Below are positions 1-48,099 of a stretch of 48,099 nucleotides of DNA, one piece after another. The position numbers and the translations under genes were made by a program. The first letter of the stretch is position 1; each line of letters opens with the position of its first letter. The notes under the pieces are model-generated. The model worked only from the letters and a program-made list of their open reading frames with translations. It had not been told where the DNA came from and ran no database searches. Source of the stretch: Hyphomicrobium sp. (lineage in GTDB: Bacteria; Pseudomonadota; Alphaproteobacteria; Rhizobiales; Hyphomicrobiaceae); contig PEQZ01000005.1 of NCBI GenBank assembly GCA_002928395.1, positions 1-48,099 of the forward strand, in the 5' to 3' direction.

Positions 1-252
1 GTAAAGAGGCATGGCGCCGGCAATGCCACCGTGTCCGTCTTCGAGAATAAGATGCTGCGGTATCCAGCCGGCGTGCTCGCCGGTGGTGCCGGCATCCTCC
101 AGCGCTTTGAGGAAGGCGTGGGTGACGAACGGATTGGACGCGGCAGGCGCCGGGTTGGCACAGGCGTCCCACGCGGCGGCGTCGATGTCCGCGATGCGCG
201 GATAAACCTTCAGCGTCCTGGCCGGCTTGTCCTGCACCCTGTCATCCGTCAC
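1..252 (-). CDS. DUF482 (PF04339) acyltransferase-like protein, 5' part only
   Basis: This partial gene runs off the left edge of the window, so only its N-terminal 80 or so codons are present. The frame reads (in part) ADIDAAAWDACANP, then SNPFVTHAFLKALEDAG, then GWIPQHLILEDG and GAMPLY. This is the usual opening of the DUF482 / 'peptidogalycan biosynthesis' family, related to GNAT/FemAB acyltransferases; its substrate is not established. Two in-frame GTG codons (252-250 and 237-235) are possible starts, and the frame stays open further upstream, so the start is uncertain. The 252 GTG has GGTGAG a few bases ahead of it. The gene is divergent from the M48 protease gene at 382. Confidence 0.7.
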   Translation of the reverse strand, partial: MTDDRVQDKPARTLKVYPRIADIDAAAWDACANPAPAASNPFVTHAFLKALEDAGTTGEHAGWIPQHLILEDGHGGIAGAMPLY

Positions 253-381
253 TGTCGTCTCACCGTCGATTGGCCCGTCTTCTTGCCGTCGGCCAGCGTA
301 CCTATATGGTACGCGGCCAGGGCGCGGGGGATCACTATCGTTGTGGCACCAGGGCCGGAACAGCAGTCGCGGGAGCATACC

Positions 382-1209
382 ATGTCGCAGAGAAAAGCGT
401 TTGTTGTGGCGGCGGCACTGGCGCTGATGGCGGCTGTGCCCGTACTTGCGCGCGAGCCCGACGACGGCGGCGTGAAAATCGGCCGCAAGTCGTACCTCGC
501 CAAGCTGATCTCAGCCGAAAAGATCGAGCAGAGTTCCGCCCTCCAGTACGACCAGATGACCCGGCAGGCGTTCCAGAAGCGCGCACTCGTCGAGCCCGAT
601 CATCCGCAGGCGCAGCGCCTCAAGCGCATATTCAAGGATCTGGAGCCGCACACGCTCAAGTTCAACGAACGCGCGAAAGACTGGAAGTGGGAAGTCAGCT
701 TGATCAATTCGCCCCAGATCAACGCTTTCTGCATGCCGGGCGGCAAGATCGCATTCTTTACGGGCATCCTCGAGAAATTGAAACTCACCGACGACGAGGC
801 CGCCATGATCATGGGCCACGAGATGGGGCATGCGCTTTGGGAGCACGCACGCGAGCGGGCAGCGAAGACGAATATCACCAACATCGGCAGCCGGGTGGTT
901 GGCGGGTTGCTGTTCGGCCAGGCGGGTGAAGTGATCGGAGCGGCGGGTGCGAGTCTTGCGACGTTGAAATTCTCGCGCAACGACGAGACCGAGGCCGATC
1001 TCATCGGGCTGGAACTCGCGGCCCGCGCCGGCTATGACCCGCGGGCCGGCATCACGCTGTGGGAAAAAATGAGTGCGGCGTCCAAAGGCGCGCCGCCGCA
1101 GTGGCTGTCGACGCATCCGTCCGGATCGAGCCGCATCGACACCATCAAGAAGAACCTGCCCGACGTCATGCCGCTCTACGAGAGGGCGAAGGCCAAACGA
1201 GCCGGCTGA
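382..1209 (+). CDS. M48 family zinc metalloprotease, exported
   Basis: This is a 275-residue zinc endopeptidase of the M48 family, the group of BepA and LoiP-like periplasmic proteases that act in envelope protein quality control. Residues 1-24 are a signal peptide or anchor (hydrophobic AAALALMAAVPVLA). The zinc motif HEMGH lies at residues 146-150, and the likely third ligand is Glu202 in NDETEADLIG. A C-terminal STHPSGSSRID segment is typical of the family. The frame is open back to position 31, but the ATG at 382 is chosen because the signal peptide starts there and upstream codons show no family resemblance. No TPR domain follows, so this is a short, single-domain form. Confidence 0.93.
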   Translation: MSQRKAFVVAAALALMAAVPVLAREPDDGGVKIGRKSYLAKLISAEKIEQSSALQYDQMTRQAFQKRALVEPDHPQAQRLKRIFKDLEPHTLKFNERAKDWKWEVSLINSPQINAFCMPGGKIAFFTGILEKLKLTDDEAAMIMGHEMGHALWEHARERAAKTNITNIGSRVVGGLLFGQAGEVIGAAGASLATLKFSRNDETEADLIGLELAARAGYDPRAGITLWEKMSAASKGAPPQWLSTHPSGSSRIDTIKKNLPDVMPLYERAKAKRAG

Positions 1210-1342
1210 AAAGCCGACGTCCAACGATAACGCGCTCACCTGCGGATGACTGGCAGGCGGGTGAACATGGAAGCCGAGGGTCCCGCCTTCACGCTGAGCA
1301 CGTCTCCTGCTCGCCACAGTGGCCGAGGCCGTTCGTCCGTCG

Positions 1343-3979
1343 TCAGGTCTGGCCCGAGCCCGCTGGTGAGGGCGTGCGGCTCTTCTTCTTGTGGGCGTAC
1401 CTCGAGGCCGGCTTGCCTGAACTGGGGTGGCGCGACTTGCCGTTGAGTTCTGCCGCGCGGGTGCCGAAAAACTTGCCACCGGGCTTGGCCGCGGCTTTGC
1501 CGCCCGTCTTGGCTCCGGAGCCTGCAAACGGCTTGCCGCTGGAACTGCCGCGCGTGTCGCGGTGGGCGCCGCCACTTGCGTTGCGGTCATTTCCGCTGCC
1601 GGAATGGCCTGGCGGTTTGACGCCGAGATCACCGCGTACCTTGGCGAACGGCTTGTCACCAGAGGCGCTGCGGGACTTTCCGAAGGGCTTACCGCCAGGC
1701 TTTCCGCCAGAATTGCCGTGCGGCTTTCCACCCGTCTTGCTGAACGGTTTGCTGCCCGGCCTGTCGAATGACTTGCCGCTGTGTGGCCGTGGCTCGTGTC
1801 CGGAGGGCGCTGCGGGCGGGCCGGCCGGTTGGTCCGGTGACACGGGCGCCGTTGCACGGTCGCGACGGGGTTTCGGCTCGCTTTGAACGTGCGTTGGGAT
1901 CGAGACATGATCCGGCCTGCCTCCGCCTTTGCGATGCGGACGGACGGTGGACGTGTCGTTGTCACGGCGCTGCCACGGCTTGTTCTCGAACGAAGTTTTC
2001 TTGATCCATGGCTTGCGCGGGGTGTCCGCGCGATCGGCATTGGGCGCGGCGGCCCCTGCTGCTGGCAACATCGGCTGGGGATCGGGGTTCGTCGTGGCCG
2101 AGGGGGGCGCCGCTGCAACCGGAGAGGCCGCCGGCGTGGCAATCGCATCGATGGCTCCGACCGCTGCCGCCGTGTCGGCGGCCGAGTGCGCGCCGACCCG
2201 CGAGATATGCCCTTCCTTGTTCGGGCTGGTGCGGACCGTGTCGGCGAATTGCTCGGCGAATTCGGCAACGATCTGGAAGCGGGTGTCGCGATCGTAGATC
2301 TTGATCGCACCGATCTCGGCTTTCGACACATTGCCGGCGCGGCAGATCAGCGGCAGCAACCATCGCGGATCTGCGTTGCGGTCGCGGCCGATGTTCAAGC
2401 GGAACCAAACCATCTCGCGGGCGTCGTCGCGGTGTGCGCGTGGTGCCCGCGGCTCGCGGTCCGTTCCGATCGCCTCTCCGGCACCGGGCCGGCTGTCGCG
2501 CTTCCAGTGCTGGCGGGGCGGCGGCGAGTGAGCCAGGCCATCGGCGGCGTCGGCGCGGTTTCCGCGCTCGCGACCGCCCCGATCCGGCGCATTTCGATCG
2601 AAGCCCGGGCGATCCCGACGTACATAGTCGCGGCCGATACTCGTGCGATCCTCGCGGCGCGGCGGACCGCTGTCTTCGGCCAGGTCCTCAGGCGCGGGGA
2701 GCTGCGCTCGCTGCATCCTGACCAGCGCCAGTGTGATCTCGTCGGTTGACCGCGCCGCCTGCAGCCCTCGTGCGAGCGCGGCCTCGTCCTCGGTCGCGGG
2801 CTCTGTGAACAGCGGGTTCGCCAGGAACCGCTCCTGGTCGCGGGCGCGGATCTCGTCGGCGGTCGGTGCGGCCACCCATGTCACTTTCACTTTCGAGGAC
2901 CCGAGCAGAACCTCGGCCTTGCGTCGCCTGTTGTAGGGCACGATCAGCATGCAAATGCCCTTTCTGCCGGCGCGTCCCGTGCGGCCCGAGCGATGCAGCA
3001 GCGTCTCGCCGTCATTTGGCAGATCGGCGTGGATGACCAGTGTGAGATCGGGCAGGTCGAGGCCGCGGGCAGCGACATCGGTTGCGACCAGCACGCGCGC
3101 CCGGCCGTCGCGAACGGCTTGGAGTGCATGCGTCCGTTCGCTTTGGCTGAGTTCGCCAGAAAGCGCGACGGCGGAAAACCCGCGCTCGGTGAGACGTCCA
3201 TGCAGCCGCTTCACCGCCTCGCGCGTGGCGCAGAAGACGAGTGTGGCGCGCATCTCGTGATAGCGGAGCACGTTCACCACCGCGTGCTCGATGTCGTGGG
3301 GTGCAACGCGAAGCGCCTGATAGTCGATATCGGCGTGCTGCTCATCGCGCCGAATGGTCTCGATGCGCTTGGCGTCGCGCTGATAGCGCTGGGCCAAGGC
3401 TTCGATTTCTCGCGGCATGGTGGCGGAGAACAGCAGGGTCTGCCGGGTGGCGGGCGTGGCGTCGAGGATGACCTCGAGATCTTCGCGGAACCCCAGATCG
3501 AGCATCTCGTCGGCCTCGTCGAGTACGATGGTCTCGAGGCCCGCTAGCCGCAGTCTCCGCCGTTCGAGGTGGTCGCGCAGACGCCCCGGCGTGCCGACGA
3601 CGATGTGTGCGCCCGTTTCGAGTTGGCGGGCCTCGGTGCGGGCATCCATGCCGCCGACGCAGGTGACGATGCGGGCGCCGGTCTCGGCGAACAGCCAAAC
3701 CAGTTCCTGCTGCACTTGCATGGCGAGTTCGCGTGTCGGGGCGATGATCAGCGCCATCGGATCAGCCGCGCGCTCGAAGCGTTCCGACGTATCGAGCAGC
3801 GTGCGGGCAATGGCGAGACCGAAGGCGACGGTCTTGCCTGATCCGGTCTGGGCCGAGACCAACAGGTCGCGCGCCACGGACTCGGGCTCGAGTACGGCGA
3901 GTTGCACCGCGGTCGGCACCGAGTAGTCGCGCGCGGCGAGGGCGCGGCCGAGCGCGGGGTGGGGCGACGGAAATGGCAT
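1343..3979 (-). CDS. DEAD-box ATP-dependent RNA helicase with DbpA-type RNA-binding domain
   Basis: An 878-residue DEAD-box helicase that unwinds RNA, probably in ribosome assembly or RNA turnover. Visible motifs are QTGSGKT (44-50), PTRELA (81-86), TPGR (130-133), DEAD (154-157), SAT (185-187), ATDVAARG (299-306) and HRSGRTGR (329-336). A DbpA-like RNA-binding fold lies at about 523-586 (VWFRLNIGRDRNADPRWLLP). The last 200 or so residues are low-complexity and very basic, built from GKPF/GGKP-like repeats, which probably contact RNA. The ATG at 3979 is chosen because the Q-motif region follows at once; the frame is open to 4129. It converges with the M48 gene across about 130 bp. Confidence 0.93.
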   Translation of the reverse strand: MPFPSPHPALGRALAARDYSVPTAVQLAVLEPESVARDLLVSAQTGSGKTVAFGLAIARTLLDTSERFERAADPMALIIAPTRELAMQVQQELVWLFAETGARIVTCVGGMDARTEARQLETGAHIVVGTPGRLRDHLERRRLRLAGLETIVLDEADEMLDLGFREDLEVILDATPATRQTLLFSATMPREIEALAQRYQRDAKRIETIRRDEQHADIDYQALRVAPHDIEHAVVNVLRYHEMRATLVFCATREAVKRLHGRLTERGFSAVALSGELSQSERTHALQAVRDGRARVLVATDVAARGLDLPDLTLVIHADLPNDGETLLHRSGRTGRAGRKGICMLIVPYNRRRKAEVLLGSSKVKVTWVAAPTADEIRARDQERFLANPLFTEPATEDEAALARGLQAARSTDEITLALVRMQRAQLPAPEDLAEDSGPPRREDRTSIGRDYVRRDRPGFDRNAPDRGGRERGNRADAADGLAHSPPPRQHWKRDSRPGAGEAIGTDREPRAPRAHRDDAREMVWFRLNIGRDRNADPRWLLPLICRAGNVSKAEIGAIKIYDRDTRFQIVAEFAEQFADTVRTSPNKEGHISRVGAHSAADTAAAVGAIDAIATPAASPVAAAPPSATTNPDPQPMLPAAGAAAPNADRADTPRKPWIKKTSFENKPWQRRDNDTSTVRPHRKGGGRPDHVSIPTHVQSEPKPRRDRATAPVSPDQPAGPPAAPSGHEPRPHSGKSFDRPGSKPFSKTGGKPHGNSGGKPGGKPFGKSRSASGDKPFAKVRGDLGVKPPGHSGSGNDRNASGGAHRDTRGSSSGKPFAGSGAKTGGKAAAKPGGKFFGTRAAELNGKSRHPSSGKPASRYAHKKKSRTPSPAGSGQT

Positions 3980-4152
3980 CGTGAGCTTGGCTTTCAACGG
4001 GCACCGCGTCTCGCGGGCTCCGGTATGGAGGCGGCGGCGTCGGTGGGCGACAGATCTTGATGGTGGCGCAATAGCGGGTTTCACGCAGCCAGACCAGATG
4101 ACATGGCGTAGCGGGTTAATTGTGGCCACACCACCGGATCAAGTGGGGACGG

Positions 4153-4911
4153 TCATTCAGGCTGGCGGCCTTCGAAAATTGCGGCGTCCGCGTGGTCCTT
4201 GGCCGTGGCCCAGTCTTCTAGAGAGCGAACAGTCCACGTAAACAGCGGAATGTTCTGCACCTCGCGGACATAGCGCGTCACCGGCGTCGGCAGGTTCTTC
4301 ACGCTGTAGGCAAAGAAATCCGGCTTGGCCGGGCCGCTTTCCAGAAGGTGCGACAGCCGGTCCTTGCGGGCCTGGGTCAATTGCCCGTCCCAGGCGCCGG
4401 TCGCCGGGTAGATGCCGGACACGATGCCGCGCGGAATCTTTGGCGCAAGTTCGGCGATCGCGGTCATCACGCCAGGATCGAACGACATCAGCGCCAGCGG
4501 TCCGCGATACGTTTTTGCGAAACTGGCGATCAGTCCGAGGAAGTCGACGTCGGGCGGAGCCCATTCACTTTTGATCTCGACCAGCAGCGGCACGCGGCCG
4601 CCGACGAGGTCGAGGAAATCGGAGAACGAAAGAATGGGCGTGTCCTGGCCTTTGTAGCGCAGGCGGGCGAGTTGCTCGGGCAAGAGGGTGGCCACGGGAC
4701 CGGCGCCATCGACCAGTCGATCGAGCGTCTCGTCATGGAACACGATGGGCCAGCCGCCGGCCGCCGGCCGCAAGTCACACTCGATGCCGACGCCGAGACG
4801 CAGGGCGGCATCGAACGCCGGACCGGTGTTCTCGATCACACCGTTGGCAGCGTCGTGCAGGCCGCGATGGGCCATGGAACGGACGAATTGTGCGCGATCG
4901 AGCCTGGACAT
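4153..4911 (-). CDS. Glycerophosphodiester phosphodiesterase family protein
   Basis: A 252-residue TIM-barrel GDPD-family enzyme, which hydrolyses glycerophosphodiesters to glycerol-3-phosphate and an alcohol. Catalytic and metal residues are visible: His15-Arg16 in AHRGLHD, Glu27-Asn28 in VIENTG, Glu44 and Asp46 in IECDLRP, and His59 in VFHDETLDRL. VEIKSEW follows where the family has a conserved Glu-x-Lys. There is no signal peptide, so the enzyme is probably cytoplasmic. Its ATG lies 3 bp after the stop of the RidA-family gene, so the two are almost certainly co-transcribed. The exact substrate cannot be read from the sequence. Confidence 0.92.
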   Translation of the reverse strand: MSRLDRAQFVRSMAHRGLHDAANGVIENTGPAFDAALRLGVGIECDLRPAAGGWPIVFHDETLDRLVDGAGPVATLLPEQLARLRYKGQDTPILSFSDFLDLVGGRVPLLVEIKSEWAPPDVDFLGLIASFAKTYRGPLALMSFDPGVMTAIAELAPKIPRGIVSGIYPATGAWDGQLTQARKDRLSHLLESGPAKPDFFAYSVKNLPTPVTRYVREVQNIPLFTWTVRSLEDWATAKDHADAAIFEGRQPE

Positions 4912-4914
4912 CCC

Positions 4915-5394
4915 TCACCCCCTGATGCGCATGACGGCATCGACCTCGACGGCGGCGTTCATCGGCAGGCTCGGTACCCCGACCGCCACGCGCGTGTGTT
5001 TGCCGGCGTCGGCCAGAACGCTGCCGATGAGATCGGATGCGCCGTTGACAACCTTGGGATGTTCCGTGAAGTCCGCCGTAGCCGCGACGAACCCGTTGAG
5101 CCGCAGCACCTGGCCGATGCGACCGAGATCACCAAGCGCCGCCTTGGCCTGCGCCAGGATGTTGAGCGCGGACAGCTGCGCAGCCTTGTAGCCGTCCTCG
5201 ACTGCGAGCCCGGCACCGGGACCGCTGCCAAGCCGGCCGGTAATCATGGAGCCGTCAGCCGCTTTCGAAAGTTGCCCGGAAACATAGAGCAGATCGCCCG
5301 AGACCACATAGGGCACATAGTTGGCCACGGCAGGCGGCGCCGGCGGCAGCTCATAGCCGAGTGATTTCAGTTGCGCCTCGATTTCGCCGCCCAT
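4915..5394 (-). CDS. RidA family (YjgF/YER057c/UK114) protein
   Basis: A 159-residue member of the RidA superfamily, the longer subgroup of about 150-160 residues rather than the 130-residue archetypal RidA. Archetypal members deaminate reactive enamine/imine intermediates. Typical features are PYVVSGDLLYVSGQL near residues 27-41, a central QLSALNILAQ helix, and VGVPSLPMNAAVEVDAV at the C-terminus. The last segment keeps the family pattern but lacks the arginine (R-V-E) used by canonical RidA, so the reaction may differ. It is the first gene of a two-gene operon with the GDPD gene, 3 bp apart. The divergent eipB gene starts about 190 bp away. Confidence 0.9.
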   Translation of the reverse strand: MGGEIEAQLKSLGYELPPAPPAVANYVPYVVSGDLLYVSGQLSKAADGSMITGRLGSGPGAGLAVEDGYKAAQLSALNILAQAKAALGDLGRIGQVLRLNGFVAATADFTEHPKVVNGASDLIGSVLADAGKHTRVAVGVPSLPMNAAVEVDAVMRIRG

Positions 5395-5582
5395 GAATGG
5401 TCCTCCTGTTGCCGCTAGCGATGCGCGGGTCCATACTTTGCGCTCTGCTTTCCGTTTTGACCGGAGAGTTGTGCCGCGTACTCAGCAGCTTTGCAACGCC
5501 ACAGGCTCGACGTACAATCAGCGCTGGACGGTCTATGCTCTGGGGTCTCCAGAGTTAGCAATTGAAAGAACAACAGAAATCA

Positions 5583-6428
5583 ATGTCGAACACCTCCAAG
5601 CGCATCAGTGCTGCGTTCACTCTCTTGGCAGCGGCTGGCGTGCTGCCCTTGGCCGCGGCGGCTCAGGCCGTGACGCTTGCTCCGCACCGCGCCGTCTACG
5701 ACGTGACGCTGGATCGCTCGTCGCCGGCTTCAGGCGTCGCGGAGATGACCGGCCGCATGGTCTATGAGCTCACAGGGAGCGCCTGCGAAGGTTACACCCA
5801 GAACATGCGCTTCGTGACCCGCTCGTCCGGGTCGGAAGGCGCGAGCCGGATCAACGACCTCAGAACGTCGAGCTGGGAGGAGACCGGCGGCAAGCGGCTG
5901 CGCTTCTCCACGACCCAGTACCAGGACGACGTTTTGGCCGAAACCTCTCAGGGTGACGCGGGCCGCGATGGCAAGGGCATCAAAGTCGAACTGTCGAAGC
6001 CTACGGAAAAGGCGCTGAAGTTGCCGGGCGATGTGTATTTCCCGATCCAGCATTCCATCGCCCTGATCGAAGCGGCGCGCGCCAGGAAACTGCAGTTCGC
6101 GGCCGACCTCTACGACGGCTCGGAGAAGGGTGAGAAGGTTTACACCACAAACTCGGTGATCGGCCGGCCCTTCGCGCCAGGTGCTGCAAAAGTGCCGGCG
6201 AGCGTGAAGAATGCGGAGAAGCTCGATGCGTTGCCGTCATGGCCGATTGCGATCAGTTACTTCGAGCCCGGCGCCGAGAAAAAGGATGCGGTGCCTGCCT
6301 ATGAGCTTGGTTTCCGGTTTTTCGACAACGGCGTGAGCACGGGCCTCCGGATCGACTACGGCGAGTTCGCAATCCGGGGCGAAATCAAGGAATTGGTGTT
6401 CCTCGAAGCCTCGAAGTGCGCGCCCTGA
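5583..6428 (+). CDS. eipB: EipB family periplasmic envelope-integrity protein (DUF1849-like)
   Basis: A 281-residue exported protein. Residues 1-28 form a signal peptide ending AAAAQA. The opening APHRAVYDVTLD, then GRMVYELTGSACEGYTQ and RFVT, match the EipB family of Hyphomicrobiales. In Brucella this is a periplasmic beta-spiral protein needed for envelope integrity. Cys68 and Cys279 (KCAP at the C-terminus) are placed like the conserved disulfide pair of that family. The ATG at 5583 is preferred over an in-frame TTG at 5562 because the signal peptide begins there. The stop codon is the first three bases of an 11-bp tandem repeat. Confidence 0.88.
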   Translation: MSNTSKRISAAFTLLAAAGVLPLAAAAQAVTLAPHRAVYDVTLDRSSPASGVAEMTGRMVYELTGSACEGYTQNMRFVTRSSGSEGASRINDLRTSSWEETGGKRLRFSTTQYQDDVLAETSQGDAGRDGKGIKVELSKPTEKALKLPGDVYFPIQHSIALIEAARARKLQFAADLYDGSEKGEKVYTTNSVIGRPFAPGAAKVPASVKNAEKLDALPSWPIAISYFEPGAEKKDAVPAYELGFRFFDNGVSTGLRIDYGEFAIRGEIKELVFLEASKCAP

Positions 6429-6486
6429 CCCTGGCTTGACCCTGGCCTGACCCTGGCCTGACCCTGGCCCTAGCCTGACCTTGGCG
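6426..6486. repeat. 11-bp tandem repeat at the 3' end of eipB
   Basis: Four back-to-back copies of TGACCCTGGCC (first copy with a final T) run from 6426 to 6469. A six-base spacer and a degenerate fifth copy (TGACCTTGGCG) end at 6486. The first copy contains the eipB stop codon, and the repeat fills the gap to the convergent ROK gene stop at 6492. Confidence 0.9.
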
Positions 6487-6491
6487 CCAGC

Positions 6492-7400
6492 TCATGTCCC
6501 CCCGTCGACTGGCCACAACCGGGCGGCGCCACGGACCCCGGATGCGTCGCCCCATCTGGGCGGCACCACGCGAACGAACGGTTCGGCGGCGAAGACGAAT
6601 GGAGCCATGCGTCGAGGCAACTCGGCGTAAAGGTAGTCGAGCTTCGACAGCCCGCCCCCGAGCACGATGATCTCCGGATCGAACAGGTTGACCACATGTG
6701 CCAGGCCTCGGGCCAGCCGCGACGCGTGACGGTCCAGTGAGGCGCGCGCGAGGCCATCTCCGCGTGCGGCACGTTCGGCAATCGATGCGGCGTCGACGTA
6801 CAAACCGGTCGCGAGGGCATGATCCTCGGCCAGTGCCGGGCCCGACACCCAGGTCTCCATGCAGCCGAAGCGGCCGCACCAGCATCGCCGGCCTGGGTGC
6901 TCCCCGGTGTCGGCCCAGGGCAGCGGATTGTGACCCCACTCACCGCCGATGCCGCGCGGGCCGTCGATCAACCGGCCGTCAACGACCAGACCGCCGCCGC
7001 ATCCTGTGCCGAGGATTACGCCAAACACCGAACGGGCGCCCTGTGCGGCGCCGTCCGTCACTTCCGACAATGTGAAGCAGTTGGCATCGTTGGCGAGCCG
7101 TACCGGACGGCGCAAGGCGGTCTCGATGTCCCGGCCGAAGGGCTTGCCGTTGAGCCATGTGGAATTGGCGTTCTGAACCGTTTCAGTTCCTGGTGCCAGT
7201 GAGCCCGGCATGCCAATCCCGAGACCGGGCGTGACGTTGCAGCCAGCATCGCGATCGAGGTTTTGCACCATTGCCGCAATGGCTTCGATGGTTGCGTCAT
7301 AGTCGCCCCGTGGGGATTGCACCCGCCGTCTCGCACGCTCCTCCCCGGCCGAATCGAGAACGACTCCCTCGATCTTGGTGCCGCCCAGGTCGATGCCCAT
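6492..7400 (-). CDS. ROK family sugar kinase (fructokinase/Mak-like)
   Basis: A 302-residue ROK-family kinase that phosphorylates a hexose with ATP. It has the phosphate-binding MGIDLGGTKIEG at the N-terminus, the GTGCGGG loop, and the zinc-binding ROK signature CWCGRFGCMETWVSG. ANDANCF and FDPEIIVLGGG are also family blocks. The length equals that of Mak-type fructokinases when translation starts at the ATG at 7400. An in-frame TTG at 7460 overlaps the stop of DUF3572 (TTGA) and would add 20 Ala/Pro-rich residues; coupled translation from that codon cannot be excluded. No sugar transporter or other carbohydrate gene is adjacent, so the substrate is open. Confidence 0.9.
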   Translation of the reverse strand: MGIDLGGTKIEGVVLDSAGEERARRRVQSPRGDYDATIEAIAAMVQNLDRDAGCNVTPGLGIGMPGSLAPGTETVQNANSTWLNGKPFGRDIETALRRPVRLANDANCFTLSEVTDGAAQGARSVFGVILGTGCGGGLVVDGRLIDGPRGIGGEWGHNPLPWADTGEHPGRRCWCGRFGCMETWVSGPALAEDHALATGLYVDAASIAERAARGDGLARASLDRHASRLARGLAHVVNLFDPEIIVLGGGLSKLDYLYAELPRRMAPFVFAAEPFVRVVPPRWGDASGVRGAARLWPVDGGT

Positions 7401-7456
7401 GCGGGCCGCTGAAACGGCGGCGGCGCCGAGGTTCGGAGTGGTGAGGTGATCGGGGC

Positions 7457-7759
7457 TCAATCGTCGCCCCGCAGGTGCTGCTCTCGGGCCAGCAGCGCGT
7501 GGGCATAGCCGATCTGCTGCGGCTGCAAGCCGGCTTGGGCGGAGAACACAAGTAGCAAACTCTCATCCGAGAGCAGGTGGTCGAGTACGGCGGCTTGCAT
7601 TCCGGCGGTTGCGGCACCCGCTGCCAATTCGGAGGGGCCGATGCCGGTCAGCGCAAGAAAGCGGCCGAGACGCGGCATGTCCTCGGCCAGGAACGTCAGG
7701 GCCTTGAGCGCGATGGTCTCTGCGCCCTCGAGATCGAGAACGGGTGCCTTGCGCGTCAT
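7457..7759 (-). CDS. DUF3572 family protein
   Basis: A 100-residue cytoplasmic protein of the alphaproteobacterial DUF3572 family, function unknown. Recognisable blocks are [19 protein letters not shown] and [16 protein letters not shown], then [16 protein letters not shown]. The ATG at 7759 has a very good Shine-Dalgarno GGAGGG seven bases upstream, which decides the start against an upstream in-frame ATG. It is divergent from divK, as commonly seen for this family, and its 3' end touches the alternative TTG start of the ROK gene. Confidence 0.88.
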
Positions 7760-7892
7760 CTTGGCCCTCCGGCGATTGCTCAGTCTAGACCACATCTTAA
7801 ACAGTTGGTTACGCCTTCTGGCGCAAAGTGTGCTCCGGCAAACCCCCAGAATCGGTGCACAACGGGAGGGGGATGCATGGCGGGTTGATCGG

Positions 7893-8321
7893 ATGACCTA
7901 TCAGGATATCAAGACGGTCGTCGAGGACCAATCGGTCGCCGTTCGGCTGCGGACCAAGACGGTGCTGATCGTGGAAGACAACGAGCTCAACATGAAGTTG
8001 TTTCATGATCTGCTCGATGCCCACGGATACCGCACGATACAAACCAGGAATGGTCTCGATGCCTTGCCGCTGGCCCGCGAGCATCGGCCCTCGCTGATCC
8101 TGATGGACATCCAGTTGCCCGAGGTTTCCGGCCTCGAGGTAACGAAGTGGCTGAAGGAAGACGACGAACTGCGTGGAATTCCGGTGGTTGCCGTAACCGC
8201 GTTCGCCATGAAGGGCGACGAGGAGCGGATCCGGTCTGGCGGCTGCGAGGCCTACATCTCCAAACCGATATCGGTGATGACGTTTCTCGATACGGTCAGA
8301 AGGTATGCGGGCGGAGCCTGA
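7893..8321 (+). CDS. divK: DivK single-domain response regulator
   Basis: A 142-residue stand-alone receiver domain matching DivK, the cell-cycle regulator phosphorylated and dephosphorylated by the DivJ and PleC kinases in alphaproteobacteria. [19 protein letters not shown] places the acidic pocket at Glu28-Asp29, the phospho-acceptor is Asp72 in [11 protein letters not shown], then [13 protein letters not shown] and the lysine in YISKPIS. It carries about 20 extra N-terminal residues compared with the 120-130-residue DivK of other species. The nearest strong Shine-Dalgarno (GGGAGGGGG, 7864-7872) is 20 bp upstream. It better serves short upstream frames, one of which overlaps the divK ATG. 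pleD follows 47 bp later. Confidence 0.93.
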
Positions 8322-8368
8322 AGCGGCGCCAATGTTGAAACATCGAGCCTAGGTTTGAAAGTCGAGCA

Positions 8369-9739
8369 ATGACAGCCCGCGTTCTCGTGGTTGACGATAT
8401 CTTGGCGAACGTCAAGCTTCTGGAGGCTCGGCTGGCGGCCGAGTACTTCGAGGTGCTGACTGCCTACAGTGGCAAAGAGGCGCTCGAAATCCTCGCTCGC
8501 GAGCGCGTCGATGTCGTCCTGCTCGATGTCATGATGCCGGGCATGGATGGCTACGAGGCGTGCCGGCGGATCAAGAGCAACCCGAAGACGCACCACGTCC
8601 CCGTGATCATGGTGACGGCCCTGGACCAGCCGTCGGATCGGGTGCAGGGGCTCGAAAACGGCGCCGATGATTTTCTGACAAAGCCCGTCGACGACATCGC
8701 GCTCATAACGCGGGTGAAGAACCTCACCCGTCTCAAGATGCTGAACGACGAGATGCTGATGCGGGCCACGACCGGCCGGCAGATGGGCATGGCTGAAAAT
8801 GCGGCCTTGGAAAAGGCGCTGTCGGGCCGGTCGGGACGCATCCTGGTGGTTGACGATCATCCGCGCTCGGCGACGCGATTGCTCGAGGCTCTCGCCAAGA
8901 CGCACGAAGCGTTCGTCGAGCCCGATCTCCATGCGGCGCTGGTCCGGCTGGCGGAACAGAATTTCGACCTGTTGATCGTCAGTTTAAGCCTGACGAATGC
9001 CGATGGCATGAGGCTCTGCTCACAGGTGCGCTCGCTGGAGCGGACACGGCACTTGCCGATCATCATCCTGGTCGAGCCCGGTGACGATGCGCGCCTGCTG
9101 CGCGGTCTCGACATGGGCGTCAACGACTACCTCATGCGTCCGATCGAACGGCACGAGATGCTGGCGCGGGTGAAAACCCAGATCAAGCGCAAGCGCCACT
9201 CCGACTATTTGCGCAATCGGCTCGAGGAGAGCGTCGAGCTTTCGATCATCGATCCGCTGACCGGGCTGCACAACCGGCGATACATGGAAGGCCACTTGAA
9301 GACGCTGGTTGCGGAGGCGCTCCACTCCGGGCGCGCGCTGTCGATTCTGGTTGCCGACATCGATCACTTCAAGAAGGTCAACGACACCTTCGGCCACGAT
9401 GGTGGAGATTTTGTCCTGAAGGAATTCTCGCAGCGGTTCCAGCGCAATACGCGCGGGATCGATCTGGCCTGCCGGCTCGGTGGGGAGGAATTCCTGATCA
9501 TCATGCCGGACACCGACATTGCCCGGGCCTACCAGGTGGGGGAGCGGTTGAGGGCGTGTGTTGCCGCTGATCCGTTCACAATCAACTCGGAGACGCGCAT
9601 TCGCGTGACTGCGAGTGTGGGCTTGGCGACCATCGAGCGGGCCGATGATACGCCGGAATCCGTGTTCAAGCGGGCGGACAATGCCCTCTATGCCGCAAAG
9701 CGGCGGGGTCGCAATCGGGTTGTGGCCGACGCGGCGTAG
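8369..9739 (+). CDS. pleD: PleD diguanylate cyclase response regulator (REC-REC-GGDEF)
   Basis: A 456-residue protein with two receiver domains and a GGDEF domain. It makes cyclic di-GMP from two GTP and controls polar development. The first receiver has acidic Asp9-Asp10 and phospho-acceptor Asp53 (VVLLDVMMPGMDGYE). The second receiver (about 155-275) has Ser205 in the phospho-acceptor region (LLIVSLSLTNADG), so it looks like an adaptor that cannot be phosphorylated, as known for PleD. The active site GGEEF is at 371-375, and the allosteric I-site RGID is at 362-365, so product inhibition is expected. It forms a divK-pleD unit, the standard alphaproteobacterial pairing. Confidence 0.95.
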   Translation: MTARVLVVDDILANVKLLEARLAAEYFEVLTAYSGKEALEILARERVDVVLLDVMMPGMDGYEACRRIKSNPKTHHVPVIMVTALDQPSDRVQGLENGADDFLTKPVDDIALITRVKNLTRLKMLNDEMLMRATTGRQMGMAENAALEKALSGRSGRILVVDDHPRSATRLLEALAKTHEAFVEPDLHAALVRLAEQNFDLLIVSLSLTNADGMRLCSQVRSLERTRHLPIIILVEPGDDARLLRGLDMGVNDYLMRPIERHEMLARVKTQIKRKRHSDYLRNRLEESVELSIIDPLTGLHNRRYMEGHLKTLVAEALHSGRALSILVADIDHFKKVNDTFGHDGGDFVLKEFSQRFQRNTRGIDLACRLGGEEFLIIMPDTDIARAYQVGERLRACVAADPFTINSETRIRVTASVGLATIERADDTPESVFKRADNALYAAKRRGRNRVVADAA

Positions 9740-9756
9740 GCAATCCGAAAAAAGCC

Positions 9757-9783
9757 AAGCCGCGATCGCTCGATTCGCGGTTT
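9757..9783. terminator. Possible terminator hairpin after pleD
   Basis: AAGCCGCGA (9757-9765) pairs with TCGCGGTTT (9775-9783) with one G-T pair. On the minus strand the stem is followed, after three bases, by a run of six T. On the plus strand the T tract is only three bases. It lies just after the pleD stop. This is a weak call. Confidence 0.35.
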
Positions 9784-10473
9784 CCGGGAACAAAAAAGTC
9801 ATACAACCCAAAATTGCTTCTAGAGCAACCGTAGTCAATTGTCGCAGCAACGTCACATCGGGGTCTTCATCGGGCCGTGATGTTAACGTTGACTAAAAAT
9901 CGAGCTGTGGCTGGACAACAATAGGTCAAGCCCAATCGTTGCTAAATGATGTGTGATCTGCCAAATTGGTACGTCAACAGGAGGGGGCACTATATTCAGT
10001 CATACGGACAGCCGGACCATCCGCACGAGCATGGTCGGCATCGTATGGCAACAGGTTTCCTGCACATCATCGGGTTATCCGCATCTCTCGATGACGAGCG
10101 GGAAAATGTGACCGGTCCAGGCGGCTTAGAGTGGCCTCCTCGATACAGCTGCAGGTGATCGGTCACAACACCAAGTGGTTCGTCAACGCCCTCTTTGACG
10201 GATTGTTTGGTTACAGGCCAGGGCGCGCGACTCGATCGGAAACGTTACCCCGCTGCCGATATGAGTTGCGAGCCCTGGCCAAGTCTTTTCGAGCCCACAT
10301 GGGACGCGCGTGCGCATGCCAAAGAGCTGCAGAGGTTCGCACCGCAAACCCGCATTACAATCAACGTCTTATCCGAAAAACTGAGCGCCTGGCGTGCGCA
10401 TTCACACAGCGACATGAAGGCCTGCCGCCAGGTGCACGTGCGCACGGCCCCAATCGCGGCGTCTGCGAGACGC
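9784..10473. other. 690-bp intergenic region between pleD and rpmG
   Basis: No convincing protein gene is visible between these converging genes; the open frames here have no family resemblance. The first part is relatively AT-rich, with GTTAACGTTGAC near 9883. The second part contains a long imperfect inverted repeat, listed separately. Confidence 0.6.
10216..10280. ncRNA. Candidate structured RNA: long imperfect hairpin
   Basis: GGCCAGGGC (10216-10224) is the exact reverse complement of GCCCTGGCC (10272-10280). Inside, GCGACTC pairs with GAGTTGC (one wobble) and ATCGG with CCGAT. This gives about 21 paired positions around a 16-base loop. The plus strand then reads AAGTCTTTTC, a short pyrimidine tract. 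It matches no RNA family that I recognise. Strand and transcription are unknown. Confidence 0.35.
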
Positions 10474-10641
10474 TTACTTGATCTTGGTCTCTTTGAACTC
10501 GACGTGCTTGCGGACGACCGGATCGTACTTCTTGAACACGATCTTCTCGGTCGAGGTGCGCGGGTTCTTCTTGGTGACGTAGAAGAAGCCGGTCCCGGCG
10601 GTCGACAAAAGCTTGATCTTCTGGGTGGCTGGCTTGGCCAT
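10474..10641 (-). CDS. rpmG: 50S ribosomal protein L33
   Basis: A 55-residue ribosomal protein L33 of the large subunit. The product starts [20 protein letters not shown], continues YVTKKNPRT and [20 protein letters not shown], and ends KETKIK. This matches the family's full length. It has no cysteines, so it is the zinc-free (C-) type. It is the last gene of the DUF983-NUDIX-rpmG set on the minus strand. Confidence 0.97.
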
Positions 10642-10801
10642 GGATTTTAGTCTCGCTCAATGGCCCGCGGGATCACATGGCAAATTCACCATAATTACCG
10701 GCAGGATGAAATGGGAAGCCGCACCATACTGTCGCGCGCTTCCGTGTCAAGGCGCGACTGCCGTCGGCGGCCGCTGACTGGGCCGAGGCGCTGACCGGGT
10801 C

Positions 10802-11551
10802 TCACGCCGTAATCAGCTCGCGGTGGAAGGAGCCGTTGCGGAAGAAGTAGAATGGCACAGGCTGGGCCACCGGCGGCTCGCGGGTCGTCAGCCGGTCGGA
10901 TAGGTCTTCGAGGACAGCGCGCGTGATCGAGGGCAGGTCGAGCGAACGGGCCTCGTCGAGCGAGAACCAGTCGAGGCTTTTGAGTTCGTTGTCGGGAGGA
11001 TCCACGCGCAGGGCGATCTCGGTCGCGGGTGTGGTGAAAAAGCGCGTGTCGTATCGGCGTTTCCGGCCGGGTGGCGTGATCGCTCGAGCGAAGAGCCGTA
11101 ACGTTCCGATCCTGGGCCGCATGCCGTGATCGAGGAACCGTTGCCAGGATGGCGATGTGCGCTCGGCCGCAGCTGGCATCGACGCACGCTCGATCGGCGA
11201 TCCGATCAAAAGGCCCGCTTCCTCGAAGGTCTCGCGCACGGCCGCCAGCGCCAGAGCGCGCGCCCGGTCACGGCTCGGCGTGCCCTTCATATCGACCAGC
11301 AGCTTCCGCTCTTCCGCGGCATCCAGAACGTCCAGGCACGGTGCGAGGCGGTCTGAACGGTCGACACGGCCGCCGGGGAAGACATACTTGTTCGGCATGA
11401 ACACCAGATCTGGCCGGCGGCGGCCCATCAGGATTCGCGCTTCGCCCGTCGAGTGGTCCAGGATGACCAAGGTTGCCGCGTCGCGTGGCCGGAGTGCGCG
11501 AGGCTTCGTCTCCGTCGTGCCGGCGTCGGATTGTTTGTCGGACGCGTTCAC
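10802..11551 (-). CDS. NUDIX hydrolase
   Basis: A 249-residue NUDIX-family pyrophosphohydrolase. The box is split: PNKYVFPGG (about 53-61) supplies the first glycines. The helix AAVRETFEEAGLLIG (103-117) with R-E-x-x-E-E-x-G comes only after roughly 30 extra residues, as in the RP2/NUDT19-like branch. The substrate is unknown. The start is a GTG at 11551 with GGGAG seven bases upstream; there is no good ATG. It lies 36 bp after the DUF983 stop, so it is in an operon with it. rpmG follows 160 bp downstream. Confidence 0.9.
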   Translation of the reverse strand: MNASDKQSDAGTTETKPRALRPRDAATLVILDHSTGEARILMGRRRPDLVFMPNKYVFPGGRVDRSDRLAPCLDVLDAAEERKLLVDMKGTPSRDRARALALAAVRETFEEAGLLIGSPIERASMPAAAERTSPSWQRFLDHGMRPRIGTLRLFARAITPPGRKRRYDTRFFTTPATEIALRVDPPDNELKSLDWFSLDEARSLDLPSITRAVLEDLSDRLTTREPPVAQPVPFYFFRNGSFHRELITA

Positions 11552-11587
11552 GTCGGGGCTCCCGTAGAAACTTCGGCTATCGGCAGG

Positions 11588-12037
11588 TCAACGGTGCGCA
11601 GGGTCGATGTCGATCGCCGCCGGGTCCGCCGAATCGGGTCCGCCGAAACCGTGCATCCGCAGCGCCCACTGCAGGCCGATCATCGCGCCCTTGACCCGCG
11701 GCAACAGAGCAAGGCTCAGCCCCAGGATGAGTGGTGTCCATAAGAGGGCATGGACCCACAACTCGGGCGCGTAGGCCTTCTCAACGTACATCACTCCCGC
11801 AACGACGATGTGGCCGACGATGAACATGGTGAAATAGGCGGGCGCGTCGTCGGCGCGCTGGTGGTGTAGGTCTTCCGAGCATGACGGGCAGTTGTCCGCC
11901 ACTTTCAAATAGCTCGTGAACAGATGGCCGTCCCCGCAGGCCGGGCAGCGCAACGCCAAGCCACGCAACATTGCCTGCTGGGTCGGGCGGGGCGACAATG
12001 ACGGGGTATCCGCGGATGTGATGATCTCGATGGGCAT
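11588..12037 (-). CDS. DUF983 family membrane protein
   Basis: A 149-residue DUF983 protein. Two cysteine pairs, C31-x2-C34 (CPACGDGHLF) and C50-x2-C53 (CPSC), look like a zinc ribbon in front of two membrane segments (about 68-88 and 96-114, LLWTPLILGLSLALLPRVKG). Function is unknown. The ATG at 12037 gives the usual family length; the frame is open to 12262, but the upstream codons look non-coding. In related genomes this gene sits between rnr/topA and a NUDIX gene. Here rnr is absent and an unrelated divergent gene follows, a local break in that order. Confidence 0.88.
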   Translation of the reverse strand: MPIEIITSADTPSLSPRPTQQAMLRGLALRCPACGDGHLFTSYLKVADNCPSCSEDLHHQRADDAPAYFTMFIVGHIVVAGVMYVEKAYAPELWVHALLWTPLILGLSLALLPRVKGAMIGLQWALRMHGFGGPDSADPAAIDIDPAHR

Positions 12038-12468
12038 GGACTTGAGTAGCAGAGGTTGGGGGCACTGGGTATGGCGCAAAATGTCGTGGGTGGTACTCAC
12101 TCGCGCAGACCACGTTCGTCCGTGCGGAGCGATGCTCACGGCTGTCCGGTTCAACTCTGAGGCATGATGCGAACGAGCAGAAAGGAAAGAAATCGCCGCT
12201 CCCCTCGCGGCGGAGCCGCGCTGCGTACGGACGGGAGCGCCGGGACAATTCCGCAGCGACATTCAAGGTGTTCGAGCAATCACTGCGACGGCTGCAAACG
12301 AAGCCGGACAGCTACGAAGGAAGGGGGCGATGTGTCTCAGGGGCATCATCGTCCGCGTGTTCAGCGGTCGATGCCGCCGACGATCTGACAACTTAAGATT
12401 TGGGTAAGCATGCCGACCGTACGCTCAAGGCTCCAGGACATCCAATTTTTCAAAACTGCGAGCTGGCC
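12038..12468. other. 430-bp divergent intergenic region
   Basis: This region separates the DUF983 gene (minus) from the hypothetical gene at 12469 (plus). I see no credible gene. TTAAGATTTGGGTAAG near 12393 resembles the TTAA-N7-TTAA layout of CtrA sites but has one mismatch, so it is not called as a site. Confidence 0.5.
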
Positions 12469-13461
12469 ATGAGTCACGACCGGACATTTCCGTTTGCTGC
12501 GATCATGTCGCGCGGCCGCATCGACGACCAGGACGTGATCCGCCTCAAACGATTGTTCGGGCCGGAAGGCGCCGTCGCCGCCAGCGAGGCCGAGGCGCTG
12601 TGTGCGCTGAACGAGACGTGCGGTGGCCAAGGCCCGGCGTGGTCGCCGTTCTTCGTCGACGCCGTCACCGAATACATCGTCCATCACGCCGCACCAGAAG
12701 GCTATCTGACGGCGTCGAACGCAGAGTGGCTGAGAGACCGAATCTGCACCGAAGGACACATCGCGACCAAGACCGGAATCGCTTTGTTGCTCAATGTCCT
12801 TGGTACGGCGCGTTGGGCGCCTGCCAGTTTATCGCAACTCGCGCTCGTCCAGGTTCAGGCCGCGGTTACCAGTGGCACGGGCCCGTTGCGCGCCGAATGC
12901 CCCGCCGATGCCGGCACGATCACGGACGGTGAGGTGGATCTCGTGCGCCGCGTGCTCTACGCATTCGGCAGCGGCGGACACGTCGCGCTGGCCCGCGCGG
13001 AGGCCGAAGTGCTGTTGGATATTCACGACGCGATCACGGTGCCCAATGCCGCGTGGACCGAGCTCATTGTGAAAGTGGTGGCCCATCTCGCGATGACCGC
13101 CTCCGGCCATGCGATCCCGACCCGCGAACACGCCTTCGCGCCGTCGACCGCGATCGACTTTGCCGGCCACCTGCCGCCAGCCGTGCTGCTTACAAAATTG
13201 ACGATGCGATGTTCGGGCGTTATCGCAGCCTATCGGGCAGAAGCGGTGGAAGAGCAGGCGCTGTCGCGCCTCGAACGGCAGCGGATCGCGATCATCACCC
13301 ACGAGCCGATACTCGAGGTGGACGCCCCGTGGCTCGCCGCCCGGTTGGCCCGGGGGCAGCCCGACCGGCTCGGTGAGGCGGCGCTGTTGGCCCACATCAC
13401 GGCGCTCGGCCAAAGGGTGCATCCGGGTCTGGAAGCGGAGCTGCCGCGGCTGCGGGCTTGA
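12469..13461 (+). CDS. Uncharacterised protein with two internal repeats
   Basis: A 330-residue protein, not recognised as a characterised family, with no signal peptide or membrane segment. It contains an internal duplication. GRIDDQDVIRLKRLF at about 15-29, with following SEAEALCALN and FFVDAVTEYI, resembles GTITDGEVDLVRRVLYAF at about 144-161, with following AEAEVLLDIHDAI and LIVKVVAHLAM. Each copy is a helical block with an acidic turn, somewhat like EF-hand or TerB-type helical repeats, but the calcium-loop pattern is not convincing. The ATG at 12469 is preferred to a TTG at 12400 because the repeat starts soon after. It stands alone, before the TAXI gene. Confidence 0.75.
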   Translation: MSHDRTFPFAAIMSRGRIDDQDVIRLKRLFGPEGAVAASEAEALCALNETCGGQGPAWSPFFVDAVTEYIVHHAAPEGYLTASNAEWLRDRICTEGHIATKTGIALLLNVLGTARWAPASLSQLALVQVQAAVTSGTGPLRAECPADAGTITDGEVDLVRRVLYAFGSGGHVALARAEAEVLLDIHDAITVPNAAWTELIVKVVAHLAMTASGHAIPTREHAFAPSTAIDFAGHLPPAVLLTKLTMRCSGVIAAYRAEAVEEQALSRLERQRIAIITHEPILEVDAPWLAARLARGQPDRLGEAALLAHITALGQRVHPGLEAELPRLRA

Positions 13462-13732
13462 TCGGTTTCTGACAACTTGGCACGCGTCCGCAGGCTGACC
13501 AACGAGTGGGCCAGCGACCAAGGCGGCGTTGGGATCGCGCGTGTGCACGTCGCGGACCGCGCATTCTGTTGTTCCAACAAAGATCTGCACCTCCGTGGTT
13601 TTGCACCATTTTTCCTCTACTCCGTAGCGACAATCGTCGGCAGACGGCATAAGGCTGCCGATCGGGCCGGTTGCCTGGGCCTTCGAACCGGCGTTCCCGG
13701 GGCCGTTGGCTGATCGCACGAGGATGAAGACC

Positions 13733-15040
13733 ATGGAACGCGACGGAATGAATTCACGGGTGCGGGAACTGGCAATGATTGCCGGGCCAGCCTTGCTCGT
13801 GTGCCTGGGCGCGGTTTGGCTGGCCTTTCAGTTCGTGGAGCCGGCTCCGCCCAAGGTGGTCAAGATGACGACCGGCAGTGAAACGGGCGGCTACTTCAAG
13901 TTCGGCCAGCGTTACGCCGAACTGATGAAGGCACAGGGCATCACGCTCGAGATCGCGACGTCGGCGGGATCGATCGAGAACATCAAGCGGCTCAACGATT
14001 CGGCATCGGGCTTCAAGCTCGGACTGGTGCAGGGCGGGATCTCGAACAGCGAGCTGTCGCCCGACCTCGTCTCCATCGGCCGGGTGTTCCTCGAACCGCT
14101 GTGGGTATTCCATCGGGCAGCGGACAGGGTCGAGCGTTTGTCGGACCTCAAGGGCCGGCGGCTGGCCGTCGGCGCCGAGGGCAGCGGCACCCGGCAACTC
14201 GCCGAGACGCTGTTGAAGTCCAATCAGGTCACAATCGAGAACACCAGGCTGGCGCCGCTTGCGGGCCAGAACGCCGTCGACGCGCTGCTCGAGAGCGAGG
14301 TCGATGCGATCTTCCTGGCCTTCGCACCCGAAGCACCCTTGATCCAGCAACTGCTGCGGGACGACAGGCTGCGACTGATGAACTTCGTGCAGTCCGAGGC
14401 CTACACGCGGCTGTTCCCCTATCTGACCCGGGTCGTGCTGCCGCAGGGCGTTGTCGATCTCGAAAAGAACATCCCGCCGCAGGACGTCTCGTTGGTGGCA
14501 GCACAAGCGGCGCTCGTGGCCCGGAAAGACCTGCATCCCGCGCTCGCCGAGCTGTTGGTCGATGCGGCGACGGCGGTGCATTCCAAAGGCAGCGTGTTCC
14601 AGCGGTTGAAAGACTACCCCAAGGGCATCGATCCCGAGTACCCGATGTCGGAGGACGCCGAACGCATCTACAAGAGTGGCCAGCCGTTCTTTCGGCGCTT
14701 CCTGCCGTTCTGGCTCGCCAACTTCGTCGAGCGCATGATCGTGCTGGTGGTGCCGCTGGCGACGATCTTCATCCCGGTATTCAAGCTGGTGCCGTGGCTC
14801 TATCAATGGCGCATCAACCAGCGGCTGCTCTACTGGTACGGGCAACTCAAGGCGCTGGAGAAGCGCACCGGTGCAGGCCGGTCGGCGCAGATCATGGCCG
14901 AGCATCACCACGAGATCGACCGGATCGAAGAGGCCGTCAGCCAAATTCCGGTGCCGCTCAGGTACTCCGACAAGCTCTATGAATTGCGCGGCGCCATCGA
15001 TCTCGTTCGCAGCCGACTGACGAGCCAATTGGCTGCTTGA
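13733..15040 (+). CDS. TAXI family TRAP-type solute-binding protein, membrane anchored
   Basis: A 435-residue protein with a TAXI solute-binding domain at about 40-310 (MTTGSETGGYFKFGQRYAEL, ATSAGSIENIKRLNDSASGF, AVGAEGSGTRQLAETLL). TAXI proteins normally deliver a solute to a TRAP permease. Here a membrane segment lies at both ends: residues about 13-35, and a long one after PFWLANFVERMIVLVVPLA. A charged cytoplasmic tail follows (QLKALEKRTGAGR to the end). No TRAP permease gene is in the window, so it is an orphan of unknown ligand. The ATG at 13733 has AGGA about nine bases upstream; ATGs at 13724 and 13748 are alternatives. Confidence 0.85.
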   Translation: MERDGMNSRVRELAMIAGPALLVCLGAVWLAFQFVEPAPPKVVKMTTGSETGGYFKFGQRYAELMKAQGITLEIATSAGSIENIKRLNDSASGFKLGLVQGGISNSELSPDLVSIGRVFLEPLWVFHRAADRVERLSDLKGRRLAVGAEGSGTRQLAETLLKSNQVTIENTRLAPLAGQNAVDALLESEVDAIFLAFAPEAPLIQQLLRDDRLRLMNFVQSEAYTRLFPYLTRVVLPQGVVDLEKNIPPQDVSLVAAQAALVARKDLHPALAELLVDAATAVHSKGSVFQRLKDYPKGIDPEYPMSEDAERIYKSGQPFFRRFLPFWLANFVERMIVLVVPLATIFIPVFKLVPWLYQWRINQRLLYWYGQLKALEKRTGAGRSAQIMAEHHHEIDRIEEAVSQIPVPLRYSDKLYELRGAIDLVRSRLTSQLAA

Positions 15041-15204
15041 GGCGGGTTGCCAGAACCCGAGGTTTGAACGGGACGAAGCGCAGGCCAGCTGCGTCGTGCG
15101 CCTTTGGTCGTGTAATAGCAGAGTTGTCGCCGCCGCAGCCCCCGTCTAGAACACGCGATGGGCTGAATTCGCCCAACCCCTCCGACACGGGACCCCAGCA
15201 CGCG

Positions 15205-17232
15205 ATGTTCAAGAAGATCCTGATTGCGAACCGCGGTGAGATTGCCTGCCGCGTGATGAAGACCGCCCGCAAGATGGGCATCAAGACGGTGGCCGTCTAT
15301 TCCGACGCCGACCGCGACGCCATGCACGTGGAGATGGCCGACGAGGCCATCCACCTTGGCCCCCCGCCCGCCGCGCAGTCCTATCTCATCATCGAGAAGA
15401 TCGTCGATGCGTGCTTGAAATCCGGAGCGGAAGCGGTGCATCCCGGCTACGGCTTCCTGTCGGAGCGCGAGGCGTTTCCGATTGCGCTGGAAAAGGCAGG
15501 GATCGTGTTCATCGGGCCGAACCCCAAGGCCATCGCCGCCATGGGCGACAAGATCGAATCGAAAAAGGCCGCGGCACTCGCAAATGTATCGACCGTGCCG
15601 GGCTATTTGGGCGAGATCGCTGACGCCAAGCATGCTGTGAAAATCGCCGACGAAATCGGCTATCCGGTTATGATCAAGGCCTCGGCCGGCGGCGGTGGCA
15701 AGGGCATGCGCATCGCGTGGAGCAAGGACGAGGTCGCCGAAGGTTTTTCATCGTCGCGCAACGAGGCCAAGGCGTCGTTCGGAGACGACCGCATGTTCAT
15801 CGAGAAGTTCATCGTCAATCCGCGCCACATCGAGATCCAGCTGATCGGCGACAAGCATGGCAACATCGTCTATTTGGGCGAGCGCGAGTGCTCGATCCAG
15901 CGCCGCAACCAGAAGGTGATCGAGGAAGCGCCGTCGCCCCTGCTCGACGAGAAGACCCGAAAGGCCATGGGCGAGCAAGCAGTCGCATTGGCCCGTGCCG
16001 TCGGCTACGACAGCGCCGGCACCGTCGAGTTCGTGGCCGGGCAGGATCGTAATTTCTTTTTCCTCGAGATGAACACGCGGCTGCAGGTCGAACATCCGGT
16101 GACCGAGATGATAACCGGTGTCGACCTTGTCGAGCAGATGATCAGGGTGGCGGCAGGAGAGAAGCTGCCGTGGAAGCAGTCCGACATCAAATTGAGCGGT
16201 TGGGCGGTGGAAAGCCGCATCTATGCCGAGGACCCCTATCGCAACTTCCTTCCGTCGATCGGGCGGCTTGTGAAGTATCGCCCGCCGGTCGAGGGCTCGG
16301 CCGATGGCTTCACGGTGCGTAACGACACGGGCGTGACGGAGGGCGGTGAGATCTCGATGTATTACGACCCGATGATCGCCAAGCTGGTGACCCACGCACC
16401 AACGCGGGAAGCGGCAATCGATCTGCAAGCCGAGGCGCTGGATGCGTTCTACATCGACGGTATTCAGCACAACATCCCGTTCCTGAGCGCGCTGATGCAG
16501 CATCCGCGGTGGCGCTCCGGCAAGATTTCAACGGGCTTCATCAAAGAGGAGTTCCCGGACGGATTCTCTCCGAGGGTGCCTGCCGGGGACGAACTCAAGG
16601 TGCTGGCGGCTGTGGCCGCCACGGTCGATCACATGAACAACGCGCGCCGCCGCGAAATCACGCATCAGATGGACGGCAAGGCAGTGCGCTTCGCCAGCCG
16701 CCGCGTCGTCGAACTGGGCAAGGTGCGCCAGCGCGTTCATGTCGAGGGCGTGGGCGTTGGCCCCGAGGCGCCGGTCAAAGTGACGCTGTTGGATGATGCC
16801 GGCCAGCCAGGGGACGTGCTCGAGCTGGTCTCGAAGTGGTGGCCGGGCGATCCGGTGTGGTCGGGGCTGGTACGTGATCTCAACGTGTCGGTGCAGGTGC
16901 GGCAGATCCTCAACGGCTACAACCTCGCCTATCGCGGCATCGCGACGGCAGCACGCGTCTATACCGAGCGCGAGGCGGCGTTGGCTTCGCTGATGCCGGA
17001 GAAGGTCGCGGCCGACATGTCGAAATACCTTCTCTGCCCGATGCCGGGGCTGATCAAGTCGGTGGCTGTGACGGAAGGTCAGGACGTTAAAGCTGGCGAT
17101 ACGCTGGCGATCGTCGAAGCCATGAAGATGGAGAACATCCTCAAGGCTGAGCGCGACGGCAAGGTGAAGAAGGTGAACGCGGCGGCCGGCGACAGCTTGG
17201 CGGTGGACGCGGTGATCCTCGAATTTGCTTGA
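15205..17232 (+). CDS. pccA: Propionyl-CoA carboxylase, biotin-containing alpha subunit
   Basis: A 675-residue biotin carboxylase plus biotin carrier protein. It carboxylates biotin with ATP and bicarbonate and, with PccB, makes methylmalonyl-CoA from propionyl-CoA. The start FKKILIANRGEIACRV, the ATP-grasp loop ASAGGGGKGMRIA, ECSIQRRNQKVIEEAPSP and EMNTRLQVEHPVTE are standard. The biotinylated lysine is about residue 641 in VEAMKMENIL. The middle part (VRQILNGYNLAYRG) fits the PCC BT domain rather than acetyl-CoA carboxylase. The matching beta subunit gene is at 32380, about 15 kb away. A related acyl-CoA substrate is possible, but propionyl-CoA is most likely. Confidence 0.93.
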   Translation: MFKKILIANRGEIACRVMKTARKMGIKTVAVYSDADRDAMHVEMADEAIHLGPPPAAQSYLIIEKIVDACLKSGAEAVHPGYGFLSEREAFPIALEKAGIVFIGPNPKAIAAMGDKIESKKAAALANVSTVPGYLGEIADAKHAVKIADEIGYPVMIKASAGGGGKGMRIAWSKDEVAEGFSSSRNEAKASFGDDRMFIEKFIVNPRHIEIQLIGDKHGNIVYLGERECSIQRRNQKVIEEAPSPLLDEKTRKAMGEQAVALARAVGYDSAGTVEFVAGQDRNFFFLEMNTRLQVEHPVTEMITGVDLVEQMIRVAAGEKLPWKQSDIKLSGWAVESRIYAEDPYRNFLPSIGRLVKYRPPVEGSADGFTVRNDTGVTEGGEISMYYDPMIAKLVTHAPTREAAIDLQAEALDAFYIDGIQHNIPFLSALMQHPRWRSGKISTGFIKEEFPDGFSPRVPAGDELKVLAAVAATVDHMNNARRREITHQMDGKAVRFASRRVVELGKVRQRVHVEGVGVGPEAPVKVTLLDDAGQPGDVLELVSKWWPGDPVWSGLVRDLNVSVQVRQILNGYNLAYRGIATAARVYTEREAALASLMPEKVAADMSKYLLCPMPGLIKSVAVTEGQDVKAGDTLAIVEAMKMENILKAERDGKVKKVNAAAGDSLAVDAVILEFA

Positions 17233-17375
17233 TATTGTGCGGCCTGGGGACTTAACCGGGCATCAACCACGATCGACGAATTGGGATGGGACGCCGCGGA
17301 CTCTGGTGTCCGCGGCAAGCGTTTTTGAACCGTGTTGCGGGCAGTTTGGACCCCTGCGATGGAGAGGTTCAAGCG

Positions 17376-17891
17376 ATGGCGGCGGTTTGGGATGTTCTCG
17401 GGATACTCGACCCGCGTGGACGACTGAGCCGCAAAGGGCTGTTGGCGGTGGCGGGCTGGCTGCTGGCTGCTGATGTCGCCATGGTGGTCTTGATCTGGCT
17501 GACGGGCATTGGCTTGGCCGGCGAGGTCGCGCTGGCCTTCAAGCTCGCAAGCGTTTGGATCGCGACCGTGGCGGTGGCCCGGCGGCTGCATGACCTCGAC
17601 CTCAGCGCCTGGTGGATCGCCAAGGCCATGGCCGCGTTCATCGGCTGGTCGATTGTCGTGTCGGTCGTGTTGCTGACGGCGTTTCACGCCGCCGACGCGC
17701 TGAACCCTCGGCACATAGCGTTCTGGCTGAACGTGACGGCGACGTGCCTGCCGGTGCTGGGCGCGATCTTGTGGGTGCACATCGCCAAGGGGACGCCGGG
17801 CGCGAACCGATATGGCCCAGAGCCGGGTGCGAAAGGGTTCGCGGCGTCCGATGAGGATGTGCACTCGGAGAGTGCGGAACAGCCGGCGTAG
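17376..17891 (+). CDS. DUF805 family membrane protein
   Basis: A 171-residue inner-membrane protein of the DUF805 family, function unknown. Family marks are LDPRGRLSRKG near the N-terminus, VARRLHDLDLSAWW in the middle and AKGTPGANRYGPEP near the C-terminus. About four membrane helices lie between. GAGAGG lies eight bases before the ATG and supports this start. The gene stands alone between pccA and a convergent LysR gene. Confidence 0.88.
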   Translation: MAAVWDVLGILDPRGRLSRKGLLAVAGWLLAADVAMVVLIWLTGIGLAGEVALAFKLASVWIATVAVARRLHDLDLSAWWIAKAMAAFIGWSIVVSVVLLTAFHAADALNPRHIAFWLNVTATCLPVLGAILWVHIAKGTPGANRYGPEPGAKGFAASDEDVHSESAEQPA

Positions 17892-17926
17892 GCCTCGCGA
17901 AGGGCGGAGCTGATGCGGCCAGTGGA

Positions 17927-18775
17927 TCAGCCGAGCTTGGCCGCCTCGCGCCTCAGACCGGCAAGAATCGGCGCATAGGCCTCTTCATCGCGCGCTTCCG
18001 GATAAACCATGAACACGGGGTAGTTGAATTTGCGGGCGCGCTTGGGCTGCTTCAATCGGCCCCGCGCGATGAGCGTCTTCACCATTCGCAAGGGAAAGTA
18101 GGCCGACGCTGGATTGGCCAAAAGGTAGTCGATGCCGATCGAGCCGAGATCGAGGTTGAGGCCGGGGTTCGACAGCTCAGGATACTCGGCCGCATGGTCC
18201 TCTTGAAAATCCGAGCCCCAGTCGATGAACACATAGTCACTTGCCCCCCGCCCCAGAGCGGTCCTGGCGCTGGTCACCAGCACGAATTCCTCATCGAACA
18301 GATGCTCGATCGTCAACCCGGGCGGCTGCGTCGGCCGGTACATGAGCGCGAGATCGAGGGTGCCTTCGATCAGCCGCTGGGTCAGCACGGAGGACAGCCC
18401 GGAGCTGGCCGAGACCGAGATGTCGGGGATGTTCGAACGCATCCACGAGACCCACTTGAGCAAAAAACCGTCCCACAAACTGCCCGGCGCGCCGACCGAA
18501 AGATGGTCGCGATGCAGGGCCGAGAGGTTGATTTCGAGTTGCGCGTGCTGCCAGACGCGGATCAGTGCGAGCGCGTGCTTTTGGAACTGGTTGCCAGCGC
18601 CGGTCAGCTCCGCGCCGAACTTCGAGCGCTCGAACAGCGGACGTCCGAGTATGTCCTCGAGCCCCTTGATGCGGGCGGAAACGGTCGATTGAGTGATGTT
18701 CATCTTGCGGGCGGCATCGATAAAGCTGCCGGTTTCGGCGACCATCAGGAAGGTGCGTGCGAGGTTGATATCCAT
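17927..18775 (-). CDS. LysR family transcriptional regulator
   Basis: A 282-residue LysR-type regulator. The N-terminal helix-turn-helix is MDINLARTFLMVAETGSF (1-18) followed by AARKMNITQSTVSARIKGLE. The rest is a periplasmic-binding-like effector domain (HLSVGAPGSLWDGFLLKW and GTLDLALMYRPTQPP). The ATG at 18775 is chosen because it opens the helix-turn-helix at its normal position; a TTG at 18796 would add seven residues. It is divergent from the small Lys/Ala/Pro gene, with about 175 bp between them, where its own and neighbouring operators would be expected. Target and effector are unknown. Confidence 0.92.
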   Translation of the reverse strand: MDINLARTFLMVAETGSFIDAARKMNITQSTVSARIKGLEDILGRPLFERSKFGAELTGAGNQFQKHALALIRVWQHAQLEINLSALHRDHLSVGAPGSLWDGFLLKWVSWMRSNIPDISVSASSGLSSVLTQRLIEGTLDLALMYRPTQPPGLTIEHLFDEEFVLVTSARTALGRGASDYVFIDWGSDFQEDHAAEYPELSNPGLNLDLGSIGIDYLLANPASAYFPLRMVKTLIARGRLKQPKRARKFNYPVFMVYPEARDEEAYAPILAGLRREAAKLG

Positions 18776-18911
18776 GGATTTGCCCGGTAGGCTCAACGCA
18801 TACGAGGCTATCTATCGAAATCTTCGATAGTAGTCACCGGAAAATTCCGTTTGTGGATGGGCTTGAATCTCACCAAATTCTCGTTGGCCCGATCGAGTCG
18901 GGTTTAAATCG

Positions 18912-18928
18912 GTCCGGGTTTACCGGAC
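18912..18928. promoter_or_regulatory. Short hairpin in the leader of the Lys/Ala/Pro gene
   Basis: GTCCGG (18912-18917) and CCGGAC (18923-18928) form a perfect 6-bp stem with a 5-base loop, 23 bp before the start of the 29-residue gene. It could stabilise the transcript or influence ribosome access. Its function is inferred only from position. Confidence 0.3.
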
Positions 18929-18951
18929 TACCAATGGAAGGACCAAGCACC

Positions 18952-19041
18952 ATGAAGGCACCTGCAAAGAAGCCCGCCGCGAAGAAGCCCGCCGCCAAGG
19001 CCGCACCCGCCAAGAAGCCAGCTGCCAAGAAGAAGAAGTAA
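18952..19041 (+). CDS. 29-residue Lys/Ala/Pro-rich histone-like peptide
   Basis: A 29-residue peptide made only of Lys, Ala and Pro after its start, in the pattern KKPAAKKPAAK, ending in four lysines. The composition resembles the tails of H1-like and AlgP-type bacterial proteins, so nucleic-acid binding is a reasonable guess. A Shine-Dalgarno GGAAGGA lies about ten bases upstream and favours this ATG over one at 18934. A secreted acidic protein gene follows after 33 bp. It could be dismissed as a low-complexity frame, but the start signal and clean stop argue for a gene. Confidence 0.6.
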   Translation: MKAPAKKPAAKKPAAKAAPAKKPAAKKKK

Positions 19042-19074
19042 CCAGTTTAGCCAACGGGCCTAGGAGCAGCCGCA

Positions 19075-19419
19075 ATGTCCAGAGTGATCTCGGCGGCTGG
19101 TTTGTTCACAGCCCTTCTGTGGGCCTCGACCGCCGATGCGGTCTCGGTGACGAACCGCGATGACAAGGACGTCAAGCTCACTGTCATCGAGGGGGAGGCC
19201 AGGGGAGATCATATCCTGAGGCCATCCCAGGAGCTTAAAGAGGTCTGTCAGAAGGGCTGCATCATCCGCCTCAACGACAGCGAGAACGACGAGTACGAGC
19301 TAGAAGGCTCGGAAGTCGTATCGATTGAGGAGGGTTATCTCTATTACGACGGGCCAGACGTGCCTGCAGAGTCGGAATCCGGCGCTGCTGGCCAGCCCTC
19401 CGAGCCCAGGAAGCAGTAG
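19075..19419 (+). CDS. Secreted acidic protein of unknown function
   Basis: A 114-residue protein with a signal peptide (residues about 1-22, GLFTALLWASTADA). The mature part is acidic: VTNRDDKDVKLTVIEGEA, a Cys pair in EVCQKGCIIRL, then SENDEYELEGSEVVSIEEG. The two cysteines four residues apart could form a disulfide. I do not recognise a characterised family. It follows the Lys/Ala/Pro peptide gene and is followed by a strong terminator, so the two probably form one transcript. Confidence 0.8.
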   Translation: MSRVISAAGLFTALLWASTADAVSVTNRDDKDVKLTVIEGEARGDHILRPSQELKEVCQKGCIIRLNDSENDEYELEGSEVVSIEEGYLYYDGPDVPAESESGAAGQPSEPRKQ

Positions 19420-19451
19420 AGAAACACCCATATCCGTTGGCGCTAGTTCAT

Positions 19452-19489
19452 GCACCCGTTCCACGAGTTGGAGCGGGTGCTCTTTGTTT
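19452..19489 (+). terminator. Intrinsic terminator
   Basis: GCACCCGTTCC (19452-19462) pairs with GGAGCGGGTGC (19470-19480), 11 bp with one wobble, followed by TCTTTGTTT. It lies 30 bp after the stop of the secreted acidic protein gene. Confidence 0.65.
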
Positions 19490-19536
19490 GGGTGCTCTCT
19501 TTCTTTGGGTGCGCAGAGTGAGATCACGGGTATCGA

Positions 19537-20340
19537 TCAGTTTCGCCCCGACGCCGGCGTGACGGCCAAGGCGTCGCTTTTCGTGCACTGGAGTGGGCAC
19601 GGAGCGTCGACCAACGTACCGAAGACGTCATCGAATGCCGCCCGCAGGGCCAGATCCACAGCTTCCATCGATGCCGTGCGACCGAGATCGGCGAGGCTGG
19701 TGACGCCATGACCGGCGATGCCACAGGGCACGATACCGGCGAAATGATCGAGATCTGGTGCGACGTTGATCGACAGGCCATGCAGGCTGACCCACGACTT
19801 CAGTCTGACGCCGATGGCCGCGATCTTGTCCTCGCGCGCGTCGGGGTGGTTGGGCGCACCGGGTCGCCGAACCCAGACGCCGACTCGACCCTCGCGGGTC
19901 TCACCGTCGACGCCGAGCCGGGCCAAGGCCCCAATGACGCAATCCTCGATCGCGCCGACGAAGCTGCGGACATCGCGGCCGCGCATGCCGACGTCGAGCA
20001 TCAGGTAGGCAACGCGTTGTCCAGGGCCATGGTAGGTGAACTGTCCGCCGCGGCGGGTCTCGTGAACCGGAAACCGGTCCGGCATGAGCAAGTCCGCGCG
20101 TCGCGAACTGCTGCCCGCGGTGTAGAGCGCAGGGTGCTCGACCAGCCAGACCAGTTCGGAAGCGTCACCGCGCCGGATGGCCGCCGCGCGCGCTTCCATG
20201 AATTCGACGGCCTCGACGTAGCCGACCGGAACGCCGGTCCGCGCCCAGGCGATTGTGGCATCGGGATCGCGGTGCAACAGGCGACGCGGATGAGCTTGAA
20301 TGAGCGGCATGGACGGAATGTGATGGTTTGATGGGCGCAT
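19537..20340 (-). CDS. lipB: Octanoyltransferase (lipoate biosynthesis)
   Basis: A 267-residue LipB, which moves octanoyl from acyl carrier protein to the lipoyl domains of 2-oxoacid dehydrogenases, the first step of lipoate synthesis. The substrate-binding block [17 protein letters not shown] (96-112) is standard. The catalytic pair is Lys172 in [10 protein letters not shown] and Cys206 in GIVPCGI. GGAAG about eight bases upstream supports the ATG at 20340; a second ATG at 20310 is possible. The C-terminal extension after about 245 is poorly conserved. No lipA is adjacent. Confidence 0.95.
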
Positions 20341-20403
20341 GTCGAGCTTCCAGCTTGCCAGGGATCGAGGGCTCTGTTAGTTGAGCCGACCTCGGGGTGG
20401 CGC

Positions 20404-20432
20404 TTGTTCGCTGTTCCGAGGTTCGCTATATC
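20404..20432 (+). promoter_or_regulatory. Likely promoter of tRNA-Leu
   Basis: TTGTTC (20404-20409) and TATATC (20427-20432) are separated by 17 bases, and the tRNA begins 23 bases after the -10 element. The layout fits a housekeeping-sigma promoter. Confidence 0.5.
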
Positions 20433-20455
20433 AGTGAACAGTTCGCCTGGGACTT

Positions 20456-20542
20456 GCGGTCGTGGCGGAATTGGTAGACGCACTACCTTGAGGTGGTAGC
20501 GCTGGAAACGGCGTGGAAGTTCGAGTCTTCTCGTCCGCACCA
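20456..20542 (+). tRNA. tRNA-Leu (GAG anticodon)
   Basis: An 87-base class II tRNA with an encoded 3' CCA. The D arm contains GAATTGGTAGA. The anticodon arm CTACC-TTGAGGT-GGTAG has anticodon GAG at 20490-20492. A long variable arm (CGCTGGAAACGGCG) and the T arm GGAAG-TTCGAGT-CTTCT follow. The acceptor stem pairs GCGGTCG with CGTCCGC but contains a T-T mismatch at positions 5 and 68. Confidence 0.95.
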
Positions 20543-20603
20543 GTCCCTGGTTGCATACAGCATACGCCCCCGCTCTTGCTGGGCGCGCGCTCCTGATGAA
20601 AGC

Positions 20604-20630
20604 AAGGCGGGCCGCGAGGTCCGCCTTTTT
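20604..20630 (+). terminator. Intrinsic terminator after tRNA-Leu
   Basis: AAGGCGGGCC (20604-20613) pairs with GGTCCGCCTT (20618-20627) through a GCGA loop, with one wobble, and is followed by T residues to 20630. It lies 60 bp past the tRNA end. Confidence 0.7.
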
Positions 20631-20878
20631 CAGTTGGGCGATCAGCTGGTCCGGCAGATGATTGCCGCCCGTGGATCACCTGGACTGCGTTCGGTTCGGA
20701 TGGGATCGCCGTCGCCACGTACGTGCGCTCCAAAACGCCTTGTTCCAGTGTCGGAGCGACGCTCGCGATGAATGTGTGCCACATCCAACTCGACTGATCG
20801 GGCGCTCGGGCATGAGGGTCGGCCTCGGATCGCACTTGCTCTTGCGAGGTGCCCTTGGCTTCCAGCCGACTGGGGCCA
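20631..20878. other. Intergenic stretch with nothing recognised
   Basis: Between the tRNA terminator and the end of the first deacetylase gene I see no gene, repeat or clear structure. Confidence 0.5.
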
Positions 20879-22114
20879 TTACTCGTCGATGCGGTTGCGG
20901 AGGGTCGGCTTTACCCGTGTCGACCAGCCGCCGTTGTGGGGCGTTGCGCTGGCGTTCGACTGAGGCAGCCGCCGACTGGCACGCTCGCGCGGCTTTCGGT
21001 CGGGATCGGGTGACGACGCGGAGGCAATGCGCGGCCGCGGTGGAGGCGCCAGCACCGTAACCTGGATTTGCGCCGCCGCATCCGGACCGCGACCGGCAAC
21101 CACGACCGCGCGTGCAGCGCCTGCCGGGGCGGCTGTTGCAGCGCCCGAAACGGTGGCCGGAGCAGTCGCTGGTTCTCCGGCAATCTCGCCTGTTTTCTGT
21201 GGTCCCGTCGTTCCATAGAAGGGCACCAAGGTCGGTTTACCCTCGGTGGGCGCCACCGACTTGGCCATCAGCGGCGTCAGCGTACTTGCAAACTCGGCGA
21301 CCGGGACAAGGGGCGACTTCGACTGCAAGTGCACGACCTTGTACCCGCGCGACTTGAGCTCAGCGAGGATCTGCGGAAGGGCTTTTGCCGTAGCGGCCTT
21401 GATGTCGTGGAACAGCACGATCCCGCCCTGGCGCGCCTCGATGCGGTCGAGGGTCAGGCGGGCTAGGCGAGAGGGATCGCCAATGTAGCTGTCGTTGGAG
21501 ACGACATCGACCGTGAAAGTTGCGATGCCGCGCGACTGCAGGTGGGCGAGCAGCGTTGGGTTGTCGCTCAGCCCCGGAAAGCGGAAAAACGGAGCGATCG
21601 GCTCCCCGGCCGCCAGCGCGATCGCCGCGAACCCTCGCTCGATCTCGTCCAAGGCGCGTTCGGGCTTCAGTCGTGCGATGTTGAGCGGGTGGGTGTGGGT
21701 GTGCCCGCCGAGCGTATGGCCGCGGGCGAGTACGTCTTTGACCGAGGCCGGGTAGGCCAGCGCCATCTTGCCGACCGAGAAGAACGTCGCCTTGGTGCAG
21801 TGGCGGTCGAGCGTATCGAGGATCGATTTCGTGATCCACGGCAGCGGGCCGTCGTCGAATGTCAGAACGACCTCTTTGGGGCCCAGGAAGGTGTCCTCCT
21901 TGGCGTACTTGGTGATGTCGCCGTAGAGCGGTCCGGATGCCGCATCGATTTCGACGATGCGCGCAACCCCGAGCGCGGCCGATGCCGACGGGCAGCCGCC
22001 GTTTGGCCGCGTCAGCGCCTCCTGGGTGGCCTGGGCCATCGCCGCGGTGGTGCCTGGAGCGGCTCCGAGAAGTGTTGCGATGGCGGCGACCGCAGCCCGC
22101 ATGACGACGTGCAT
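20879..22114 (-). CDS. Polysaccharide deacetylase, exported (NodB-like)
   Basis: A 411-residue exported carbohydrate esterase 4 enzyme, which removes N-acetyl groups from cell-wall or exopolysaccharide sugars with a metal ion. A signal peptide covers about 1-27. The NodB domain starts with VVLTFDDGP (82-90; Asp87 and Asp88). The metal histidines are His138 and His142 in GGHTHTHP, and FFRFPG and VLFHD follow. A divergent group mark in the family is the leading block CPSASAALGVARIVEID. After about residue 300 comes a Pro/Ala-rich tail of about 110 residues, low complexity and ending in basic residues. It is the second gene of a tandem pair with the paralogue at 22291, 176 bp upstream. Confidence 0.92.
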   Translation of the reverse strand: MHVVMRAAVAAIATLLGAAPGTTAAMAQATQEALTRPNGGCPSASAALGVARIVEIDAASGPLYGDITKYAKEDTFLGPKEVVLTFDDGPLPWITKSILDTLDRHCTKATFFSVGKMALAYPASVKDVLARGHTLGGHTHTHPLNIARLKPERALDEIERGFAAIALAAGEPIAPFFRFPGLSDNPTLLAHLQSRGIATFTVDVVSNDSYIGDPSRLARLTLDRIEARQGGIVLFHDIKAATAKALPQILAELKSRGYKVVHLQSKSPLVPVAEFASTLTPLMAKSVAPTEGKPTLVPFYGTTGPQKTGEIAGEPATAPATVSGAATAAPAGAARAVVVAGRGPDAAAQIQVTVLAPPPRPRIASASSPDPDRKPRERASRRLPQSNASATPHNGGWSTRVKPTLRNRIDE

Positions 22115-22290
22115 GGGCCCGTCCCGTAGTTGGTTGTTCGTTGTTCGTCAGAGTATTGACGGACCATCGGCGAATTCGGCGACCGTTGCAACAGCGTGCC
22201 GGTGTGGAACGCAATTTCGCGGGAAGGCGTGGCGCGCGGGCAAGGGCTGGCGAGCCCATCGAGATCCATCAATCTGCACCGGAGTGCGGC

Positions 22291-23487
22291 TCAGTAGTCG
22301 CGGAACATCTTGGTCGCCCAGTCGTCGTCCGGCGCGCGCCATTTCGAACGCGGCGGTGCGGCGGCGGGCGGCGTCGGCGGCGGCCCGGGTTGTGTGATGG
22401 CCTGCGGCGGCGGATTGCCCTGCGCGGCGGTTGCTCCGGACGAGGGCGCAAGTGCCGGTGGCACCCGCAGAGCCGCAGGCCGCGTGTCGGCGCGTCCGGC
22501 CTGCGTGGCATCGCCCGGTGACACCGGCCAGACGATGGCGCGGTTGGCGAGCGGCGACTTGGCAGCGGCCAGTTGCTTGCGCGAAAGCTCCTTGTCGGCC
22601 AGCGCGTCATACTCAGGCAGCGTCGTAGCCGGCGTTTTGCTGATCATGTGCACGACCTTGAAGCCGCGCTTTTTCAGCTCGCCGAGGAGGCCAGCGAGCG
22701 CACCGGCGGTCGAAGGCTGAATGTCGTGGAACAGAAGGATACCCTTCCGCTTCTGGGCAAGTTGCTTGAGGATCGTGGTGTGCACCTCGGCCGGGTCCTT
22801 GGTGCGGTAGTCGACGCTGTCGACGTCGATCGAAAAGATGCCGTTGTCGCGCGTCCCGAGGTGCGCGATCATCGCCCGGCTGTCGGCCAGGAATGGAAAG
22901 CGGAAAAACGGCGCCGTGGGCTGTCCCGCGGCTTTGCGCACGGCGCTGATGGCGAGTTCGACCTCGCCCTTGGCCATGCTGCCCGCCGTGCGCATGTTCC
23001 GGTGCGACCAGGTGTGCGTGCCGATGGTGTGGCCGCGGCGCGCGGTCTCGCTTACGAGTTCGGGGTCGGCGACCGCCATCCGGCCGACGATGAAGAAGGT
23101 GGCCTTGGTGCACTGGGCGTCGAGCGCGTTGAGCACGGGCACCGTATAGGGGCGGAGCGGGCCGTCGTCGAAGGTGAGCACGACTTCGCCGTCGGCGAGG
23201 AAATCGTTGTCGCGGTACTGCTGCTGGCCGAACTGCTGTCCGCCAGCGGTGTTGATCTCGACCACGCGGGAGACGCCGAGCACATCGGTGCGGCCGGCGC
23301 ATTTGTCGGTCCGGGACGCGGCTTTGTCTCCGCGGGACGCAGCGGTGGATGCGGGCGCGGTGGTGGCCGGGGGCGCGGCCGTGACTGCGGTCTCCTGCGC
23401 GATCGCGTTGCCGCCAGTAACCGCTGGCATCACCAGACCAGGTATCGCCAGCAGAACAGCCGCCGAAAGTAAAAGCGCTGAGCGCAT
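22291..23487 (-). CDS. Polysaccharide deacetylase, exported, paralogue
   Basis: A 398-residue paralogue of the neighbouring deacetylase. A signal peptide (residues about 1-30) and an Ala/Thr linker precede the shared CAGRTDVLGVSRVVEINT block. The NodB motifs are TFDDGP (105-110), His158 and His162 in GTHTWSH, then FFRFPF and LLFHD. The C-terminal tail is Pro/Ala-rich and ends DDDWATKMFRDY, unlike the sister's tail. The ATG at 23487 is chosen for the signal peptide; the frame is open to 23655. A three-codon frame (ATG at 23498) ends in a TGATG overlap with this start. Both proteins keep all metal ligands, so both are probably active. Confidence 0.92.
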   Translation of the reverse strand: MRSALLLSAAVLLAIPGLVMPAVTGGNAIAQETAVTAAPPATTAPASTAASRGDKAASRTDKCAGRTDVLGVSRVVEINTAGGQQFGQQQYRDNDFLADGEVVLTFDDGPLRPYTVPVLNALDAQCTKATFFIVGRMAVADPELVSETARRGHTIGTHTWSHRNMRTAGSMAKGEVELAISAVRKAAGQPTAPFFRFPFLADSRAMIAHLGTRDNGIFSIDVDSVDYRTKDPAEVHTTILKQLAQKRKGILLFHDIQPSTAGALAGLLGELKKRGFKVVHMISKTPATTLPEYDALADKELSRKQLAAAKSPLANRAIVWPVSPGDATQAGRADTRPAALRVPPALAPSSGATAAQGNPPPQAITQPGPPPTPPAAAPPRSKWRAPDDDWATKMFRDY

Positions 23488-23757
23488 CAGATAGCCATTC
23501 CCCGTTCCCAGGCGCAATGAATGCGCGAACGTATACCGGCGTGGTGCCCGTATACTCGATCGCGGCAGTGTACCCGACACGGCGTTTCCGACAAAATGGC
23601 GGCGAAACCGCGCACCGGTATCGCGTTGTGACAATTGCGCATCGGGTGTTGCCATCGCAGGTCATGTGTTAAGGCCAAGACGTTAGGCGGATTCGAGGCG
23701 ACGTCGGCCCGGCATCATCCGGCGAGATCCGCAATACGACGCTCGGGAGCGTTTTTC

Positions 23758-23926
23758 GTGACGTTAGAACCCACCCTCAACGTAGATCTCGAAGACCGCC
23801 AGGCGCTCAGCGCTTCCGAACTCGTGCCGCAGGTTTCGGCCGCACTCGATGCCGGGGACGCCGCACGCGCTCGCACGCTGACCGCCGATCTCAAGACACC
23901 GATCTCGCCGACGTCATCGAGCTGTG
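23758..23926 (+). pseudogene. mgtE: Out-of-frame 5' part of mgtE
   Basis: A GTG at 23758 with GGGAG nine bases upstream starts a frame reading TLEPTLNVDLEDRQALSASE. It continues through LDAGDAARARTLTADL, the normal N-terminus of MgtE. The next residues expected, DTDLADVIEL, lie in a second frame, and SPDDRVALIQAL lies in a third. Two single-base losses, near 23895 (CTCAAGACACC) and near 23923 (GAGCTGTGTCG), explain this. Either the gene is damaged or the sequence contains two indel errors. If real, translation of the rest would have to restart at the GTG at 23924. Confidence 0.7.
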
Positions 23927-25138
23927 TCGCCCGACGACCGGGTGGCGTTGATCCAGGCGCTGGGCGCGGCATTCGACTACGAGGTGTTCTCCGAGCTCGA
24001 CGAGACGGTCCGCGACCAGCTCTCGGAGGCGCTGCCCAACGAGTTCCTCGCCAAGGCCGCCACCGAGCTCGACACCGACGACGCCGCCTATCTGATCGAA
24101 GGCCTCGATGCCGACGACCGGCAGGCGGTGCTCGCCCAGTTGCCGACCAGCGACCGCGAGGCGCTCGAGCGCAACTTCGAATACCCAGAAGAGACCGCTG
24201 GCCGGCTTATGCAGGCCGATTTCGTCGCGGTGGCGCCGTTCTGGACCGTCGGGCAGGTGATCGACCACATGCGCGACACCGAGGACCTGCCGGATCAGTT
24301 CACGGAAATCTTTGTCGTCGATCCGACATTCCGGGTGCTCGGCAGCGTCGAGCTGTCGCGACTGCTCAGGACCAAGCGGCAGGTGCGGGTCGATACCATC
24401 ATGAACGAGGACCGGCACGTGGTGCTGGCGAGCGCCGACCAGGAGGGCGTGGCCCGCCAGTTCGAGCGCTATGGCTTGATGTCGGCACCGGTCGTCGATG
24501 CCGAGAAGCGGCTGGTCGGTGTGGTGATGTTCGATGACGTGGTCGATGTCATCAAGGAAGAGGCCGAGGAGGACATGAAGAAGCTCGCCGGCGTGGGTGA
24601 CGAAAGCCTCGCCGACAGCGTGTACGAGACCGCCAAGAGCCGGGTGCCGTGGCTGGTCGTCAACCTTGGAACCGCGATGCTCGGATCGCTGGTCATTCAA
24701 CAGTTCGACGCGACCATCGAACAGATGGTGGCGCTGGCCGTACTGATGCCGGTGGTGGCGTCGATGGGTGGCAATGCCGGCACGCAGACCATGACGGTGA
24801 CGGTGCGCGCGCTCGCCACCAACAAGCTCGGACCGGTGAATGCGCCGCGGGTGATCACGCGCGAAGCCTTGGTCGGCCTCGTCAACGGGCTCATTCTGTC
24901 GACGATCATCGCGGTCGTGGTGTTCCTGTGGTTTGGCTCATCCAAGCTCGGCGCGGTGATCGGAGCTGCGATGATCGTCAACCTGTTCGCGGCCGCCGTA
25001 GCCGGCATCCTGATCCCGCTGGTGCTCGACCATTTCGATCTCGACCCGGCGCCTGCCTCGGGCGTGTTCGTCACTTTCGTGACCGACGTGGTCGGCTTCT
25101 TCGCGTTCCTTGGGCTTGCGGCATGGTTGTTGTTCTAG
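23924..25138 (+). CDS. mgtE: Magnesium transporter MgtE, main part
   Basis: A 404-residue frame covering almost all of MgtE, a homodimeric Mg2+ channel of the inner membrane gated by cytoplasmic magnesium sensing. It holds most of the helical N domain (LSEALPNEFLAKAATELDTD), two CBS domains (about 105-225; TIMNEDRHVVLA, MSAPVVDAEKRLVGVVMFDD), the connecting helix and five membrane helices. MPVVASMGGNAGTQTMTVTVRALA carries the conserved pore-region glycines. Full-length MgtE is about 450 residues; the missing N-terminal 50 lie just upstream in other frames. GTG at 23924 is only the first start codon in this frame, not a convincing true start. The gene converges with selO. Confidence 0.88.
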   Translation: MSPDDRVALIQALGAAFDYEVFSELDETVRDQLSEALPNEFLAKAATELDTDDAAYLIEGLDADDRQAVLAQLPTSDREALERNFEYPEETAGRLMQADFVAVAPFWTVGQVIDHMRDTEDLPDQFTEIFVVDPTFRVLGSVELSRLLRTKRQVRVDTIMNEDRHVVLASADQEGVARQFERYGLMSAPVVDAEKRLVGVVMFDDVVDVIKEEAEEDMKKLAGVGDESLADSVYETAKSRVPWLVVNLGTAMLGSLVIQQFDATIEQMVALAVLMPVVASMGGNAGTQTMTVTVRALATNKLGPVNAPRVITREALVGLVNGLILSTIIAVVVFLWFGSSKLGAVIGAAMIVNLFAAAVAGILIPLVLDHFDLDPAPASGVFVTFVTDVVGFFAFLGLAAWLLF

Positions 25139-25369
25139 GGGGTGTGCTCACACGCGCGAGTGTTCCCAATGGGACCCTTCTCCCACCACCCGCGTTCCCG
25201 GCCAAGCGCGGCCACCAGCCCTGGGGGCAGCGCGACACTCACAATTCCGCGCGCGAGCCGGGATCTTTACCTGGTCGCATCGGGCACCGGCACGACATCG
25301 TCGATCAGATCGCGCCACGTCGCGCGTGGAGCAAGTCTCCAACGTGTCGAAGCCAGCCCCCTCACCCTG

Positions 25370-25387
25370 CTCTCCCCAAGGGGAGAG
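25370..25387. repeat. Short perfect inverted repeat between mgtE and selO
   Basis: CTCTCCCC-AA-GGGGAGAG lies in the gap between two converging genes. Similar CTCTCCCC/GGGGAGAG intergenic palindromes are common in GC-rich proteobacteria and often sit at gene ends. It could act as a transcript end for either gene but lacks a T tract. Confidence 0.45.
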
Positions 25388-25394
25388 GGGACCA

Positions 25395-26924
25395 TCACGT
25401 CCCGCAGAAGGTGGCGCGGACGACTTGGTCGGGGGTGGGCGGAAGGGCGTAGCGGGCGGACTCTGGCTGATCGTCGTAGGGCCGCGAGAGCACCTGAAGC
25501 AGCCTTTCAAAGGCTCTGAAATCGTCGTTCTCGACCGCCTCGGCAATGGCTTCGGCAACCAGGTGATTGCGCGGAATGAACGCCGGGTTCGACCGTCGCA
25601 TGATGGCCGCACGTGCCTCGGGCGTGGAGGCTTCCTGTGCGATACGGGCCAGCCAGCGGGAAATCCAGAGGTCGATTGCCGTCGTGTCGCCGAACAGCTT
25701 TCGCAGGTCGTCCAGCTTCTCGGACGCCGAGGTGTCGGTCGCGAGTTCCGCGAGCCGCCGGAATGTCTGCGTGAAATCCGCGCCGGCTGCGGCCATGGCG
25801 TCCAACAGGTCTTGCGCCAGCGCCGGGTCGTCCGCGTGCGGCTCGACCAGACCGAGCTTCTGACGCAGACCCGCAAGATAGGCCTCCTCGTAGCGCCGCA
25901 CATACGCTCCGAGGGACACCTCCGCGCTGGTGATCGCCACGGCCTTGTCGTCCGCCAACAGCGGCAATAGTGCTTCCGCCAGTCGCGACAGGTTCCAAAG
26001 CCCGATCGCCGGCTGATTGGAGAGTGCGTAACGCCCGCGCTCGTCGATGGAGCTGAATACCTTGTCGGGCTCGTAGTGGTCGACAAAGGCGCAGGGGCCG
26101 AAGTCGATGGTTTCGCCGCAAATTGCCATGTTGTCGGTGTTCATGACGCCATGGATGAAGCCGATGTTCATCCAGCGGGCGATGAGCGCGGACTGTCGGG
26201 CGATCACGCCATCGAGCATGGCGAGGTAGGGGTTGGGCGCGGCTGCCGCTTCAGGATAGTGCCGCGCAATGACATGATCGGCCAGGGCGCGGACGGCGTC
26301 GACGTCGCTGCGGGCGGCGAAATACTGAAATGTGCCGACGCGGATGTGGCTTTGAGCAACGCGCGTCAGTACCGCGCCCGGCAAGGCGCGCTCGCGGAGC
26401 ACGACTTCACCCGTCGAGACCGCTGCGAGCGCGCGGGTGGACGGAACGCCCAAGGATGCGAATGCCTCGCTCAGGATGTATTCGCGCAGGACGGGACCGA
26501 GTGCCGCCCGGCCGTCGCCACGGCGCGAGTAATGCGTAGGGCCAGACCCTTTCAGCTGAATGTCGCGCCGGATGCCGTGGGCGTCCACCACCTCGCCCAG
26601 CAGTATCGCGCGTCCGTCACCAAGAGACGGATTGAACCCGCCAAACTGGTGGCCGGCATAGGCCGTTGCGATGGGCTCACTGCCGAGCGCCACAGTGTTG
26701 CCGGCAAGGATTGCGATGCCTGCGAGAGACGTGAGCGAGACGGGATCCAGTCGCAGCTCGCGGGCCAGATTTTCATTCAACCGGATCAGCCGGGGCGCCG
26801 CAACCGCTGTTGGCCGCGTACGCGTGAAGAAGCGGTCCGGCAGCCGGGCATAGCTGTTGTCGAACGGGAACGTGGGGGCGTGATCCGGACTTTGATCGGG
26901 ACTTTGATCTTGGGTCGATGTCAT
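25395..26924 (-). CDS. selO: SelO/YdiU family protein adenylyltransferase
   Basis: A 509-residue SelO pseudokinase. The family transfers AMP from ATP to Ser, Thr or Tyr of target proteins and is linked to redox stress. The opening PFDNSYARLPDRFFTRTRPT, then YAGHQFGGFNPSLGDGRA, DIQLKGSGPTHYSRRGDGRA and MNIGFIHGVMNTDNM with DFGPCAF are standard. The C-terminus keeps a single cysteine (FCGT), in the place where some relatives carry Cys or selenocysteine. The ATG at 26924 gives the usual length. The first residues contain a short DQSPDQSPDH repeat. The gene stands alone, converging with mgtE. Confidence 0.95.
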   Translation of the reverse strand: MTSTQDQSPDQSPDHAPTFPFDNSYARLPDRFFTRTRPTAVAAPRLIRLNENLARELRLDPVSLTSLAGIAILAGNTVALGSEPIATAYAGHQFGGFNPSLGDGRAILLGEVVDAHGIRRDIQLKGSGPTHYSRRGDGRAALGPVLREYILSEAFASLGVPSTRALAAVSTGEVVLRERALPGAVLTRVAQSHIRVGTFQYFAARSDVDAVRALADHVIARHYPEAAAAPNPYLAMLDGVIARQSALIARWMNIGFIHGVMNTDNMAICGETIDFGPCAFVDHYEPDKVFSSIDERGRYALSNQPAIGLWNLSRLAEALLPLLADDKAVAITSAEVSLGAYVRRYEEAYLAGLRQKLGLVEPHADDPALAQDLLDAMAAAGADFTQTFRRLAELATDTSASEKLDDLRKLFGDTTAIDLWISRWLARIAQEASTPEARAAIMRRSNPAFIPRNHLVAEAIAEAVENDDFRAFERLLQVLSRPYDDQPESARYALPPTPDQVVRATFCGT

Positions 26925-27006
26925 GCGATATCCGGGTCCACACCGCGTTTCCACGCCGCGTTGCCATGCTAACACATAAGTCCCTCGTATACATACGAGC
27001 GCGGGC

Positions 27007-27039
27007 GACTCCGTGGGGACTCCGTGGGGACTCCGTGGG
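27007..27039. repeat. 11-bp perfect tandem repeat upstream of the Tae4-like gene
   Basis: Three exact copies of GACTCCGTGGG in tandem, ending 63 bp before the start of the amidase gene and 82 bp from the selO start. The 11-bp period is about one helical turn. Confidence 0.9.
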
Positions 27040-27102
27040 ACTGGTCGATGTCGAGCGGTGCGCCTATAGTAAAGCAATCCGCAACAGGTGCAGGAGCCGG
27101 CG

Positions 27103-27648
27103 ATGGTGGCGTTCAAGGATTTGTGGCGGGGTCATCCGATAAACGAGAGTGTGATGACGCCTTGCATCGCGCCGGCCGATCTCATCAATCTCGAGGGCAA
27201 GAAGATCGGGCTCGGCTACCCGGTTTTTTCTAACCAATGCGCCATTCGCATGAGTATCGCGCTACGGCGCGCGGGCGTCAGTGCGAGCCAGCTGGCGGGC
27301 TGCGCGCACTGCGCGGTGCACTCCCGTGAATCGATGCATTTCATCAATGCCAACCAGTTGGCCAACGCGATCGCACGCGCCAACCTTCCGGGCGTCGGTC
27401 CGATCGAGAAATATTCAGGCGCAGAAGCCGCCACGTTCTATCCGAAGATATTCGGACGCACCGGCATCATCTACGTCCAAGACTACTGGCGCCGGTCGAG
27501 CGACACCGGCAAAGCGACCGGGGACCACATCGATGTGTGGAACGGCTATAGGTCAAGTGCCAAGTGGCTTATGGAGTGGTTCTCCTGGGTTGGTTACTAT
27601 TCGAATTATGCCGAGGCTGGCGAGATCTGGTTCTGGCCGGTCGAATAG
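27103..27648 (+). CDS. Tae4-type peptidoglycan amidase (T6SS effector family)
   Basis: A 181-residue protein matching the Tae4 family of NlpC/P60-like amidases, which cut the D-Glu-mDAP bond of peptidoglycan peptides and are usually type VI secretion effectors. The expected catalytic Cys46 is in FSNQCAIRMSIAL and His142 in GDHIDVWNG. No signal peptide is seen. GGAG seven bases upstream supports the ATG at 27103. No type VI secretion genes and no recognisable Tai4-type immunity gene lie nearby. The next gene, 37 bp downstream on the same strand, encodes a small membrane protein that could be a partner. It might be a domesticated cell-wall enzyme. Confidence 0.85.
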   Translation: MVAFKDLWRGHPINESVMTPCIAPADLINLEGKKIGLGYPVFSNQCAIRMSIALRRAGVSASQLAGCAHCAVHSRESMHFINANQLANAIARANLPGVGPIEKYSGAEAATFYPKIFGRTGIIYVQDYWRRSSDTGKATGDHIDVWNGYRSSAKWLMEWFSWVGYYSNYAEAGEIWFWPVE

Positions 27649-27685
27649 CCGTCGGATGGGTGACAAACTGCCGGTCGGGGGAGAG

Positions 27686-27922
27686 ATGCGCTACGTCGTC
27701 GCCATGCTGTTCGCCATTGCGGTTGCCGCATTGGCGATGCTGTTCGTCAGCGGTCCGATCGCAAGCTGGACCGTGGCCAAGTTCGCCTTCGACAACCCTG
27801 ATCAGGTGGGCGATATGCACACCGGAGTATTCATGGCGGTCAATTTTCTGATGCTCGTGGCCGGCTGGCTGATCGGTTGGGCGCTGGGCGGCACCCTTGT
27901 CAAGGACGGCGACGGAGCCTGA
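27686..27922 (+). CDS. Small two-helix membrane protein next to the Tae4-like amidase
   Basis: A 78-residue protein with two membrane helices, RYVVAMLFAIAVAALAMLFV (2-21) and VNFLMLVAGWLIGWALG (about 53-69). A short loop lies between (AKFAFDNPDQVGDMHTG). I do not recognise a family. A purine-rich GGGGGAGAG abuts the ATG at 27686; an in-frame ATG at 27656 is also possible. Its closeness to the amidase gene suggests co-transcription and perhaps a role in immunity or export, but that is inference. Confidence 0.65.
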   Translation: MRYVVAMLFAIAVAALAMLFVSGPIASWTVAKFAFDNPDQVGDMHTGVFMAVNFLMLVAGWLIGWALGGTLVKDGDGA

Positions 27923-28122
27923 CGGGGCCGTCGTAGCTCCGTTGCTGGCCATCAGCCATGACGGCAGGGCATCCAGTCCCCGACCCGGACGTCTTCGGCC
28001 ATTCATCACGTGCTGGCCTCGGCCGTGGTCCGGCGCTATACGCTCTATTCCACAGTTCTCGGGTGCGGCCGAGCGCAGCGGCGTCACATGGCGCCTGGAT
28101 GTGATGAGATCGAGGGCTTACG

Positions 28123-28512
28123 ATGAAACTGCTGCTGCTTGCGTCGGCTGGCGGCGCGATCGGCGCGGGCGCGCGCTACCTGGTCAATACGCATTTCGAA
28201 GGCCGTGGGCTCACCGCCTTTCCGTGGTCGACGTTCACGGTGAATGTGGTTGGCGGATTCCTCATGGGTATCGTTGTCGTATTCTTGCAGCAGCGGCTCG
28301 GTGATTCGCCAGAATGGCGGACGTTCCTCGCAACGGGTATTCTCGGCGGCCTGACCACGTTCTCGGCGTTCTCGCTCGATACATTGCGTCTCATCGAAAG
28401 CGCCGACCATTCCATGAGCCTGCGGCTCTTCGCCTACGTCGGCGGCTCCGTCGTGCTTTCCTTCCTAGCCCTTTTGGCCGGCGCTTGGCTGGCCCGGACC
28501 GCATTGACATGA
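28123..28512 (+). CDS. crcB: Fluoride ion channel CrcB
   Basis: A 129-residue Fluc/CrcB channel that expels fluoride across the inner membrane as an antiparallel dimer. GAIGAGARYLV near the N-terminus, FTVNVVGGFLMG and TGILGGLTTFSAFSLDT are the conserved blocks; the TTFSAFS stretch carries the fluoride-path residues. Four membrane helices fit. GAGGG six bases upstream supports the start. Its stop overlaps the rluC start by four bases (ATGA), making it the first gene of a four-gene operon. I did not find a fluoride riboswitch in the 200 bp upstream. Confidence 0.95.
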   Translation: MKLLLLASAGGAIGAGARYLVNTHFEGRGLTAFPWSTFTVNVVGGFLMGIVVVFLQQRLGDSPEWRTFLATGILGGLTTFSAFSLDTLRLIESADHSMSLRLFAYVGGSVVLSFLALLAGAWLARTALT

Positions 28513-29531
28513 CCACTCTTGCAGACAGCCCCAAGCCGAACCCCAAGGTCGAGACGATCGAGGTCAAGAAGGACGAGGGGGGCCTCAGGCTCGACCGCTG
28601 GTTCCGCATGCACTTTCCTGAAGTTGGCCAGGGCTACCTGCAAAAGCTGTTGCGCTCCGGCCAGGTCCGCGTCGATTCAAAGCGGGCCCAGGCCAATGAC
28701 CGGCTGGAGGCAGGCGCCCAGATTCGCGTGCCGGCCATCGTGCGCACGCCCAAGACCGCAGTGCCCTCGCTCAAGGCGCCGCCGGGCGTGTCGAAGGGCG
28801 ACCGCGACTTCATCGAGCGCATGATCCTCTACGAGGACGACCATGTGCTGGTGCTGAACAAGCCCTTCGGCATCGCCGTGCAAGGCGGCACGGGTACGAA
28901 GCGCCACATCGACGGCATTCTCGCCGGCATGGAGGATCGCTTCGGCGACCGGCCGCGGCTGGTCCACCGGCTTGATCGCGATACCACCGGCGTGTTGCTG
29001 GTCGCCAAGACGCGCGATGCGGCGGCGAAGCTCGGCCGCACCTTCCAGACCCGCTCGGCGGCCAAGACCTATTGGGCGCTGGTCTGCGGCGTGCCGCATC
29101 CACTGCAGGGCAAGATCGAGGCGGCGCTGGTCAAGGCTTCAGGTCCGGACGGTGACCGCGTGCGCAAGTCCCGGCCCGGCGAGCAGGACATCGCGATGCA
29201 CGCCACGACCCACTACTCGGTGATCGACCGAGTGGCCCACAAGGCGGCCTGGGTCAGCCTCAAACCCGTGACCGGCCGCCAGCACCAGCTGCGTGCGCAC
29301 ATGGCGCTGATCGGCCACCCCATCGCGGGCGACAACAAGTACGAGGGCGACAAGTCGATGCCCGCCGAGAACATGGCCGTAGCGCTGCACCTGCACGCCC
29401 GCCGCCTGATCATTCCGCATCCCGCCACTGGCCAGAAGGTCGACGTCACCGCGCCGATGCCGGACCACATGCTCAAGACCTGGGATCTGCTGGGGTTGGA
29501 CCCGAACCGTTTCGAGGCGTCAGAGGAATGA
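28509..29531 (+). CDS. rluC: Ribosomal large-subunit pseudouridine synthase, RluC/RluD type
   Basis: A 340-residue RluA-family pseudouridine synthase. An S4-like RNA-binding domain covers about 20-80 (LDRWFRMHFPEVGQGYLQKL). The catalytic domain has the family motif RLVHRLDRDTTGVLLVAK with the active aspartate. GRQHQLRAHMALIGHPI and GDNKY follow. RluC modifies 23S rRNA at three uridines; whether this is RluC or a paralogue cannot be fixed from the sequence alone. It overlaps crcB upstream and the HAD gene downstream by four bases each (ATGA), so translation is probably coupled. Confidence 0.92.
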   Translation: MTTLADSPKPNPKVETIEVKKDEGGLRLDRWFRMHFPEVGQGYLQKLLRSGQVRVDSKRAQANDRLEAGAQIRVPAIVRTPKTAVPSLKAPPGVSKGDRDFIERMILYEDDHVLVLNKPFGIAVQGGTGTKRHIDGILAGMEDRFGDRPRLVHRLDRDTTGVLLVAKTRDAAAKLGRTFQTRSAAKTYWALVCGVPHPLQGKIEAALVKASGPDGDRVRKSRPGEQDIAMHATTHYSVIDRVAHKAAWVSLKPVTGRQHQLRAHMALIGHPIAGDNKYEGDKSMPAENMAVALHLHARRLIIPHPATGQKVDVTAPMPDHMLKTWDLLGLDPNRFEASEE

Positions 29532-30208
29532 AGCTCGTCATCTTCGATTGCGACGGTACCATCGTCGACAGCCAGAATGGGATCTATGAAGCCATGGTTC
29601 ACGCCTATGGCGTGCTCGGCATCGAGCCGCCGAAGCGCTTCGAGACCATTGCCATCATCGGTCTTTCGCTGCCGGAAGCGTTCGCGGTGCTCGCCTCCAG
29701 CGAGAGCGATGCCACCCGTCGCGAATTGGCCCGGCACTACAAGAACGCGTTCATGGACATGAAGCGAGACCCCGCGCACCACGAGCCGCTGTTTCCAGGC
29801 GCCGCGCACGTGATCGAGAGTCTTGCCGCGCGTGAGGATATCCGGCTCGGGATTGCCACGGGCAAGTCGCAGCGCGGCGTCGTGCGGCTGTTCGATCGCG
29901 AGGGCTGGCACCCCCACTTCGTCACCGTGCAGACCGCCGACGACCATCCCTCCAAACCGCACCCGTCGATGATCCTGGCGGCCATGGCGGACGCCGGCGT
30001 CGGGCCGTCGCGCACGGTCATGATCGGCGATACCACCTACGACATCGAGATGGCGCGTGCGGCCGGCGTGGGTGCAGTGGGCGTGACGTGGGGTTACCAT
30101 GCGCCGCCGCTGCTCGATGGTGCCGGTGCGCATGTGCTGGTCGATGAGTATTCGCAGCTACCCGCCGTGATCGACCGGCTGATCGAGGAACTCGAGGCTG
30201 CGGCATGA
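29528..30208 (+). CDS. HAD-IA family phosphatase, phosphoglycolate-phosphatase-like
   Basis: A 226-residue HAD hydrolase. The nucleophile is Asp7 and the acid/base Asp9 in IFDCDGTIVDS. A cap domain follows, then the motif II threonine in LGIATGKSQRG, a lysine in SKPHPSMI and the acidic motif IGDTTYDIEMARAAG. The closest named relatives are Gph-like phosphatases, but the substrate is not determined. It sits between rluC and atp12 with ATGA overlaps at both ends, an arrangement common in Hyphomicrobiales. Confidence 0.92.
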   Translation: MKLVIFDCDGTIVDSQNGIYEAMVHAYGVLGIEPPKRFETIAIIGLSLPEAFAVLASSESDATRRELARHYKNAFMDMKRDPAHHEPLFPGAAHVIESLAAREDIRLGIATGKSQRGVVRLFDREGWHPHFVTVQTADDHPSKPHPSMILAAMADAGVGPSRTVMIGDTTYDIEMARAAGVGAVGVTWGYHAPPLLDGAGAHVLVDEYSQLPAVIDRLIEELEAAA

Positions 30209-31041
30209 GCGACCGCGACAAGCCCGGCGCGGAACGCGACAAACCTGGCGCGGAACGCGACAAGCCCGGCGGCGGAGAACCCGCTTCCGCGTCGGCCGAC
30301 GCGCCAGCCAAAGTCCTCGGCCGTGAGCCGCTGCGCCCGCCGTTGATCAAGCGCTTCTACACGTTGGCCGAGGTCACAGCCGACGACGGGCCACCCCATC
30401 GCGTGTTGCTCGACGGCCGCCCGGTGCGCACGCCCAAGAAGCAGTTGCTCGCCATGCCGAGCCGCGACCTGGCCGAGGCCGTGGCCGCCGAGTGGGCGGC
30501 GCAGGGCGTCGAGATCAATCCTGCCTCGATGCCGCTCACACGCATGGTCAACACCACGCTCGATGGTGTTTTGGGGAACGAGGACGCGCTGCGCGACGAC
30601 ATCGCAGCGTTCGCCATGAGCGATCTTCTCTGCTACCGCGCCGAGGGTCCGTCGGATCTCGTCGCGCGGCAAGCCGAGGCGTGGGGCCCGGTCATTGCGT
30701 GGGCGGAAGCGGCGCTCGGCTGCCGCTTCGTGCTGGGCGCCGGCCTGATGCCGGTGGCGCAGCCTGAGCCGAACCAGGGGAAGGTGCTCGCCGCACTCGC
30801 TCGCTACGATGCGTTCCGGCTGACCCCCTTGCACGTGATGACGACGCTGACGGGGTCCGCGCTGTTGGCATTGGCCACCGCGGAACGCGCGCTGACCGTG
30901 GATGCGGCCTGGGCCGCCGCCCACGTCGACGAGGATTTCCAGATCGGCCAGTGGGGCGAGGACGAGGAGGCGATCACCAGGCGGGCGCGGCGGTACGCCG
31001 AGATGTCCGCCGCCGCACGATTACTCGCGCTGGTCGGCTGA
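30205..31041 (+). CDS. ATP12 family F1-ATPase assembly chaperone
   Basis: A 278-residue ATP12-type protein, which in mitochondria and alphaproteobacteria protects the F1 alpha subunit during assembly. Family blocks are KRFYTLAEVTA, LLDGRPVRTPKK, AVAAEWAAQG, PASMPLTRMVNT and HVDEDFQIGQWGEDEEA. The N-terminus has three copies of a seven-residue RDKPGAE-like repeat (21-bp DNA repeat at about 30213-30275) that is absent from typical members and probably disordered. It is the last gene of the crcB operon, with an ATGA overlap to the HAD gene. Confidence 0.93.
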   Translation: MSDRDKPGAERDKPGAERDKPGGGEPASASADAPAKVLGREPLRPPLIKRFYTLAEVTADDGPPHRVLLDGRPVRTPKKQLLAMPSRDLAEAVAAEWAAQGVEINPASMPLTRMVNTTLDGVLGNEDALRDDIAAFAMSDLLCYRAEGPSDLVARQAEAWGPVIAWAEAALGCRFVLGAGLMPVAQPEPNQGKVLAALARYDAFRLTPLHVMTTLTGSALLALATAERALTVDAAWAAAHVDEDFQIGQWGEDEEAITRRARRYAEMSAAARLLALVG

Positions 31042-31080
31042 CGAACGATGCGCATGGCCGCGATCGACGCGCTTCCGGCC

Positions 31081-31105
31081 AAACCTTAACCCGCGTTAAC
31101 GGTTT
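31081..31105. promoter_or_regulatory. Candidate operator: TTAA-containing palindrome
   Basis: AAACC-TTAA and TTAAC-GGTTT flank CCCGCG, an almost perfect palindrome 53 bp upstream of the double-DUF2750 gene. TTAA half-sites recall CtrA-type sites, but the spacing here is six bases rather than seven. Such AT motifs stand out in this GC-rich sequence. Confidence 0.3.
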
Positions 31106-31157
31106 GTTTCCCTGTGCGCTGTCTACTGATTCCACTAACAGAATCAGGATCAGACCG

Positions 31158-31838
31158 ATGTTGCTCAGCCCGCGCCTTCCAGAGCTCAACCAGCGTGACC
31201 GCTTCATCAAGCGGGCCGCCGCGAGCCGCATGATCTACGCGGTCTCCGGCGAAGAAGGCCTCGGGCGGGTTCCGTCGCAACGCCATCGCGGTCGAGAGGT
31301 GACGTTGTTATGGACCAATCGCAAGGCAGCGGAGCGCTGGGCCGACGTGATCGCGCGACAGCCGCAGATAAAGGTGATCACGCTCGACGCGCTGCTGTGC
31401 GAGGTGCTACCGGCGCTCAGCCGTCTCAATCGTCTCGCTGGGCCAGACTGGGGCTCGGACCCGATCGAACCTGAACTCGACGCCGCCGACCTCGCCGAGC
31501 GGTTGAAGCGCGAAATTGTCGATGGGTTCGTGGAGCGCGTGGCGGCCTCTCGAAAAGTCTATATGCTCGAAGATACCTCGGGTCCCGCACTTCTGGTCTC
31601 AGCCGCGCAATCCGGCCGCCTCTTGCTGCCGTGCTGGTCGGATCGCGCGTTTGCCGAAGCCCGAATCGGGGGCCCCTGGGCTGACATGATGTCGGTCGAA
31701 GTGCCGCTGCAGAGTTTCGCCCATAAGACGCTGCGCTGGCTGGAGGATCGCGGCTGGCTGGTCGGGCCCGACCATATGGTCGGGCCGGACGCGATTGAGA
31801 TTGCGCCCGCGGTGCTCGGGTCCCGATTCAAGGTTTGA
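31158..31838 (+). CDS. DUF2750 protein with two tandem domains
   Basis: A 226-residue cytoplasmic protein with two DUF2750-like units. The first is about 10-85 (QRDRFIKRAAASRMIYAVSG, then TLLWTNRKAAERWADVI). The second is about 125-210 (FVERVAASRKVYMLEDTSG, then LLPCWSDRAFAEARIGGPWA and VPLQSFAHKTLRWLEDRGWL). Function of the domain is unknown; single-domain versions are more usual. AGGA shortly upstream supports the ATG at 31158. It lies after the crcB operon but 116 bp away with its own candidate operator, so it is probably separately transcribed. Confidence 0.82.
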   Translation: MLLSPRLPELNQRDRFIKRAAASRMIYAVSGEEGLGRVPSQRHRGREVTLLWTNRKAAERWADVIARQPQIKVITLDALLCEVLPALSRLNRLAGPDWGSDPIEPELDAADLAERLKREIVDGFVERVAASRKVYMLEDTSGPALLVSAAQSGRLLLPCWSDRAFAEARIGGPWADMMSVEVPLQSFAHKTLRWLEDRGWLVGPDHMVGPDAIEIAPAVLGSRFKV

Positions 31839-31920
31839 AACCGGCGCGGCGGTGACGGCGGTTGGGACACGCGCACACGTTGCGATCGGTCCAGGCGATA
31901 TCCGATGCTGAGGCCGTAAA

Positions 31921-32154
31921 ATGTCACTGATCGCAGATATCCTGTTCCTCGCCGTCGTCCTCGGGTTGTTCATCCTGATTTTCTGGAGGTTGCTGGGCGG
32001 CCGACGTAGAGGACGGAGCCGGGGCACCGACGCGGCTGATCGCGAGGCTGCCACGGACTATGCAGCAGCCCAGCCCCATCAAGGCCGCCGCAGCGGGCAA
32101 CGCGACGGCCACGGTGCCGACGACGGTGGTGGCGGCGATGGCGGTGGCGATTGA
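31921..32154 (+). CDS. Small membrane protein with glycine/aspartate-rich tail
   Basis: A 77-residue protein with a single membrane helix (IADILFLAVVLGLFILIFW, 4-22), a basic stretch RRRGRSRG and an acidic Gly-rich end (DDGGGGDGGGD). I do not know its family or role, but a single helix followed by a GGGDGGGD-type end is a known pattern among small proteobacterial membrane proteins. There is no clear Shine-Dalgarno, so the gene is only moderately supported. Confidence 0.5.
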   Translation: MSLIADILFLAVVLGLFILIFWRLLGGRRRGRSRGTDAADREAATDYAAAQPHQGRRSGQRDGHGADDGGGGDGGGD

Positions 32155-32165
32155 ACCGCGTCGGC

Positions 32166-32205
32166 GCCGCATCCGGCCGGCTCCCCAGAGAATGTGGGGT
32201 GCGGC
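32166..32205. repeat. REP-like hairpin element, copy 1
   Basis: It begins with GCCGCATCCGGCCGGCTCCC, shared exactly with copy 2, and ends GTGGGGTGCGGC. GCCGCA pairs with TGCGGC and CCCCA with TGGGG. Confidence 0.6.
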
Positions 32206-32244
32206 CCAATCCGGTAACGGGCACAAACCGCTCCACAACAATAC

Positions 32245-32285
32245 GCCGCATCCGGCCGGCTCCCCGCAGGGGAGTCGGATGCGGC
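32245..32285. repeat. REP-like hairpin element, copy 2
   Basis: Same 5' 20 bases as copy 1. GCCGCATCCG at the start pairs perfectly with CGGATGCGGC at the end (32276-32285), and CTCCCC with GGGGAG around a GCA loop, giving a strong hairpin about 95 bp before pccB. Confidence 0.65.
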
Positions 32286-32379
32286 AACCAAAGCTCCACC
32301 CTTCGTTCCGTTTGCGCGGGCACTGTCACGTGTTATCTCACCCGACCGGATCAGCTGTAATCTCGACAGGGTGGGCGAC

Positions 32380-33912
32380 ATGAAGGACGTGATCGATGAA
32401 CTCGAGCGCAGACGCGACGAAGCCCGCCTCGGCGGCGGGCAAGCGCGCATCGACGCCCAGCACAAGCGCGGCAAGCTGACGGCACGCGAGCGTATCGAAC
32501 TCCTGATGGACGAGGGCTCCTTCGAGGAGTTCGACACCTTCGTCGAGCACCGCTGCGCCGAGTTCGGCATGGATAAGCAGAAGGTGCCGGGCGACGGCGT
32601 CGTCATCGGCTGGGGCACGGTCAATGGCCGCGTGGTCTACGTGTTTGCCAAGGACTTCACGGTGTTCGGCGGGTCGCTCAGCCAGGCACACGCCCAGAAG
32701 ATCATGAAAATCCAGGATATGGCGCTCAAGAACCGCGCGCCCATCGTCGGGCTGTTCGATGCCGGCGGCGCTCGCATCCAGGAGGGCGTCGACGCGCTCG
32801 GCGGATATGGCGAGGTGTTCCTGCGCAACGTACTTTCATCGGGCGTTGTCCCGCAGATCTCGGTGATCATGGGGCCATGCGCGGGCGGCGACGTCTACTC
32901 GCCGGCGATGACCGACTTCATCTTCATGGTGAAGGACACGAGCTACATGTTCGTCACTGGCCCCGACGTCGTGAAGACCGTCACCAACGAAACAGTGACC
33001 GCTGAGGAACTGGGCGGCGCCAGGGTCCACACGACCAAGTCATCGATAGCCGACCGCGCCTACGACAACGACGTGGAGGCGCTGCTCCAGATGCGCCGGC
33101 TGATGGACTTCCTGCCGTCCAACAACATGGATGGCGTGCCGGAATTGCCGACGCGCGACCGCGCCGACCGCATCGATCATTCGCTCGACACCCTGATCCC
33201 CGACAATCCGAACAAGCCCTACGACATCAAAGAGTTGATTCTGAAGGTCGTCGACGAGGCGGATTTCTTCGAGATCCAGGACCAATTTGCGAAGAACATC
33301 GTCACCGGTTTCGCGCGCATGGAAGGCCGCACGGTCGGCGTCGTCGCCAACCAACCGATGGTGTTGGCCGGCGTGCTCGACAGCGACGCCTCGCGCAAGG
33401 CCGCCCGCTTCGTCCGCTTCTGCGATTGCTTCGAGATCCCGCTTCTCACCTTCGTCGACGTGCCGGGGTTCCTGCCGGGCACTGCGCAGGAATACGGCGG
33501 GCTCATCAAGCATGGCGCGAAGCTGCTGTTCGCTTATGCCGAGGCGACGGTGCCGAAAATCACGGTCATCACGCGCAAAGCCTATGGCGGCGCCTACGAC
33601 GTGATGAGCTCGAAACATATCCGCGGCGACGTGAACTACGCATGGCCGACGGCCGAGATCGCGGTCATGGGTGCGAAGGGCGCGGCTGAGATCCTCTATC
33701 GCTCGGAGCTTTCAGATCCTGACAAGATCAAGGCCCGTATCGACGAGTATCAGAAGCGGTTCGCCAACCCGTTCGTGGCGGCCGAGCGCGGTTACATCGA
33801 CGAGGTAATCCTACCGTCGGGCACGCGCCAGCGCATCTGCCGCGCACTGAACATGCTGAGAAACAAGACGCTCGATAACCCATGGAAAAAACACGATAAT
33901 ATACCTCTTTGA
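32380..33912 (+). CDS. pccB: Propionyl-CoA carboxylase, beta subunit
   Basis: A 510-residue carboxyltransferase that transfers carboxyl from biotin to propionyl-CoA, forming (S)-methylmalonyl-CoA with PccA. Blocks include [60 protein letters not shown] and [39 protein letters not shown] and the usual C-terminus IPL follow. AGGG about nine bases upstream favours the ATG at 32380 over a GTG at 32371. The alpha subunit gene is at 15205 on the same strand, so the pair is split by about 15 kb and must be coordinated in trans. Confidence 0.95.
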
Positions 33913-34100
33913 AGGGGAGGCTTGCCGTCTTCTCGTGCTGGAGCCGTGACGCCCGACTTAGCTCCTCGACGCACTCAATATTGTTGTCGAGAGTGGTTTC
34001 GAGCAACAGCCAAGTGCTGCCGACGCCGGTCAATGACGTTGCCTGTCGCACGTGTGACCATCAGCACCTCAATCCGGTGGACCGTGTCACCCCCAACAAC

Positions 34101-34132
34101 AAAAAAGGCCAGAGCGGTGTTGCTCTGGCCTT
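34101..34132 (-). terminator. Intrinsic terminator of the minus-strand DUF2541-like gene
   Basis: GGCCAGAGC and GCTCTGGCC form a perfect stem, extended by AA/TT pairs, around GGTGTT. On the minus strand it is followed by TTTTTT, 24 bp after the stop of the gene ending at 34156. Confidence 0.8.
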
Positions 34133-34155
34133 CGGGCATCTCCGCGCCGGGACGT

Positions 34156-34545
34156 TCAGCGCCCTAACGCGCAGACAGTGGCTTGGCCCTTGAAGCTCGG
34201 CTTCGAGCGGTAGACCATGTTGATCTGCTTGATAAATCGCTTGCCACCCTTGAGGTCGATCCAGCGCGTTTCGCCGCCGGCCTTGATAATCGATCGCACC
34301 GCCAGGTCATCCGGGTTGCCGTTGCCGTAGACGACCTTGAGATCGAGCACTTCGATTTCGTTCTCTTTGACCTCGAGCTTGATCGCCGAGAAGCGCCCGT
34401 CCTGCTTGCCAACCTCGATCACGTCTCGGTCGGTCAGAAATCCGACCTTGCGGCAGCCGAGAAGTTCGGCCGCGGAAGCAGTCGAGGCCGTGACAGCGCA
34501 GCCAGCGGCCACGATCGCGAGGCCGACCATGCGAGTTGCAGACAT
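34156..34545 (-). CDS. Exported DUF2541-like protein
   Basis: A 129-residue protein with a signal peptide (residues about 1-26, ending STASA). The mature part reads LGCRKVGFLTDRDVIEVG, then IKLEVKENEIEVLDLKVVYG, AVRSIIKAGGETRWIDLKGG and INMVYRS. This beta-rich pattern, with R-x-I-D-L and a following IKQI..VYRS, matches DUF2541-type proteins of unknown function. AGGAG eight bases upstream fixes the ATG at 34545; the open frame extends to 34782 without support. It has its own terminator at 34101-34132, so it is a single-gene unit. Confidence 0.78.
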   Translation of the reverse strand: MSATRMVGLAIVAAGCAVTASTASAAELLGCRKVGFLTDRDVIEVGKQDGRFSAIKLEVKENEIEVLDLKVVYGNGNPDDLAVRSIIKAGGETRWIDLKGGKRFIKQINMVYRSKPSFKGQATVCALGR

Positions 34546-34912
34546 CTTTGAACTCCTGCGAATTGTTCGAGACTTGTGCGAGGCAGCGGCACATCCGCCG
34601 ACTTGGTCCCAATAGACGGCACATTGCGACGTCGTTGTGTCGACTGCATTTTTTGGAATGTCTACTGACAACCAAGCGCCGGATTTCATGATGCGATCTT
34701 GGGATCGAGAGGCTGCGACCGCGTCAAGACGATGACACGCGCAGGGCGGCCAGGGACAGGGCCGGAGTCGTGGGGTTCTCAACCCGACACCGAATCTGAC
34801 GGATTTCCATAAACAACGTTCAGTAACTGTTCAGGGGAACACTGGCATTGTCCGTGGTGTCGATGCGGTCGGGCCGACGAGTTCGCCCGCCGGAGCAACC
34901 AGGGAGGAACCC
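34546..34912. other. Divergent intergenic region
   Basis: It contains no gene that I can support. It must hold promoters for both neighbours and includes the CGTTCAGT/GTTCAG direct-repeat motif at 34817-34834 that recurs before the next paralogue. Confidence 0.5.
34817..34834 (+). promoter_or_regulatory. Direct-repeat motif upstream of helical protein A
   Basis: CGTTCAGTAACTGTTCAG contains two GTTCAG half-sites with an 11-bp period, 79 bp before the gene at 34913. OmpR-family regulators bind half-sites spaced about this way. The same layout occurs at 35312. Confidence 0.45.
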
Positions 34913-35254
34913 ATGACGAAGCTGACGAACTCGCTTACCGCGAAGGTGGCCACGACTGTCGCCGCACTCACGTTGCTTGCTGCGCCACTCAAGGCGGATC
35001 GCTGGCACTACATGATCGACGATCGCCTGGCCGAGCACGAGCGCATCCTGTTCGACGGCGTGAAAAACGGCTCGATCAGTTACGCGGAATTGCAGGACCT
35101 GCGACGCGGCTTCCGTTTCATCGTCAAGCAAGTGAGCAAAGCCAAGCGTGACGGAGAACTGAGTGTGGCCGAGCGGGATCGTATTCGGCGCTTGCAGGAC
35201 CAGTTTGCCACCGCCTTGTTTCAGGAGCGCAACGACGGTCAGCGCCGCTGGTGA
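34913..35254 (+). CDS. Small exported helical protein A
   Basis: A 113-residue protein with a signal peptide (residues about 1-28, VATTVAALTLLAAPLKA). The mature part is almost entirely helical and charged: LAEHERILFDGVKNGSISYA, then ELQDLRRGF, AKRDGELSVAERDRIRRLQ and ERNDGQRRW. It is a paralogue of the protein at 35415 and belongs to a common but uncharacterised group of secreted proteobacterial helical proteins with a G-x-L/I-T/S-x-x-E pattern. AGGGAGG upstream gives a strong start. Confidence 0.8.
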   Translation: MTKLTNSLTAKVATTVAALTLLAAPLKADRWHYMIDDRLAEHERILFDGVKNGSISYAELQDLRRGFRFIVKQVSKAKRDGELSVAERDRIRRLQDQFATALFQERNDGQRRW

Positions 35255-35311
35255 AGTCACGGGCGCCGCTGGCCGCCAAGGGCTACCGGAATGAACGGCA
35301 GATGAAATCAG

Positions 35312-35330
35312 CGTTCAGTTTGAGTTCAAG
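35312..35330 (+). promoter_or_regulatory. Direct-repeat motif upstream of helical protein B
   Basis: CGTTCAGTTTGAGTTCAAG repeats the layout of the 34817 motif: CGTTCAGT, then GTTCA with the same 11-bp period, 85 bp before the gene at 35415. Two paralogues with the same motif at nearly the same distance suggest one regulator. Confidence 0.45.
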
Positions 35331-35414
35331 GCTCTGGTTGCATGTTGGGCTCATCAGATCACGACCGCCTCGCCGATCACCGGTGACGCACAACCGCAAG
35401 AGAGAGATACTTCG

Positions 35415-35768
35415 ATGAAAGCACTCAAAACAACCGTTCTTATTGCTACCCTGACGCTGGTCGCGTCGACCGGTTTTGCCGCCGCCCACTCGACGAAACA
35501 GATCGACCGCAATCAAGCTTTGCAGTTCGAGAAGATCGAGGACGCGCGTCTCCGCGGCGATCTGACCAAGCGCGAGTACCGGCAGCTTCTGGAAGAGCAG
35601 AACCGCATCGCCGACCTCGAGCGGGCGGCCAAGGCCGACGGTCGGGTAACGGGCCGCGAGGTCCGCGAGTTGAAGTCCGCCCAGAGCGAAGCTCGCGAGA
35701 ACATATCGAGCGAGGAACAGGACGGCCAGAAGGCTTGGCTGCGCCGGTTCCTTTACAAGACGCGCTGA
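35415..35768 (+). CDS. Small exported helical protein B
   Basis: A 117-residue paralogue of the preceding protein, with a signal peptide (residues about 1-24, TLTLVASTGFAAA). The mature part reads FEKIEDARLRGDLTKREYRQ, LLEEQNRIADLE, AAKADGRVTGREVRELKSAQ and EEQDGQKAWLRR. Compared with protein A, the pattern G-D/S-L/I-T/S-x-x-E, then AK-x-DG, then E-x-x-DGQ is kept, but most other residues differ. It has its own motif and leader 160 bp after protein A and ends at a strong terminator. Function is unknown; periplasmic stress or metal-related roles are guesses only. Confidence 0.8.
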   Translation: MKALKTTVLIATLTLVASTGFAAAHSTKQIDRNQALQFEKIEDARLRGDLTKREYRQLLEEQNRIADLERAAKADGRVTGREVRELKSAQSEARENISSEEQDGQKAWLRRFLYKTR

Positions 35769-35794
35769 TCGCCGGTAGCGATGTCGAACGACAG

Positions 35795-35821
35795 AGGCCG
35801 TCCTGGAAGGGCGGCCTTTTT
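35795..35821 (+). terminator. Intrinsic terminator after helical protein B
   Basis: AGGCCGTCC pairs with GGGCGGCCT (one wobble) around a short TGGAA loop and is followed by a T tract. It lies 27 bp after the stop. Confidence 0.75.
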
Positions 35822-35885
35822 ACGTATGTGTGCCAGGCGGGGCGCTGGTTCAGGGGGGCGAGCGTCAAGGTCCGGGCGGCTGTGA

Positions 35886-37463
35886 TCAGAGTGTTGACGA
35901 GGCTTCCGGACAGATTTCCTTGGCGCGAACCATCGCCAGATCGCGGTTCCCGAACTCTCCATCGACGACGCCACGGGGGGCGCGGGTCCGAATAAAGTTG
36001 TTCGTCATGAATTGCTCGAAACCCGGGACTACCGACAGCACGATCAACTCGACCGCGACAGACGAAGACGAGCGGATCAGGACGGTTTGCGTGCCGCCAT
36101 AACTCGCCATCAGAATGCGGCAACTGCCATGGGCGTTCTTGGCCTCGGCGACGACCTGGGCGGCTGCGAAGGGTGCTGCCGCCGCCGCGAACGCAATCGT
36201 CGCGCCTTGCTGCAGAGCCTCAGGCTGCACGGGGGGGCGCGGCTCGGGAGGCGAGGGCTTGGAGATCAACGCAGTAGGGGATGACGGACCGATGCCAATC
36301 GGTCCGACCACCGACTTTGACGGTTGCGCTGAGGTGCTGGCCGCGACGGCGGCCTCGATGCGGGCATCGCCGGCTGCTTGAGCCTGGGGCCTCGGGCCAT
36401 TGAACGGTTCATTGAACGGTTCCGGGCGCACGATCCGTCGTGGCGGCATGTCTCCGTCGACGGCGCGTGTCCATACGGTCGTGACGGCAGATCCCGGTGC
36501 TGGCGTTGGGGCTGCCGCTTTCCGCGCCGCGGGATTGCCAACGATTGGGTCGGCTGCGGCAAGAGGCGCGATCGCCGTGCGCACCAGCCGAGGCTCGCCG
36601 CCGAGAGCTGAGCGTGGTGCCGTATTCGGACCTGTCGTGGCGTCGATCGCCGCCCGGCCCGCACAATGGCCTTGCCGATAACGCTCGGCCACCCCTTCGA
36701 TCGAGCGGCCGTACTTCGGGTCGACAGCCCAACGTCGTGCAAGATCAGCGAAGCGGACGGGCCGCCGAAGTTTCGAGGAGGCGGAAACGATGTCGTCCTG
36801 CTTCAATTGCGTGCGCGCACCGACAGGGTTTGGCACCCGTTCGCCGGAATAGGCGACGAGGTGCTGGATCTGGGCGAGCACGCCGGTCGAAATACTTGGA
36901 TAACTGTCGCCGGGTACGCCGCCACCGGTGGTTCCGAGGCCGGCGAAGTTGTTCTGGCTCGGCCGCACATCGCCCGTGAAGGTGAGGTTTCCTGTCTCGA
37001 TCAACATTTGGAAGAAGGCGTAGTCCCAGCGGACGTTCCAGCGCTCGCCGTGGGTCTTGTATAGTTTGGCCAAATCCTTGTAGCGCGGGTCGAGCCGGCC
37101 GTTACTTTCTTGCAGGAACGCCATCAGCCGATCGGGCGTGACACATTGCGGGACCGCGTTGGCGCTATTCGTGCGGATCTCGGTTGCGTCCGCGCTTGGT
37201 CCGGCAAGCACGAGGCCTGCGACCACGACTGCGACTGCCTGCAGGAGCGCGGCCAACGGGCGCGGAATCCGCCGCGGCAACGCCAAACGGTGCGGCCACC
37301 GCCGCGCCAACGCCAACGGGTGCGGCCACCGCCGCGCCAACGCCAACGGGTGCGGCCACCGCCGCGCCAACGCCAACGGGTGCGGCCACCGCCGCGCCAA
37401 CGCCAAATGGTGCGGCCTCCGCCGCTGGGGCGAATGCCGACCACATTGGGCCACGACGATCAT
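35886..37463 (-). CDS. Exported glucosaminidase-domain protein, paralogue 2
   Basis: A protein of up to 525 residues with a peptidoglycan glucosaminidase (PF01832-like) domain: CVTPDRLMAFLQESNGR, then VRWDYAFFQMLIETGNLTFT (with the likely catalytic Glu in LIETG) and PSQNNFAGLGTTGGG. A hydrophobic export segment (LAALLQAVAVVVAGLVLAG) precedes it. A Pro/Ala-rich linker leads to a C-terminal domain bounded by cysteines (GSCRILMASYGGTQTVLIRS ... EICPEA). The start is uncertain. The ATG at 37463 has GGAG upstream, but translation from there passes through a 30-bp tandem repeat encoding RRWPHPLALA copies. A TTG after the repeat is an alternative. It lies 67 bp after its paralogue. Confidence 0.82.
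   Translation of the reverse strand: MIVVAQCGRHSPQRRRPHHLALARRWPHPLALARRWPHPLALARRWPHPLALARRWPHRLALPRRIPRPLAALLQAVAVVVAGLVLAGPSADATEIRTNSANAVPQCVTPDRLMAFLQESNGRLDPRYKDLAKLYKTHGERWNVRWDYAFFQMLIETGNLTFTGDVRPSQNNFAGLGTTGGGVPGDSYPSISTGVLAQIQHLVAYSGERVPNPVGARTQLKQDDIVSASSKLRRPVRFADLARRWAVDPKYGRSIEGVAERYRQGHCAGRAAIDATTGPNTAPRSALGGEPRLVRTAIAPLAAADPIVGNPAARKAAAPTPAPGSAVTTVWTRAVDGDMPPRRIVRPEPFNEPFNGPRPQAQAAGDARIEAAVAASTSAQPSKSVVGPIGIGPSSPTALISKPSPPEPRPPVQPEALQQGATIAFAAAAAPFAAAQVVAEAKNAHGSCRILMASYGGTQTVLIRSSSSVAVELIVLSVVPGFEQFMTNNFIRTRAPRGVVDGEFGNRDLAMVRAKEICPEASSTL
37291..37410. repeat. 30-bp tandem repeat at the 5' end of the second glucosaminidase gene
   Basis: Four units of 30 bp beginning TGCGGCCACCGCCGCGCCAA: three identical and a fourth with small changes. 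Degenerate partial units flank the array on both sides (about 37271-37290 and 37411-37430). Because 30 is divisible by three, copy-number changes would keep the reading frame. Confidence 0.92.
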
Positions 37464-37530
37464 GGGGGGCTCCGGGGACGCGATACGGAAACGGACGGGC
37501 GTTTCGTGGGCGGTGTCGGAAGTCTCGCGC

Positions 37531-38832
37531 TCAGCCTTCGGGGCAGAGTTCGAACGCCTTGTCCAGGGCCTGGGTCGAACTGCCGTACTCGCCGACTGTT
37601 TGCCCACCTCTGGCATAAGCCGCGATGAAGGCTTCGGCCTCGCGCGCTTCGGCACCCTCGTTGACGTCGAGGACCGTGTAGTTGGTCTCTGGGCCACTGC
37701 TGGCTTTGATGATGACCGCCTTGGCGCCGCCGTAACTCGCCTGCCAGACCCGGCACCCCGTTGGGCCTCCCGGCTGAGGCGTAACGGCCGCGGTCGCCGG
37801 AGGTTTGCCGTTGGCCGGGACGGCGGCGGATTTGGTGTCCTTGCCCTTGGATTTTGCTGCGGGGTCCTTGTCCACGGCCGGCTTGGTATCGCGCGCTGGC
37901 TTGTTTGTCTGGGCCAGCGGTTCGATGGCGCTTGCTCCGATGTCTGCCTTATCCGATTTCTCGGTCTCGCCAGCCTCTTTCGGTGCGTTCAGGATGGTGA
38001 TGGCGGGCTGCGGCTTGGCTGCCGCCGCAAGGCCAGCTGCGCCCAGGCCGGAGCGGCTGCCTTCGCCACTAGCGCGCGCTTCGCTCACCGCCTGGCGGGC
38101 GAGTTCAGTGCCGGAAATCCGTTCGTTGTCCTCGACGGATTTGGCGGTCGGAGCGACGGCTGCAACCTTGACGACGCCACCCGCGCCGCGGGCTTCCTGC
38201 ACGAGTTCGGGCCGTGGATCGTCACCCTTGCAGGCGCCGTTGGCAAAGGCTTCAGCGACCGAGGCGATGTCGTCGGAGTAGCGGCGATCCTTGGGCGACC
38301 ACTTCCGCGTAAGGTGCGCGAACGTCATCGGCCCCTTGATGCTCTTCTGCCAGGAGGTGAGAATGCCCCACTCCTGCACCTTGCGGGTCCGCTCGGCCGT
38401 TGGATTGTCGAGCTTGGCGCCCGAGTACATCAGCACGTGCTCGAGGTGCGCTTGCGCTCCGGTCGAGATGTCCTTGAAGCTCTCCCCCGGTTCGCCGCCG
38501 CCGGTCGCGCCGAGCCCCGCGAAATTGTTCTGCTTGGGTTTGACGTCGCCCGTGAAGCCGAGGTTTCCAGTTTCGACCAGCATCTGGAAAAAGGCATAGT
38601 CCCAACGGATGCCGAGCGCCTCGCCATGCCGCATGTATTCGGTCGCGAGGCCATCGAACTGCGATTGGAGCTTGGTATTGCGCGCCTTCACGAAGGCCAT
38701 CAAGCGGCCGGGGGTGACGCAGGCTGGGACGGCGTTGTCCTTACTGGCCTTGATCGCAGGCAATTCGGCGGCGGCGGCCGGAAACGAAGCGACGAGTGTG
38801 AATGCGGCGAAGGATGCGGCGCGATAAAGCAT
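37531..38832 (-). CDS. Exported glucosaminidase-domain protein, paralogue 1
   Basis: A 433-residue exported protein with a signal peptide (residues about 1-22, AASFAAFTLVASFPAAAA). The glucosaminidase-type domain reads CVTPGRLMAFVKARNTK, IRWDYAFFQMLVETGNLGFT, KQNNFAGLGATGGGEPGESF and ISTGAQAHLEHVLMYSGAKL. The likely catalytic Glu is in LVETG. After an Ala/Pro/Lys-rich linker comes a cysteine-bounded C-terminal domain (TGCRVWQASYGGAKAVIIKA ... FELCPEG) shared with the downstream paralogue. The enzyme would cut glycan strands of peptidoglycan. It probably forms an operon with the second copy. Confidence 0.87.
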   Translation of the reverse strand: MLYRAASFAAFTLVASFPAAAAELPAIKASKDNAVPACVTPGRLMAFVKARNTKLQSQFDGLATEYMRHGEALGIRWDYAFFQMLVETGNLGFTGDVKPKQNNFAGLGATGGGEPGESFKDISTGAQAHLEHVLMYSGAKLDNPTAERTRKVQEWGILTSWQKSIKGPMTFAHLTRKWSPKDRRYSDDIASVAEAFANGACKGDDPRPELVQEARGAGGVVKVAAVAPTAKSVEDNERISGTELARQAVSEARASGEGSRSGLGAAGLAAAAKPQPAITILNAPKEAGETEKSDKADIGASAIEPLAQTNKPARDTKPAVDKDPAAKSKGKDTKSAAVPANGKPPATAAVTPQPGGPTGCRVWQASYGGAKAVIIKASSGPETNYTVLDVNEGAEAREAEAFIAAYARGGQTVGEYGSSTQALDKAFELCPEG

Positions 38833-38907
38833 GGGAACGATCCGACTCTGTACTGACGCGGCAAGGGCGTGTGGCGGCGCCCCGATCCAGCAGTCGTGTT
38901 TAGATGC

Positions 38908-38917
38908 TTAACGTTAA
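38908..38917. promoter_or_regulatory. TTAACGTTAA palindrome in the glucosaminidase promoter region
   Basis: This perfect 10-bp AT-rich palindrome lies 76 bp upstream of the first glucosaminidase gene in otherwise GC-rich sequence. It may be an operator; the binding protein is unknown. Confidence 0.3.
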
Positions 38918-39038
38918 TGATCGGTTTACGCCTGACGTTGCGCGATCTCCATCAAGGCCCATCTTTGGGGCGCGAATGGGAGCCGACCTCGGGTGAAATT
39001 GTGGCAGCGAGGAGTGTCGGCGGCCGGAACAGGTCAGG

Positions 39039-39788
39039 TCAGGTCAGGTGCTGGCCGCTGTCGAGCGCGATCATCTGGCCGGTCATGGCAGGGGCGCCGA
39101 GAATAAATCGGACCGCCGACGCGATCTCTTCAGCGGTTGGCCCGCGCTTCAAGAGTGTGGATTGCCATTCGTCGGCGAACTCCTGGTCGGTCTGGTGGAT
39201 GCTGCGCAGCACCGGTCCTGGCCCGATGGCGTTGACACGAATGCGCGGGGCCAGCGCCTGGGCCAGCGTGCGGGTTGCCGTCCACAGACCAGCTTTTGAA
39301 ATCGTGTACGAGAAGAAGTCTGGCGTCAGTTTCCACACGCGCTGGTCGATGATGTTGATGATGTTGCCGCCGGCATCGGGAGGCAGTCGCTCGACCATGG
39401 CTTGGGCAAGGAACACCGGTGCTTTCAGGTTGATGTCGAGGTGGAGGTCCCACAGCTCGGGTCGCAACGAACCTATGGTGTCGAGGTGGAACTCGGACGC
39501 ATTGTTGATGAGGCAGGTCGGCGCGCTAAGCACCTCGGTGCAGTTCCGGACAAGTCGCCTGATCGCATCGAGGCTGCCGAGATCGGCTTCGAGAGCATGA
39601 GCCCGTCCGCCGGTGGCTACGATTTCGGCCACCACGGCATCGGCTTCAGCCCGCGAGTTGCGATAATGGACGGCGACCCTCCAGCCGTCGCGGGCCAATG
39701 AAATTGCGATCTCGCGCCCGATGCGCCTGGCCGCTCCAGTGACGAGGGCGACTTTGGGGGCGGGTGGCAAAGCGGGGGTGATGGTCAT
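39039..39788 (-). CDS. Short-chain dehydrogenase, pteridine-reductase-like
   Basis: A 249-residue SDR. The cofactor loop is TGAARRIG (18-25), with Arg where most SDRs have Gly. The T-G-x3-R-x-G form is typical of pteridine reductases (PTR1, FolM). The active site is Tyr161 and Lys165 in FFSYTISKAGL, and the usual serine is replaced by Asp148 in NIIDQRV, also as in FolM/PTR1. It therefore probably reduces a pterin with NADPH. The stop codon lies inside a (AGGTC)4 repeat at 39031-39050, so the last residues depend on repeat number. It is a single gene; no folate genes are adjacent. Confidence 0.88.
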   Translation of the reverse strand: MTITPALPPAPKVALVTGAARRIGREIAISLARDGWRVAVHYRNSRAEADAVVAEIVATGGRAHALEADLGSLDAIRRLVRNCTEVLSAPTCLINNASEFHLDTIGSLRPELWDLHLDINLKAPVFLAQAMVERLPPDAGGNIINIIDQRVWKLTPDFFSYTISKAGLWTATRTLAQALAPRIRVNAIGPGPVLRSIHQTDQEFADEWQSTLLKRGPTAEEIASAVRFILGAPAMTGQMIALDSGQHLT

Positions 39789-40229
39789 GGTGCGGGATTT
39801 CGGCCTGGCCTGCGGGGCGCTCGAAACAATTCACGGAACGCCCTGTATACGCTCGATAGCCCCCCTTCGACCCACAGCGCAATCCGCTATACCGAAAACC
39901 TCGGGTGAACCCGTGTCACGTAAACGCCAAGCGGATTGCGTCGGCGGCTGCCCAATTTCTAATCAATCGTGCCAAATATTCATGCAAGCAGTCGCCAAGA
40001 CATGCTGCCTCCCTGTGCTGACATTGTGCAACAAACAATCAATAGATCCAGTTCGTGACGCAACGGATACACAGGGGTTGCTGCAATGGCTCGAATGTCG
40101 CTTTAGGCTTGAGATTTTGCGAGCCAAGTCGTTCTTAAGCCTCACGTCTTGCGGGCGATTCTGTGGTGCGACCGTCGCAACCAGGAAAGCGCCCAGGTTC
40201 AACGGATGAAATGGCAGGGGGACGAGAAC
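39789..40229. other. 440-bp intergenic region upstream of the porin pseudogene
   Basis: No credible gene is seen. It is more AT-rich than its surroundings around 39955-40060 (for example ACAAACAATCAATAG) and presumably held the porin promoter. Confidence 0.5.
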
Positions 40230-41052
40230 ATGATGAAGTTGGTTCGTTCGACGGTTCAGGGGGCTGCGGTCGCGGGCATTGCACTGGCCGCTTTGGCCGC
40301 TCCGGCGTTCGCCGGCAGTTTGAAGGATGAAGCGCCAGCCGAGGAAGGCCGCAAGCTGACCTGGTCGTTCAACATCGCGGGCACCTCGGACTACGTGTTC
40401 CGCGGGCATCTCGCAGACCGACAATGACGGGACCCTGCAGGGCGCCATCGATATTGGCTACGGCATCTTCTACGCGGGTATCTGGGGCTCCGGTCTGGAC
40501 TTCCAGGCTGCCTTCAACGACGCACAGCTCGAAATCGATCTCTATGCCGGCATCAAGCCCGTGTGGGGCCCGGCGACGTTCGACTTCGGCGTGATTTACT
40601 ACGTCTATCCGGGCGCAGACTTTATCGCCCCGATCGTTGGACCTGATCTCGACTATTTCGAGTTCAAGGCTGGTGTGAGCGGAGAAGTCATCAAGAACTT
40701 GTCCGCAGGTGCAACGGTGTTCTACTCGCCGGATTATTTCGGTGAGACAGGCAGCGCTTGGACGGTCGAAGAAACATTGGCCTAGACGCTCCCTGCGATC
40801 GGCAAGATCGTTCCCTCCGTCAGCGGTCTGATCGGCTACCAGGATGGCAGTGATGCTGATTATCTCGCCTTCAACGGCTTTGATAATTACGTTTACTGGA
40901 ACGTTGGTGTCGGCGTCGCGCTCGACAAGTTGACCCTCGACTTCCGCTACCACGGGACCGACGCAGAGAACGCGACCTCGGTCGGTCTCAGCTGCATCAA
41001 CAACTACTGCGATGACCGCTTCGTCTTCACCGCTAAGGTCACGCTGCCCTGA
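40230..41052 (+). pseudogene. TorF family (TIGR02001) putative porin, disrupted
   Basis: This is an outer-membrane beta-barrel protein gene with two lesions. The first frame gives a signal peptide (GIALAALAAPAFA) and LTWSFNIAGTSDYVFRG. An extra G in GCGGGCATC (40404-40406) then shifts the frame; the barrel continues as ISQTDNDGTLQGAIDIGYGI and FEFKAGVSGEVIKNLSAG. A TAG stop at 40783-40785 interrupts it after SAWTVEETLA. Past the stop the frame is open and family-like to LDKLTLDFRYHGT and CDDRFVFTAKVTLP at the natural end. Without the lesions it would be about 273 residues, the normal length. A terminator follows, so the locus is otherwise intact. Confidence 0.85.
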
Positions 41053-41082
41053 TCCTGCGGGTTCTCTCTCGCACTTCAGTAG

Positions 41083-41112
41083 AAAAAGCCGGGGCTCACG
41101 CCTCGGCTTTTT
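41083..41112. terminator. Bidirectional terminator after the porin locus
   Basis: AAAAAGCCG (41083-41091) pairs with CGGCTTTTT (41104-41112), with further GGC/GCC pairing inside. It is flanked by A and T tracts, so it can serve both the porin and the convergent TIGR00266 gene. Confidence 0.75.
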
Positions 41113-41171
41113 CTTTTTGCGTTGCGGCCGCAGGGAAACGAGGGGGGACGATGCACCTCCCCCGTTCCCGG

Positions 41172-42017
41172 TCAGGAATTGTCGCCGTCGAACACGCCGC
41201 CGATCGGGCCGAGGAGTGAACCCTCGCCCTTGCCGCCCATCGGCCCGGCGTTGGCGATGATGCGGCCAGCGAGCCGCGAGAAGGGCAGGCTCTGGATCCA
41301 CACTGTACCGGGGCCGCGCAGCCGGGCGAAAAACACGCCTTCACCACCGAAGATCATCGATTTCACCGAGCCCGCGCGCACGATGTCGAAGTCGATGGTT
41401 GCCGTCATGGCGGCCACGCAGCCGGTATCGACGTGCAACTCCTCGCCGGCCGCGAGTACCCGCTCGATCACCGCGCCGCCGACGTGAACGAACGCCATGC
41501 CGTCACCCTCGAGCTTTTGCATGATGAAGCCTTCACCGCCGAACAGCCCGGTCATGATCTTTTTCTGGAAGAAGATCCCGACAGATACCCCCTTGGCCGC
41601 GCAGAGGAATGCGTCCTTCTGGGCAACCAGCGTGCCGCCCATCTGCGCGAGATCAAAGGCGAGGATCGAGCCGGGATAAGGCGCTGCGAACGCCACGCGC
41701 GCCTTGCCCTGACCTTCATGGGTGAAGACGGTCATGAACAGGCTCTCGCCGGTCAGCAACCGTTTGCCGGCGCTGGCGAGCTTGCCAAAAAAGCCACCCG
41801 ACGCCTTGCTGCCATCGCCGAACACCGTGTCCATGTGGACTGTCGGATCCTTGAACATCATCGAACCGGCTTCCGCGATGGCGCTTTCGCCGGGATCGAG
41901 TTCGATTTCCACGAACTGCATCTCCTGGCCCTTGATCTCGAAATCGATCTCGTGTGCCGTGCCGTGGCCGCGACGGGGCAGGTTTTTGATCGTCGGGACG
42001 GAGCCGTGCTCGTTCAT
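41172..42017 (-). CDS. TIGR00266/AIM24 family protein
   Basis: A 281-residue protein of the TIGR00266 (AIM24-like) family, a beta-sandwich of unknown biochemical role. Blocks are [55 protein letters not shown] and [38 protein letters not shown] and [20 protein letters not shown] follow. The glycine-rich FGGEG repeats are typical. There is no signal peptide. The ATG at 42017 fits the family start and has AGGA upstream. The C-terminus is a Gly-rich tail. Confidence 0.9.
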
Positions 42018-42640
42018 GGCGGGTGGTTTCCTGGGACAGCGTGGATTGGCGCGAAGCACCAGAAGAATGGCCCAATTGCAGACGTTTTGAAACTACGCCC
42101 GTGACGCGAAACCGTGCGGACACGGTCCGCCGCAGGAAGCGGCCAGATGTCATTGATGTGTCAAGCGGTTGTCACATCCAGAGACTAACGTCAAAAAGTG
42201 AATTTTCAGGTTGGCTGTGTTTCATCGGTGCTCCCGCAAGCACGGAAACGGGCCAATGGGTGGGTGTGCCGGTTGGCCCTCTCTCTGGCGCACACACCCT
42301 GACTGAGAGGCCAGCTTCGCGATATGCCGAAGCTTACCCCGCTGCCGTCATAGCCGGGAGCTGGCCTCAATTTGCCGACCTTTCCTGACTCCGCCTAGAG
42401 GCTCCACTATTCGGATCGGTCGTCCACTCGCAGTGGCACCTCGGGGAAAGAGCCCGACGGCCAGCCACGGCGGTTTTGGACCGAGCGATGCCACGGGGGG
42501 AGGCGCCCGTTCCGGCACCGGCAACGGAGAACGTTCGCGGGCTTTGCTGTTTTTCCCCAACCTTTCGACCGATGTTGTTGCCGAGCCGCCGGCCAGACCT
42601 CTACAACGGACGCCAAGCTCAAGCCGAGGCGCAGGCGGCC
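42018..42640. other. 620-bp intergenic region
   Basis: This long gap between two divergent genes has no supported protein gene. Its middle holds a cluster of inverted repeats, listed separately as a candidate RNA. A slightly AT-rich stretch around 42190-42215 (TCAAAAAGTGAATTTTCAGG) just before the cluster could hold a promoter. Confidence 0.5.
42228..42368. ncRNA. Candidate structured RNA with several nested hairpins
   Basis: The segment contains GTGCT/AGCAC (42228-42243) and GGGCCAA/TTGGCCC (42250-42256 with 42273-42279). GGGTGTG/CACACCC (42262-42268 with 42293-42299) would compete with the previous pair. GAGGCCAGCT pairs perfectly with AGCTGGCCTC (42307-42316 with 42359-42368), enclosing AGCTTCG/CGAAGCT (42313-42319 with 42328-42334). 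The last two stems share AGCT and are mutually exclusive. I do not recognise a known RNA family, and the strand is unknown. Confidence 0.4.
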
Positions 42641-43396
42641 ATGCTGTTCATCGTTGCCATATTTGTCGTCATCACAGTTGCCGTGGCCTTCGTCTGGTTC
42701 GCGCCGACGATCACCACGCCACGCATCATCTTCGACGTACGTCCCGACCGCCCCGCGCCCTTTGGCTACAAGATGGGCTGGATCGCGGTCCGCTCAATCG
42801 ATACCATTGCGGTCGTTGAAGCTCTCGGCCTGGTCGGGCCTGTGATATCCAATTGGGATTCGGGGATAGGCACCGTCTACGACGACCAGTTGGGTGAGCG
42901 CCGGTTGTTCGTATCGCCACCCGTCGACGGCTGGACGTTCGTCGTCGGGCTGGCATTGCCGCATCCCATGTCACCGGCCTTCATCGACAAATGGACGCCG
43001 ATGCTCGATGGGCTCGCGGCCCGCTTCAAGGACGTGCAGTACTACTTTTCGTATCCGCTGATCGATTTTTATGCCTGGGCCAAATACACCGACGGCAAGT
43101 TGGTTCGCGCCTTCGCAACCAGTGACGCTGGAACCGTGCTGAGCCGGGGCAAGCCGACGCGCGAGGAAAAGGCTCTTGGCCTCAAGCTGTTCGAGCTGCG
43201 TGGTGTGCGCGAGCGACGCGGGGACGCGGGCGGCGAGATCATTCTCCACCCGACCGAGGACCATGTCATGCGGCTCGCCGCGAAGTGGAGCATAGATCCG
43301 ACCACATTCGGGCCCGCGAGCGCATCGCAGGCTTTGGGGTGGATTGCCGAAGCGCCCGCGCACTGGCGGCCGGAGCGGTTGCGCAAGTCGGCTTGA
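42641..43396 (+). CDS. Uncharacterised membrane-anchored protein
   Basis: A 251-residue protein with one N-terminal membrane helix (LFIVAIFVVITVAVAFVWF, 2-20). A soluble domain follows: FGYKMGWIAVRSIDTIAVVE, DGWTFVVGLALP, YPLIDFYAWAKYTDGKLVRA and HVMRLAAKWSIDPTTFG. It looks like a conserved but uncharacterised bacterial protein family; I assign no function. The frame extends upstream to 42476, with an ATG at 42572 as an alternative start. The ATG at 42641 is chosen because the helix begins there. Its neighbours are unrelated. Confidence 0.75.
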   Translation: MLFIVAIFVVITVAVAFVWFAPTITTPRIIFDVRPDRPAPFGYKMGWIAVRSIDTIAVVEALGLVGPVISNWDSGIGTVYDDQLGERRLFVSPPVDGWTFVVGLALPHPMSPAFIDKWTPMLDGLAARFKDVQYYFSYPLIDFYAWAKYTDGKLVRAFATSDAGTVLSRGKPTREEKALGLKLFELRGVRERRGDAGGEIILHPTEDHVMRLAAKWSIDPTTFGPASASQALGWIAEAPAHWRPERLRKSA

Positions 43397-43520
43397 CACC
43401 CCCCCTACCGACGGACGTCCGTTCGGTCAAACCACGGCAAACGCGCCGCATTTGGACCCCAAATGGGCCGAGTTCCCTTGCTATCACAATTCGATGGCCG
43501 AGGCAGCGCGGCCTCGTCGG

Positions 43521-43598
43521 ATGCCGCTCGATGGCTCTTTGAACGTCCACACTCTTCGCGCCGGCATCAGCTACAAGTTCCGAGGGATGCTGTCCTGA
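43521..43598 (+). pseudogene. Remnant of an outer-membrane beta-barrel C-terminus
   Basis: The frame ends SLNVHTLRAGISYKFRGMLS. The stretch LNVHTLRAGISYKF is the typical final strand of Omp25/Omp31-type barrels of Hyphomicrobiales (normally ending in F). Nothing upstream in any frame resembles the rest of such a protein. It is followed at once by a terminator. I read it as the relic of a deleted porin gene; a chance match is possible because only about 14 residues are informative. Confidence 0.4.
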
Positions 43599-43600
43599 TA

Positions 43601-43639
43601 CAAAAAAGACCGGACCATTCGCGGGCCGGCCCTTTTTTG
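43601..43639. terminator. Bidirectional terminator
   Basis: CAAAAAAG-A-CCGG pairs with CCGG-CC-CTTTTTTG around ACCATTCGCGGG. A and T tracts lie on both sides. It sits 21 bp after the minus-strand stop at 43660 and directly after the porin remnant. Confidence 0.65.
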
Positions 43640-43659
43640 TCTTGCAGTGTGTGAGGCGA

Positions 43660-44130
43660 TCAGGCGGCTCGTGCAAGCACGAGGACCGGCTGGTGCCTTG
43701 CAGAACGTTTGAACTGGACAACTTTGGCTTTTCGGGCCGCGTTCTTTTGCCGGCGAGCGGCATTGACGAGGGCGGCTTTGGTCTCAACGGCCGACCGACG
43801 CAACGCGCCGCTCGCAACCTTCTTTGTGCTCTTCGATCTGCGGGCGGCATCAGGACGCCGCGACGTACCTTGACGCCGACGGGGTCTGTTGACTGTCGCA
43901 GAAACACCGAGCCTCACCGACCTCGACACGCCGACTTCTGACGGATCGGGCGACTGTGCATCAGCGATTGGAAGTGCGGCCGGAGGGAGGATCCGCACTT
44001 CGATTTTGACGGGCGTAAGGGAGACCGGCCGGCAAACGGAAGCGGCTGAGGTCGTAGAGGTGATCGGGCGAGCCGATCCGAGGAGTGGCAATAGCCAGCC
44101 TACAAGTTTCTTCAGATACTTGGTCATCAT
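43660..44130 (-). CDS. Basic protein of unknown function
   Basis: A 156-residue protein with a short amphipathic or hydrophobic N-terminus (KYLKKLVGWLLPLLGSA). A middle Pro/Val-rich part follows, then a very basic C-terminal half (RRRQGTSRRPDAARRSKSTK and LVNAARRQKNAARKAKVVQF). The tail could bind nucleic acid or acidic polymers. I know no family. Support comes from a GGTAGG-type Shine-Dalgarno before the double ATG and a terminator just past the stop. The codon use is less GC-biased than in neighbouring core genes. Confidence 0.5.
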   Translation of the reverse strand: MMTKYLKKLVGWLLPLLGSARPITSTTSAASVCRPVSLTPVKIEVRILPPAALPIADAQSPDPSEVGVSRSVRLGVSATVNRPRRRQGTSRRPDAARRSKSTKKVASGALRRSAVETKAALVNAARRQKNAARKAKVVQFKRSARHQPVLVLARAA

Positions 44131-44278
44131 GACCTACCCCACATGTTACTTCAGACACGCAGAAGGTTGACATGGGGGCAGTTAATGCGGCCCTAAAAGG
44201 CTGGTCAGAATGGCATATTCGGGGCAGATGAAACGTCCAAAAAAACCTTAGGTTGCAATAAGTTGCAAGAGATCAACC

Positions 44279-44665
44279 CTAGGCTGCTGTCCGTTCGATA
44301 ATTGCGGCCATCTGCATGGCGATCATGCGATCGAGAAAACCCTCGAAAGGGACGGTGAACGTGGTCAAGCCGCGGCTGTCGTCACTCCAATCGGCCAGTG
44401 CGCCGGCAAAGCCTAGCGGGAGATCGCCGGTGCCATCAGGATACTCGACTGTGGCAAGAAAGGCCCTCTCGGTCATAGGCAGGAACGGAATGGTCACGAG
44501 GTCTATGGCACCACAGGGAAGGCGGCGAGGGGCCCCCGACACGCCGCAGCAGATGATCCGCTCGCGATCCGCAAACGACAGGATCGCGCCCACCACGACT
44601 CGCGATCCCTCAAATCCGGCCGGTGCCCGGTAAGTCCACTTTTGTCCTGTTGCCAGCTGGCTCAT
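44279..44665 (-). CDS. Small cytoplasmic protein of unknown function
   Basis: A 128-residue protein beginning SQLATGQKWTYRAPAGFEGS and continuing VVVGAILSFADRERIICCGV. It ends with DSRGLTTFTVPFEGFLDRMI. The GQ-x-W-x-YR-x-R/A-P opening followed by a beta-strand pattern is seen in a family of small uncharacterised proteobacterial proteins. AGGA eight bases upstream decides the ATG at 44665; the frame extends to 44956 without support. It may be co-transcribed with the gene at 44820, 154 bp upstream. Confidence 0.7.
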   Translation of the reverse strand: MSQLATGQKWTYRAPAGFEGSRVVVGAILSFADRERIICCGVSGAPRRLPCGAIDLVTIPFLPMTERAFLATVEYPDGTGDLPLGFAGALADWSDDSRGLTTFTVPFEGFLDRMIAMQMAAIIERTAA

Positions 44666-44819
44666 GTGTTTCCTGCCAATCGCCCCGATCGGTTTGCTGC
44701 GCGCTGCCGCGATCGACCAGAACACAACCCCGCCAATCGGACGCAAATCGGGCCGAGATCGAACCATCGACGAGAGCTGTGGATAAGCCGCTGGCCCTGT
44801 ACCGTTGGTGCCGAGCCCG

Positions 44820-45311
44820 TCAGTTGTCGCCCTGGGCCAGCTTGTCGACGGAAGCCGCCCATCCGGCCACAGCACCGCGATCGATCGTGAGCCGGTCACC
44901 ACGTCCACCACTTGCGACCAGCCGGAGCGGCAGGACATCAGGTTCGCACGATGCAACCGATGTGATGCTGGACTGCCGATCGAGGACTATGGCCGAGCAT
45001 TGGCGACGCCGCTCATGTTGTGCGGTCGATGCCGAGACCGGTTCGTCTGCGGTCGCCGAAAGTTTCGATGATCGCTTCGGGTCATGGACCAACCGCTCGA
45101 CCTGTTCCACAAGTTCGAACGTGGTCGAGGCTGCCGGGTTCTTCAACACGATGGTTGTGATAAAAGTCCAGAATCCGATGGCATGCCAAACCAACATCCC
45201 AAGCAGAAAGCCACCACCGCCCCACAGCATCCGCGCGCGCTTGCGTGCCGTTGCGCTACGACCAGGTATGGTCAGGGGCGGAGCCCTCAATCCGACTTCG
45301 ATCGACGACAT
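44820..45311 (-). CDS. Small membrane protein of unknown function
   Basis: A 163-residue protein with one strong membrane segment (GGGFLLGMLVWHAIGFWTFI, about 34-53, continuing TTIVLKN). Before it lies a basic stretch (ATARKRARM), which suggests the N-terminus stays inside. After it come a charged region (FELVEQVERLVHDPKRSSK) and a tail with several cysteines. No family is recognised. The ATG at 45311 has AGGGA about ten bases upstream; the frame is open to 45440. Confidence 0.58.
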   Translation of the reverse strand: MSSIEVGLRAPPLTIPGRSATARKRARMLWGGGGFLLGMLVWHAIGFWTFITTIVLKNPAASTTFELVEQVERLVHDPKRSSKLSATADEPVSASTAQHERRRQCSAIVLDRQSSITSVASCEPDVLPLRLVASGGRGDRLTIDRGAVAGWAASVDKLAQGDN

Positions 45312-45626
45312 GAAGACATTCCCTTTGACGAGAACGCGCAACGAGAATTGCAGGAATCGTTGGCAACCACGTTGATGGGCAGGCCCGCCCAATGCAAGGT
45401 TCCAGGCGTGTCGAAATGTGGCCGACATGCCCATGTCCACAACCGCAGTGTGGTCATCGGGACCAAGTTTCTGTGATGTGCCGGTTTGCCGATTCGAAGG
45501 GGCGGTTCCCTGTTGGTCGACGACAGCCCGCTCAGGCGGCCATTGAGCTTGACGAGGTTGTGGGCAATCTCAGGTGCGAAAGTGTTTGCTCGTGCCCATT
45601 GGGCAACCGACACATCGGATAGGCAC
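45312..45626. other. 315-bp stretch without a recognised gene
   Basis: It lies between the cca stop and the small membrane protein start. I see no gene, terminator or repeat that I can support. Confidence 0.4.
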
Positions 45627-46916
45627 CTAGTTGAGGGTTTTCGCGGCGGCAATCTCGCAGAGTTTGGCCGCCGACTGAGCTGGATCGGTCGGGAAATCGG
45701 CGCCGATCCACCATGCCTCGAACGTGGCCAAGATGCGCCCGACGTCGGGACCCGCCGTGATGCCGAGTGCCAGCACGTCGCGACCCGAGACCGGAAGCAC
45801 GGGCGGGGGGAAGCGCTCGGCCAGCTCCAGACGCGCGTGCCACCGAGGGTGGTCAGCGGGGTCTCCCGAGCGCGCCCAGTGTAGCAAAGTCGCAGCAACG
45901 AACGCCTTGGTGCCGTGGCGGTAGATGTGCGCTTTCGCCAGGAGTTCCGCAGATGCCGCATGGAGCGCCGTGTCGCGCGTGTCGGCCGAAGCCAGAACCG
46001 TGCGCTCCGCCCCCGACAACTTGAGGCGATCGGCTATGCCGGTTTCCGTTTCCCAGGCGGCCCACGGTGAGACCAGCGCTGCCAGCCGCAGCAGTGGATC
46101 TGGGCTACGGCCGGTCGCGGCTTCGATCTCAGCGAGCCGCGTGAACGTACCGACGTCGGGGTTGCCGCCCAGGGCGCGCGCGAGGACGCCCGCCCTTGCC
46201 ATCGCTGCGGTCGTGGGTACCGCACCGGGGGCGATCAGCAGCTTGAGAATCTCGGCACGAATACGTTCGCCCGAGAGGGCGTCCATTCCGGCTTGCTCGC
46301 GAATGCAGGCCGCCAGCCCCTCAGCGTCGGGTTCGCCGTCAGCGTATTCGGCGGTGAAGCGGAAAAACCGCAGAATGCGCAGGTAATCCTCGCGGATTCG
46401 ATCGACTGCGCTGCCGATGAAGCGGATGCGACGGGCGTGAAGATCGCGATATCCACCCAGCGGATCGTGGATCGTGCCGTCGGCTGAGCAATAGAGCGCG
46501 TTGATCGTGAAATCGCGGCGCCTCGCATCGTCCACCCAGTCGGTCGTGTACGTCACCCGCGCGCGACGGCCGAAGGTTTCCACGTCACGCCTCAGCGTCG
46601 TCACTTCGAAGGGTACGTGGTTCGAGACAACGGTGATCGTGCCGTGTTCGATGCCCGTGGGGATTGCCGCAAGCCCGGCTGAGGCGACCGCCCGCATCGC
46701 CTCTTCGGGGGTCGCTGTGATCGCGAGATCGACATCTCGCACGGGCTGCCCAAGAAGCGCGTTTCGGACGGCGCCGCCGACGACTCGGGCTTCGTAGCCG
46801 CCGGCCGCCAGTGCCCCGAACACCTTGACCAGGGCAGGGCTGCGGAGCCATGTCGCCGATGCCAAGGACGGGATCTCGAAGGGGGCGGTCGCAGCTTGAG
46901 CCGGGTCTCGCGCCAT
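45627..46916 (-). CDS. cca: tRNA nucleotidyltransferase / poly(A) polymerase family (CCA-adding)
   Basis: A 429-residue class II nucleotidyltransferase that adds or repairs the 3' CCA of tRNAs. The opening contains GYEARVVGGAVRNALLG and the catalytic DVDLAIT. VPFEVTTLRRDVETFGRRA, DARRRDFTINALY and DYLRILRFFRFTAEYADG are the other conserved blocks. The C-terminal helical part is less conserved. The family also includes poly(A) polymerases, which cannot be separated by motif alone. It lies 3 bp after DUF6111 in the NUDIX-DUF6111-cca operon, an order common in Hyphomicrobiales. Confidence 0.94.
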   Translation of the reverse strand: MARDPAQAATAPFEIPSLASATWLRSPALVKVFGALAAGGYEARVVGGAVRNALLGQPVRDVDLAITATPEEAMRAVASAGLAAIPTGIEHGTITVVSNHVPFEVTTLRRDVETFGRRARVTYTTDWVDDARRRDFTINALYCSADGTIHDPLGGYRDLHARRIRFIGSAVDRIREDYLRILRFFRFTAEYADGEPDAEGLAACIREQAGMDALSGERIRAEILKLLIAPGAVPTTAAMARAGVLARALGGNPDVGTFTRLAEIEAATGRSPDPLLRLAALVSPWAAWETETGIADRLKLSGAERTVLASADTRDTALHAASAELLAKAHIYRHGTKAFVAATLLHWARSGDPADHPRWHARLELAERFPPPVLPVSGRDVLALGITAGPDVGRILATFEAWWIGADFPTDPAQSAAKLCEIAAAKTLN

Positions 46917-46919
46917 CGC

Positions 46920-47189
46920 CTATTTGATGCGGCCGGGCTCGATCCGGCCGTCCTTGTCGATGCTCGGCGCCTGGTACGATTGGCCTGGTAGTCCACCCGA
47001 ACTCGAGCTGAACAAAACGAGCGTCGTCAGCACGAGCGCCGCGCCTGCTACGAACAGCCAGATCAAAGGGGCGTCATCCAGTGCTTGCGCCCCGTCCTTT
47101 GCGTCGGCACGTGTGAAATAAGTGTAGACTAGGTAGCAGATGGTCGGCACGAGGAAGAGCAGGATGTTTTCGATGACGATGCGGATCAT
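46920..47189 (-). CDS. DUF6111 family membrane protein
   Basis: An 89-residue protein with two membrane helices (ENILLFLVPTICYLVYTYF, 7-25, and APLIWLFVAGAALVLTTLVL, 40-59). It ends SYQAPSIDKDGRIEPGRIK, the typical tail of DUF6111 proteins. Function is unknown. Its ATG overlaps the stop of the NUDIX gene by four bases (ATGA), and cca starts 3 bp after its stop, so the three are one operon. Confidence 0.87.
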   Translation of the reverse strand: MIRIVIENILLFLVPTICYLVYTYFTRADAKDGAQALDDAPLIWLFVAGAALVLTTLVLFSSSSGGLPGQSYQAPSIDKDGRIEPGRIK

Positions 47190-47845
47190 GATCCATAGAG
47201 CCTTTTGTGCATATTTCTGATCATGCCAGCAGTCGCGCCCCAGATGAAGCGTTCTCGATAAGGCATCGCATAGAAGTGTCGCTCGCGCCCGTTCCAAAAT
47301 CGTGAATGCCGCTGGTGGTTGGCCACGTCCATCAGGAACGGTAGCGGCACCTCGAATACGTCTGCCACCTCACCCGGATTGGGTCTGATCTCGAAGCCCG
47401 GCGTCACCAGCGCGACCACGGGCTGGATCTGGAAGCCCGTTCCCGTCCGATAGCCGTCGAGATAGCCGATCGGCTCGATAAACCGCGCCTCTATGCCGAT
47501 CTCTTCGTGGACTTCGCGCAGTGCAGTCGCAACCGCGTCGTGGTCTGCCGGGTCGATCTTGCCGCCGGGGAAGGAAATCTGGCCCGGATGGCTCTTCAGG
47601 TGCGCGGTGCGCTCGGTGAGCAGCACGGTCAGGGCATCGCCACGCAGTACGATCGGCACCAGTACGGCAGCCGGCGTCGGCGGGGTGCCCGCCAGAATGT
47701 CGGCGACAAGTTCAGGATTGAGGTCGAAATCGCTGCCGCCGAACGTAGCCGATGGCGGTGCATGCCGATGCAAGCCGATTCCCGCCTGCGCCCGGAAGGC
47801 CTCCGGGGAAAATGCGTTCTCGATGGTGTTGATCGCCGCAGTCAT
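47186..47845 (-). CDS. NUDIX hydrolase, CoA pyrophosphatase type
   Basis: A 219-residue NUDIX enzyme of the CoA diphosphatase group (NudL/NUDT7-like), which cuts CoA to phosphopantetheine and adenosine 3',5'-bisphosphate. The CoA signature VLLTERTAHLKSHPGQISFP runs straight into the Nudix box GGKIDPADHDAVATALREVH, then EEIGIEA, with the metal-binding R-E-x-x-E-E in place. GFQIQPVVALV and EVADVFEVPLPFL are further family blocks. It is the first gene of the operon with DUF6111 and cca. Confidence 0.93.
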   Translation of the reverse strand: MTAAINTIENAFSPEAFRAQAGIGLHRHAPPSATFGGSDFDLNPELVADILAGTPPTPAAVLVPIVLRGDALTVLLTERTAHLKSHPGQISFPGGKIDPADHDAVATALREVHEEIGIEARFIEPIGYLDGYRTGTGFQIQPVVALVTPGFEIRPNPGEVADVFEVPLPFLMDVANHQRHSRFWNGRERHFYAMPYRERFIWGATAGMIRNMHKRLYGS

Positions 47846-47949
47846 GACGGCAGCATAGCACTAGGCCGTCGCGTGGCCACGCTTCCCGATCGTTCCACAA
47901 TCCGGCCCACAATCCGGCGTACCGGGTGCGGATACACTATTTAACCGGC

Positions 47950-48099
47950 TCAATGTGCGGAGTGTTCGGCGATCATCAGCAGGAACGGCAATGGCGGCTC
48001 GTTGCTGTCGAGGATCAGCGAACCCATCGCGGTGACGACCCGGCGCTCGCGGTTTTTCATCACGCTGTTCATTTCCCAGTCCGAGCTGTGCTTCAGGAT
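47950..48099 (-). CDS. 3' end of an unrecognised gene
   Basis: An open frame enters from the right edge and ends at a TGA at 47952-47950 after 49 visible residues. It includes SDWEMNSVMKNRERRVVTAM, then LILDSNEPPLPFLLMIAEHS. I do not recognise it. It is co-directional with the NUDIX operon, 104 bp upstream of it. It is short, so its reality is only moderately supported. Confidence 0.4.
   Translation of the reverse strand: MLKHSSDWEMNSVMKNRERRVVTAMGSLILDSNEPPLPFLLMIAEHSAH

Follow-up and report, generated by a model that had tools for sequence, protein, structure and literature searches.

The stretch of DNA analysed in this study, hereafter the window, comprises 48,099 nucleotides and represents contig 5 of a 2.32-Mb metagenome-assembled genome (MAG; 76% complete) of Hyphomicrobium sp. 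It contains, in tandem on the forward strand, the genes of the secreted helical proteins P1 (113 aa; 34913-35254) and P2 (117 aa; 35415-35768), both recognised as open reading frames with homologues, their signal peptides being assigned by eye. The P2 gene is followed by a terminator-like hairpin with a T run (35795-35821, forward strand; seen by eye), and the divergent neighbour of P1 (34156-34542, reverse strand) encodes a secreted DUF2541 protein (PF10807). Beside the secreted pair, on the reverse strand at 35889-38832, there are two adjacent Glucosaminidase-domain genes (PF01832), the first with a repetitive N-terminal stretch.

Each of the two genes is preceded by the direct repeat GTTCAG-N5-GTTCA on the forward strand—box 1 with the letters GTTCAGTAACTGTTCA (34818-34833) and box 2 with the letters GTTCAGTTTGAGTTCA (35313-35328)—identified by the motif scan and seen in the promoter logo described below. 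These are the only two exact copies of GTTCA-N6-GTTCA found in a scan of the window. The box corresponds to TTCA-N7-TTCA with an 11-bp period, and the sole long stretch common to the upstream regions of P1 and P2 is CGTTCAGT plus GTTCA. The initial annotation of this DNA had described two tandem secreted helical paralogues with the same repeat in front of each, which agrees with the present results; as to the distances of 79 and 85 bp it had given, the gap between the box and the ATG is 79 bp for P1 (34913), but 86 bp for P2 (35415). A -10-like element, found by direct reading and located at the place of the YAnnnT element of the logo, lies 12 nt past each box, CATTGT for P1 (34846-34851) and CATGTT for P2 (35341-35346), both on the forward strand. 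On the upstream side, box 2 is accompanied by an inverted half on the reverse strand (35292-35307; TGAACGGCAGATGAAA as written on the forward strand; pattern scan and logo), and the P1 box by a degenerate one (34797-34812, reverse strand), reading TGACG, 21 bp upstream, instead of the TGAAC expected from the consensus.

P1 and P2 are, as judged by their sequences, remote paralogues. A direct alignment yields 25% identity (E=0.001), and P1 does not appear among the own-genome matches of a P2 query at E≤0.001; their kinship follows from the intermediates G001:C11:74250 and G012:C5, since both match P1 (1.6e-9 and 1.6e-10) as well as P2 (2.4e-12 and 1.6e-15). With the own genome counted, P2 was matched in 26 and P1 in 15 of the 60 genomes searched. 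The scan of named organisms gave five loci with P2 relatives, four from Hyphomicrobium/Hyphomicrobiaceae MAGs and one labelled only as Proteobacteria. With the family model containing both proteins (A4) and a limit of E≤1e-4, matches were obtained in 12 of the 249 genomes of the order, seven of which belong to one family (f1).

Concerning the fold, the AlphaFold model of P2 (pLDDT 76.8) predicts a three-helix bundle, with helices at residues 21-47, 52-73 and 80-102 and a short one at 104-116. Neither protein had a Pfam or NCBIfam match over the cut-off, and Foldseek gave no match at E≤0.001, the best one (0.27) being to designed bundles. Since VIA Z values of up to 11.4 fit chance for helical bundles, no structural relative is claimed. 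The conserved turns G.LT..E and DG.VT..E resemble, by eye, degenerate EF-hand or TerB loops; these hints were judged weak and, by eye, no calcium ligands are present at the first and third loop positions.

The gene pair is subject to turnover. At the locus of a close relative (L183), about 485 bp are gone (window 34756-35239 versus 2836-2840 in L183), i.e. box 1 and most of P1, box 2 and P2 being kept and the flanks remaining syntenic with 93% and 91% identity; a deletion in this relative is favoured, because the last P1 codons seem, by eye, to survive at the junction. Moreover, a P1-like gene is located downstream of the P2 orthologue in two other genomes (G001 and G002), so that the pair does not represent one inherited unit.

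The upstream regions were read for 35 homologous genes, both window genes included, out of 37 distinct ones listed (G020:C6:22503 and G008:C247 were left out). At least nine of the ten motif letters occur within 350 bp upstream of 31 of these 35 homologues, 19 of the sites being perfect, and the four without the motif are L029, L032, L033 and L055; the same count in 300 dinucleotide shuffles had a mean of 0.35 and a maximum of 3. All 12 imperfect sites deviate solely at the first G, with A found there in 10 of them. A further nine matches of the A4 family were read upstream, and at least nine motif letters were present in only two. In the own MAG, the exact GTTCA-N6-GTTCA occurs 7 times as compared with once for the reversed control, and the relaxed RTTCA-N6-RTTCA 16 times, again with one for the control. 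It should be pointed out that the window alone, if up to two mismatches are allowed, contains 27 sites against 28.3 expected, i.e. no excess over chance.

The 31 promoters, once aligned, define a consensus of three parts: A-TGAAC-g-N5-TGA; [GA]TTCAG-N3-G-N-GTTCA-a, located 21 bp past the first letter of TGAAC; and, after 12 nt, YAnnnT. As the 31 sites were selected by their motif score, the constancy of the TTCA letters is partly due to that selection; neither the upstream half nor the -10 element played a part in it, and in the former T, G, A and A are each found in 30 and C in 26 of the 31 sequences, while in the latter Y and A are present in all 31 and the last T in 27. When the complete four-half-site box was searched for in 100 relatives, 45 of them gave a total of 61 matches (60 places, one being palindromic), and the reversed pattern gave none. 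The direct repeat is located at approximately -40 to -25, its half-sites one helical turn apart, and it is at such a position that activators of the OmpR/PhoB type replace the -35 element.

The box is not due to chance. It had been proposed that a promoter motif retained while the proteins diverged indicates shared control of P1 and P2, and that the idea would fall if the motif were absent before orthologues or common at random positions. Neither was observed, the box being present before 31 of the 35 homologues examined and rare elsewhere (7 versus 1 and 16 versus 1 in the own MAG, 61 versus 0 in the 100 relatives), and the shared control of the two genes is practically certain.

As to the other genes behind the box, 43 loci were read among the places with four-half-site matches. 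In the first 30, the box precedes members of the P1/P2 family in 16 cases, a conserved non-coding stretch in nine, and something else or nothing clear in five. The same non-coding stretch, described below as a small RNA (sRNA), follows in nine of the 13 further places; the rest have mostly secreted proteins, among them an orthologous pair shared by the own genome (C30) and G003, one locus (L108) being ambiguous. The genome-wide scan with inspection of the downstream genes, recommended at the outset, was also performed for the 16 relaxed sites of the own genome, and many of the genes read as secreted. With product names assigned by reading the translations, the downstream genes in this genome are P1 and P2, those of five more proteins that appear secreted (L218, L004, L222, L223 and L225), of a DsbA-like protein (L224) and of a cytochrome c (L005), a regulator operon (L088/L220), the sRNA (C43, with both halves) and a ChvI-like regulator (L221). 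Doubtful sites are those at a kinase-like gene (L219) and in two mobile-element contigs carrying a relaxase and an integrase (L007 and L008), all three of which were judged chance-like. These two contigs share, at position 1501 of both L007 and L008, the near-identical sequence GTTCACGC[AT]GGGTTCACGCAGGAA, perhaps a mobile-element end and not a site for a regulator.

The sRNA candidate of the own genome, about 70 nt long, is located at G000:C43:1759-1827 on the reverse strand, near L006/L215, and was recognised by its conservation, a covariance model and the box; others are found at L059-L062, L065, L066, L072, L079, L082, L097-L105 and L188-L217. It lies 23-25 nt past the box and has the layout ACCCTG, CTTCCCCGGCGTGATCC and a hairpin with CAGGGT in its loop, thereby combining a terminator hairpin, a pseudoknot between the 5' end and the loop, and the conserved stretch CTTCCCCGGCGT. 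In an alignment of 16 of 18 sequences (L062 and L101 left out), the hairpin and pseudoknot together show 97.2% paired cells and double changes in 12 of 18 pairs, values that none of 500 shuffles reached, the structure having been drawn from the same sequences as those used for counting its pairs. The pseudoknot itself is supported by two pairs, because five of the seven pairs of its helix are invariant. At E≤0.001, the covariance model of the hairpin had matches, several of them weak, in 52 of 100 genomes. At least nine motif letters are present at a fixed distance in 24 of 30 sRNA loci; three score seven and one scores eight, and for the remaining two, of which one belongs to the own genome and reads TGAACTGGGCATGAACGGCGTATTCAAGCGGTATTCA, the script set no anchor. 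Site L006 of the own genome, which precedes an H-NS gene, is one half of the sRNA's box. At some of the loci, the sRNA is flanked by an HlyD-type adaptor or H-NS gene and, on its opposite side, by sodB or a SOUL-domain gene.

At the Rfam gathering threshold, eight sources (the window and seven loci, five of them with an sRNA of another genome) gave no match to the sRNA, nor did a permissive Rfam scan of one locus, which returned one chance-level match elsewhere. A literature search over titles and the beginnings of abstracts, with subscription papers largely outside it, retrieved nothing on this regulon of Hyphomicrobiaceae or on the sRNA. The pseudoknotted sRNA of about 70 nt is apparently undescribed so far.

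The own genome has nine regulators with the Trans_reg_C domain, and only one of their loci (L088; G000:C12:24930-26074, reverse strand) contains at least nine of the ten motif letters. Here the box lies 46 bp before the gene of a FeuN-like secreted protein of 100 aa, followed by the gene of an OmpR-family regulator and that of a PhoQ-like kinase. The best NCBIfam matches, both below their cut-offs, are PhoQ for the kinase (108.7 bits, cut-off 497) and PmrA for the regulator. A survey of 30 genomes chosen across the order found the regulator in all of them with 67-100% identity, all other listed matches having at most 58%; when the orthologues were searched against the own-genome regulators, L088 came first in all 28 usable cases (two of the 30 loci, L153 and L162, were unusable). 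A homologue of the own kinase lies 3' of the regulator in all 30 genomes, a weak one in L162. With at least nine letters, or eight with both TTCA, required in the two-half form, a box is present upstream of the regulator within 1.5 kb in 26 of the 30 genomes and within 600 bp in 24, the 1.5-kb count in 40 shuffles of these stretches having a mean of 2.4 and a maximum of 6. The four regulator loci without a box within 1.5 kb are those of G023, G063, G028 and G012, all four genomes having boxes before target genes. Between the box and the regulator, a small secreted open reading frame was seen by eye in 23 of the 30 loci; at L144, L145 and L163 the box is present, but no FeuN-like gene was detected in that interval. 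The own-genome FeuN-like protein had no Pfam match at E≤0.01.

These features recall the FeuN-FeuP-FeuQ system of Sinorhizobium meliloti. According to the accessible part of the published work, Motif 3, TTCA-N7-TTCA, precedes 12 genes there, of which five depend on FeuP, and is found in front of feuN as well; it has been proposed as the site of the response regulator FeuP, which has ndvA as a target and is important for symbiosis (PMC3616915). FeuN, again according to the accessible text, is located in the periplasm and restrains FeuQ, to which it binds, the FeuPQ regulon being usually activated under osmotic stress and its hyperactivation being harmful to S. meliloti (PMC12714254). The half-site and its spacing are identical in both organisms, the motif stands before the operon in both, and a small gene is linked to those of the regulator and the kinase. 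Features of the FeuP regulon are accordingly found at two levels, as TTCA-N7-TTCA upstream of both window genes and as the linkage of FeuN-like, regulator and kinase genes behind a box at L088. On the other hand, many of the targets found here are the secreted helical family and the sRNA, and most of the homologue promoters have four half-sites with the inverted upstream pair, an arrangement unmentioned in the accessible text on S. meliloti (PMC3616915).

The ndvA/chvA gene may provide a further link. Two relatives of one family (G057 and G240, family f23), with chvA scores of 1073 and 1069 bits, carry a box of nine matching letters, GTTAATCGCCGGTTCA, 57-59 bp before the start of the match, GTTAA replacing the first GTTCA in both. 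They represent two of the nine chvA loci of this family, the other seven (six genomes of g85 and one of 1.5 Mb) being without the box. Among the other 21 chvA-like loci scanned, there was one match of nine letters (L127), located on the other strand. A difference from S. meliloti is that the own genome, a 76% complete MAG, has no chvA over the family cut-off. From the operon layout, the motif and the ndvA link, the regulator of the L088 type may be regarded as the putative orthologue of FeuP. A small-protein partner, MgrB, is known also from the enterobacterial PhoP-PhoQ-MgrB system, the half-site and targets of which are other than those found here. The likeness to that system consists in the PhoQ match of the L088 kinase and in a small protein restraining the kinase, as reported for FeuN in the accessible text (PMC12714254); a difference is that, out of six FeuN-like proteins from other genomes, three have a PepSY match, which exceeds the cut-off in one, equals it in another and is weak in the third.

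The earlier suggestion of an OmpR-type regulator is hence supported by a candidate of that family with the motif at its own operon and by the agreement of the box with the published candidate FeuP motif. It is quite likely, to judge from the sequences compared, that P1 and P2 are under FeuP-type control within a regulon of the FeuN-FeuP-FeuQ type in Hyphomicrobiaceae, with the L088-type regulator as the protein that would bind the box. Envelope stress, which had been surmised as the signal, is plausible in view of the secreted targets and the literature on FeuPQ.

An alternative is that the box is bound by another OmpR-family regulator, either ChvI or one left unassembled in the 76% complete MAG. 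The period and position would suit any OmpR-family activator, and a weak box, ATTCAAGTGCTATTCA (G000:C18:1412-1427, reverse strand), is found some 95 bp in front of the ChvI-like gene at L221; it is, however, the operon of the L088 type that is boxed in 26 of the 30 genomes chosen across the order. The Caulobacter ChvI and UzcR regulons likewise belong to alphaproteobacterial envelope two-component systems, and the promoter of chvR, an sRNA, is given as a target of both regulators in the literature accessible in part, but their DNA motifs differ from the box. The ChvI motif is given in the accessible texts as GCC-N8-GCC for S. meliloti and as TTGC-N3-GCAA for Caulobacter (PMC9731502), and that of UzcR as CATTAC-N6-TTAA; most UzcR targets are proteins that carry secretion signals or have transmembrane segments (PMC8963506). 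By eye, neither ChvI motif is formed by the conserved columns of the 31-promoter logo. A different OmpR-family regulator is therefore considered rather unlikely. As the weak box precedes the ChvI-like regulator, cross-regulation could occur, and a link between the FeuP-type and ChvI-like envelope systems is possible.

The remaining alternatives are less probable still. The repeats might be LexA boxes of the SOS response, the alphaproteobacterial LexA box being GTTC-N7-GTTC, likewise a direct repeat with an 11-bp period that the exact copies in the window contain. The 12 imperfect sites among the 31, however, vary at the first G (10 with A), which would break GTTC, and the targets read are envelope proteins and the sRNA, not repair genes. 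In the comparison of SOS genes, which covered recA only, exact SOS-type repeats were found in three of 11 relatives about 180 bp before the match, in the form GAACA-N6-GAAC, i.e. GTTC-N6-TGTTC without the second TTCA; the other eight loci had none near the gene, and L170 has TTCA-N7-TTCA 443 bp before the match. By its recA boxes, site letters and target genes, LexA was judged very unlikely. Equally improbable is that the box forms part of a promoter of an alternative sigma factor rather than an activator site: the fixed distance to the -10 element would fit, but the 11-bp repeats with the inverted upstream copy cover much more than a -35 element would, and the -10 sequence belongs to the YAnnnT type. 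The least probable explanation, a leftover of a recent tandem duplication, has in its favour that the genes are adjacent paralogues, and against it the 25% protein identity, the diverged flanks around the box, the same box before unrelated genes and the sRNA, and the lack of a conserved P1-P2 pair, P1 being absent from L183.

Under FeuP-type control, P1 and P2 would be separate members of one regulon. The PhoQ-like kinase FeuQ, held back by the small periplasmic FeuN, would sense an envelope or osmotic change and phosphorylate the OmpR-family regulator FeuP, which would bind in tandem to the TTCA repeats in the place of the -35 element and recruit RNA polymerase to the YAnnnT element, the inverted upstream pair adding a second site at most promoters. 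The induced proteins would go to the periplasm and, judging from their export and co-regulation, are probably small helical envelope-binding factors. P1 and P2 probably belong to one stress-response set with the sRNA. The fuller picture, on balance somewhat probable, is that of a full FeuNPQ regulon of envelope stress divided into two arms—secreted three-helix proteins of a rapidly evolving family, gained and lost as box-plus-gene cassettes, and the sRNA of about 70 nt, its 5' ACCCUG paired with the terminator loop and the conserved CUUCCCCGGCGU as its seed, which would silence mRNAs—both read from a four-half-site promoter that would accommodate two FeuP dimers.

An uncharacterised secreted pair would thereby become part of a definable regulon, and the motif reported before 12 genes of S. 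meliloti is extended to a second family within the order, together with a promoter geometry that can be tested. The regulon would also gain a conserved sRNA arm, with no Rfam match in the loci scanned. Because FeuP matters in symbiosis and its hyperactivation harms S. meliloti, a map of FeuP targets across the order would make its function testable outside rhizobia. Finally, elsewhere in the window, on the reverse strand at 6426-6463, there are four tandem GGTCA units with an 11-bp period, forming three overlapping pairs.
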